Source: Pelodictyon luteolum
GTDB lineage: Bacteria; Bacteroidota; Chlorobiia; Chlorobiales; Chlorobiaceae
DNA length: 39,987 bases
Assembly: GCA_020721225.1 (NCBI GenBank)
Contig: DYNE01000021.1
Coordinates: forward strand, 1 to 39,987
Direction: 5' to 3'
Below, piece after piece: positions 1-39,987 of the stretch; the first letter of the stretch is position 1, and each line of letters starts with the position of its first letter. Both the position numbers and the translations under genes were made by a program. Under the pieces are notes generated by a model that saw only the letters and a list, made by a program, of their open reading frames with translations, did not search any database and had not been told where the DNA came from.

Positions 1-268
1 AAGGCACGACAGGTCGGCATCTCAGGTTGGCTTCGCCTATGGCAGGCTCACTTTTGGTTCGAGATGCCTCTCTTTTGCGGTCTCATGAATTATTCAGGAT
101 GTATCGCCACATCACAAACGCACGTTGGTTCATAACCCGACACACTCCGGGATAAAGGGATATCTAACTGAGCATATCGGCGTTATATGACGGTGAAGTC
201 CCCTTATGAGAAACCGTTCCAGGAAGCTCAAAGAAAATCGCATTTCTTCAGCAGGATATGCCTGAACG
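1..268. other. non-coding left edge with an inverted repeat
   Basis: I see no convincing gene here. An 8-bp inverted repeat, GGCATCTC at 16-23 and GAGATGCC at 61-68, brackets a GC-rich stretch. It does not fold as a tRNA, because no matching T-arm or anticodon arm is visible. The stretch lies downstream of the SIMPL gene stop and could hold its transcript end, but no T-tract follows the hairpin. Confidence 0.4.
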
Positions 269-988
269 TCAGTCTGTCAGGTAGTACTCCAGTGTCGAAA
301 CCACCCTTACTTTCTTGATATGAGGAGTATTGCTGTCACGGTTCTCGATGGTGAACTGCCCCTGAGTTGCACTTTTGATTTTTCCCAGTCTGCTTTTGGA
401 ATCACTGGCAAATTTTTCAGCCACAGCACGAGCGTTATTGGTCGCTTCTTCGATCATGGCCGGTTTCAGGCGGTTAAGCCCGGAGTAAAGAAACTCCGTT
501 TTGGCATCATAATTCTCTCCGGAAACCGCAACGCCAAGTTTTCCGAGATCGACAAGTTTTCGAATCGATGTGCGAACGAGATCGACATTACGGGTATACA
601 CACTGATTGTGGAATTACCGGCATACCTGAAAGCAAACCGGTTTGCATCGCCATAGCCTTGTGCCTGGCGATCGATAACAGCCGGAGCTGATATGGAAAT
701 CTCCTTTGCATCGAATCCGCTGGAAAGCAGAAAATCATATACCACCCTGTTTTTTCCCTCGATAGCAGCCATCAGTGCGCCAAGATCGTCGGCTGCCACC
801 TCGAATTTAATCGGCCAGATGGCTATATCGGCCGGCACATCCTTTTCAGAAAGTCCTTTTACAGAAACAGCCCGTTCAAGAGACTTGAGTTTTGTTATAC
901 CCGAAGAAACGAAATAACCCGCTATGACAAGACCTGCACAGAGAAAAGCGCCAAGAATAAATGCTTCGACAGTGCGTTTATTGTTCAT
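269..988 (-). CDS. SIMPL (DUF541) domain protein, membrane anchored
   Basis: The 239-residue protein starts with a short basic N-terminus and one hydrophobic segment at about residues 9-29, which reads as an uncleaved anchor. The rest should therefore lie in the periplasm. From about residue 40 it has the SIMPL/DUF541 pattern (SVKGLSEKDVPADIAIWPI, later a REA-like helix with EEATNNARAVAEKFA and a C-terminal strand VVSTLEYYL). Proteins of this family are periplasmic or surface proteins of poorly defined role; BP26 of Brucella assembles into channel-like rings. The ATG at 988 is the only good start; the ribosome site is weak. It stands alone, 154 bp from the next gene on the same strand. Family assignment is firm, function is not. 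Confidence 0.85.
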   Translation of the reverse strand: MNNKRTVEAFILGAFLCAGLVIAGYFVSSGITKLKSLERAVSVKGLSEKDVPADIAIWPIKFEVAADDLGALMAAIEGKNRVVYDFLLSSGFDAKEISISAPAVIDRQAQGYGDANRFAFRYAGNSTISVYTRNVDLVRTSIRKLVDLGKLGVAVSGENYDAKTEFLYSGLNRLKPAMIEEATNNARAVAEKFASDSKSRLGKIKSATQGQFTIENRDSNTPHIKKVRVVSTLEYYLTD

Positions 989-1142
989 GACTGATGGTGT
1001 TTGCCTCGATTGAAAAAATTTCAGCTCTCTTTTTAATAAGAAAGAAATCGTACGAACAAAAGTTCATTACGCGTTTGAAAGCCGGAGAACCAGAAAAAGA
1101 CAGAAATAACGGTAACAACAGGTTATACAGAAATCTCGCAAT

Positions 1143-2288
1143 TCACGTTGTCACCGCTTCCGAACGGCCTGCAGCAATCAGTTCAAGGTATCGGGCTATC
1201 AGAACTCCGTTTACCGATGTCCATGATTTTTTTTCGGCAAAAAGCACTCCCTTCCTGCGCATGGCGGAACGGGAATGAGCATCATTGAGCAATTCAAGAC
1301 AATGGGCATAAAACTGATCGATATCACCCGCTTTTGCCACAAAACCAGCTTCCGAGGCGTTAACCAGCTCCATACAACCACCAACATCCGAAACGACAGC
1401 AGGTAATCCGGTAGCGAAAGCTTCCAGCACAACATTTCCGAATGCCTCGGTAGTAGAGGGAAAAAGAAAAACATCCCCACTTGCATAAGCCTCAGGCAGT
1501 GCCGTGCCGGTCAAATAACCGGTAAAGACCGCTTCAGGCATGCGCCTGCGCATCTGCTCCTCTTCCGGCCCTGAACCGATCATGACAAAACGAACCTTAT
1601 CGATATAACCGTCACTCATGAACCGCTCATATACGCTCATGACCACTTCTATATCCTTGTAGAGTACAAAACGACCGGCATAGACAAACACCGTTCGCTC
1701 AACGGCATTCCACTTCTGTCGAAGCTGTTGCGAACGCCGGGATGGATCAAATAACTCCCTGTCGATCCCTCTCGACCAGATTTCAACGTTTCTGATTCTC
1801 TTGTCTATCAATTTGCGTTGAACAATCTCATTTGGAGCAAACACAAGATCACAGGTATTGTAGAACCATCTCAGGTACTTCCAGACCGCTCCCAGCGCAA
1901 ACCCCAACCGGTAATAACTGAGATACGAAGGGAAATCGGTATGATAGACCGATGTAGCAGGAAGTTTCTTTTTTTTTGCGTAGAGAAGAAACTTGCGCCC
2001 TACAATATCCGGAGTGGATATATGAACGATATCTGGAGCATACGCATCAAGCTGCCGTTCGATAACGGCACTGAAAAATCCGAGTTTATAGTCCGGATAG
2101 AGAGGAATCGGTACCGAAGGAAGACGGATAACTTTCAGAGAGCCATGATTGTCCTGTTCGGATATATCTGAAGACCAAACCGTAACCTCGTGACCATTTT
2201 TTCTGAACGAGGCGACAAGCTGATAGATGGACCGTACAGCGCCATCTTTATCTTTGACATACGTCCCTGCATATAAGGCAATTTTCAT
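1143..2288 (-). CDS. GT4-family glycosyltransferase
   Basis: This 381-residue enzyme transfers a sugar from an activated donor to a lipid or glycan acceptor, probably at the inner face of the cytoplasmic membrane. I chose the ATG at 2288 because family homology begins there (MKIALYAGTYVKDKDGA, a GT-B N-terminal strand and glycine loop). A longer frame upstream to 2372 lacks family character. The C-terminal half has the typical sequence of the donor-binding Rossmann domain: FVYAGRF, FVMIGSGPE, then the retaining GT4 signature E-x7-E in TEAFGNVVLEAFATGLP, followed by VVSDVGG. It most resembles the mannosyltransferase/SqdX-like branch, so a glycolipid product is possible, but neither donor nor acceptor can be read from sequence. 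It lies 150 bp downstream of the YbaK-type gene, separated by a hairpin at 2340-2377. Confidence 0.88.
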   Translation of the reverse strand: MKIALYAGTYVKDKDGAVRSIYQLVASFRKNGHEVTVWSSDISEQDNHGSLKVIRLPSVPIPLYPDYKLGFFSAVIERQLDAYAPDIVHISTPDIVGRKFLLYAKKKKLPATSVYHTDFPSYLSYYRLGFALGAVWKYLRWFYNTCDLVFAPNEIVQRKLIDKRIRNVEIWSRGIDRELFDPSRRSQQLRQKWNAVERTVFVYAGRFVLYKDIEVVMSVYERFMSDGYIDKVRFVMIGSGPEEEQMRRRMPEAVFTGYLTGTALPEAYASGDVFLFPSTTEAFGNVVLEAFATGLPAVVSDVGGCMELVNASEAGFVAKAGDIDQFYAHCLELLNDAHSRSAMRRKGVLFAEKKSWTSVNGVLIARYLELIAAGRSEAVTT

Positions 2289-2339
2289 GGCAGCCCGGAT
2301 TTCCGGATAAGAGCAGTTTCTCTGGTAAAATGAAACGTA

Positions 2340-2377
2340 CCGGCATGCACCTGCACGGTAGTGGAGCTGCATGCCGG
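2340..2377. other. 10-bp stem hairpin between ybaK-like gene and glycosyltransferase
   Basis: CCGGCATGCA at 2340-2349 and TGCATGCCGG at 2368-2377 form a perfect 10-bp stem with an 18-base loop. It sits in the 150-bp gap between two minus-strand genes. No run of T follows on either strand, so it is a poor intrinsic terminator. It may be an mRNA processing or stabilising stem, a weak attenuator or a protein-binding dyad. Confidence 0.55.
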
Positions 2378-2438
2378 CAGTAGAAATTTAAAGTAACATT
2401 TCCGGAGAAAAAACCATCACACCGCGACAAGAGGGTTG

Positions 2439-2903
2439 TCACTTCAGTGTCAGTGAAGCAACTCGTGGATTGACCAGACGCTTGAAATCCCTGTATGCAA
2501 GCCTTATCAGTTCAGTGTGACTCCCTGCATTGAAAACAATATCTTCATCATCCTCAAGCTCTTCGGCAACATATACGTCAAGCCCGTATAGATTTCCGAA
2601 AGGAGGCATCGCGCCGATCTCACACTCTGGAAAAAGACTTGAAAACTCATCTTCACCGGCAAGCCCGGCGTCTCTTGTCCCTGCAATTTCCCTGAGACGC
2701 TCAAGATCGAGTTGTCGGGATGCAGGCAGAACAACCATAGCCAATGTCCCTTTAATGGTCACCATAACGGCCTTTGCGAGCTCTTTGCCGGGAACATGAG
2801 CGGAAGCAGCAATCTCCTGTGCCGTATAGGCAGGAGAGTGGCTGACCACAAAGTATTTCACGTCGTGGCTGTCAAGAAATTCCCTCAGTCTGCGAATAGG
2901 CAT
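2439..2903 (-). CDS. YbaK/EbsC-type aminoacyl-tRNA deacylase
   Basis: The 154-residue protein matches the YbaK/ProX domain that hydrolyses mischarged tRNAs in trans, protecting translation from wrong amino acids. Visible features are the N-terminal helix, the SPAYTAQEIAASAHVPGKELAKAVMV block with the conserved lysine, VVLPASRQLDLERL, the conserved PPFG turn in IGAMPPFG, and FNAGSHTELIRLAYRDF. It acts in the cytoplasm; the exact tRNA substrate cannot be told from sequence. A strong Shine-Dalgarno AAGGAGGA ends about 6 bases before the ATG at 2903, which fixes the start. The C-terminus stops shortly after the domain, so the gene is complete. Confidence 0.88.
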   Translation of the reverse strand: MPIRRLREFLDSHDVKYFVVSHSPAYTAQEIAASAHVPGKELAKAVMVTIKGTLAMVVLPASRQLDLERLREIAGTRDAGLAGEDEFSSLFPECEIGAMPPFGNLYGLDVYVAEELEDDEDIVFNAGSHTELIRLAYRDFKRLVNPRVASLTLK

Positions 2904-3040
2904 GGTATCCTCCTTTCTTCTTTATTCGGGGAAAAAGAACCGTATCTGAACAAGAAAACTTTCCGAAATAAAAAAAATTCGGATCGGAACGTACAACACT
3001 GTTCATGATCAGCGGATCGAACATTACATGGACCTGACCA

Positions 3041-3628
3041 TCAGAAACAGACTCTGAAACCGAACAAAAGATTATGGCTGTTGATATCCATTTCCAGTTT
3101 CGAGGATCCAATTTCGATTTCAGGATCAGCCGCAGTAAAATAGCGGTATTTCGCATCAACCGTCACCGTTGGCGAAACCTGAAAGCCAACACCGGCACCC
3201 AACTGGAACGCAAGCAGGCCGTCACTGCCGTCATCGCCGAGCGCATCAACATCGACGTTGGCATAACTCACTCCGGCGCTTATAAAAGGAATGATCTTGC
3301 TTTTTTCAAACTGGAAATCCAGATAACCGTTAACCATTACCGACAGCACAGAGACATCGCTGCCCAGGTTATCGATTTCATTTTTCTGATAGGCAACTTC
3401 GCCCTCAAGCCGATATCCATCGAAATCCATACCGAGTGCCCCGCTGAACGCTGCGCCTGTATCGTATTCGGGATCACCGAGATACATCCCGTTGATGGTA
3501 AGCTTATCACCGTTCAAAAATGCGAATCCAGTTGAACCGCCAACATAGGGAGTAGCCGCATCGGCCTGCGAAACAAGAAAAAAAGTGGAAAAAAAAACAA
3601 AGAAAAACCACCGAAGTACCGTAACCAT
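3041..3628 (-). CDS. small outer-membrane beta-barrel protein
   Basis: This 195-residue protein has a signal peptide (about residues 1-24, basic start, phenylalanine-rich core, cleavage after QADA). Alternating hydrophobic and polar strands follow: YVGGSTGFAFL, GYRLEGEVAYQKNEI, IIPFISAGVSYANV and FQLGAGVGFQVSPTVTVDAKYRYF. It ends with a terminal phenylalanine in LLFGFRVCF, the usual barrel-assembly signal. The pattern fits an eight-stranded OmpA-like/OmpW-like porin-fold protein in the outer membrane. A GGAGG ribosome site lies 6 bases before the ATG. The gene has its own 150-bp upstream gap, so it is probably transcribed separately. No specific ligand can be inferred. Confidence 0.82.
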   Translation of the reverse strand: MVTVLRWFFFVFFSTFFLVSQADAATPYVGGSTGFAFLNGDKLTINGMYLGDPEYDTGAAFSGALGMDFDGYRLEGEVAYQKNEIDNLGSDVSVLSVMVNGYLDFQFEKSKIIPFISAGVSYANVDVDALGDDGSDGLLAFQLGAGVGFQVSPTVTVDAKYRYFTAADPEIEIGSSKLEMDINSHNLLFGFRVCF

Positions 3629-3780
3629 GATCCGCCTCCAGCAGTATTAATATATTGTTAAAGGGGAAGTAAGTAACGATGTCGTGTCGTAAAGAATCGC
3701 TTCAAGAGTAAAACTTATATAATTCAGAACCATTTTTCAATTGATTTTTCTATCGGAAGTCTCATGTCAGCCCTGACCTC

Positions 3781-4533
3781 TCATCCTTTCCATGCCCTAA
3801 GTGATGAGATCGCGGCATCGTACCCCTGCGGAATAATGTCCTCAATCTGTGATGTATCGATAAGGTTGAATCCCGAGAGATCAGGAGTGATACAGAGATC
3901 GGCACTATCAAGCTGCACGGATGTCGCACTGGCAATCGCGCTGTAGAAAGCATTGAGCAAAACTCCAACTATATGCTGCGGCTCCCTGTACAGGTGTTTT
4001 CCCAGCAAATCCACACAAATAACCTTTTCCGCCCCGATTGCCCTTAATGAGGCAACCGGCACATTTTCAACCAGAACTCCATCGACAAGAAGCTTCTCTT
4101 CATACTGCACTGGCCTGAAAAGACCGGGAATACAGCTGCTGGCCATAACTGCCGAAGCCACATCCCCTCTCGTGAACACAACCTTGCATCCCGTTGAGAT
4201 ATCGGTTGAAACAATAACAAGAGGCAGCGCGGCATCTTCGATATTTTTCCGTCCAAGAAGATCGATAACTATTTTTCCGAATTTCCTGTTCGAAAGCAGA
4301 CCGTACTGTGAAAGAGAAATGCCGGACACATCAAGCCAGTCAAGAGCAATTACGATGTCGCCAATCTCTGCGGCTTTTTTGCCGAAAGCATAGAGCGCTG
4401 CAATGAAAGCGCCGATACTTGTTCCGCTGATAAATCCCACAGGAACACCAATCTCTTCAACTGCCTGAAGAACTCCAACATGCGCAGCTCCGAGAACCGC
4501 TCCGCCGCCGAGTGCAAGACCACATTCTTTCAT
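3781..4533 (-). CDS. patatin-like phospholipase / NTE-family hydrolase
   Basis: The 250-residue enzyme carries the full patatin catalytic set: glycine-rich oxyanion hole GGGAVLGAAHVG (residues 9-20), nucleophile serine 39 in G-T-S-I-G, and the aspartate 151 of DGVLVENVP. It should hydrolyse acyl esters, typically lysophospholipids or other lipids, on the cytoplasmic side (RssA-like, no signal peptide). It begins only 6 bases after the stop of the aldehyde dehydrogenase gene, so the two are almost certainly co-transcribed, together with the ABC exporter further upstream. That context hints at a shared role in lipid turnover. The substrate is unknown. Confidence 0.9.
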   Translation of the reverse strand: MKECGLALGGGAVLGAAHVGVLQAVEEIGVPVGFISGTSIGAFIAALYAFGKKAAEIGDIVIALDWLDVSGISLSQYGLLSNRKFGKIVIDLLGRKNIEDAALPLVIVSTDISTGCKVVFTRGDVASAVMASSCIPGLFRPVQYEEKLLVDGVLVENVPVASLRAIGAEKVICVDLLGKHLYREPQHIVGVLLNAFYSAIASATSVQLDSADLCITPDLSGFNLIDTSQIEDIIPQGYDAAISSLRAWKG

Positions 4534-4539
4534 GAGTAA

Positions 4540-5928
4540 TCATCCGAAAAACCTTACAATCGCCTTCAGAAGGGCGAATTTCTTCCTCCCGTAAGGAGGA
4601 TAACGAAGATCTGGATCAGGGAATGCCGATTTATAGAGAACACTTCTCGACAGTGAAAAAGTTTCAAAACCCGCTTTGCCATGGTACCTGCCGAATCCGC
4701 TCTTTCCCGTTCCGCCGAACGGAAGCGTGTGCATTGCCGACTGAAAAAGCAGGTCATTACAACAGAAACTTCCCGAACGGGTCTGGCGAAGCGCTTTTTT
4801 TCCTGTGCCTCTCTTCGATGAAAAGAGATAGAGAGCCAGCGGGTCGTCCCGCTGCCCGATGAAAGCGAGCGCCTCTTCGAACCTTCTGTATGTCAGAACC
4901 GGCAGAAGGGGACCGAAAATCTCCTCCTCCATAATTGCAGAACCGGCAGTAATCCCCTGAAGGATTGTCGGAGCTATATAGCGGGACGCTCTCTCGGTAT
5001 GGCCCCCGGCAACAATGGTTCCATCCCGCAACAACCGCTCAAGTCTCGTAAAATGATGATCATTGACGATTCGTGAATAATCCGGACTTTTCCGGGGGTC
5101 TGCGCCGAAAAAATCCCGAATTGCCTGCTGCATGAGCGACATCAGAACGGATGCCACATCCTCGTGAACCAGCAGATAATCCGGAGCGATACAGGTCTGG
5201 CCCGCATTGAGAAATTTTGCCCATACGATACGGCGGGCGGCCGTTCTCAAGGGTGCATCCGGTTCAACGATACAGGGATTCTTGCCGCCCAGCTCGAGCG
5301 CAACCGGCAGCATATGACGAGCTGCGGCAAGCATGACCTCCCGACCTCCGTTCCGGCTGCCGGTATAAAATATAAAATCGAAACGCTCGGCAAGCAGCGC
5401 TCCGGCTTCGGTAATCCCGCCTTCGACAACACGAACCGCTCCGCTGTCGAGATACTCCCCTGCACAGCGCACAAGGAGTGCAGAGGTATAAGGCGCATGT
5501 TCCGACGGTTTGAGAACCGCACAGTTCCCGGCAGCAAGAGCGGCGGCAAGCGGAGCGAGCACGAGCTGCAGCGGATAGTTCCACGCACCTATAATCAGCA
5601 CCACACCTCGGGGTTCGGGGTGAACCGCGCCATGACCGAACTGGTAGTGCGGCGGCACTCCCCTGCGGGAAGGGCGCATCCAGGCTTTGAGATGCTTCAG
5701 GGCATATCGTATTTCACCTGCAAGAAATGAGGTTTCCGTAAGAAATGTCTCCTGAGCGGATTTTCCCAGATCCGCATGAACCGCAGCGGCAATATCCGCC
5801 TCCCGCTCCCGCAGAAAGCGCAGCAGGGCACGGAGCTGGGCGCGGCGCCAGGCAAAGGAAACGGTCAGTCCGCTTTGAAACGCGTGCCTGAGCTCATCGA
5901 GCATCGATGAAAATTGTCTTTGTTGCAT
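4540..5928 (-). CDS. class 3 aldehyde dehydrogenase (fatty aldehyde type)
   Basis: This NAD(P)-dependent enzyme of about 462 residues oxidises an aldehyde to the acid. The ALDH3 signs are the short N-terminus, WNYPLQL with the cofactor-binding loop, FYTGSRNGGREVM, general-base glutamate in ELGGKNP (about residue 212) and the catalytic cysteine in NAGQTCIAPDYLL (about residue 246). The C-terminal FALLKAIVRFFG is hydrophobic, as in membrane-attached fatty aldehyde dehydrogenases. The ATG at 5928 is preferred over an in-frame TTG at 5940; neither has a good ribosome site. It follows the ABC exporter stop by 22 bases and precedes the patatin gene by 6 bases. Long-chain aldehydes are a likely but unproven substrate. 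Confidence 0.88.
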   Translation of the reverse strand: MQQRQFSSMLDELRHAFQSGLTVSFAWRRAQLRALLRFLREREADIAAAVHADLGKSAQETFLTETSFLAGEIRYALKHLKAWMRPSRRGVPPHYQFGHGAVHPEPRGVVLIIGAWNYPLQLVLAPLAAALAAGNCAVLKPSEHAPYTSALLVRCAGEYLDSGAVRVVEGGITEAGALLAERFDFIFYTGSRNGGREVMLAAARHMLPVALELGGKNPCIVEPDAPLRTAARRIVWAKFLNAGQTCIAPDYLLVHEDVASVLMSLMQQAIRDFFGADPRKSPDYSRIVNDHHFTRLERLLRDGTIVAGGHTERASRYIAPTILQGITAGSAIMEEEIFGPLLPVLTYRRFEEALAFIGQRDDPLALYLFSSKRGTGKKALRQTRSGSFCCNDLLFQSAMHTLPFGGTGKSGFGRYHGKAGFETFSLSRSVLYKSAFPDPDLRYPPYGRKKFALLKAIVRFFG

Positions 5929-5950
5929 ATTTTCAGGCAAAAGAACCGGA

Positions 5951-7744
5951 TCAGTTCAACGCACATTGCAGCGCCGAAAGCATCCGGTAAAATCCATCCT
6001 CTTTTTCCAGCAACTCCTGATTCGTGCCGCTCTCGACGATGCGCCCCTCCTTTAAAACGATGATCCGGTCAATATTTCTTATGGTCGAAAGCCGATGGGC
6101 AATAACAAAAGAGGTGCGCCCCTGCATGAGATGTTCGAGAGCCTCCTGCACCAGTTTTTCCGATTCGGAATCAAGCGAGCTTGTCGCTTCGTCAAGCAGC
6201 AGAATGGCCGGATCCGAAAGTACCGCCCTGGCTATGGCAATCCTCTGCCGTTGACCGCCTGAAAGCTGAATCCCCCTGTCTCCGCAGAGGGTGCGGTAAC
6301 CGTCCGGAAACCTCATGATGAAATCATGGGCATTGGCCTGAACAGCTGCCCGCATGATCTCCTCGTCGGAGGCTCCGGGTTTGCCGTAGGCGATATTGTC
6401 GCTGATGGAACCGCCGAACAGAAGAATATCCTGCGGTACAATCGCTATACCCGAACGGATTACCTGCAGGGGATACTCTTTGATATTCTTTCCATCGATG
6501 GCGATATAACCGCCATCGACATCATAAAAACGCTGAAGAAGCGCAAAAAGCGTGGTTTTACCGGAACCGCTCGACCCTACAAGCGCAAGCCGCTCTCCTG
6601 GATTGACCTCAAAGGAGATATCCTGCAGAACCGGCTCTCCCCCCCTTCGACCCGGATAACTGAAACGCACCTGCTGCAGGCTGACCGCACCTTTGAGAGA
6701 AAAATGCTCATCACAATCACCTGTATTCGTTCCGGCAGCCAGCGATTCCGGAACCTCACCGAGAATCTCATCGATACGCTCCGTCGCGCCGAGAGCCTTC
6801 TGAAGCTGACTGAACAGCTCGGCAAAACTTCCCATTGCCGCTCCGATAAAGGTGGTATAGAGCATAAACGAAGTCAGGCTGCCGATCGTGAGTTCGCCCA
6901 GTTGAACCATTCTTATTCCCGTCCACAAAACCAGAACGATACCCCCGAACAACCCGAAAATAATAAACGAAAGAAAGGCTCCGCGGTAATGCGCCACCTT
7001 GAGCACATCGGTCACATAACGTTGAATCAACGTTGTATAACGCCCGGTCTCATAGGCTTCATTCGAAAAAGATTTGACCATCTGAACCCCCTGAAGGGTC
7101 TCCTCGACAACGGCATTGCTGGCGGCAAGTTCATCCTGCGCCTTGCGTGAAAGACGGCGGATTCGTCTGCCGGTAACAATTGCCGCAAGAACAAGAAAGG
7201 GAAATGAAGAGATCATGACGAGCGTCAGCTTCAGGGATATCATCCCGATCAGTACAACCCCTCCTACCAGCGTGGCAATCTGCCGTACCAGCTGCGAGAG
7301 CGATGAGTTCAATACCTCCTGAATCTGTGAAAGATCGGCGGCTATGCGGCTTGTCAGCTCGCCTGTTCTCCTGCTTGCATAATAGGTCATGGGAAGCCGG
7401 ATCAACGTTGCATAGGTATCCTTTCGGATAGCGGCAAGAATCCGTTCCCCTACTTCGACGAACCATACCGACTGGAAATAGGAAAAAACCGCCTGAAGCC
7501 CGAGAACGCCGACAAGAGAGAGCGCGATGGTATCGATCGCGGCAAACCCTCGGCCTGAACTGCCCGGCAATGCGCTATCGACCAGTTGACCGGTGACATA
7601 GGGAAAGGCGAGACCGGAAAGACTTGAAATCAGCATGGCGATCATCGCCATAAAAAATTTCGTCCTGTACGGAGCCAGGTAACCGAAAAGTCTTGCTACC
7701 TGACCGAAAACGTTTTTCCGGTTTGCAGAACGGGTTCGATACAT
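5951..7744 (-). CDS. MsbA-like ABC transporter, fused permease and ATPase
   Basis: The roughly 597-residue half-transporter has six membrane helices in the first 300 residues (Type IV ABC exporter fold) and a C-terminal nucleotide-binding domain. The latter has Walker A GSSGSGKTT, Q-loop, signature LSGGQRQRIAIARA, Walker B LLLDEATSSLDSES and H-loop VIAHRLSTI. It should work as a homodimer exporting lipids, drugs or peptides across the inner membrane. I place the start at ATG 7744; an in-frame TTG at 7804 would add 20 residues without family character. It is the first gene of a three-gene minus-strand group with an aldehyde dehydrogenase and a patatin, so a lipidic cargo is the most attractive guess. 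The gap to the divergent TerC gene holds both promoters. Confidence 0.9.
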   Translation of the reverse strand: MYRTRSANRKNVFGQVARLFGYLAPYRTKFFMAMIAMLISSLSGLAFPYVTGQLVDSALPGSSGRGFAAIDTIALSLVGVLGLQAVFSYFQSVWFVEVGERILAAIRKDTYATLIRLPMTYYASRRTGELTSRIAADLSQIQEVLNSSLSQLVRQIATLVGGVVLIGMISLKLTLVMISSFPFLVLAAIVTGRRIRRLSRKAQDELAASNAVVEETLQGVQMVKSFSNEAYETGRYTTLIQRYVTDVLKVAHYRGAFLSFIIFGLFGGIVLVLWTGIRMVQLGELTIGSLTSFMLYTTFIGAAMGSFAELFSQLQKALGATERIDEILGEVPESLAAGTNTGDCDEHFSLKGAVSLQQVRFSYPGRRGGEPVLQDISFEVNPGERLALVGSSGSGKTTLFALLQRFYDVDGGYIAIDGKNIKEYPLQVIRSGIAIVPQDILLFGGSISDNIAYGKPGASDEEIMRAAVQANAHDFIMRFPDGYRTLCGDRGIQLSGGQRQRIAIARAVLSDPAILLLDEATSSLDSESEKLVQEALEHLMQGRTSFVIAHRLSTIRNIDRIIVLKEGRIVESGTNQELLEKEDGFYRMLSALQCALN

Positions 7745-7954
7745 ATCTGACGATTGAGGGTTTATCTGTTCATACCACTCAGTAGTAATCCCGGGAGGCT
7801 GCAATAAATTCAGCCTGGTTACCGCTTTGCGTTATCCTGCCTTCTGAAATCCCGCGAATAGTTTTATCAGCGCTGACAATTTGAGAGTAACGCGGAGGTT
7901 CGCTACATTACCACAACTTTTTTTCCTTTAAACCATCGTAACACCTTTTATCCT

Positions 7955-8701
7955 ATGGAGTGGATCACCCAGCCTGAAGCATGGATCGCTCTGGCAACAT
8001 TGACTGCCCTGGAAATCGTCCTCGGTATAGACAACATCATCTTTATCTCGATCATTTCCGGAAGGCTGCCGGAATCGCAACGCAACAAAGGAAGGGTGGT
8101 AGGCCTCGGACTCGCCATGGTTTCCCGCATTATCCTGCTGCTCTCCATAACCTGGGTCATGAGCCTCACGGTATCACTCTTCACCTTTGCCGGTCACGAC
8201 ATTTCCGGACGCGATCTCATTCTGCTTGCCGGAGGACTCTTCCTGCTTGCAAAAAGCACCCATGAAATTCACCAGAGCCTTGAAGGAAGTGAATCCGAAA
8301 GAAAGCAATCTTCAGCGACCGGTTTTGCCATCACCATGCTGCAGATAGCCATTATCGACATCGTCTTTTCTCTCGACTCGGTCATAACGGCCATAGGCCT
8401 TGCCGAAGATGTGGAAGTCATGATTATTGCCATCATGATCTCCGTCGGCATCATGATGCTCGCCGCAAAAGCCATCAGCGAATTCGTTGAGCGCCACCCC
8501 ACCATCAAAATGCTGGCCCTGAGTTTTCTCATTCTCGTCGGCGTCACCCTGCTTGCCGAAGGGGCAGATTACGAAATCCCGAGAGGATACATCTATTTTG
8601 CCATGGCATTCTCCGTAACCGTTGAAATGCTCAATATCCGACTCCGCACCAAAAACCCGGAACCGGTAGTCCTGCACAAAACCATGAATATCGAAGAATA
8701 A
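7955..8701 (+). CDS. TerC-family integral membrane protein
   Basis: The 248-residue protein has about seven hydrophobic helices and the TerC hallmarks: the acidic first-helix motif LEIVLGIDNIIFISI, and the second repeat DIVFSLDSVITAIGL with conserved aspartates in the membrane. Proteins of this family (YgdQ, YkoY, Alx relatives) are linked to metal-ion export, especially Mn(II), often during secretion of metalloproteins. No ribosome site is obvious before the ATG. It is a single-gene unit with a strong terminator just behind it. Family assignment is secure, the transported ion is inferred. Confidence 0.88.
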   Translation: MEWITQPEAWIALATLTALEIVLGIDNIIFISIISGRLPESQRNKGRVVGLGLAMVSRIILLLSITWVMSLTVSLFTFAGHDISGRDLILLAGGLFLLAKSTHEIHQSLEGSESERKQSSATGFAITMLQIAIIDIVFSLDSVITAIGLAEDVEVMIIAIMISVGIMMLAAKAISEFVERHPTIKMLALSFLILVGVTLLAEGADYEIPRGYIYFAMAFSVTVEMLNIRLRTKNPEPVVLHKTMNIEE

Positions 8702-8728
8702 CGGACGAGCATCGGCCATCGTCCCCTG

Positions 8729-8762
8729 ACCCCCGTAAAAAGAGCTTTTTTTACGGGGGTTT
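8729..8762 (+). terminator. intrinsic terminator after TerC-family gene
   Basis: ACCCCCGTAAAAA pairs perfectly with TTTTTACGGGGGT around a short loop (8729-8760), giving a 13-bp stem whose distal arm carries the T-run. It starts 28 bases after the TerC stop. The A-rich inner half on the opposite strand means it could also work in reverse, though no minus-strand gene needs it. Confidence 0.85.
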
Positions 8763-8826
8763 CGTACATTCCTTTTATTGGTTATAAAGCCCGCATCATC
8801 CGGTCAACCTGAAAAGAGCGATCGAT

Positions 8827-11238
8827 ATGTCCATACCTTCCGCACTGCATCCCGACAAACTCTACAGGAAATGCGATCCGCTGGAGTTTACGTTCACAAC
8901 TACCGAAGAACTTGACGGATCGCTTGAAATAGCCGGTCAGGAGCGCGCACTTGACGCCATCAGGTTCAGCATGGGCATCCTGCATGACGGCTTCAACCTG
9001 TTTGCGCTCGGCCCGAACGGAACGGGAAAACAGACTGCGGTCATGCACTACCTCTCGGGAATCGCCTCACAGGCGGGAATCCCTGACGACTGGTGCTATG
9101 TCTATAACGTCGAAAAGCCCCGTCATCCTTCTGCACTCAGGCTTCCGGCCGGCAAAGCCTGCGCGCTCTCCCGCGATATGGAACGTCTTGTCGAAGCGCT
9201 CTTTACCGTTCTTCCTGCGGCATTCAGCAGCGAAGAGTACCAGGCCCAGGAAAAAGCTATAGGAGAACAATTCCAGGAACGGCAGACTGCGGCTATAGAA
9301 AAGCTTGAAAAAAAAGCTGCCGAAAACAATATCGCGCTTATCCGGACTCCTGCGGGGTTCGCTTTCGCTCCCGTCAAAAACGGCGAAGTGATCAAACCCG
9401 AAGAATTTATGCTGCTGAAGGAGGGCGAACGTGAAGTGATCGAAAAGGAAATCGCCTCCCTGAAAAACGCCATGCAATCCATCATGGCCCAGATACCCAA
9501 ATGGCAGCGTGAAGCACAGGAAAAAATCAAGGAACTGAACCGGCAGGTAGCCGATTTTGCCGTCAAACCGCTTTTTGCGGAGCTTAAGAACAATTACAGT
9601 TCTCTCGGCCAGGTAACGGCATATCTGGAAACGACGGAAAACGACATTATCGAACATTTCGACCGCTTCCTAGAAAAAGAGGGCGCCCCCCACGAGATCT
9701 TTGCCGGCCTCTCGGCCACGAAAGGAAGCTTTTTCAACCGCTACAGGATCAATGTGCTTGTCGACAACAGCCGCTCGACCGGAGCGCCTCTCGTCTTCGA
9801 AGACAAACCCGCATGCCAGAACCTTGTAGGCGATATCGAGCATCTCTCGCAAATGGGAACCCTCGTTACGGACTTTACGCTCATCAAGGCGGGAGCCCTG
9901 CACCGCGCAAACGGCGGATATCTGCTTATCGATGCGCGCAGGCTGCTGATCGAACCGCTTGCATGGGAAGCCCTGAAAAAAGCCCTTCGAACCCGGCAGA
10001 TCCGGATAGAATCGCTTGCGCAGCTCTACAGCCTCGTCAGCACCGTCTCGCTCGACCCCGAACCCATACCGCTCGAGGTCAAAGTCATTCTGATGGGAGA
10101 GCGTTACCTCTACTATCTCCTTTCGAGCTACGACCCGGACTTCAGCGAACTTTTCAAGGTTGCTGCGGATTTCGAAGACGATCTGCGCAATAACCCTGAA
10201 GGCAGATTCGCCTATGCCCGCACCATCGGAGCCATCGTCGAAAAAGACAGGCTGCGCCACTTTGACAGGACAGCTGTTGCGCGAATCGTCGAACACGGGT
10301 GCAGACTCGCAGGTGATGCGACGAAACTCACCGCCCACATGCAGAGCATCGCCGATATTGTACGGGAAAGCGAATACTACGCCCGTGAAAACGACCGTGC
10401 CCTCGTCGCAGCCGAAGATGTGCAGCATGCAATCGACGCAAGAACCGTTCGGGCATCGAGAATCCGAGAGAAGCTCCGGGAAGCGACCCTGAGAAACACC
10501 ATTCTCATCGACACGACATCGGAAAAAACCGGCCAGATCAACGGCCTTGCCGTTTACTCGCTCGGAAACCAGAGCTTCGGCCATCCCGGAAGAATAACCG
10601 CACGGGTGAGCCTCGGCAAAGGAGAGGTGATCGATATCGAGCGTGAAGTCGAAATGGGCGGCCCGATCCACTCCAAAGGGGTGCTGATTCTCTCCGGCTT
10701 TCTGGCCGCACGTTTCGGTATGCAGCAGCCCCTCTCACTCTCCGCTTCGCTGGTGTTCGAACAATCCTACAGCGGAATCGAGGGAGACAGCGCCTCTTCG
10801 GCCGAACTTTACGCTCTGCTCTCCGCGCTCTCGGAAACCCCCATCCGGCAATGGCTTGCCGTGACAGGATCGGTCAACCAGCATGGTGAGGTCCAGGCGA
10901 TTGGCGGTGTCAACGAAAAAATCGAAGGCTTTTTCGACCTGTGCACGGCCCGGGGCCTCGACGGGAAACACGGCGTTCTCATACCGGTCTCCAACATCGA
11001 CAATATCATGCTCAGAAACGATGTCGTCGAAGCCGTCAAAGCCGGTCTCTTTTCGATCTACCCGGTCAGCCATATAGACGAAGGCATTGAAATCCTCACC
11101 GGCATACCGGCCGGTGAAGCAGATGCCGACGGTCTCTACCCTCGGGAGAGTGTCAACGGAAAAGTACAGGCAAGACTTCAGGAGATGGCCCTGAAACTGA
11201 AAAAATTCAATGCGGAATCAAACGGAAACGACGATTAA
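8827..11238 (+). CDS. LonB-like ATP-dependent protease (AAA + S16)
   Basis: The 803-residue protein joins an ATPase part (Walker A GPNGTGKQ at residues 62-69, a long charged helical insert near 150-270, an arginine-finger/sensor region with [15 protein letters not shown]) to a C-terminal Lon protease domain. The catalytic dyad is Ser655 in GDSAS and Lys698 in [10 protein letters not shown], spaced 43 residues as in E. coli Lon. It belongs to the COG1067 type of predicted Lon-like proteases, which lack the classical Lon N-terminal substrate domain and carry the coiled insert instead. It should degrade unfolded or regulatory proteins in the cytoplasm. The next gene, a universal stress protein, starts 2 bases after its stop, so both belong to one stress-type unit. 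Confidence 0.9.
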
Positions 11239-11240
11239 CC

Positions 11241-12137
11241 ATGCAGCAGACCAAACACGGCAACCGGATACCCCCTGAAAAAACAGGTTCTTATGCCATA
11301 CGAAGCATTGCCGTCGGCATCGACTGCTCACCGCACAGTATCGCATCGCTTAAAACAGCGGCCGAGCTTGCCGCAAGAATGCATGCCGAACTGCTCGGTA
11401 TTTTCGTTGAAGACATCAACCTTCTGCGAATGGCCGAACTCCCCTTCAGCCAGGAAATCCGCATCTACAGCGCAGAACCCGAAAGCATGGATACCGCAGA
11501 ACTGGAACGTCTGCTCCGCATACAGGCAAAACAGGCCGAAGCATCGCTGCAACGCGAAGCGCAACTGTTCAGGGTTCACCACTCTTTCAGTGTCCGCCGG
11601 GGAATGGTGCCGAAAGAGGTCATAGCCGCCGCCCTCGGAGCCGACCTGCTGGTTCTCGGCCGCAGCGGACGCTCTCCGACCTGCAGAAAAGGACTCGGAT
11701 CTACGGCAAGAACCGCACTGTCCGGAAGCGCGAAAAACGTGCTGCTCATGCGTACGGGATTTTCGGCCGAGGACGAATCCGTGCTTGTACTCTATGACGG
11801 CTCGGAACCCTCGAAATCCGCCATTGCCATTGCCATTGATCTCCTGAGGCCCGGCAATACGCTCCACATCCTCATGCTCCCGCAGATCGAAGGTGACGAC
11901 AAGGCGATGGCAGACGAGCTCACGATGCTGATTCCCGCGGATATGCTGAGAGTGGAATACCACACGCTCCCCGCCGTTACGGACAGCAGAATCCTTGCCC
12001 GGTACATCCGCATGGCCGATTCCGGCCTTCTGGTACTCAGCGACCGAATGAACCTGCCCGCTGAAACCATATACAACCTGATCGACGAAATCGATTATCC
12101 TGTACTGCTGGTAAGAGATGGCGGAATGAATTGTTAG
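11241..12137 (+). CDS. tandem-domain universal stress protein
   Basis: The 298-residue protein contains two Usp folds (about residues 20-165 and 175-298). Domain one begins SIAVGIDCSPHSIASLKTA and carries the nucleotide-binding signature G-x2-G-x9-G-S as GRSGRSPTCRKGLGST. Domain two begins SVLVLYDGSEPSKSAIAIA and has lost that signature. It is a cytoplasmic stress-adaptation protein whose biochemical role is usually unknown. It starts 2 bases downstream of the LonB-like protease, so translation is probably coupled. The N-terminal 18 residues before the fold are polar and variable. Confidence 0.87.
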   Translation: MQQTKHGNRIPPEKTGSYAIRSIAVGIDCSPHSIASLKTAAELAARMHAELLGIFVEDINLLRMAELPFSQEIRIYSAEPESMDTAELERLLRIQAKQAEASLQREAQLFRVHHSFSVRRGMVPKEVIAAALGADLLVLGRSGRSPTCRKGLGSTARTALSGSAKNVLLMRTGFSAEDESVLVLYDGSEPSKSAIAIAIDLLRPGNTLHILMLPQIEGDDKAMADELTMLIPADMLRVEYHTLPAVTDSRILARYIRMADSGLLVLSDRMNLPAETIYNLIDEIDYPVLLVRDGGMNC

Positions 12138-12198
12138 CTGGTCAGACGCAAAACAAGCCGTCCCTCTCGGCCAGGGTGGCAAAATAAGAGAGTGTCTC

Positions 12199-12600
12199 AT
12201 TCCAATTCTATTTCAGGAATACGATTATAATCCAGTACCAGGCGACGAGGGAATGGGAAGATGGGGATTGTGGGCTGTGAGCAGTTGGCGGTAGCCAGGA
12301 AGAGGAGTATCCTTCGCGGGCGAACGGGAGTATGCTCGCTGTCGCATCGCGGAGTATAACTCGCTTCGCAGTGCTGGAGTATCGCTTCGCGGTAGAAGAT
12401 TGGGGAATTAGTTCTTGGTTCTGAGTTCTGAGTGGAGATCGGAAAAACGAGCTGAGTGTTACGGGTCAGGTTGAAGAGGCTGGAGTTGAAAAAAGAACAT
12501 AATTTTATGCCGCGCGGCGCGCGATACTGCCATTCGCGGAGCGAATGATACTCCCGGGCGTACCCGACCGATACTCCCGCGAAGCTATACTCCTTTTGTG
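12199..12600 (+). repeat. 0.4-kb structured intergenic repeat, copy A
   Basis: This gap of more than 500 bp holds no gene but is largely the same sequence as 21338-21711 in the same orientation, with small indels. Four GAGTAT words at 12305, 12328, 12352 and 12377 are spaced 23-25 bases apart, each followed by a GC-rich self-complementary segment such as CTTCGCGGGCGAACG. The right end carries the reverse complements (ATACTC at 12548, 12571 and 12587). The 17-base arm at 12376-12392 pairs with 12577-12593 with one mismatch. A 43-base AT-richer core at about 12470-12512 is identical to copy B. It could be a non-autonomous mobile repeat or a structured RNA. Confidence 0.75.
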
Positions 12601-12669
12601 CTGGTTGATGGGAAGGAATTTCAGGATTGTCGCTGGCAATATAACTGCATATTTGTATTGGAAATCGAA

Positions 12670-13467
12670 TCAGAGCGCGAGGCGCTCCATCAGTATCGCC
12701 GCAGAAACCGATGCGTTGAGCGATTCGACGCGAGGTTTCGGCCCGATATGCGGGATTCGCACAAGCATCCGGGCAAGCGCCTGAACAGGCCGACTCACAC
12801 CATTGGCTTCGTTGCCGATCACGAGCACCTGCCTTTCCGGCCATGAGGAGAACTCCCGAAAATCCTGACCGGCAAGCGACGAGGCAATAACGGCATATCC
12901 ATGCCCGGCAAGCCGAAAAAGTTCCGTTTCAAGCGAATCCACGCCATAATGAGGTAACGCATAGATGCTCCCTGCAGACGAGCGCACCGCTTTTGCGTTG
13001 TACCGGTCGGCGGTGCCGGCACTGCAGATCATGGCATCGGCACCGAACCATGCCGCGGTTCTCAGAATGGTACCTGCATTACCAGGATCCTGCACATCGT
13101 CAAGGGCAACAATCAGGGATCTTCCATCTGCCTGTTCCGGCTCGAAAGAAAGCAGAGATTGCTGACGGAACACGCCGAAAATTCCTGACGGTGTCGCAGT
13201 CTGGCTCAACTGCACACACTCCTTTTCCGTAAGCGTAAACACCCGGTCGGGATAACTGCCATGAAACCCCTCCGCGGCCTGATCTCCCTGCCTGAACAGC
13301 AAAGCCTCGAGCAAACCGGGTTCAGGCAGAGCATCAAGAAGTTCGCTCACCGTGCGAAACCCTTCGGCAAGAAAGAGACCCTCGCTGTCACGGTATTTTT
13401 TCTGGTGCAGTTTGCCGTACAGCTTCAGTTTCGCCTTGCTTACTGGCGGTACATCATGCATTTTCAC
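12670..13467 (-). CDS. SpoU/TrmH-family RNA 2'-O-methyltransferase
   Basis: The 265-residue enzyme methylates a ribose 2'-OH in rRNA or tRNA using SAM. The three SPOUT motifs are clear: motif 1 VQDPGNAGTILRTAAWFGAD, motif 2 VLVIGNEANGVSRPV, motif 3 ESLNASVSAAILMERL at the C-terminus, which forms the trefoil knot. An N-terminal substrate-binding domain (KKYRDSEGLFLAEGFRTVSELL) is of the RlmB/TsnR type. The likely start is GTG at 13467, preceded by GGGGG at good spacing and overlapping the stop of the upstream gene by 4 bases; ATG 13461 is the alternative. The exact nucleotide target is not determinable. Confidence 0.9.
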   Translation of the reverse strand: MKMHDVPPVSKAKLKLYGKLHQKKYRDSEGLFLAEGFRTVSELLDALPEPGLLEALLFRQGDQAAEGFHGSYPDRVFTLTEKECVQLSQTATPSGIFGVFRQQSLLSFEPEQADGRSLIVALDDVQDPGNAGTILRTAAWFGADAMICSAGTADRYNAKAVRSSAGSIYALPHYGVDSLETELFRLAGHGYAVIASSLAGQDFREFSSWPERQVLVIGNEANGVSRPVQALARMLVRIPHIGPKPRVESLNASVSAAILMERLAL

Positions 13468-14252
13468 GGCTTTGCCCCCGGCTTCTTCAGCTTCGCCATG
13501 ACAGATTTCGGATCGTGCGACCAGTCGGAAGGCGGAGCGCTGCTGCCCTGAGAGAGCCTGGCAATATCGAGATCGACGGAAAAGCCTTCGTCTCCCGAAT
13601 CATCGGAACGCTCCGTAGTGGTCATGCACCGGCGGATATAGTCGTCAAAACCGGCACGGTCATTCGAAAGCGACCGCATGGTCTCTTCGAGAGAACGGCT
13701 TATAGTCTCCCTGATCTCCGTTTTTTCGGCGCAAGCCATACCCTTTATTTTCTCCATAACCTTGTTTTTTGACACATCTCCGATACCGGCCTTCCGGGCA
13801 AGATCGGCATAAGCCGACTCGTCTAACCGCTCGAGAGCCTCAAAGAGCCGGGAAAGACCGCCGAACAGCTCGGCATGCGTCCTGATGGCCTCTTCAAGAG
13901 AACCCGCCCCTGAAGCCTGCGGAGGCACCTTTGCCGGCTTCGGCTTTCCAGCGGCCTTAACCGCTCCCTTATGCAGAAACTCATCGTCAACATCATATCC
14001 GTCGAGCATATCCTTCATATGCTCATCCTGAAAAGCCCGAGCCCGCCGCATCGACACCGTTTCAATCCCGGAACCTCCGTTCTCCTGCATCATGCCGAAA
14101 GAGAACAGCATGCCTGAAAGCGCGACATAGATGACGAAAATAAAAAGCATCCAGCCGGGAGACATATCCCCGAAAGCTGCAACGGCAAATTCTGCGACAA
14201 GCAACGCAGCCGAAAGAGCAAAAAAAAGTTTCCCTGTAAGGCGTTCGTTCAT
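13464..14252 (-). CDS. membrane protein of unknown function with long acidic/charged tail
   Basis: I do not recognise this 262-residue protein. Two hydrophobic segments at about residues 6-26 and 30-52 form a hairpin anchor with both ends probably cytoplasmic. The remaining 200 residues are charged and helical (SLEEAIRTHAELFGGLSRLFEALERLDESAYADLARKA is typical) and contain no catalytic motif I know. The ATG at 14252 has AAGGA 9 bases upstream and beats an in-frame ATG at 14300, which only adds a non-conserved leader. Its stop overlaps the GTG of the RNA methyltransferase by 4 bases, so the two are translationally coupled. Confidence 0.7.
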   Translation of the reverse strand: MNERLTGKLFFALSAALLVAEFAVAAFGDMSPGWMLFIFVIYVALSGMLFSFGMMQENGGSGIETVSMRRARAFQDEHMKDMLDGYDVDDEFLHKGAVKAAGKPKPAKVPPQASGAGSLEEAIRTHAELFGGLSRLFEALERLDESAYADLARKAGIGDVSKNKVMEKIKGMACAEKTEIRETISRSLEETMRSLSNDRAGFDDYIRRCMTTTERSDDSGDEGFSVDLDIARLSQGSSAPPSDWSHDPKSVMAKLKKPGAKP

Positions 14253-14589
14253 AAACTGTTTTCCTTGTTTTCGGTTCTCCCTGATGCAAACAATGTACAT
14301 GTTATACCGGGAAATATCACAACCGGCGCTGAATGGCCGCTACGAATTGCTTCTTAGCGAGGAACGCAAGCGGTACGAACGCTCGGTAAACCCTCCCTTG
14401 GGTTCAAACGATTTCGCAAGCGGCTGAATCTGCCGGTCAGGAAGAGCGCAGGCCAATGCAATGAGCGTAAACGCAGCATTGGCTGCGAACTCTGGATGAG
14501 TGGACGAGGTGGACTTCTTCCTCCCGGAAATTAAAAATAACCCCGATCATTTTCTTATTATCCCTGAATCAAATTCCACAACCGAAAAC
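14253..14589. other. intergenic region before the U32 gene
   Basis: This gap between divergent genes should hold both promoters. A hairpin with arms CCAATGC and GCATTGG lies at about 14453-14481 but has no T-run. The stretch 14330-14430 looks mildly coding (ERKRYERSVNPPLGSNDF on the plus strand), yet it is short, has no good start and matches nothing I can name. A GTG-initiated extension of the U32 frame to 14500 is judged spurious. Confidence 0.4.
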
Positions 14590-15831
14590 ATGCAGAACAA
14601 CGCCATGGAACTCATCTCCCCGGCAGGCGACTGGACCTGCCTTCGCACCGCACTGAACGCCGGAGCCGATGCCGTCTATTTCGGCGCTGAAGGCTATAAC
14701 ATGCGCGCGGGCAGCCGCAATTTCACGCTGGAGGAGTTTCCCGCCGTCATGGCTCTCTGCAGAGAGTTCAGCGCCAAAGGGTATCTGGCGCTGAACACCA
14801 TCGTCTATGACGGGGAGCTGAAAAAGATGCATCGAACGGTTTCCGCTGCCAGAGCGGCAGGCATCGACGCCATCATATGCTCGGACATGGCCGTCATCGA
14901 GAGTTGCCGGAAAATCGGCATGCCGTTTCATATTTCGACCCAGGCTTCGGTCAGCAACTACAGCGCGGTAACGTTCTATGCCAACCTTGGCGCCAAAATG
15001 GTGGTACTGGCAAGAGAGCTGACCATCGAACAGGTGCGCCATATCACCTCTAAAATAAAAGCGGACAATCTCGACCTGCGCATCGAATGCTTTGTTCACG
15101 GAGCGATGTGCGTCGCCGTTTCAGGCCGCTGCTTCATGTCACAGGAGCTGTTCGGGCGATCGGCCAACCGGGGGCAATGCGTTCAACCCTGCAGGAGGCA
15201 GTATATCGTCACCGATCCCGAAGAGAACCGCGAACTTGAGCTTGGTTCCGACTACGTCATGAGTCCGCAAGACCTGTGCGCCATAGAATTTCTCGACGTT
15301 CTCATGGATGCAGGAATCGGCGCATTCAAAATCGAAGGAAGAAGCCGCAGTCCCGAATATGTCCATACCGCAACTTCCGCTTACCGGAACGCCATCGACT
15401 TTTGTACAACCAACCGGAACACTCCGGCTTTCGGCGATGGATATAATGCTTTATCACAAAAACTTAAAGAAAAACTCGCCCTGGTTTACAACCGGGGATT
15501 TTCGGAAGGATTTTATTTCGGAAAACCCATGGATGCATGGACCCGGGAGTATGGCTCTCTGGCAGGGGAGAAAAAAATCTACATAGGGGATGTGAAAAAA
15601 TATTATCCGAAGGCGGGAGTTGCCGAAATTATCATCTTTGCCAGAGGACTCCGCAGCGGCGACAAGCTTTCGGTTCTCGGGCCGAAAACAGGGGTCGCAA
15701 CCCTCATGGCAGAAAGCTTTTTCACCAACGATATACCCTCAGAAGAGGCCGGCAAGGGAGACAGCGTCACCATTAAATGTGCGCAGGTAAGAAAAAACGA
15801 CAAGGTTTATGTGCTTGAAAAAAGGAGATGA
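14590..15831 (+). CDS. U32 peptidase-family protein (TrhP/YegQ-like)
   Basis: This 413-residue protein begins at ATG 14590 or at ATG 14605, where homology starts ([27 protein letters not shown]). It has the U32 signature [19 protein letters not shown] followed by a cysteine-rich stretch, [12 protein letters not shown], which in TrhP and UbiU/V proteins holds an iron-sulfur cluster. TrhP/YegQ relatives make 5-hydroxyuridine in tRNA using prephenate, so tRNA modification is more likely than proteolysis. The C-terminal beta-barrel part ([29 protein letters not shown]) also fits that group. It is 91 bp upstream of the hydrogenase operon and may or may not be co-transcribed. Confidence 0.82.
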
Positions 15832-15922
15832 ACCGAACGGTTTTACGTATCTTCCCTTAAGAGCATTCGCATCCCGTATGCAGATATATCCCTTCAGCAT
15901 TTCTTTAACCTGGACATGAGAG

Positions 15923-17002
15923 ATGATCTACAAAGTCATTTCCAAACCGGAGTTCAGAAGGTTCATCGACGCTCTGGTCAAAGCCAATAACTCGTTCGGC
16001 CCTCGACTTGCCGACCGTACCGCCGACGGCAAGCCGGTTTACCGGTTCATGCCGGTATCCTCGGTCGATGAGATCGATTTCGATTACACGGCGACAGCCT
16101 CATCGGCCAAGCATTTCTTTCTGCCGTTTTCCGAAGAGCTTTCACGCTTCCGCTTTCACGGAAGCGACTGGGAACAGCATTCCGCCTACGAAGCCGACCC
16201 GGTTGTGCTCATAGGGCTGAGAGCCTGCGACATCAGCGCATTGAACATCCTTGACGACGTGCTGCTCAACGGCAACTACCCGTCGCCCTACTATCTGGCA
16301 AAGCGCAAGAACACCTTCGTGATCGGCCTGGACCATCTGCCGCTTCCTGACTGTTTCTGCAAATCGCTTGCCCACCATACGGTTTCGACAGGATTCAACC
16401 TCTTCTGTTCGGACATCGGAGAAAAATACTACCTCTCGATCAACTCATCGAAAGCGTTTACCTACCTCAAGGAGTTTCAGACCGAAGATCCATCCTACGA
16501 AGACAACTGCCTTCTGACCGAACGGCGCAAGCTGATCAGCGACAGTTTCAAAACCGAAATTGACGTCACCAGCCTGCCGAGCATTCTCGACATCGAGTTC
16601 GACTCTCCTGTCTGGGAAAAATGGGGCTCAAAATGCCTGAACTGCGGCACCTGCGCCATGGTCTGCCCCACCTGCTACTGTTATTCGCTCGAAGAGCGCT
16701 TCGACATCGATCTGAAAGGAGCATCGCGTAACCGGAAACTCTACTCCTGCAATCTGGTTGACTTTGCCGTGGTAGCCGGAGGACATAACTTCCGCCCGAA
16801 AAACGGCGACCGCCTGAAATACCGCTACTACCACCAGCACCGGGGATTTGCCGAAAACGACAACCAGCAGATCTGCGTGGGCTGCAACCGGTGCGGCAGG
16901 GCATGCCTTGCCGACATCAACCCGAAAGACGTGATCAACGACCTCAGAATGGAGAAGGATTCATGCATGATATGCGTTTCACAATCCCCCGGCAGGATAT
17001 GA
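15923..17002 (+). CDS. hydB: sulfhydrogenase beta subunit, iron-sulfur protein
   Basis: The 359-residue protein is the electron-transfer subunit of a cytoplasmic NAD(P)-linked [NiFe] hydrogenase (group 3b type) and is related to anaerobic sulfite reductase subunit A. The N-terminal two thirds has the family fold. Two [4Fe-4S] motifs follow: [14 protein letters not shown] beginning at Cys238 and [17 protein letters not shown] beginning at Cys318. It passes electrons between the small subunit and the flavoprotein. It is the first gene of hydB-hydG-hydD-hydA, and its TGA overlaps the preferred ATG of hydG. No promoter motif is obvious upstream. Confidence 0.9.
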
Positions 17003-17880
17003 ACCGTGAGGCCTTCGCCTCGTCGGTTCCGGATTTCAACCGGAAATCGGAAATCATGAAAACCGATACCGGCTACAAGTGCCGTATCACCAACATCATC
17101 AGCCTGACGGAGCAGGAAAAGCTCTTTCAGCTCCGTATTGCCGACCCTCAGGAACGCCGCATATTCCGGTTCAAACCCGGCCAGTTCCTGATGCTCGAAC
17201 TGCCGGGATACGGCGACGTGCCGATCTCCATATCGAGCGCCAGCAGCAATCACGAGTTCATCGAACTCTGTATCCGCAAGGCGGGGCACGTCACCTCGGC
17301 GCTCTTCAGGACCGAACCCGGCATGCATGTAGCCATCAGAGGCCCGTTCGGGTCGTCGTTTCCCATGGACGAGATGACGGGCCACCATGTGCTGCTCGTC
17401 GCCGGAGGACTCGGCATCGCCCCGCTACGGGCGCCGCTCTTCTGGATCAACGAGCACCGCGACCGGTTCCGGGACGTACACCTGCTTTACGGAGCCAAAG
17501 AGCCCTCGCAGCTCCTTTTCTCCTACCAGTTCGAGGAGTGGAAGACCATCAGCCACATACGGCTGCACACGATCGTTGAGCATTCCGGCGCGGAATGGAA
17601 AGGAAGTACCGGCATGATCACCGAACTGTTCCGGGATATCACCATCGACGCAAAAAACACCTATGCAATCGTATGCGGCCCGCCGGTCATGTTCAAATTC
17701 GTCTGCAGCCATCTCGACCGGTTCGGCATACCCATGAACCGAATGTTCGTTTCGCTTGAAAGGCGGATGCACTGCGGCATGGGCAAGTGCTGCCGCTGCA
17801 TGGTGGGATCGACCTTTACCTGTATCGACGGACCGGTCTTCGACTACTGGTCGGTCATGAACCTGAAAGAGGCAATTTAG
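16999..17880 (+). CDS. hydG: sulfhydrogenase gamma subunit, FAD/NAD(P)-binding reductase
   Basis: This roughly 293-residue flavoprotein exchanges electrons with NAD(P)H. A ferredoxin-reductase-like FAD domain ([23 protein letters not shown]) is followed by the nucleotide-binding domain ([31 protein letters not shown]). The C-terminus has a [2Fe-2S] motif of the dihydroorotate dehydrogenase B type, C259-x4-C264-x2-C267-x7-C275. ATG 16999 overlaps the hydB stop as ATGA and has an AGGA upstream. ATG 16963 with AAGGA in front is a real alternative, and homology proper starts near 17056. It sits second in the hyd operon and hydD starts 12 bases later. Confidence 0.9.
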
Positions 17881-17892
17881 GCCTGTCGCCGT

Positions 17893-18651
17893 ATGAAAAA
17901 TCCCGTCTATACATTCGAAAAACTGAAATTCGCCTCGTTCGAATTCACCTGCTGCGAAGGGTGCCAGCTGCAGCTCGCCAACCGGGAAGCGTCGCTTGCG
18001 GAGTTCTTCAGCCTGCTCGATGTCAGAACGTTCAGGGAGATCTCTTCGGAAAAACATGACGACTACGATGTCGCCTTCGTGGAGGGCAGCATCAGCCGCA
18101 GCGACGAAATCGAACGGCTTCTGGCCATCCGCCGTCAGGCGAAAACGCTGGTCGCGTTCGGAACGTGCGCCTGCTTCGGCGGAGTCAACAGCCTGAAAAA
18201 CCGTTACCCTGTAGAAGAGTGCATTGCGGAGGTGTACGACGGCCTGCCGGTCGAGAGCCTTCCGGTGCGCAAAATAAGCGACATCGTCAAGGTCGATTTC
18301 TCCATACCCGGCTGCCCTGTCGCCAAAAAGGAGGTCGAATGGATCGTGGTGAACCTTGTCACCGGCTCTCTTGCCACCCTGCCGAAATATCCGGTCTGCG
18401 TGGAGTGCAAGGAGCAGCTGAATACCTGTCTTTTCGACCTTGGCGAGATCTGCCTCGGCCCGATCACCAGAGCAGGATGCGATGCGGTCTGCACAACGGG
18501 AAAAACTCCCTGTCTCGGCTGCCGGGGTCCTGCCGACGACATCAACTTTCCGGCATTCCTCGAACTGGTTGAAAAACGCGGACTCAGCCGGAGGGATCTT
18601 AAGGAAAAGCTCGGTTTCTATAACGCATTCGAAGCATACCCGTGCCCATGA
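17893..18651 (+). CDS. hydD: sulfhydrogenase delta subunit ([NiFe] small subunit)
   Basis: The 252-residue protein is the small subunit that carries the iron-sulfur wire to the Ni-Fe site. The proximal cluster ligands are visible in [21 protein letters not shown] and PGCPVAKKE. The C-terminal cysteine-rich part ([35 protein letters not shown]) should bind two further [4Fe-4S] clusters. There is no twin-arginine signal, so the enzyme is cytoplasmic, as expected for group 3b. Its TGA overlaps the hydA ATG as ATGA, giving coupled synthesis of the two core subunits. Confidence 0.92.
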
Positions 18652-19922
18652 AACGTGACTGCTCGATCGATATTCGCCATCTGACAAGGGTTGAAGGCCA
18701 TGGAAATATCCGGATTACGGTAAGCGGAGGAAAACTTCTGGAAGCCAGCTGGGCGGTTGTTGAAACCCCGAGGTTTTTCGAGGTGATGGTCAAAGGCATG
18801 AGCGCCGAACGGGTGCCGTTTCTCACCTCGCGCATCTGCGGCATCTGCTCGATCAGCCATGCCCTGGCAAGCATCAGGGCGCTCGAACGGGCCATGCTGA
18901 TCGCCCCGCCTCCAGCTGCGGAAACAACCAGGCTGCTTGCCATGCACGGAGAAACCCTGCAGAGTCATGCGCTGCATCTGTTTTTTCTTGCCGCACCGGA
19001 TTTCGCCGGCACGTCGGGAGTACTGCCTCTGCTGGAGTCGCAACCGGAACTGGTCAGGGCCGGTCTCCGGCTCAAGGAACTCGGCAACGAAATCAGCACC
19101 GTAACAACGGGACGGTGCACCCATCCGGTCAGCCTCGTTGTGGGAGGTCTCAGCAAGGCGCCAGACAAGATTCGGCTGCAGCAACTCCTCGACATGATCG
19201 GTGAACGGAAGTCCGCGCTCGGCACTGCCTGCAATTTCTTCGGCACCCTCGATATTCCCCGGTTCGAGCGTGAAACCGAATTCATCTCGCTCCACAACGG
19301 CGCAACCTACCCCTTCATCGGCGGCGACCTGCTCTCCACAGACGGCGTCAGGAAGGAGGAAAACGACTACCTTCCGATGACGAACGAGTACGTCACCGAA
19401 TTCTCCACATCGAAGTTCACCCGGTGCAGCCGCGAGTCATCGGCGGCGGGAGCGCTCGCACGCTTCAACAACAACAGCGGATTCCTGCACCCCGAAGCGA
19501 AAAAAGCCGCCCAAAAACTGGGACTCAGGCCGATCTGCCACAACCCCTTCATGTGCAACATCGCGCAGCTCGTCGAGTGCGTGCACATCCTCCACGACGC
19601 GGAAACGCTCATCCAGAAATTGCTCGACACGGACCTTACCGATATCCGCACCCCGTTCGCCCCGAAGGCAGGCACCGCGACAGGAGCCGTCGAGGCTCCG
19701 CGCGGCATCCTCTACCACCACATGGAAACCGATGAGGAGGGCAAGGTAGTGAAAGCCGACTGCATCATTCCCACCACGCAGAACAACGCCAACATCCACA
19801 ACGACCTGCAGGCACTGGCCAGGCAAGCGCTCGAAGAGGGAAAAAACGACCGGGAAATCGAAAAACTCGCCGAAATGCTGGTAAGGTCTTATGATCCCTG
19901 CATTTCGTGCTCGGTGCACTGA
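18648..19922 (+). CDS. hydA: sulfhydrogenase alpha subunit ([NiFe] large subunit)
   Basis: The 424-residue catalytic subunit binds the Ni-Fe site that interconverts H2 with protons. In group 3b enzymes electrons go to or come from NADP, and sulfur can serve as acceptor. The N-terminal motif is RICGIC (Cys64 and Cys67) after [11 protein letters not shown], and the C-terminal motif is DPCISCSVH (Cys418 and Cys421). The protein ends at that histidine, so the usual peptide removed by a maturation protease is absent. ATG 18648 overlaps the hydD stop; a GTG two codons earlier is unlikely. No hyp maturation genes lie in the window. Confidence 0.93.
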
Positions 19923-20107
19923 GCCCCGGGAACGCCGAGCACCACAGCTGCAGCATTCCCAGAGAAACTCTCCTCTTGCCTGTTGCCTCTTTTCTGATTA
20001 TTCGGCTATTTTATACTTGATTTATACAATCAGCAAAAAAAACGCTGTAGCTGATACGTAACAATAGAAAACCTGTATTTATTAATACCCCCTTATTTCG
20101 CCAAATA
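19923..20107. other. downstream region of hydA, no gene seen
   Basis: This region separates convergent hydA and the decayed hipA remnant. I see no clear terminator; a weak GGGAA...TTCCC pairing near 19927-19962 is followed by a pyrimidine-rich stretch. An AT-rich block follows at about 20000-20100. Confidence 0.4.
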
Positions 20108-20488
20108 ACGCTCAGGCCCTCATTCCACTCACTGAGCATGACTTCGCCAACCTGTTTGAAGTCCACGAAATCGAGAGTATGCCTGAGCAAACCCGCAACT
20201 GTTTCAGCAACAGCATCGGCAACCTCTTCGATAATCCGTTTTGCTTTTGCCGGCTGAAGATTATGAGGCATTTTTTTACAAAGGCAATGAGTTTCTTTGC
20301 TGTCGGAAATCGCTTGCTTCCATCCAGAGTAAGCACCAGTGAGTCCTTTCAGATATATGCTGTTATCGTAACGATATCGAAGGCTGGCGCAGAGCGCACA
20401 GGTTTGTTTGATGCCGTGTAGAGGACACCGAAATTCTTGAGATGGGCATCGCCGTTCCTCACAATATAACGGGACGCTCCTTATTAAT
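20108..20488 (-). pseudogene. hipA-type kinase toxin remnant (C-terminal half, disrupted)
   Basis: Read on the minus strand from about 20479, one frame gives the HipA core RYIVRNGDAHLKNFGVLY, then PAFDIVTITAYI, an in-frame TGA, KDSLVLTLDGSKRFPTAKKLIAFVKK. The match then moves to another frame: PAKAKRIIEEVADAVAET through GEVMLSEWNEGL. So the gene has at least one stop and one frameshift. An in-frame TAA also lies just upstream of the preserved part, and the N-terminal half with the ATP-binding region is not visible. HipA proteins are serine/threonine kinases that phosphorylate glutamyl-tRNA synthetase and are neutralised by HipB. No hipB-like HTH gene is nearby. I regard it as a dead toxin-antitoxin relic. 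Confidence 0.75.
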
Positions 20489-20800
20489 ACAACTAATGCG
20501 ACACACTGACGCAGAGCAATAGAGTATAAGAATGTTGTATTGGATTTTAAAAAGTTGAAGTGTGCGGTATAAACTCCTGAAAATCTGAAGCCGATAACGC
20601 CATATGCAGTGAGGAGCGAGACCGGAAAACAGCGGAATTGCTGCATCTTGTGATGGTTGGGGAAATCGAGCGACCGGATCCTGTATTCCGATCGCATCCT
20701 TCCAGACATGACGGATGAGCTACCGGAACAGCATTCGTTGTATGCAAAATATCAAGAAAACAAGATCAAAGTTCTTCTCCTGCATCATGATTATAATCCC
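20489..20800. other. gene-free gap beside the hipA remnant
   Basis: No recognisable coding sequence, repeat or RNA is visible. A minus-strand frame continues through the area but shows no family features and no good ribosome site. It may be further eroded DNA from the hipA locus. Confidence 0.35.
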
Positions 20801-21235
20801 TTAAACGCTATACTTTCTGCGAATATCCTCTATACGTATCCGATTCACCCCGAGATCGGAAAAACCAAGCCTTGAAGCCGAACGCACATGAATGCATCCG
20901 GCTTTACGGTCGAGACGGAACTCCACGTCATCGACAAACCCGAAAACCGGCACCATAAAGGTCGCCCATACGTAATCGCCTTCGGTTCGTTCGATTTTCC
21001 CGCCCATTGAAGAAACAACCTGCCGCAAACGATGCCACGCCGCCTCAGGATCATCACGGCACGCGAGCGGTTCTACATGGTCGCCGCCGCTTCCCTCCTC
21101 GCTGCACAGGCAGTTCGGAGTACCGGGGCATGGCCGCAGCCTGCCATCTACCAGTCGGGGTGTTTCTTCAGGCGTTGGCCATAGTGCTGACACCGTATTG
21201 GTCACAGCACCGAGAAATTCGTTGATAATATCCAT
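20801..21235 (-). CDS. DUF1499 domain protein
   Basis: The 144-residue protein shows the DUF1499 pattern: CPGTPNCLCSEEG near residue 36, HVEPLACRDDPEAAWHRL, a central strand pair EGDYVWATFMVPVFGFVDDVEFRLD, and the C-terminal signature IHVRSASRLGFSDLGVNRIRIEDIR. Function is unknown for the whole family. There is no clear signal peptide, although residues 1-20 are mildly hydrophobic. It stands alone between a hipA relic and a long repeat. The C-terminus is intact and the gene looks functional. Confidence 0.85.
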   Translation of the reverse strand: MDIINEFLGAVTNTVSALWPTPEETPRLVDGRLRPCPGTPNCLCSEEGSGGDHVEPLACRDDPEAAWHRLRQVVSSMGGKIERTEGDYVWATFMVPVFGFVDDVEFRLDRKAGCIHVRSASRLGFSDLGVNRIRIEDIRRKYSV

Positions 21236-21337
21236 ATCTGTCTTGGGGATACAAATTATTTCGGTTCAGGCAAATTCCTCTTCATGCTGAGCCATGAAAG
21301 AACCCTAACCAGTATCGATCGTTATGAGTTTCAGGGA

Positions 21338-21711
21338 GTTATTCCAATTCTGTTTCAATAATGCGTTTATAATCCAGGGCGGGAAGATTGTGGGCTGTGA
21401 GCAGTTGGCGGTGTGCGGGAAGAGGAGTATCGTTCGCGGGCGAACGGGAGTATGCTCGCTGTCGCATCGCGGAGTATAGCTCGCTTCGCATTGCCGGAGT
21501 ATCGCTTCGCGGTAGAAGATGGTGGAATTAGTTCTGAGTTCTGGGGGCTGAGTTCTGATTGGAGATTGGAGATTGGAAGAACGTGCTGAGTGTTACGGGT
21601 TAGGTTGAAGAGGCTGGAGTTGAAAAAAGAACATAATTTTATGCCGCACGGAGCGCGATACTCCCGTTCGCGGAGCGAATGATACTCCCGCGAAGCGATA
21701 CTCCTTTTGCT
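21338..21711 (+). repeat. 0.4-kb structured intergenic repeat, copy B
   Basis: This second copy of the element at 12199-12600 is in the same orientation. The shared parts are the left end (ATTCCAATTCT-TTTCA), the GAGTAT module array at 21425-21502, the 43-base core at about 21605-21647 and the right-hand inverted modules. Here the inverted arms 21496-21512 and 21688-21704 match perfectly over 17 bases, so the copy looks better preserved than A. It contains short spurious frames only. No target-site duplication can be fixed because the edges fade gradually. Confidence 0.75.
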
Positions 21712-21812
21712 GCCTACGAATTTTCACTGATTTACACGAATTGGCACCTGGTTTGCCCGGTTTCACCGTTCCATTTTGAACGGAGGAACGATTTTCGAAC
21801 CGGCAATTCAAA

Positions 21813-21832
21813 GGCGGACAGGAACGTCCGCC
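21813..21832. other. short GC hairpin
   Basis: GGCGGAC and GTCCGCC pair across a six-base loop. The stem stands between repeat copy B and the aldehyde dehydrogenase stop, 15 bases from a second, perfect dyad, and may be part of a compound transcript end. Confidence 0.5.
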
Positions 21833-21846
21833 CTCCATGTAATAAC

Positions 21847-21870
21847 CCTCTGTTTCAGCTGAAACAGAGG
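21847..21870 (-). terminator. perfect 24-bp dyad overlapping the aldehyde dehydrogenase stop
   Basis: CCTCTGTTTCAG and CTGAAACAGAGG form a perfect palindrome that contains the TGA of the minus-strand gene at 21855. On that strand only GTTATTAC follows, so T-richness is poor. With the neighbouring 21813-21832 stem it probably ends or protects the recG-rsgA-aldehyde dehydrogenase transcript. Confidence 0.55.
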
Positions 21871-23228
21871 CTCTTGATATTGGTGAATTCCTTTATGCCG
21901 TAGCTTGAAAGTTCACGCCCATAGCCTGACTGTTTGACGCCGCCGAAGGGCAGACGGGGGTCGGATTTTACCATTGCGTTGATGAAACAGTTGCCGGTTT
22001 CGAGACGTGAGGCAATCGATGCGGCGCGGACGGGATAGGCAGAGAAAACCGCGGAGCCGAGGCCGTACTCGCTGTCGTTGGCTATTGCAACGGCTTCATC
22101 GTCGTCGGCGGCTTCGATCACCGTGGCTACAGGACCGAAAATCTCTTCGCCGTAAGCGACCATGCCTTTCTTTACATCGGCAAGTATGGTAGGCGGATAA
22201 AAGTACCCCTTGCCGTCAGGAATTACTCCACCGCAAAGAAGCTTCGCTCCGGCGCGTACGCTCTCTTCGACCTGATGATGCACTCCTTCGCGGAGATCCG
22301 CACGGGCTATCGGGCCGACTTCGGTAGCAGGATCGAAAGGGTCTCCGGTTTTTGCGCCGAGCATCCTCTCCAGAAGCATCTCTTCAAAACGGCTCCTGAT
22401 CGAACGATGCACAATAAAACGTTTTGCGGCAATGCAGCTCTGCCCGCTGTTCAGAAGACGCGAAGCCGCACAGACCGTTACCGCTTTTTCGAGATCGGCG
22501 TCATCAAGCACGATATAGGGATCATTGCCGCCAAGCTCCATAACGCTTCGCTTCAGCGCCCGGCCGGCCCTTGCGGCAACGGCACGCCCTGCGCCTGTGC
22601 TTCCCGTAACCGAAACGGCTTTTATAAACGGATGCTCGATAACGACACCGGTCAAACGATCGACATCCTGCAGCTCGATATGCAGCGTACGATAAAGATT
22701 GTCGGGAAAACCTGCGTCACGAAACACCTGTTCGATTGCGGCAGCACAGCCGGTAACATTGGGGGCATGTTTGACAATCACTCCGTTTCCGGCCATCAAA
22801 GCCGGAACGGCAAAACGGAAAACCTGCCAATACGGAAAATTCCAGGGCATCACCCCGAGAACAAGACCGAGCGGCTCGAACACCACCATGCCTTTTCCTC
22901 CGTCCATGTCGACAGTCTCCGGCTTCAGATACTCTTCGGCATGAGCGGCATAAAAATCGCACACCCATGCGGATTTTTCAACTTCAGCAGCAGCCTGTGC
23001 AAAAGGTTTGCCCATTTCACGGGTAGCGAGAGCTCCATACTCCGATTTCCGCTCGCGCAGCAGTTCGGCGACACGCCCCATGAGCCGCGCACGTTCGGGC
23101 ATTGAAACATGGCGCCAACGGGTAAAATCAAGGTATGCCGCGTTGAGAGCCGCATTGATGTCGCCATGCGACATTGCCGGATATTCGGCTAACACCTCTT
23201 CGGTAGCCGGATTGATGGTTACGATCAT
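21855..23228 (-). CDS. NAD(P)-dependent aldehyde dehydrogenase, succinate-semialdehyde type
   Basis: The 457-residue enzyme oxidises an aldehyde, probably succinate semialdehyde, to the acid. ATG 23228 is chosen because the family begins there (MIVTINPATEEVLAEYP). ATG 23285 would add 19 residues and overlap rsgA by 11 bases. Cofactor motifs are MPWNFPYWQVFR and SVTGSTGAGRAVA; the general-base glutamate is about residue 231 in MELGGNDP and the catalytic cysteine about 265 in NSGQSCIAAKRFIV. It has the short length of the GabD/Sad-like NAD(P) group. It closes a minus-strand run recG-rsgA-this gene. The substrate is inferred from family only. Confidence 0.88.
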   Translation of the reverse strand: MIVTINPATEEVLAEYPAMSHGDINAALNAAYLDFTRWRHVSMPERARLMGRVAELLRERKSEYGALATREMGKPFAQAAAEVEKSAWVCDFYAAHAEEYLKPETVDMDGGKGMVVFEPLGLVLGVMPWNFPYWQVFRFAVPALMAGNGVIVKHAPNVTGCAAAIEQVFRDAGFPDNLYRTLHIELQDVDRLTGVVIEHPFIKAVSVTGSTGAGRAVAARAGRALKRSVMELGGNDPYIVLDDADLEKAVTVCAASRLLNSGQSCIAAKRFIVHRSIRSRFEEMLLERMLGAKTGDPFDPATEVGPIARADLREGVHHQVEESVRAGAKLLCGGVIPDGKGYFYPPTILADVKKGMVAYGEEIFGPVATVIEAADDDEAVAIANDSEYGLGSAVFSAYPVRAASIASRLETGNCFINAMVKSDPRLPFGGVKQSGYGRELSSYGIKEFTNIKSLCFS

Positions 23229-23274
23229 AAATTTTTCTGTAACGTCATTATGAAATTCTGTAAAACCGCCGTTC

Positions 23275-24240
23275 TCAGCGTTCATCGTCGAGAGCGTAAA
23301 ACAGGGCCAGATAGCTCTCATACCGTCCGGCGTCGATCACGCCATTCCCGACAGCCTTCCTGACGGCGCAATCCGGTTCAACGGTATGCGTGCACGATGA
23401 AAAACCGCACTCCGGCATAACCTGCAGAAACTCCCTGAAATAAAACCTGAGATTCTCCCTTGTAATATCTGCCAGACTGAACTCCCTGATACCGGGAGTA
23501 TCGATAACATAACCTCCTGCCGGTAGCGGAAGCATCGTCGCATTGCTCGTCGTATGCACGCCTTTGCCGCTCTTCCAGCTGGTTCTGGAGGTTTTCAGCC
23601 TTACGCCGGTCAGCAGGTTGATAATGGTGGACTTCCCTACTCCCGAATGTCCGCTGAATGCCGAAATCCTTCCGCCAAGTGCTTCGATAAGTTCATCGAT
23701 GCCGCTCTGCCTGTAGATACTCACATAACAGATTCGGTAACCGAGATCATGATAGACCTGCATGAGTTTGCGTACTTCGACTCCGTCGTCGAGATCCATT
23801 TTGTTGACCACCAGCAGCACCGGAAGTTGTTCCGATTCGGCAAAAACCAGATAGCGGTCGATAAGACGGGTCGTAAGCGGCGGCTCGTACGCCGAAACGA
23901 CAGGCACAAGCAGTTCGATATTGGCTGCGATCACCTGCTGTTTTTCACGACTTCGATTACGGCGGGGATCTCTTTTACGGATAAGCGCACTGCGCCTCGG
24001 CTGCACCTGCATGATAATCCCCTCGAGCGCGTCGGTTCCGCTCAGGGTAACCTGTACCTCCACCTGATCGCCGACGGCTGCGAGCGAAGATTCCGGATTT
24101 CCGCTCTGTGTCCCCGGGAATGTTCTGCAGCGAAACACCCTGCCGTCTTCCGTTGTCACCATATACCCTGCACCGAAAGCTCCGGTTACACGGCCTTCAT
24201 AATATACTTCATTTGTTTTTTTTTCTTTCATTCCTTGCAT
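23275..24240 (-). CDS. rsgA: ribosome small subunit-dependent GTPase RsgA
   Basis: The 321-residue circularly permuted GTPase helps late maturation of the 30S subunit. Motif order is diagnostic: G4 NKMD at 146-149 comes before G1 GHSGVGKST at 197-205 and G3 DTPG at 247-250. An OB-fold precedes (residues 13-85) and a C-terminal zinc knuckle follows (C278-x4-C283-x-H285-x5-C291). ATG 24240 or 24231 may be used. It lies 28 bases downstream of recG and is probably co-transcribed with it. Confidence 0.95.
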   Translation of the reverse strand: MQGMKEKKTNEVYYEGRVTGAFGAGYMVTTEDGRVFRCRTFPGTQSGNPESSLAAVGDQVEVQVTLSGTDALEGIIMQVQPRRSALIRKRDPRRNRSREKQQVIAANIELLVPVVSAYEPPLTTRLIDRYLVFAESEQLPVLLVVNKMDLDDGVEVRKLMQVYHDLGYRICYVSIYRQSGIDELIEALGGRISAFSGHSGVGKSTIINLLTGVRLKTSRTSWKSGKGVHTTSNATMLPLPAGGYVIDTPGIREFSLADITRENLRFYFREFLQVMPECGFSSCTHTVEPDCAVRKAVGNGVIDAGRYESYLALFYALDDER

Positions 24241-24268
24241 ACCGTGTTAACTCTGCTTCAACCGCAAC

Positions 24269-26389
24269 TCACCCTATATCGGCAAGTGTCGAACGGTCAT
24301 GATAATAGCGTAAATAACAACTTCTGATCATAGCGTGTTCCCGCCCTCTCAGTTCGGCATCCTCTGCGGCAAGCGCAAAGGCTGCCTTGCGGGCCGACTG
24401 CATGAGCGGAGCGTCGAGAAGCGGATCGGCAAGCTTCAAGCCGCTCACCATACCGGCCTGCTCCCGGCCGAGCACGTTGCCTGCCCCCCTTATAGCCGCG
24501 TCGATCTCCGAAATCCTGAACCCGTCGGGAGTGGACTCCATAGCCCGAAGCCGCTCACCCGCATCGCCGGAAAAGGGAGCATGAACCAGAAAACAGCTCG
24601 AAGCGTGCCGACCGCGCCCGACCCGCCCCCTCAACTGATGAAGCTGCGCAAGCCCGAACCGTTCGGCATGCTCGATCACCATCACCGTTGCATTTGGCAC
24701 ATCGACACCAACCTCGATGACCGTCGTGCCGACAAGCACGTCAATTTCTCCGGCCCTGAACCGATCCATGGCAGACTCTTTCTCTTCCGGAGTCATCTGA
24801 CCGTGAATGAGGCCAAGACGCAGATCGCCGAGCGTCGTAGCGGCAAGCTCCGCATAGCTCTCGACCGCCGCACGAAGATCGATTTTTTCAGACTCCTCCA
24901 CAAGAGGATAAACAATATAAGCCTGCCTTCCCGATGCAACCTCACGACGAAGCTGTTCATAAACCCGGTTTTTCGAATTTTCCGGAACAAGCTGCGTCCT
25001 TATCGGCACTCTTCCCGCCGGCATCGCATCGATAATGGAAACATCGAGATCTCCGAATCCGGCCATGGTGAGGGTTCTCGGGATCGGTGTGGCCGTCATC
25101 AGCAGCACATGCGGACTCGCAGCCTTTTCCTGCAGGGCTTTGCGCTGCAGGACGCCGAACCGGTGCTGTTCATCGATAATTACCAGACCAAGCCTGGAAA
25201 ACAAAACCCCCTTCTCGATCATGGCATGCGTACCCACGGCTACCGTCACCGAACCGTCTGCAATGCCGGCAAGCGCAACGTCGCGTTCTTTTTTTCTCTG
25301 ACGTCCCGCAAGCAGAGCCACATCGATTCCGAGCGGATGCAGAGAGCGTTTCAGAGAAAGAAAGTGCTGTACCGCAAGGATTTCCGTCGGCGCCATGAAT
25401 GCCGACTGCAGTCCGTTATCGGCGGCAAGAGCCATGGAAAACATCGCCACCATCGTTTTGCCCGATCCCACATCTCCCTGCAGCAAGCGGTTCATGGGCC
25501 GGGAACGTTTCAGATCGCGATAGATCTCCCTGATCACCTGTTTTTGTGCATCCGTCAACTCAAACGGCAATCCGGCATAAAACCGCCGGGTAACCTCACC
25601 TGAATGGGTAAAAGATGGCGCGGTACGATTCCTTTCAAGATGCGCGTGCTTCAGCGCAAAAAGCAGCTGCGTGTAAAACAGCTCCGTCCATTTCATACGG
25701 GTTCTTGCCTCCTCGAGCTTTTCAGGAGACGAGGGAAAATGCATTTCGCGATAGGCCTCGGCAAGCGGAAGCAGCCCGTACTCCCTGATGATCCCCGGAG
25801 TGAGATTCTCCTCCCGTCCAGGCGGAAACCGCTCGAAAGCTCCGGCAATGATAGTGCGCAACTGGCGAGAGTGCAAACCGCCCTGTTTCATGGCCGCACT
25901 GGTAGTATAAAGCGGTATGATCCTGCCGGTATGAAACAGTTCGTAATCAGAACCCCCCTCCTGGTTTTCATGCACCGAGGTTCTGCCGAGATGCTCGAAA
26001 TCCGGATGCTGCATCTGCATCTGACGTCCGAAAACCCCAACCTTACCATTCACCGCAAGCGCATCACCCGGCGCAACGCTCGAAGCGAAATACCGTACTC
26101 CCTTGAACCATGTCAGCTCAATCGATCCGGTACCGTCGGCAAGAACGGCCTTGAAGCGCATCCGGCCCGGCTGGGTTCCTTCAAGACGTGCCTGCAGAAC
26201 CGTTCCCACCACCGTCACCGCTTCGCCGGCGCGGAGTTCCCCGATACTCCTGATCGTTCTGCGATCAATATAGCGGCGGGGAAAATAATCGAACAGATTC
26301 TCTGGCGTTGCAATGCCGGCCTGTTCGAGAATGGCCGCCCGCTTCGGCCCGACCCCTTTCAGCGTGGTTAATGACGACAATGCGGCCAT
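24269..26389 (-). CDS. recG: ATP-dependent DNA helicase RecG
   Basis: The 706-residue helicase reverses stalled replication forks and processes branched DNA. An N-terminal wedge/OB domain (LRAGEAVTVVGTVLQARLEG) precedes the superfamily 2 helicase core: Walker A GDVGSGKTM, Walker B variant DEQHRFG, motif III MTATPIPRTL, motif VI QLRGRVGRGRHAS. The RecG C-terminal TRG-like part follows. Length is normal for the family. The gene is divergent from rpmE, with about 100 bp between starts. Confidence 0.96.
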   Translation of the reverse strand: MAALSSLTTLKGVGPKRAAILEQAGIATPENLFDYFPRRYIDRRTIRSIGELRAGEAVTVVGTVLQARLEGTQPGRMRFKAVLADGTGSIELTWFKGVRYFASSVAPGDALAVNGKVGVFGRQMQMQHPDFEHLGRTSVHENQEGGSDYELFHTGRIIPLYTTSAAMKQGGLHSRQLRTIIAGAFERFPPGREENLTPGIIREYGLLPLAEAYREMHFPSSPEKLEEARTRMKWTELFYTQLLFALKHAHLERNRTAPSFTHSGEVTRRFYAGLPFELTDAQKQVIREIYRDLKRSRPMNRLLQGDVGSGKTMVAMFSMALAADNGLQSAFMAPTEILAVQHFLSLKRSLHPLGIDVALLAGRQRKKERDVALAGIADGSVTVAVGTHAMIEKGVLFSRLGLVIIDEQHRFGVLQRKALQEKAASPHVLLMTATPIPRTLTMAGFGDLDVSIIDAMPAGRVPIRTQLVPENSKNRVYEQLRREVASGRQAYIVYPLVEESEKIDLRAAVESYAELAATTLGDLRLGLIHGQMTPEEKESAMDRFRAGEIDVLVGTTVIEVGVDVPNATVMVIEHAERFGLAQLHQLRGRVGRGRHASSCFLVHAPFSGDAGERLRAMESTPDGFRISEIDAAIRGAGNVLGREQAGMVSGLKLADPLLDAPLMQSARKAAFALAAEDAELRGREHAMIRSCYLRYYHDRSTLADIG

Positions 26390-26399
26390 AGGAAAGCAG

Positions 26400-26428
26400 T
26401 TGTATATCGATAGTATTTCTTGTATATT
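26400..26428 (+). promoter_or_regulatory. possible sigma70-type promoter of rpmE-frr
   Basis: TTGTAT at 26400-26405 and TATATT at 26423-26428 are separated by 17 bases, ending 63 bases before the rpmE ATG. The -10 matches consensus in five of six positions, the -35 in three. This is a reading by eye only. Confidence 0.35.
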
Positions 26429-26491
26429 AGCAACCTTATTATTTTATTGCAGGTCAAATCAATTTTCTGCACGAGAAAGCACAGAAATCAC

Positions 26492-26719
26492 ATGAAACAG
26501 GATATTCACCCAAAGTATACGAAAGTTACCGTCAACTGCGCCAACTGCGGCAACGCTTTTGAAACACGCTCAACCCGCAACACCATCAAGGTTGACATCT
26601 GCAACAACTGCCATCCGTTCTACACCGGCAAGCAGATGCTCGTCGATACCGCCGGCCGCGTTGAACGCTTCAACAAACGGTTCGCAAAATCAACCGCATC
26701 TCAGGCGAAAGCTCAATAA
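26492..26719 (+). CDS. rpmE: 50S ribosomal protein L31
   Basis: The 75-residue ribosomal protein begins MKQDIHPKY, the family start; in-frame ATG 26420 is upstream extension. It is the zinc-binding (C+) form with C16-x2-C19 and C37-x2-C40, and keeps HPFYTGKQ and [10 protein letters not shown]. It bridges the subunits of the ribosome. The four cysteines mean it can also act as a zinc store. frr follows after 47 bases in the same direction. Confidence 0.96.
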
Positions 26720-26766
26720 CGGTATCCGCTCTTCAAGCAATCTGTATCAACCTATCGGAAAACGCT

Positions 26767-27327
26767 ATGAAAGTAAAAGAGGTCGCACAGAAGATCGAGC
26801 CGAAAATGAAAAAAACCATCGAGGCGTTTCAGCACGAAATCGCTTCGATTCGTACGGGTAAAGCCACGACAACCCTGCTCGACCGGGTAAAGGTTGAAGC
26901 ATACGGTCAGTTGATGCCGCTCAAGCAGGTCGGAAACATCGGAGTCATGGATGTGCACACCCTTATCGTGCAGGTCTGGGATAAATCGATGGTATCGGCA
27001 ACCGAAAGGGCTATCCGCGACGCCAACCTCGGCCTGAACCCTTCGGCTGACGGTCAGAACATCAGGGTCTCCATTCCGCCGCTTACCGAAGAGAGAAGAA
27101 AAGAGTTCGTGAAGCTTACAAAAAAATTCGGAGAGGATTCGAAAGTATCGCTTCGAAACCTGCGTCGCGACATGATTCACGACATCGAGAAACTCGAAAA
27201 GGACAAAGCAATCAGCGAGGACGATAAAAACCGCGGCAAAAAAGAGGCAGACGACCTCCTGCACAAATTCGAAAAACAGCTCTCCGACCTGATCTCACAC
27301 AAAGAAAAAGAGATCATGGAGGTCTGA
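26767..27327 (+). CDS. frr: ribosome recycling factor
   Basis: The 186-residue protein releases ribosomes from mRNA after termination, with EF-G. It shows the typical MKKTIEAFQHEIASIRTGKA start of the three-helix bundle, DRVKVEAYGQLMPLKQVG, and the C-terminal helix with LRRDMIHDIEKLEKD. It is full length. It is co-oriented with rpmE and is followed by a strong terminator. Confidence 0.97.
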   Translation: MKVKEVAQKIEPKMKKTIEAFQHEIASIRTGKATTTLLDRVKVEAYGQLMPLKQVGNIGVMDVHTLIVQVWDKSMVSATERAIRDANLGLNPSADGQNIRVSIPPLTEERRKEFVKLTKKFGEDSKVSLRNLRRDMIHDIEKLEKDKAISEDDKNRGKKEADDLLHKFEKQLSDLISHKEKEIMEV

Positions 27328-27350
27328 GAATATCCTTCCTGGTTATTGCA

Positions 27351-27380
27351 AGAAAAAGCCGGAATTCCCGGCTTTTTCTG
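27351..27380. terminator. bidirectional terminator between frr and arsC
   Basis: AGAAAAAGCCGG (27351-27362) pairs with CCGGCTTTTTCT (27368-27379), with T-runs on both strands. It separates the convergent frr and arsenate reductase genes and can serve both. Confidence 0.85.
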
Positions 27381-27407
27381 TTCCGGAAAACCATCCGGAG
27401 GCTACAA

Positions 27408-27842
27408 CTATAGCGCGTTCACCCACTCACGAAGCTTCTCCTGCAACTCGTCCCTGACTGCCCGGAATACCGCAAGCTGTTCTTCAAAGCCGCCGGATAC
27501 CGCAGCAGGATCGTCGAGCGGCCAGTAATACCGGTTGCCATCCATCAGGCCGGGCCAGATGCGGGGGCAGGTCGCCTGCGCCCTGTTGCATACCACGATG
27601 AGATAGTTCACGGGCACCCTGCCGAGATAGACATCAACCGTTTTCGGCTTCTGTGCTCCGATATCGATACCGATTTCGCGCATGACCTCGACGGCAAGGG
27701 GATGCACCTCGTCTTTGGGCTCGAGTCCGGCGCTCATCACATCGAAGCGGTCGCCGGCCATCTTGCGAAGCAACCCTTCTGCCATCTGGCTGCGGGCCGA
27801 ATTGCCGGTACAGAGAAAGAGCACGTTCTTTTTCCTTTCCAT
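27408..27842 (-). CDS. arsC: thioredoxin-type arsenate reductase / low-MW phosphatase family
   Basis: The 144-residue protein has the low-molecular-weight phosphatase P-loop FLCTGNSARSQMAEG (Cys11, Arg17), and a downstream WPLDDPAA motif with the acid residue. The second-cysteine region VVCNRAQATCPRIWPG is typical of thioredoxin-coupled ArsC. It reduces arsenate to arsenite in the cytoplasm. ATG 27842 with GAGG just upstream is preferred to TTG 27851. It follows phoU by 48 bases, so phosphate control and arsenate defence probably share a transcript. No arsR or arsB is visible. Confidence 0.85.
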   Translation of the reverse strand: MERKKNVLFLCTGNSARSQMAEGLLRKMAGDRFDVMSAGLEPKDEVHPLAVEVMREIGIDIGAQKPKTVDVYLGRVPVNYLIVVCNRAQATCPRIWPGLMDGNRYYWPLDDPAAVSGGFEEQLAVFRAVRDELQEKLREWVNAL

Positions 27843-27890
27843 AATCCTCAAAAATAATAGTGAATTAGCGGGTTATCGAATTCGAGAAAT

Positions 27891-28589
27891 TCAATTTACG
27901 AGTGAATTCAGCAGCTTGTCGTAGGCGCTATCCTTTTCACGGCCTTTCTCTCCGGTTACCAGATATACAACCTCGCGGGCTATTTTCGTGGCATGGTCGG
28001 CTATGCGCTCCAGATAACGGGATATGCTCAGAACGGCAATAAGCTGATCGATATCCGCAGAGGGCTCCTTCATGGACGCCATTGCTTTTTTGAATATCAA
28101 CCTGTGCATGAGGTCGATCTCCTCTTCAAGTTGGTTGATCTGCCTGGCGAGAGCCTCATCTTTGTAAGCAAATGCATCGACGGCTTTTTTAACCATTTCG
28201 CCGACCTTTATACCCATGGAATCGAAATCGTACGCCCGCTGCAATCCGGAACCGATTTCCGGAAGCCGTTCGACGATATGGACCGACAGATCGCCGATAC
28301 GTTCGAGATTGTCGTTGATTTTCATGATGGCCACAATCGTCCTGAAATCTTTTGCCACCGGCTGCTGCAGGGCAAGAAAGGAGAGACATTGCGATTCAAG
28401 CTGAATTTCGGCTTCGTCTATCTCCCGGTCGGAGTTCTTCACCTGCCAGGCCTTATCGTTATCGAGCGACTGAAGAACATCGATGGCAAGCAGAAAATTC
28501 CGGAGTACGGTTTCGGATAACGCCGTAAGTGAATCAGACAGCTCCCTGATGTATTCGTGAACAGGACGTTCAGCCATGATTGCAAACAT
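27891..28589 (-). CDS. phoU: phosphate transport regulator PhoU
   Basis: The 232-residue all-helical protein has two PhoU three-helix repeats (about residues 15-110 and 120-215), with DREIDEAEIQLESQCLSFLALQQPVAKDFR and the second-repeat equivalent YLERIADHATKIAREVVYLVTGE. PhoU dampens PhoR/PhoB signalling and Pst uptake when phosphate is plentiful. ATG 28577 is an alternative start four codons in. No pst genes are in this window. It lies upstream of arsC on the same strand. Confidence 0.92.
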   Translation of the reverse strand: MFAIMAERPVHEYIRELSDSLTALSETVLRNFLLAIDVLQSLDNDKAWQVKNSDREIDEAEIQLESQCLSFLALQQPVAKDFRTIVAIMKINDNLERIGDLSVHIVERLPEIGSGLQRAYDFDSMGIKVGEMVKKAVDAFAYKDEALARQINQLEEEIDLMHRLIFKKAMASMKEPSADIDQLIAVLSISRYLERIADHATKIAREVVYLVTGEKGREKDSAYDKLLNSLVN

Positions 28590-28970
28590 TAAAATGGTTA
28601 TTCAAAACGAAAAAGCCTGCACTTCCCTGCCTCATTATCACATCCCTGATTTTCCTCCAGCGGAAAATCCTGACAGCTCAAAAGCTTCAGGTTGCAACCC
28701 GCTCCGGTGAAGCTATAACCCGCGACGGCGGTTTCGAGGAGATGCAGAGTGCCATGATTGCCTAATGGTTTACGCAAGCGCAGGAACAGGCCAACGGAAC
28801 AGGTATCATGCGTATAATCATAGTTGTCGTCCAAGATACGTGCTGAAATATTGAGGAATTGTTACGGAGTGGTTACGGAACCGTTAAATGAGAAATTTCA
28901 AAACCTGCCTCAAAAAGACGACAGCTCGGAAAAACCGGACCAGCGGAAATTTCCGCATTCCGCGACTATT

Positions 28971-28994
28971 CGTTATATTCTATTATACCTAACG
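28971..28994. promoter_or_regulatory. ModE-like operator 1 (CGTTAT-N12-CTAACG)
   Basis: This 24-bp dyad has one mismatch in the right arm and the same arm spacing as the ModE operator of E. coli modA as I remember it. It lies about 320 bp upstream of modD, so a long leader or a second promoter would be needed to act on that gene alone. Confidence 0.55.
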
Positions 28995-29275
28995 TAAACG
29001 ACCTCTGCACAACTCTCCTTCAGGTGACGGATGTAAAGCCGTTTCAACAAAGATGTAAGAATTTACTGATAGTAAAAAACAATAAATCTTAAATTATTAG
29101 GATTATTTGTTTTTTTAACTAAAAATCATCACATTTAAACCATAAATAACGAAATTAAAGCGGCCGACTCGAAAGATGCTGATGAGGAGGCCAAAGAAGC
29201 GCCTCTCTGTTATCAGAAGAAATAACTGTCATATTTCGTCTTTCAGCAGAAGAATGCTCTCTTTTTTTTACTGAT

Positions 29276-29299
29276 CGGAATAGAGTCGATGTTATAACG
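29276..29299. promoter_or_regulatory. weak ModE-like operator 2 (CGGAAT-N12-ATAACG)
   Basis: The right arm is perfect and the left arm matches four of six positions. It ends 12 bases before the modD ATG, a position like that of the two perfect sites near their ATGs. Confidence 0.4.
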
Positions 29300-29311
29300 A
29301 ATAAAAAAAAC

Positions 29312-30160
29312 ATGATACTGTACCAATTGCCGGATTCGGATATCGAACGCTTCATCGAGGAAGATGTGCCATACGGCGACCTCACTACCTCGCTGCTCGG
29401 CATCGGTGAGCAGCAGGGAACCATTACCTTTACAAGCCGACACCATACCGTGCTTTCGTGTACCGAAGAGGCTGGCCGGGTGCTGGAAAAATGCGGAGCC
29501 ACGATAATCTCCCGCCTGCCGAGCGGTACGGAGGTAGAGGCAGGTACGGCTTTCCTTGCTGCGAGCGGGAGCGCGATGAGTCTGCATGCAGGATGGAAAG
29601 TCGCCATGAACCTTCTGGAGTACGCTTCGGGCATCGCCACCCGAACCGCAAATGTGGTTCGGGCCGCACGCTCGGCCAATCCGGGCATCTCGATCGTAAC
29701 CACCAGAAAATCATTTCCGGGAACGAAGAAGGTGGCCATCAAGGCCATCATGGCAGGAGGCGCGCTGCCCCACCGGCTCGGCATTTCTGAAACCATCCTC
29801 GTCTTCCGTCAGCATACCGCCTTCCTCGGCGGACTGGAACAGTTTCTCGATCAGCTTGCTCCGCTGAAAGCTCGTGCACCGGAAAACAAGGTCATCGTCG
29901 AGGCCGATACGACCGAAGAAGCCATGATAATCGCCTCTGCGGGAGCCGATGTCGTGCAGGTGGACAAGATGCCGCCCGATCAGCTCACAGTATTGGCCAG
30001 CGAAATTCATCGCAAGTTCCCGGGTGTCAGGGTCTCGGCCGCCGGCGGCATCAATGCCGGGAATGCCGCCCTCTATGCAGGCACAGGAGTGGATATACTG
30101 GTGCTCTCGTCTGTCTATTTCGGCAAACCTGCGGATATCGGTGTCGTCATACAACCCTAA
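29312..30160 (+). CDS. modD: ModD, quinolinate phosphoribosyltransferase-like molybdenum protein
   Basis: The 282-residue protein has the nicotinate-nucleotide pyrophosphorylase (NadC) fold: VPYGDLTTSLLGI, NLLEYASGIATRTANVVRAAR, VTTRKSFPGTKKVAIKAIMAGGALPHRLGISETIL, then the barrel strands ENKVIVEADTTEEA and VSAAGGINAGNAALYAGTGVDILVLSS. The His-Arg-Leu variant region and the mod context mark it as ModD, not a NAD-synthesis enzyme. ModD is linked to molybdate transport, but its reaction is unknown. There is no Shine-Dalgarno before the ATG. It is the first gene of a six-gene operon, 22 bases ahead of modA. Confidence 0.88.
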   Translation: MILYQLPDSDIERFIEEDVPYGDLTTSLLGIGEQQGTITFTSRHHTVLSCTEEAGRVLEKCGATIISRLPSGTEVEAGTAFLAASGSAMSLHAGWKVAMNLLEYASGIATRTANVVRAARSANPGISIVTTRKSFPGTKKVAIKAIMAGGALPHRLGISETILVFRQHTAFLGGLEQFLDQLAPLKARAPENKVIVEADTTEEAMIIASAGADVVQVDKMPPDQLTVLASEIHRKFPGVRVSAAGGINAGNAALYAGTGVDILVLSSVYFGKPADIGVVIQP

Positions 30161-30182
30161 CAAAATAAAAACCCTTACTGCC

Positions 30183-30929
30183 ATGTTACAACCCATCAGA
30201 CGTTCAGCAATCCTGCTCATGCTCCTGTTGCTCGGAGCCATTCCGGCAATGGCCGGGGAGGTGAACCTCTCCGTGGCCGCAAGCCTTAAAGAGGTGATCA
30301 ACGAGCTCACGGCCAAGTATGAAAAAACTCATCCAGGCAGCGTATTTGTGAAAAATTACGGCGCATCAGGTGCTCTCGCCGGTCAGATCGAGAATGGCGC
30401 TCCCGCAGACCTGTTCATTTCGGCAAACACCAAATGGATGGACCACCTGAAAGGAAAAAAGCTCGTCGAGGAAACGAGTATCGGTACCTTTGCGAAAAAC
30501 ACCCTGGTTTTTACCGGCTCGACCGGAAAAAAGGTAACTGGCATGAAAGATCTTGCAAAGCTCGACAAGATCGGCATAGGAAGCCCGAAAAGCGTTCCTG
30601 CCGGGGAATACGCACAAACCGCCATCAAAAATGCAGGTATGGAACAGCAACTCCAGGGAAAGCTGGTGATGGCCAAGGATGTCCGGGAGTGCCTGATGTA
30701 TGCGGAACTGGGCGAAGTTGACGGCTCCTTCGTCTATCGTACCGACGCGCTTCAGGGCAATAAAACGAAACTGCTCTTCACCGTACCGCAGAAACTCTAT
30801 CCTGAAGTGGTTTATCCGATTGCCCTGACGGCATCAGCTGCAAAGAACAGCGATGCGAAAGGGTTCTTCACCTATCTTAAAGGTCGTGAAGCGAAATCGG
30901 TATTGAAAAAATACGGTTTCGTCCTGTAA
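30183..30929 (+). CDS. modA: molybdate-binding periplasmic protein ModA
   Basis: The 248-residue protein has a signal peptide (about 1-24, cleavage after AMA) and the ModA fold: NLSVAASLKEVINELTAKYEK, VKNYGASGALAGQIENGAPADLFISANTKWMDHL, IGIGSPKSVPAGEYAQTAI, and VDGSFVYRTDAL. It captures molybdate or tungstate in the periplasm and hands it to ModB. The serine-bearing SLKEV and GASGAL stretches correspond to oxyanion ligands. ATG 30183 is followed by the typical signal sequence; an in-frame upstream extension is not used. Confidence 0.93.
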   Translation: MLQPIRRSAILLMLLLLGAIPAMAGEVNLSVAASLKEVINELTAKYEKTHPGSVFVKNYGASGALAGQIENGAPADLFISANTKWMDHLKGKKLVEETSIGTFAKNTLVFTGSTGKKVTGMKDLAKLDKIGIGSPKSVPAGEYAQTAIKNAGMEQQLQGKLVMAKDVRECLMYAELGEVDGSFVYRTDALQGNKTKLLFTVPQKLYPEVVYPIALTASAAKNSDAKGFFTYLKGREAKSVLKKYGFVL

Positions 30930-30953
30930 CAACCGGCTAAATACCAATCAGCC

Positions 30954-31643
30954 ATGCTGTCGCTCACACCCGAAGACATACAGGCCATCCTGCTCTCGCT
31001 GAAGGTGGCGCTTACGGCAACGCTTCTATCGCTGCCGCTGGGGTTCGCAACGGCGTGGCTTATAGTGTTCCGCCCGCTCAGGGGAAAGATGCTGCTGGAA
31101 GTACTCGTGAACCTTCCGCTCACCCTCCCTCCTGTCGTTATCGGCTACTTTCTGCTGCTGCTGCTCGGCAGGAACGGATGGGCAGGAAAGTTCCTCGATG
31201 CATGGGGCATGCATCTTGTCTTTACCTGGAAAGCCGCCGTGATCGCCTCGGCCACCGTTGGATTCCCTCTTCTCGTTCGCTCGATCAGGCTCGGCATGGA
31301 GTCGATCGACCGACAGCTCATCCAGGCATCGCGCAGCCTTGGAGCCAGCTGGCTCGATACGCTCCTGACGGTCGTGCTGCCGCTCTCTGTACGGGGAATT
31401 CTTGCAGGTTCTTCGCTGATGTTCGCCCGAAGCCTCGGGGAGTTCGGGGCAACCATCATCGTTGCAGGTAATATTCCCGGCCTGACCCAGACCATTCCTC
31501 TCGCTATTTACGACTATGCAAGCTCTCCGTCGAGCACCATGATGGCGCTTTCGCTCTGCATCGTTTCCGTGGTGATTTCCGTTTCAGTACTTTTCATGCA
31601 TGAGATGCTGGGACGCAACCTCGAAAGGAAGGAATCGCTGTGA
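30954..31643 (+). CDS. modB: molybdate ABC transporter permease ModB
   Basis: The 229-residue inner-membrane protein has about five helices and the EAA coupling loop QASRSLGASWLDTLLTVVLPLSVRGILAG. Family strings LPLTLPPVVIGYFLL and ARSLGEFGATIIVAGNIPG are intact. It forms the channel dimer for molybdate. Its TGA overlaps the GTG start of modC1 as GTGA. Confidence 0.94.
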   Translation: MLSLTPEDIQAILLSLKVALTATLLSLPLGFATAWLIVFRPLRGKMLLEVLVNLPLTLPPVVIGYFLLLLLGRNGWAGKFLDAWGMHLVFTWKAAVIASATVGFPLLVRSIRLGMESIDRQLIQASRSLGASWLDTLLTVVLPLSVRGILAGSSLMFARSLGEFGATIIVAGNIPGLTQTIPLAIYDYASSPSSTMMALSLCIVSVVISVSVLFMHEMLGRNLERKESL

Positions 31644-32695
31644 AACTGCAGATCGATGTCATAAAAACCCAGGGAAACTTTACCCTTCAGGCCGCTGCTG
31701 CGGTGGAAGGGCAGCGAATCGGCATTTTTGGCCAATCGGGTTGCGGCAAATCAACGCTGGTACATCTTGTTTCCGGACTGTTGCAGCCCGACAGAGACGA
31801 AATCGCCATTGACGGCGAGACACTGTTCAGCAGCGCGAAAAACATTTCGCTTCCTCCCGAACAGCGCCGCATCGCCATCGTTTTCCAGCAGGCCATGCTC
31901 TTTCCGCACCTCGGCGTAAAGGCGAACCTTCTGTACGGCTACAAACGGTGCCGCACGGCAAACAGGCGTATCGACCCGGCAGCCATCATAGATGTGCTGC
32001 AGCTCGAACCGCTGCTGAAACGGGGGGTTAATCGTCTTTCCGGCGGCGAAAAACAGCGCGTGGCGTTGGGGCGGGCAGTTCTGTCAAACCCGCGCCTGCT
32101 CCTGATGGATGAACCGCTTTCGGCACTCGACGATGCCCTGCGCTTCCAGATCATTCCTTATCTGAAAAGCGTGAGTGCGGAGTTCGGCATACCCTATCTC
32201 TTCATTTCGCACTCGGTGCTTGAAATGCAGCTGATGACCGACCGGATTCTCGTCATGAAAGATGGAAAAGTCACCGAAGAGACCACCCCCGATCAGCTTG
32301 CCCGAAACAGGATGGCTGCAAGCCAGACCGGGTACCTCAACCTGCTCCACCTGCATCGCCCCTCCATGGAAAACGGACTCTACTCCTATCCCTGGGGCAC
32401 CGGGAACCTGCTTGTTTCGGATGGAATTGCAGAAAAGACATCGCTGTTCGAGCTCTCGTCGCGCGACATCATTCTCTTCAAACAGCACCCGGAAGCCATC
32501 AGCGCCCGCAATCTGCTTGAATGCACCGTTATGGAACTGTTCCGCTCGGATGGACGCGTCGGGGTCGTCCTCTCAACTTTCGGAGAAAAACTCATTGCCG
32601 AAATCGTACGTTCAGCTGCAGACGAACTCGATATCACCGAAGGGTCAACCATTTTCGCCGCCATCAAGGCTTCATCATTCAGGAGACTCGACTGA
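31640..32695 (+). CDS. modC: molybdate ABC transporter ATPase ModC (copy 1, with TOBE domain)
   Basis: The 351-residue ATPase starts with GTG overlapping the modB stop. It has Walker A GQSGCGKST (31-39), signature RLSGGEKQRVALGRA, Walker B LLLMDEPLSALDD and H-loop FISHS. From about residue 285 a TOBE/Mop domain follows (ARNLLECTVMELFRSDGRVGVVLSTFGEKLIAEIVRSAADELDI), which binds molybdate for feedback inhibition. This is the standard ModC layout and length. Confidence 0.93.
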   Translation: MKLQIDVIKTQGNFTLQAAAAVEGQRIGIFGQSGCGKSTLVHLVSGLLQPDRDEIAIDGETLFSSAKNISLPPEQRRIAIVFQQAMLFPHLGVKANLLYGYKRCRTANRRIDPAAIIDVLQLEPLLKRGVNRLSGGEKQRVALGRAVLSNPRLLLMDEPLSALDDALRFQIIPYLKSVSAEFGIPYLFISHSVLEMQLMTDRILVMKDGKVTEETTPDQLARNRMAASQTGYLNLLHLHRPSMENGLYSYPWGTGNLLVSDGIAEKTSLFELSSRDIILFKQHPEAISARNLLECTVMELFRSDGRVGVVLSTFGEKLIAEIVRSAADELDITEGSTIFAAIKASSFRRLD

Positions 32696-32698
32696 ACC

Positions 32699-33115
32699 AT
32701 GAACTGCTTTTCAGCAATTATCACCAGCATTGAAACCGATGAATCCGGCTCACTTTTTCTGCTTGAACTCGATGCATCAGGTCTTCAGCTTTCCATGCTG
32801 CTCTTCGATCTCAAACCGGCATTCACTGAAGGCTCGTCGGTAAACCTGCTTTTTAAAGAAACAGGAATGGCTATCGCCAGAAATCTCACTGGAGAAATCA
32901 GCCTCAGCAACAAATTTTCAGCCACTGTAACCGCCATACGGTCAGGCAACATCCTTGCCGATATCACACTCGCATCTCCTGCCGGAGAGTGCACGGTCAT
33001 CGTAACAATCCGAAGCATCCAGCGTATGAAACTCGACATTGGTGATTCCGTGACCGTACTGCTTCACGCAAGCCAGATATCCCTTGAAACTCCCCGGATG
33101 ATCACGGAAAACTGA
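32699..33115 (+). CDS. two-domain Mop/TOBE molybdate-binding protein (HTH-less ModE-like)
   Basis: The 138-residue protein consists only of two Mop-type domains, about residues 1-63 and 66-133. The junction LLFKETGMAIARNLTGEISLSNKFSATVTAI and the end VTVLLHASQISLE match the effector half of ModE, where FKET...A...LSGxxSxRN is typical. The N-terminal winged helix-turn-helix of ModE is absent, and the preceding sequence is the modC1 end, so this is not a truncated frame. It may store molybdate, act as a soluble sensor or pair with a separate DNA-binding partner. It sits 3 bases after modC1 and 7 before modC2. Confidence 0.82.
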   Translation: MNCFSAIITSIETDESGSLFLLELDASGLQLSMLLFDLKPAFTEGSSVNLLFKETGMAIARNLTGEISLSNKFSATVTAIRSGNILADITLASPAGECTVIVTIRSIQRMKLDIGDSVTVLLHASQISLETPRMITEN

Positions 33116-33122
33116 TGTACGA

Positions 33123-34031
33123 ATGATCCGTATTACCGTAGAGAAAAAACTTTCCGGGGCTGAAGGACCATTCACGCTCTCGATTGACCTGCAGATGAAG
33201 CCGCAATCGATCCTGACGCTCTACGGCAAGTCAGGCACCGGAAAAACCACGCTGCTTCGCATGCTGGCCGGTCTGGTAAAGCCAGACAGCGGGAGTATAG
33301 AGGTGAACGGTGAAATCTGGTTCGACAGCAGTTGCGGAGTATGCCTGCCGCCTCAGAAACGTCGGGTAGGCATGGTATTTCAGGACTACGCGCTCTTCCC
33401 CACCATGACGGTACGTGAGAACCTGCTCTTCGCCCAGGAGAAAAAAGAGCCCGGCAAAGTGGAAGAGATGCTCGAACTGACCGGTCTTCTCGCACTCCGC
33501 GACCGCAATCCCGGCTCGCTTTCGGGCGGTCAGCAGCAGCGGGTGGCGCTTGCTCGGGCAATTCTGCGCGCTCCCGACATTCTCCTGCTCGACGAACCGC
33601 TTTCGGCACTCGACCAGAAAACCCGAGGTCAGTTGCAGGACGAAATACTCAAGGTACACCATCGCTTTGGACTCTCCACGCTGCTTGTTTCACACGACAA
33701 GCAGGAGGTGTTCAAGCTCTCGGACAGCGTCGCCGTCATCAAAAACGGATGCATCACCAGAACAGGCACGCCTCACGATGTCTTTCTCGACCGGATCACC
33801 TCGAACAAGTTTTCGTTCGTCAGTACCATCCTCTCGATCCGCAAGGTTGATTGCATCTACCTTGCGGTAATCGGTGCCGGCAACGAGCTGGTCGAGGTTG
33901 TACTGTGCGAACGCGACGCTGCAAACCTGAAGCCGGGCGACGAGGTGCTCGTAGCTTCGAAAGCCTTCAACCCGATAGTCATGAAACTGAAGGAGGCGAC
34001 AGAGCCTGGAGATGAAACCCCGCCTATCTGA
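33123..34031 (+). CDS. second ModC-like ABC transporter ATPase
   Basis: The 302-residue ATPase has Walker A GKSGTGKTT (35-43), Q-loop FQDYALFPTMTVRENL, signature SLSGGQQQRVALARA, Walker B ILLLDEPLSALDQKT and H-loop LLVSHDKQE. The last 70 residues form one TOBE-like domain (DCIYLAVIGAGNELVEVVLCERDAANLKPGDEVLVASKAF). It is shorter than modC1 and clearly a different paralogue. The operon contains only one permease, so this ATPase may form a mixed dimer with ModC1 or serve a permease elsewhere, perhaps for tungstate or sulfate. Confidence 0.85.
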   Translation: MIRITVEKKLSGAEGPFTLSIDLQMKPQSILTLYGKSGTGKTTLLRMLAGLVKPDSGSIEVNGEIWFDSSCGVCLPPQKRRVGMVFQDYALFPTMTVRENLLFAQEKKEPGKVEEMLELTGLLALRDRNPGSLSGGQQQRVALARAILRAPDILLLDEPLSALDQKTRGQLQDEILKVHHRFGLSTLLVSHDKQEVFKLSDSVAVIKNGCITRTGTPHDVFLDRITSNKFSFVSTILSIRKVDCIYLAVIGAGNELVEVVLCERDAANLKPGDEVLVASKAFNPIVMKLKEATEPGDETPPI

Positions 34032-34066
34032 TGCCTCCGCTGTTTCTTGCCGAATATCTCCATTGC

Positions 34067-34468
34067 TTATTTACAGTTGCCTGGTGTCCTGAAAGAAGGA
34101 TCGTACTGATCCCAGAACCATTCCGAAACCAGTTTCAGATCATCCGGACTCATTGCCATGGCAGGCATGAGGCCGAATCGTTTGACGGCCGCAGGTTCAA
34201 GTTTCGAGTGCGATGCATCCGGCTTCTGCATGAACCTGACCATGTGTTCGACAGCTTTTTGTTTATCGGTAAAAGCCTCCCGATAGTGCAGGGCAATACC
34301 CAGCACCGGAGGAGCTGTTTTCGGAGGCGGTTTCATGGAGTGACATACACCGCAGTTGCGCAGGAAAATCTCTTCTCCACCGGTTTTCTCCTGCGATGCA
34401 TGGCCGGGAGATGAAATGCCCGAAACAAGAGCGACAAGAGTTAAGCAGGTTATAATATTGTTTTTCAT
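34067..34468 (-). CDS. small periplasmic c-type cytochrome
   Basis: The 133-residue protein has a signal peptide (about 1-24) and a single heme motif C39-G-V-C42-H43. A likely methionine ligand lies in GLMPAMAMS at about residues 99-107, giving a class I mono-heme cytochrome. It would carry electrons in the periplasm. It resembles the soluble small cytochromes of green sulfur bacteria but I cannot match it to c-555 or a Sox protein. It lies between modC2 (convergent, 35-bp gap) and the TonB receptor on its own strand, 119 bp downstream of the receptor stop. Confidence 0.85.
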   Translation of the reverse strand: MKNNIITCLTLVALVSGISSPGHASQEKTGGEEIFLRNCGVCHSMKPPPKTAPPVLGIALHYREAFTDKQKAVEHMVRFMQKPDASHSKLEPAAVKRFGLMPAMAMSPDDLKLVSEWFWDQYDPSFRTPGNCK

Positions 34469-34587
34469 AGTTTTTTTTGATCTGTATGGTTTCAGAAATG
34501 TCGGTATCTGCCTGACAAGCCAACTAAACCTTACGTTTCCGACACCCTGCCCGACGGTACGGTAAGGCGCCGAAGCGAAAATCGTTG

Positions 34588-36498
34588 TTAAAGATTGAAC
34601 GTCACACCGCCGTAGAGATAGGTGCCTGTCGCCCCCGATCCGCCGATATTGCCATAGACATCTGGCTCCACATCTAAAATATTGTCCACACCGAGGAAGA
34701 GGCCTGCAACGTCGCTGACCTGTCTGGATGCGTAAACGTGCACCAGCGTATATCCATCAGCTCGCTCTCCTCCCTCGATCCACTGTTTTCCGGCTGTGAC
34801 AACCCTGATATTTCCCCTGAAACCCGATTGGCTGCTGCCGTATGCAAGCTTGAAGGTATTGGAGACTTCAGGAACATAAAACAGGCTCTCCCCGGTGCTG
34901 CCGTCCTCGGTATCGATGAAGCTCAACTCGTCGGAAACCGTGAACCCGTACGGCAACTTCAGGCTTGCCGTAAGTTCGATACCTCTGGTCATTGCTTCGG
35001 ATATATTCTGTAATTCGTACGCAGGGATGTTGTTCTTTCCCTCCTTGACATAGCCGACGAACACTTCATGAATCATATCCCGCATATCGTTGCGGAATAC
35101 CGTGGCCCCTAAGGAGAATCCTTTCCAGGCAAGGTCGGCATCGACTTCGTACGACCGGGAACGCTCAGCGTCGAGATCGGCACTGGCATAGACGATCTTC
35201 TTTTTTGTATAAAGTGATCCGGTGTACAGTTCATACAGGGTCGGGGCACGGAATCCCTCTCCATAAGAGCCTCTCAAACGCAACAGGTCGCTGACCCTGT
35301 ACGAGAGAGCGGCCTTCGGGCTTATTGCCGAACCGAAATCGGAGTGGTTGTCGTATCTTGCTCCAAGCACGATACCGGCCCGCTCGCCGATCTGCACTTC
35401 GTCCTGAATAAATGCCCCGACATTCCGGGCATCATGCTCAACCTCTCCGTCGGCACGTTCGTCATGCCGGTAATCCATCCCCGCGGTAACGCGATGAATT
35501 CCGGCCGTTTTACCTGTCCAGCGGGCTTCGGCCTGCCTGCTTGTCTGCTCAAGTTTTGTCGTGGATGCAGTTCCGCCGGCAACAGGAATCATGTCAGAAG
35601 TCCAGTCATACGAAGATTGCCAGGCACGAAGATGCAATGACGACTCCTGCCCTGTTGCAGCATCGAAGCCAACATAGGCCGAAACCCTTTCGGCATCGAC
35701 GTAACGCTCGAAGTCGCCGCCTGTCTGGGTGCGGTACCCTTCAAGCTCGGTGTCGGCATAGTTGAATCCGAAAGAGAGTGATGCGGAGGGTGACAAATCA
35801 TAGGTCAGTGCAGTCAGCGCCGAACCGAGAATCCGGTCGTCTCCGTCGGTCATCAGATCGGACTCATCCCGGTCATACCTGTCCTTGTTGTTATAGCCTC
35901 CTGAAACCACATACCCGAGGTTTCCGGCCCTGCCGCTCATCCAGCCGTCGGTCACGATCGTTGCCGCGTCGCCATGACGGCTCTCTCCTCCGCGCAGAGT
36001 CGCTCCTGCACGAAACGTCTCCGAAGGTTTCCTGGTGATGATATTGATGACGCCGGCAACGGCGTCACTTCCATACAGCGCGGAAGCTGAACCGCGCACC
36101 ACTTCGACTCGCTCGATCATACCGGCAGGAATTTCGGAGAGATCGACAAAATCCTGAAACCCGGAGGTAAGGCGCATGCCGTCGATGAGTACCAGCGTAT
36201 GCCTGCTAAGCCCCCTCATCCGCGCGACGCTCTGCCGGCCGCTGGCCGGTTCGAGACTCACGCTCTGCACCTCGGTCAGCACATCCGCAACGGTTTTCGC
36301 GCCACTCTCGGCTATCTCTGCCTTGCTGATCACTTCAATCGCTGCAGGAATCTGTGATACCTGCGTTTCGCTGAGCGTAGCCGTTACAACGACCTCTCCG
36401 GTTTCGTAATATCCCGGCTCTGCCGTTGCGGAAGCAGGAATCAGAAAACTGCCGATACAACCAGCCAGTACCGGTATTCGTAAAATCTTATTTTTCAT
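34588..36498 (-). CDS. TonB-dependent outer-membrane receptor
   Basis: This 636-residue receptor starts at ATG 36498 (signal peptide ending ASATA). In the plug domain GEVVVTATLSETQVSQIPAAIEVIS is a TonB-box-like start, followed by RGLSRHTLVLIDGMRL and GSASALYGSDAVAGVINIITRKP. A 22-strand barrel follows, ending in YLYGGVTFNL. It imports a scarce ligand across the outer membrane, powered by TonB. General resemblance is to BtuB/FepA-type receptors. A perfect ModE-like operator 260 bp upstream and nearby mod genes suggest a molybdate or tungstate complex as cargo, which is inference. Confidence 0.9.
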   Translation of the reverse strand: MKNKILRIPVLAGCIGSFLIPASATAEPGYYETGEVVVTATLSETQVSQIPAAIEVISKAEIAESGAKTVADVLTEVQSVSLEPASGRQSVARMRGLSRHTLVLIDGMRLTSGFQDFVDLSEIPAGMIERVEVVRGSASALYGSDAVAGVINIITRKPSETFRAGATLRGGESRHGDAATIVTDGWMSGRAGNLGYVVSGGYNNKDRYDRDESDLMTDGDDRILGSALTALTYDLSPSASLSFGFNYADTELEGYRTQTGGDFERYVDAERVSAYVGFDAATGQESSLHLRAWQSSYDWTSDMIPVAGGTASTTKLEQTSRQAEARWTGKTAGIHRVTAGMDYRHDERADGEVEHDARNVGAFIQDEVQIGERAGIVLGARYDNHSDFGSAISPKAALSYRVSDLLRLRGSYGEGFRAPTLYELYTGSLYTKKKIVYASADLDAERSRSYEVDADLAWKGFSLGATVFRNDMRDMIHEVFVGYVKEGKNNIPAYELQNISEAMTRGIELTASLKLPYGFTVSDELSFIDTEDGSTGESLFYVPEVSNTFKLAYGSSQSGFRGNIRVVTAGKQWIEGGERADGYTLVHVYASRQVSDVAGLFLGVDNILDVEPDVYGNIGGSGATGTYLYGGVTFNL

Positions 36499-36601
36499 TT
36501 GGTGTAAAATTGTTGTCGTTGATGTACTGAAAAAACTGCACATAAAAAAGTTCAGGAATCCCGGAGTCGTCCCCGTACTTAACCACATAAGAAAAAACAG
36601 G

Positions 36602-36742
36602 TTAAGAAATTACTGAACGCGCCATGAGTGATGAAGCCGCTGGCGTGTCGCAGCCATGGCCGTAGCGATACGTGATGGGGGATATCGTAAAAACGATGAA
36701 ATCAAGAGCGAGGAAACAGATCAGTACAACATGTTTTTTCAT
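36602..36742 (-). CDS. possible small membrane peptide between ModE-like site and TonB receptor
   Basis: A 46-codon ORF begins MKKHVVLICFLALDFIVF, that is, a basic start then a hydrophobic stretch as in a signal anchor. It continues with a short polar tail holding YRYGHGCD. Its ATG is 15 bases from the operator at 36758-36781, the same geometry as the other perfect site. ATG 36751 is a second possible start. No Shine-Dalgarno is visible and I know no family, so it may equally be untranslated leader of the receptor mRNA. Confidence 0.35.
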   Translation of the reverse strand: MKKHVVLICFLALDFIVFTISPITYRYGHGCDTPAASSLMARSVIS

Positions 36743-36757
36743 TGATAGCATGGTTTT

Positions 36758-36781
36758 CGTTATAACAAAAAAAATATAACG
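36758..36781. promoter_or_regulatory. ModE-like operator 3 (perfect CGTTAT-N12-ATAACG)
   Basis: Both 6-bp arms are perfect and the 12-bp centre is A-rich. It lies between the SUMT-like gene stop (36796) and the start of the small ORF/TonB receptor unit on the minus strand, so the receptor is the likely target. Confidence 0.65.
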
Positions 36782-36795
36782 CTGACAAAAAAAAC

Positions 36796-37602
36796 TCAGG
36801 CGCCAGAACACCTGGACAACACTTCTGCCGGAGGCCATTTTTCAAGCGGCAGATTTCTGATGGCAAGATGTTGACCGACAAAATAAACGACAGGTTCCCT
36901 GAGCTTTCCCGATGCCCTGAGTGTACTGGCATCTCCAATAGTCGCCACTGCGTATGCCTCGTCGGGCCATCCCGATTTCGACACGGCAACGATAGGCATT
37001 GCGGCTGAAACTCCCTCTTCAAGGAAAGCTTGTACTATGCCCTCAAGATTTCCTGTCGCCATATAGAGAACAATGGCAGACCCATGCCTGAGCAGCTTGG
37101 CCGCATCACGGACAAGAGCGAAATTATCGACAATTACATCGGCGATAAGGCAGGTAACCGAATTGCTCTGGTATTTTTCGCTCAGCGGCAGCGCATAGGT
37201 GCATGCCGCTGCCGCTCCAGCAGTAACCCCGGGAACGACCTCGTAAGGTATATGCTGCCGCTCAAGTGCCCGACAATCGTCATTGGCGCCGCCAAACATC
37301 ATGGGATCTCCTGCTCTCAACCGCACTACCCGGAGCCCCTCGTTATAATATGCTTCGATAAGCTCAACCATCCGGGAGTTCCTTGCAGACACTCCTGCCT
37401 GAACGCTCTCTTTTTCTCGCTCCACAAACCGGATGGTAGCTGTTATCGACGCGACAGAAAGCGCCGATTCCGCAGTATGGCAATCGTAAAGAATGACATC
37501 CGCATTCCTGATAATCCGGGCCGCCCTGACGGTCAACAGATCCGGACCACCCGGACCGGTACCGACAATGAAAACCGGATAAAAGACAAGTTCATCGATC
37601 AT
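36796..37602 (-). CDS. SUMT/CobA-like tetrapyrrole methyltransferase, divergent
   Basis: The 268-residue protein has the SAM-dependent tetrapyrrole methylase fold: FIVGTGPGGPDLLTVRAARII, ADVILYD, LRVVRLRAGDPMMFGG, PYEVVPGVTAGAAAACTYALPLSEK and AIVLYMATGNLEGIV. Closest in layout to uroporphyrinogen-III C-methyltransferase, it differs at conserved points: GPGGPD where GPGDP is usual, YDCHTAE where YDRLV is usual, and RLRAGDP where RLKGGDP is usual. It may have a different tetrapyrrole or another substrate. ATG 37602 lies 20 bases from a perfect ModE-like operator, so expression is probably tied to molybdate. Confidence 0.8.
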   Translation of the reverse strand: MIDELVFYPVFIVGTGPGGPDLLTVRAARIIRNADVILYDCHTAESALSVASITATIRFVEREKESVQAGVSARNSRMVELIEAYYNEGLRVVRLRAGDPMMFGGANDDCRALERQHIPYEVVPGVTAGAAAACTYALPLSEKYQSNSVTCLIADVIVDNFALVRDAAKLLRHGSAIVLYMATGNLEGIVQAFLEEGVSAAMPIVAVSKSGWPDEAYAVATIGDASTLRASGKLREPVVYFVGQHLAIRNLPLEKWPPAEVLSRCSGA

Positions 37603-37622
37603 TTTTCACTATCAACCCTTTT

Positions 37623-37646
37623 CGTTATATAATAAAGGAAATAACG
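37623..37646. promoter_or_regulatory. ModE-like operator 4 (perfect CGTTAT-N12-ATAACG)
   Basis: This is a perfect 6+6-bp dyad with the 12-bp spacing, 20 bases upstream of the SUMT-like ATG on the minus strand and 135 bp from the divergent LysR gene. Molybdate-bound regulator would be expected to repress the methyltransferase. Confidence 0.65.
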
Positions 37647-37780
37647 AATAAAAAGAGAATCCCTTTGCAATTAAAATCAAGATCACACACTAAACATAAT
37701 TTTCAAAGAAATTTTTACATATTCGTCTAATTATTTAAGCATTTGAAGCAACTTTACTTAAATAACAATAAATATACTTA

Positions 37781-38665
37781 ATGTTTGACTATCGCCTGAA
37801 GGTTTTCGACGCGGTCGCCCGGCGACTGAGCTTTACAAAAGCCGCAGAAGAGTTGTGTATCACCCAGCCAGCCGTCACGAAACACATCAAGGAACTTGAA
37901 AAACATTTCAGGGCGCAACTCTTCGAGCGCAAAGGTAACGGAGTAGCCCTGACCGAAGGAGGTCTTCTGATACTGAAACATACCGGATTGCTTCGGGAGA
38001 TAACCCGACAACTCGAGTATGAGATTCACAGGCTCCATGACGCACATCAAGGACTGCTGAAACTGGGAGCGAGCACGACAGTTGCCCAGTACGTACTGCC
38101 GCCACTGCTTGCAAAATTTCACCGGGTTTACCATGACGTGAATTTGCAGATGCTTACAGCCAATACCGAGCAGGTAGAACAGGCTCTGATCGGCAAAAAA
38201 ATCGAACTGGGCATCATCGAGGGGGATTCGAAGCGAAAGGACATCATCTATACCCCGCTTGCCGACGATGATATCGTACTGGTAAGCGGAGCAAAAAATC
38301 CCCGCGCAAAAAAAGAGGAAATCAGGATCGAAGATCTTGTCGCTATCCCCCTGCTGTTAAGGGAGCCTGGTTCCGGAACGCTTGAGGTCATTACCCATGC
38401 CCTTAAAAGCTCGAACCTGCGGATAGCGGATCTTGCCGTGGAAATGTATCTCGGAAGTTCGGAAGCCATAAAATCCTATCTGCTGCATTCGCAATGTATG
38501 GCTTTCATTTCACGACATGCCATCATGCATGAAGTTGCAAATGGATTGCTGAAAGTCGTAACGATCAGAAAATTCTCGATCCGCCGAAGGTTCTTCTTCA
38601 TCACACTGGAGGGTCAGATCGGAGGACTTCCGGAAGTGTTCATGCGATTTGCCTCCGACCATTAG
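37781..38665 (+). CDS. LysR-family transcriptional regulator (YeiE-like)
   Basis: The 294-residue regulator has an N-terminal winged HTH (LKVFDAVARRLSFTKAAEELCITQPAVTKHIKELEKHF, residues 6-43), a linker helix and a type 2 periplasmic-binding-fold effector domain (LKLGASTTVAQYVLPPLLAKFH onward). The neighbouring yeiH-type gene follows in the same direction after 211 bp, as in E. coli yeiE-yeiH, so it probably controls that transporter. The upstream region is strongly AT-rich with no visible Shine-Dalgarno. The effector ligand is not readable from sequence; CysB/CbbR-like anion sensing is possible. Confidence 0.88.
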   Translation: MFDYRLKVFDAVARRLSFTKAAEELCITQPAVTKHIKELEKHFRAQLFERKGNGVALTEGGLLILKHTGLLREITRQLEYEIHRLHDAHQGLLKLGASTTVAQYVLPPLLAKFHRVYHDVNLQMLTANTEQVEQALIGKKIELGIIEGDSKRKDIIYTPLADDDIVLVSGAKNPRAKKEEIRIEDLVAIPLLLREPGSGTLEVITHALKSSNLRIADLAVEMYLGSSEAIKSYLLHSQCMAFISRHAIMHEVANGLLKVVTIRKFSIRRRFFFITLEGQIGGLPEVFMRFASDH

Positions 38666-38876
38666 AGCGATCTGCTTCCCGCTCCATTCTGAACTGCAGT
38701 CCTGTGTTTACAGGGCTCCCATAACCTGCCGTTATGCCGGATCACGTAATACGATTGGCCTGATAACATTTTTTCGGCAATCTTGACCCATAACCTCAAG
38801 TAACGCAAAACAGATGCAATGAGACACTGTGAACATGGAAAGACCCAGGGAATCATTAACGCATAAAAGGAGCCTT
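38666..38876. other. gap between lysR and yeiH-like gene
   Basis: No gene is visible. The region presumably carries the promoter and the regulator binding site for the transporter. A short stem near 38700-38720 (CCTG...CAGG) is too weak to call. Confidence 0.3.
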
Positions 38877-39987
38877 ATGGATAACAACGGCAACAACGAA
38901 AACATGGCTACCGGCAATGCTACCCATCGTATCGAAACGGAATTACCAACCGGGGAACTGATCCGCGAAGCTGAACGGTGCGGATTCCGATGCCAGGCAA
39001 AAACAGCGAAACATACCATTGATTCATTGTTTCCGGGGGTTCTGGCGTCCATCACCGTAGCGGCTGCAGCAACATTTCTTTCCGATCATTACGGCGCACC
39101 GACCATGCTTTTCGCACTCCTGATCGGCATGGCTTTTCGTTTTCTTTCCGAAGATAAAGGAAAGGCACTTCCGGGCATCCAGTTCACTTCAAAAACCATT
39201 CTGCGTATCGGAGTAGCTCTTCTCGGCATGCGCATTACTTTCGCAGAGATTCAGCAACTTGGTATCAAACCGATCTCCATCGTCATATGTTCGGTTCTGC
39301 TGACCATCCTGTTCGGTCTTTTTCTCTCAAAATTCATGGGTCGCGGCAAACGGTTCGGCGTACTTACCGGGGGAAGTGTCGGTATCTGCGGAGCCTCGGC
39401 AGCACTTGCAATTGCAGCCATACTGCCCAAAGATGAATACATCGAACGCAACACTATTTTCACGGTCATCAGCGTCACCGCCCTGAGCACTCTTGCAATG
39501 ATCCTGTACCCGGTAATTGCAGTTCAGCTTGGGCTCGATCCGCAGGCATCCGGAATTTTCCTCGGGGGCACCATTCATGATGTCGCCCAGGTTGTCGGTG
39601 CCGGATATTCCATGTCGGACGAGACGGGAGATATCGCTACGGTTATCAAGCTGCTCAGGGTAGCCATGCTTGTTCCTGTAGTCTTCACTCTCTCGCTGAT
39701 ATTTCACAGCAGGAACAACACAGAAGGAAGCGAGGCAAAGAGTTTTTTCCTGCCTCCGTTCATCATCTTTTTCATTCTGCTGGTAGGTCTGAACAGCACA
39801 GGAATCGTATCAGAGCCGGTACGCACCATTATCGGAGATATCTCTCGCTGGTGCCTGGTTGCGGCAATCGGCGCTCTTGGTATGAAAACATCCCTGAAAT
39901 CACTTTTTCAGGTCGGCTGGAAACCTGTTTCGATTAGGGGTTTGGAAAATACTGATATACCTATTATAATGTTTTCATATCGCAACG
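38877..39987 (+). CDS. YeiH-family (UPF0324) membrane transporter, 3' end disrupted or off-window
   Basis: The frame opens at ATG 38877 behind an AAGGAG ribosome site and runs without a stop to the window edge (370 codons). It has a polar N-terminus of about 55 residues, then about ten hydrophobic segments. Family motifs are ILRIGVALLGMRITFAEIQ, TGGSVGICGASAALAIAAILP, IFLGGTIHDVAQVVGAGY and GALGMKTSLKSLFQVGWKP. YeiH proteins are predicted anion (sulfate/sulfonate-type) exporters. After GWKPVSI the sequence no longer reads as the expected final hydrophobic helix: it becomes RGLENTDIPIIMFSYRN. Hence the 3' end may be interrupted by an insertion at about 39936. Confidence 0.82.
   Translation, partial: MDNNGNNENMATGNATHRIETELPTGELIREAERCGFRCQAKTAKHTIDSLFPGVLASITVAAAATFLSDHYGAPTMLFALLIGMAFRFLSEDKGKALPGIQFTSKTILRIGVALLGMRITFAEIQQLGIKPISIVICSVLLTILFGLFLSKFMGRGKRFGVLTGGSVGICGASAALAIAAILPKDEYIERNTIFTVISVTALSTLAMILYPVIAVQLGLDPQASGIFLGGTIHDVAQVVGAGYSMSDETGDIATVIKLLRVAMLVPVVFTLSLIFHSRNNTEGSEAKSFFLPPFIIFFILLVGLNSTGIVSEPVRTIIGDISRWCLVAAIGALGMKTSLKSLFQVGWKPVSIRGLENTDIPIIMFSYRN

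Follow-up and report, generated by a model that had tools for sequence, protein, structure and literature searches.

A Divergent SUMT-like Methylase Flanked by ModE-like Boxes and Its Probable Place in a Molybdenum-Responsive Acquisition Module of Green Sulfur Bacteria

In a 39,987 bp stretch of Pelodictyon luteolum DNA (the whole of which is referred to here as the window), a gene encoding a divergent methylase of the SUMT type lies between two perfect ModE-like dyads, beside a gene for a TonB-dependent receptor (Table 1). The methylase very probably belongs to a molybdenum-responsive acquisition module, and independent sequence evidence of several kinds indicates both its membership of the module and its assignment to the regulon. 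The fuller reading, according to which the protein represents a distinct, conserved SUMT-like type within a ModE-controlled module for Mo acquisition and carries out a ligand-making step there, is plausible but tentative.

Green sulfur bacteria fix N2 in sulfide-rich water, where access to Mo is likely to be difficult, and no description of the passage of Mo across their outer membrane was found in the literature searched. A methylase found together with TonB receptors and Mo importers, with ModE-type boxes ahead of them, could mean either that a chemical step of Mo acquisition has been missing from view or that the SUMT superfamily performs a new reaction.

Table 1. Genes and ModE-like boxes around the methylase in the window.
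Feature	Position	Strand	Remark
modD	29312..30160	+	TIGR01334 252.5 bits, cut-off 178.85
modA-like periplasmic molybdate-binding protein	30183..30929	+	ORF, between modD and modB; ATG chosen inside longer ORF
modB	30954..31643	+	TIGR02141 240.6 bits, cut-off 182.6
modC	31640..32695	+	TIGR02142 424.9 bits, cut-off 285.05
TOBE/Mop-like molybdate-binding protein	32699..33115	+	TOBE 28 bits, over cut-off; Mop 35.4, under 55
Second ModC-like ABC ATPase	33123..34031	+	family-model matches
Small c-type cytochrome-like protein, probable neighbour of receptor unit	34067..34468	-	Pfam cytochrome c just under cut-off
TonB-dependent outer-membrane receptor, CirA/BtuB-like	34588..36498	-	Plug and barrel domains; start 36498 assumed
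SUMT-like (PF00590) methyltransferase, divergent clade	36796..37602	-	ORF, 268 aa
Divergent LysR-type regulator	37781..38665	+	conserved neighbour in L160, L161, L163
ModE-like box, 1 mismatch	28971..28994	.	upstream of modD-modABC
ModE-like box, perfect dyad CGTTATAACAAAAAAAATATAACG	36758..36781	.	between methylase stop and TonB-receptor gene
ModE-like box, perfect dyad CGTTATATAATAAAGGAAATAACG	37623..37646	.	20 bases upstream of methylase start codon

The methylase and its clade

The initial annotation of this DNA described a protein that keeps the methylase fold while changing several conserved positions, and both parts of that description hold. The ORF contains all three of the motifs named there (GPGGPD, YDCHTAE and RLRAGDP), and the Pfam TP_methylase model (PF00590) matches residues 10–225, in effect the whole length, with 143.9 bits (cut-off, 27.8). 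The motifs differ in their spread: the Cys of YDC is fixed across the clade described below (19/19 aligned rows), GPGGPD recurs in some members only, and the Arg of RLRAGDP is found in the window protein alone among the clade members aligned. The best-scoring family model, cobA_cysG (TIGR01469), gives 163.7 bits, which is under its curated cut-off of 185. The AlphaFold model (pLDDT, 87.5; pTM, 0.84) has CbiF and SUMT as its nearest folds, with 1cbf (CbiF) as the best Foldseek match and a TM score of 0.71–0.79 against SUMT 1s4d. Although the fold is thus shared with CbiF/CobM, the methylase reaches only 135.8 bits with the corresponding model (TIGR01465; cut-off, 259.65), and the genome carries a separate TP-methylase cluster on contig C30. 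The dN/dS value is about 0.16 between the window gene and its orthologue in genome G092, which rules out a decaying gene, and lies between 0.15 and 0.35 among the orthologues, as expected for a working protein under purifying selection.

A tree of 72 rows inferred with IQ-TREE sets the methylase orthologues on a branch of their own (support, 100/100), the stem of which measures 1.34 changes per column; the cobalamin SUMTs of Chlorobiales lie outside it. The proteins of Bacteroides ihuae and Bacteroidales Barb4 join this branch, outside the SUMTs. With the SUMT model, clade members from three other loci score 154.8 (L035), 160.7 (L048) and 138.7 bits (L138), as against 226–327 for canonical enzymes. 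Elsewhere in the window genome, two ordinary SUMTs are encoded, each scoring about 250 bits. The initial annotation had suggested comparing the protein with CobA, CysG, CbiF and CobM proteins in a tree and looking for a second, canonical cobA, and had allowed that it might fall inside the SUMTs and be the only cobA of the genome; it does neither.

The clade keeps the equivalents of Asp47, Phe106 and Met184 (numbering of P. denitrificans CobA), and replaces Leu49, Arg108, Glu111 and Arg146; position 48 is Cys in 19/19 rows. By our own reading of the FGRGGEE and THR motifs, CobA Arg108, Glu111 and Arg146 correspond to R111, E114 and R149 of NirE. At these three positions nearly all of the 19 clade rows have Gly (or a gap or Ser), Asp and Lys, whereas Arg, Glu and Arg are found in 93 of the 94 rows outside the clade. 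The equivalent of R111 is Gly in 16 of the 19 members and Arg in none. In NirE, the R111K mutant loses 94% of its activity and E114Q loses 84% (PMC4731766). It is thus likely, as far as the sequences indicate, that the methylase does not act on uroporphyrinogen III; the window protein is probably an active methyltransferase with a substrate other than that of SUMT.

ModE-like boxes and the putative regulon

A perfect ModE-like dyad close to the methylase start codon had been noted before, and CGTTATATAATAAAGGAAATAACG is indeed found at that place. The dyad between the methylase and the receptor gene, absent from the initial annotation, is the second perfect one flanking the methylase. Without mismatches, CGTTAT-N12-ATAACG occurs at only two places in the 2.62-Mb genome, both of them beside the methylase. 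The 24-base core of the window dyads equals the published, E. coli-derived ModE consensus ATCGCTATATANNNNNNTATATAACGAT in length and spacing (PMC2700814). With up to two mismatches allowed, seven matches were observed in the window versus 1.06 expected from shuffled sequences. Across the genome, the dyad with up to one mismatch was found at eight places versus four for a reversed control pattern, so that single-mismatch matches are weak when taken alone, and those on contigs C30, C56 and C78 were not trusted. The ModE reading of the boxes rests on the perfect pair and on conservation in relatives.

In the first four relatives inspected, the methylase and the TonB-receptor gene each have a box of their own ahead of them, with no more than one mismatch. 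A weight matrix was built from 14 sites and used at a threshold of 12.5 bits, which corresponds to 0.056 matches per 10 kb of shuffled sequence. Scanning with this matrix located boxes at both positions, with scores of 21–33 bits, in 10 out of 10 Chlorobiales orthologue loci (nine genomes) outside the training set. In all 14 further Chlorobiales orthologue loci, one ModE-like box stands ahead of the methylase and a second one separates it from the receptor gene. The same scan found no ModE-like box at four cobA-paralogue loci, nor any near the methylase in the B. ihuae and Barb4 loci; the case for Mo control, built on these predicted sites, thus covers Chlorobiales. Within that order, the conserved position of the boxes supports the earlier proposal of a molybdate-type switch. 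In the orthologues measured, 12–49 bases separate the end of the box from the likely methylase start codon, a distance that fits repression. Neither the window nor the searched Chlorobiales islands contained a cobalamin riboswitch; the one in the B. ihuae locus (2342–2528) is on the opposite strand, ahead of another operon, and was discarded as a control element of the methylase.

The genome encodes ModE itself (TIGR00637, 103.9 bits; cut-off, 98.5), a full protein with two Mop domains. The modE gene, on contig C86 (L017, L022), is located downstream of a TonB-receptor gene and of modA-like and modB-like genes, and adjoins nifB and a nifN-like gene. At this locus (L017:1003-3231 and L022), the gene for a second TonB receptor is preceded by two single-mismatch ModE-like boxes and followed by the modA-like, modB-like and modE genes and by a radical-SAM gene that by its appearance resembles moaA. 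Boxes at recognised Mo genes, namely modD-modABC and the modE locus, support the dyads as putative ModE operators. Compared with the known ModE regulon (modABC, moa and others), the operators agree with the E. coli-derived consensus in length, spacing and half-sites, modE is present, and a box stands before modD-modABC; the predicted targets in this genome differ in that they include a TP-methylase and TonB receptors. A study of ModE sites from 2003 reportedly covered green sulfur bacteria. In the literature searched, no paper was found on a ModE target with a TP-methylase or TonB receptor, or on a link between TonB, ModE and such a methylase.

On the reverse strand, a 49-codon ORF (36602-36751; its product begins MLSMKKHVVLICFLALDF) starts right after the second ModE box and stops ahead of the TonB-receptor gene. 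In locus L160, a different short ORF with a product beginning MKK follows the corresponding box. These short ORFs may be leftovers of the receptor gene found in relatives.

Gene neighbourhood and distribution among relatives

The window receptor has CirA and BtuB as its nearest solved structures, and its orthologue in G092 is 80% identical. A homologue of the small cytochrome-like protein is found at the same place in L160 and L161. On the other side of the methylase, the divergent LysR-type regulator is accompanied by a PF03601 (YeiH-like) membrane protein (37781-39986), with homologues by the methylase in L160 and L163. The TOBE/Mop-like protein and the second ModC-like ATPase (32699-34031) come after modABC.

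In most Chlorobiales relatives, the gene order is a divergent gene for a di-Mop protein, the methylase, a TonB receptor, a FecCD permease, an ATPase, a class I methyltransferase and a Peripla_BP_2 protein, and then an SBP_bac_6-like protein, a CobW/HypB-like GTPase, an ABC ATPase, a receptor of the window type and a small Oxidored_molyb protein. These operons therefore hold two methyltransferases, one SUMT-like and one of class I. The B. ihuae locus consists of permease, ATPase, methylase, receptor and binding protein. The permease is nearest to HI1471 (MolB) of Haemophilus influenzae both in the relatives (244.9 bits versus about 137 for BtuC) and in B. ihuae (259.9 versus 133 bits), and the binding proteins of both match HI1472 (MolA). 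HI1471 and HI1472, of the molybdate/tungstate importer MolABC, are among the nearest solved structures of the relatives' permease and binding protein; unlike the H. influenzae system, the relatives' version is linked to a TonB receptor and a methylase.

In the window, modABC takes the place of the MolABC-type permease and binding protein, and the locus lacks the class I methyltransferase and the GTPase found in relatives. The two full-length FecCD genes of the genome are on other contigs, with no ModE box near them, and no orthologue of the usual partner receptor was found in the genome. The importer and the usual receptor are likewise missing from the G092 locus, and in both genomes the window-type receptor adjoins the methylase instead. 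In genome G071 (L162:4742-6366), the Mo island is reduced: the methylase frame is shortened, and between it and the window-type receptor there remain two joined fragments, one from the usual receptor and one from the last ABC ATPase. Judging from this layout, the island resembles an intermediate stage of the deletion that would have given the window arrangement.

A profile search of 98 Chlorobiales genomes placed the close methylase group in 14, one of which has two loci; among 394 sampled genomes of the phylum there was one more, which is probably B. ihuae itself. Scanning named genomes yielded B. ihuae, Bacteroidales Barb4 and three Chlorobiaceae records, the sequences of which are the same as those of three genomes in the Chlorobiales set. 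The usual partner receptor, fragments counted, is present in 28 of the 98 genomes, with the methylase in 12 and alone in 16; two genomes have the methylase but not this receptor. The co-occurrence with a TonB receptor that the initial annotation had proposed to look for is thus seen for the usual type in 12 of the 14 methylase genomes, and the other two, the window genome among them, have a different receptor there. Fisher tests of this co-occurrence ignore shared ancestry and are indicative only. Strict dependence on one TonB receptor can be set aside, given that the window genome and G092 are without the usual type and that many genomes have the receptor alone.

In genome G107 (L201:7009-7367), a gene for the usual type of TonB receptor is immediately preceded by a methylase relic, which has a ModE-like box on either side. 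The relic joins the first ~47 and the last ~30 residues, with the middle missing. Together with the 16 receptor-only genomes, it marks the methylase as an accessory that is useful, yet dispensable to the receptor.

Proposed role and alternative explanations

The genomes of relatives suggest that the methylase aids Mo supply under scarcity, probably through action on a small molecule. When molybdate is plentiful, Mo-loaded ModE would sit on the predicted box, a few tens of bases ahead of the start codon, blocking transcription; when Mo is scarce, the methylase, the receptor and the importer would be produced. With SAM, the methylase would then methylate something other than uroporphyrinogen III, and the likeliest product would be a small-molecule ligand, built or modified as a molybdophore and possibly derived from a tetrapyrrole, which the TonB receptors would import together with molybdate or tungstate. 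That the methylase performs the ligand-making step is possible rather than probable. It is favoured by the linkage to the receptor and by the pattern of producers and non-producers: the receptor is commoner than the methylase, and a relic persists in G107, as expected for a product that can be shared. The 16 of 28 receptor genomes that are without the methylase indicate that the ligand would not be essential for the receptor. Against ligand making, none of the genes in the islands examined was recognised as an exporter for a secreted ligand, and the window genome has a different TonB receptor in place of the usual partner. The wider proposal is that a TP-methylase family, shared by green sulfur bacteria and some Bacteroidales, would make or modify a dedicated small-molecule molybdate/tungstate carrier taken up by TonB receptors and MolABC-type importers. 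It is rather unlikely to hold; if it were true, the wider spread of the receptor would separate producers from non-producers.

Instead of making a ligand for uptake, the methylase could act inside the cell on an imported metal complex, methylating its ligand so that Mo is released; anaerobic haem degradation, which proceeds by methyl transfer, follows a comparable logic. In favour are the import character of the operon, the resemblance of its receptors to CirA and BtuB, the lack of a recognised exporter, and the protein itself, which begins directly with the methylase domain and should be cytoplasmic. However, many genomes retain the receptor but not the methylase, and release in those genomes could not require the methylase; the chance of this explanation is judged to be low. 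About equally improbable is a substrate other than a tetrapyrrole (a peptide, a thiol or another small molecule), or a role in which the protein binds SAM without catalysis and serves as a partner of the uptake system. RsmI is a PF00590 enzyme with a non-tetrapyrrole substrate. The same family includes fungal peptide N-methylases, likewise with a non-tetrapyrrole substrate (PMC6108569). The loss of the residues that contact uroporphyrinogen and the class I methyltransferase alongside the methylase in relatives point in this direction, but the nearest relatives of the methylase all act on tetrapyrroles, and the kept Asp47, Phe106 and Met184 equivalents, together with purifying selection, argue for catalysis.

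Two explanations that keep the protein within tetrapyrrole metabolism proper appear less probable still. As a functional SUMT, it would supply extra precorrin-2 for siroheme or B12 under Mo limitation. With SUMTs (CobA, CysG-A, NirE) it shares the PF00590 fold, SAM-loop motifs and the three retained residues, and cobA_cysG is its best family model; it differs from them in the score under the cut-off, where the two canonical copies of the genome reach about 250 bits, in the separate clade with its long stem, and in the changed equivalents of NirE R111, E114 and R149, the first of which is never Arg. Moreover, it is linked to Mo uptake genes, and siroheme and B12 genes are absent from the locus; an ordinary siroheme/B12 SUMT is accordingly disfavoured by cut-off, tree, residues and canonical copies alike. 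The production of a different modified tetrapyrrole cofactor, one standing in for a Mo enzyme under low Mo, would suit the TP-methylase fold and a ModE-type control, but the conserved neighbourhood consists of uptake genes, with no candidate apoenzyme or further tetrapyrrole gene.

The Mo islands of Chlorobiales also contain a conserved trio of SBP_bac_6-like protein, HypB/UreG-like GTPase and ABC ATPase (L035:15095-16890, L043:2887-3882). Its SBP_bac_6-like member has no NCBIfam family name and is found in methylase-free genomes as well. A small protein with an Oxidored_molyb domain repeatedly follows TonB receptors with ModE-like boxes (L043:6032-6577, L200:9370-9936).
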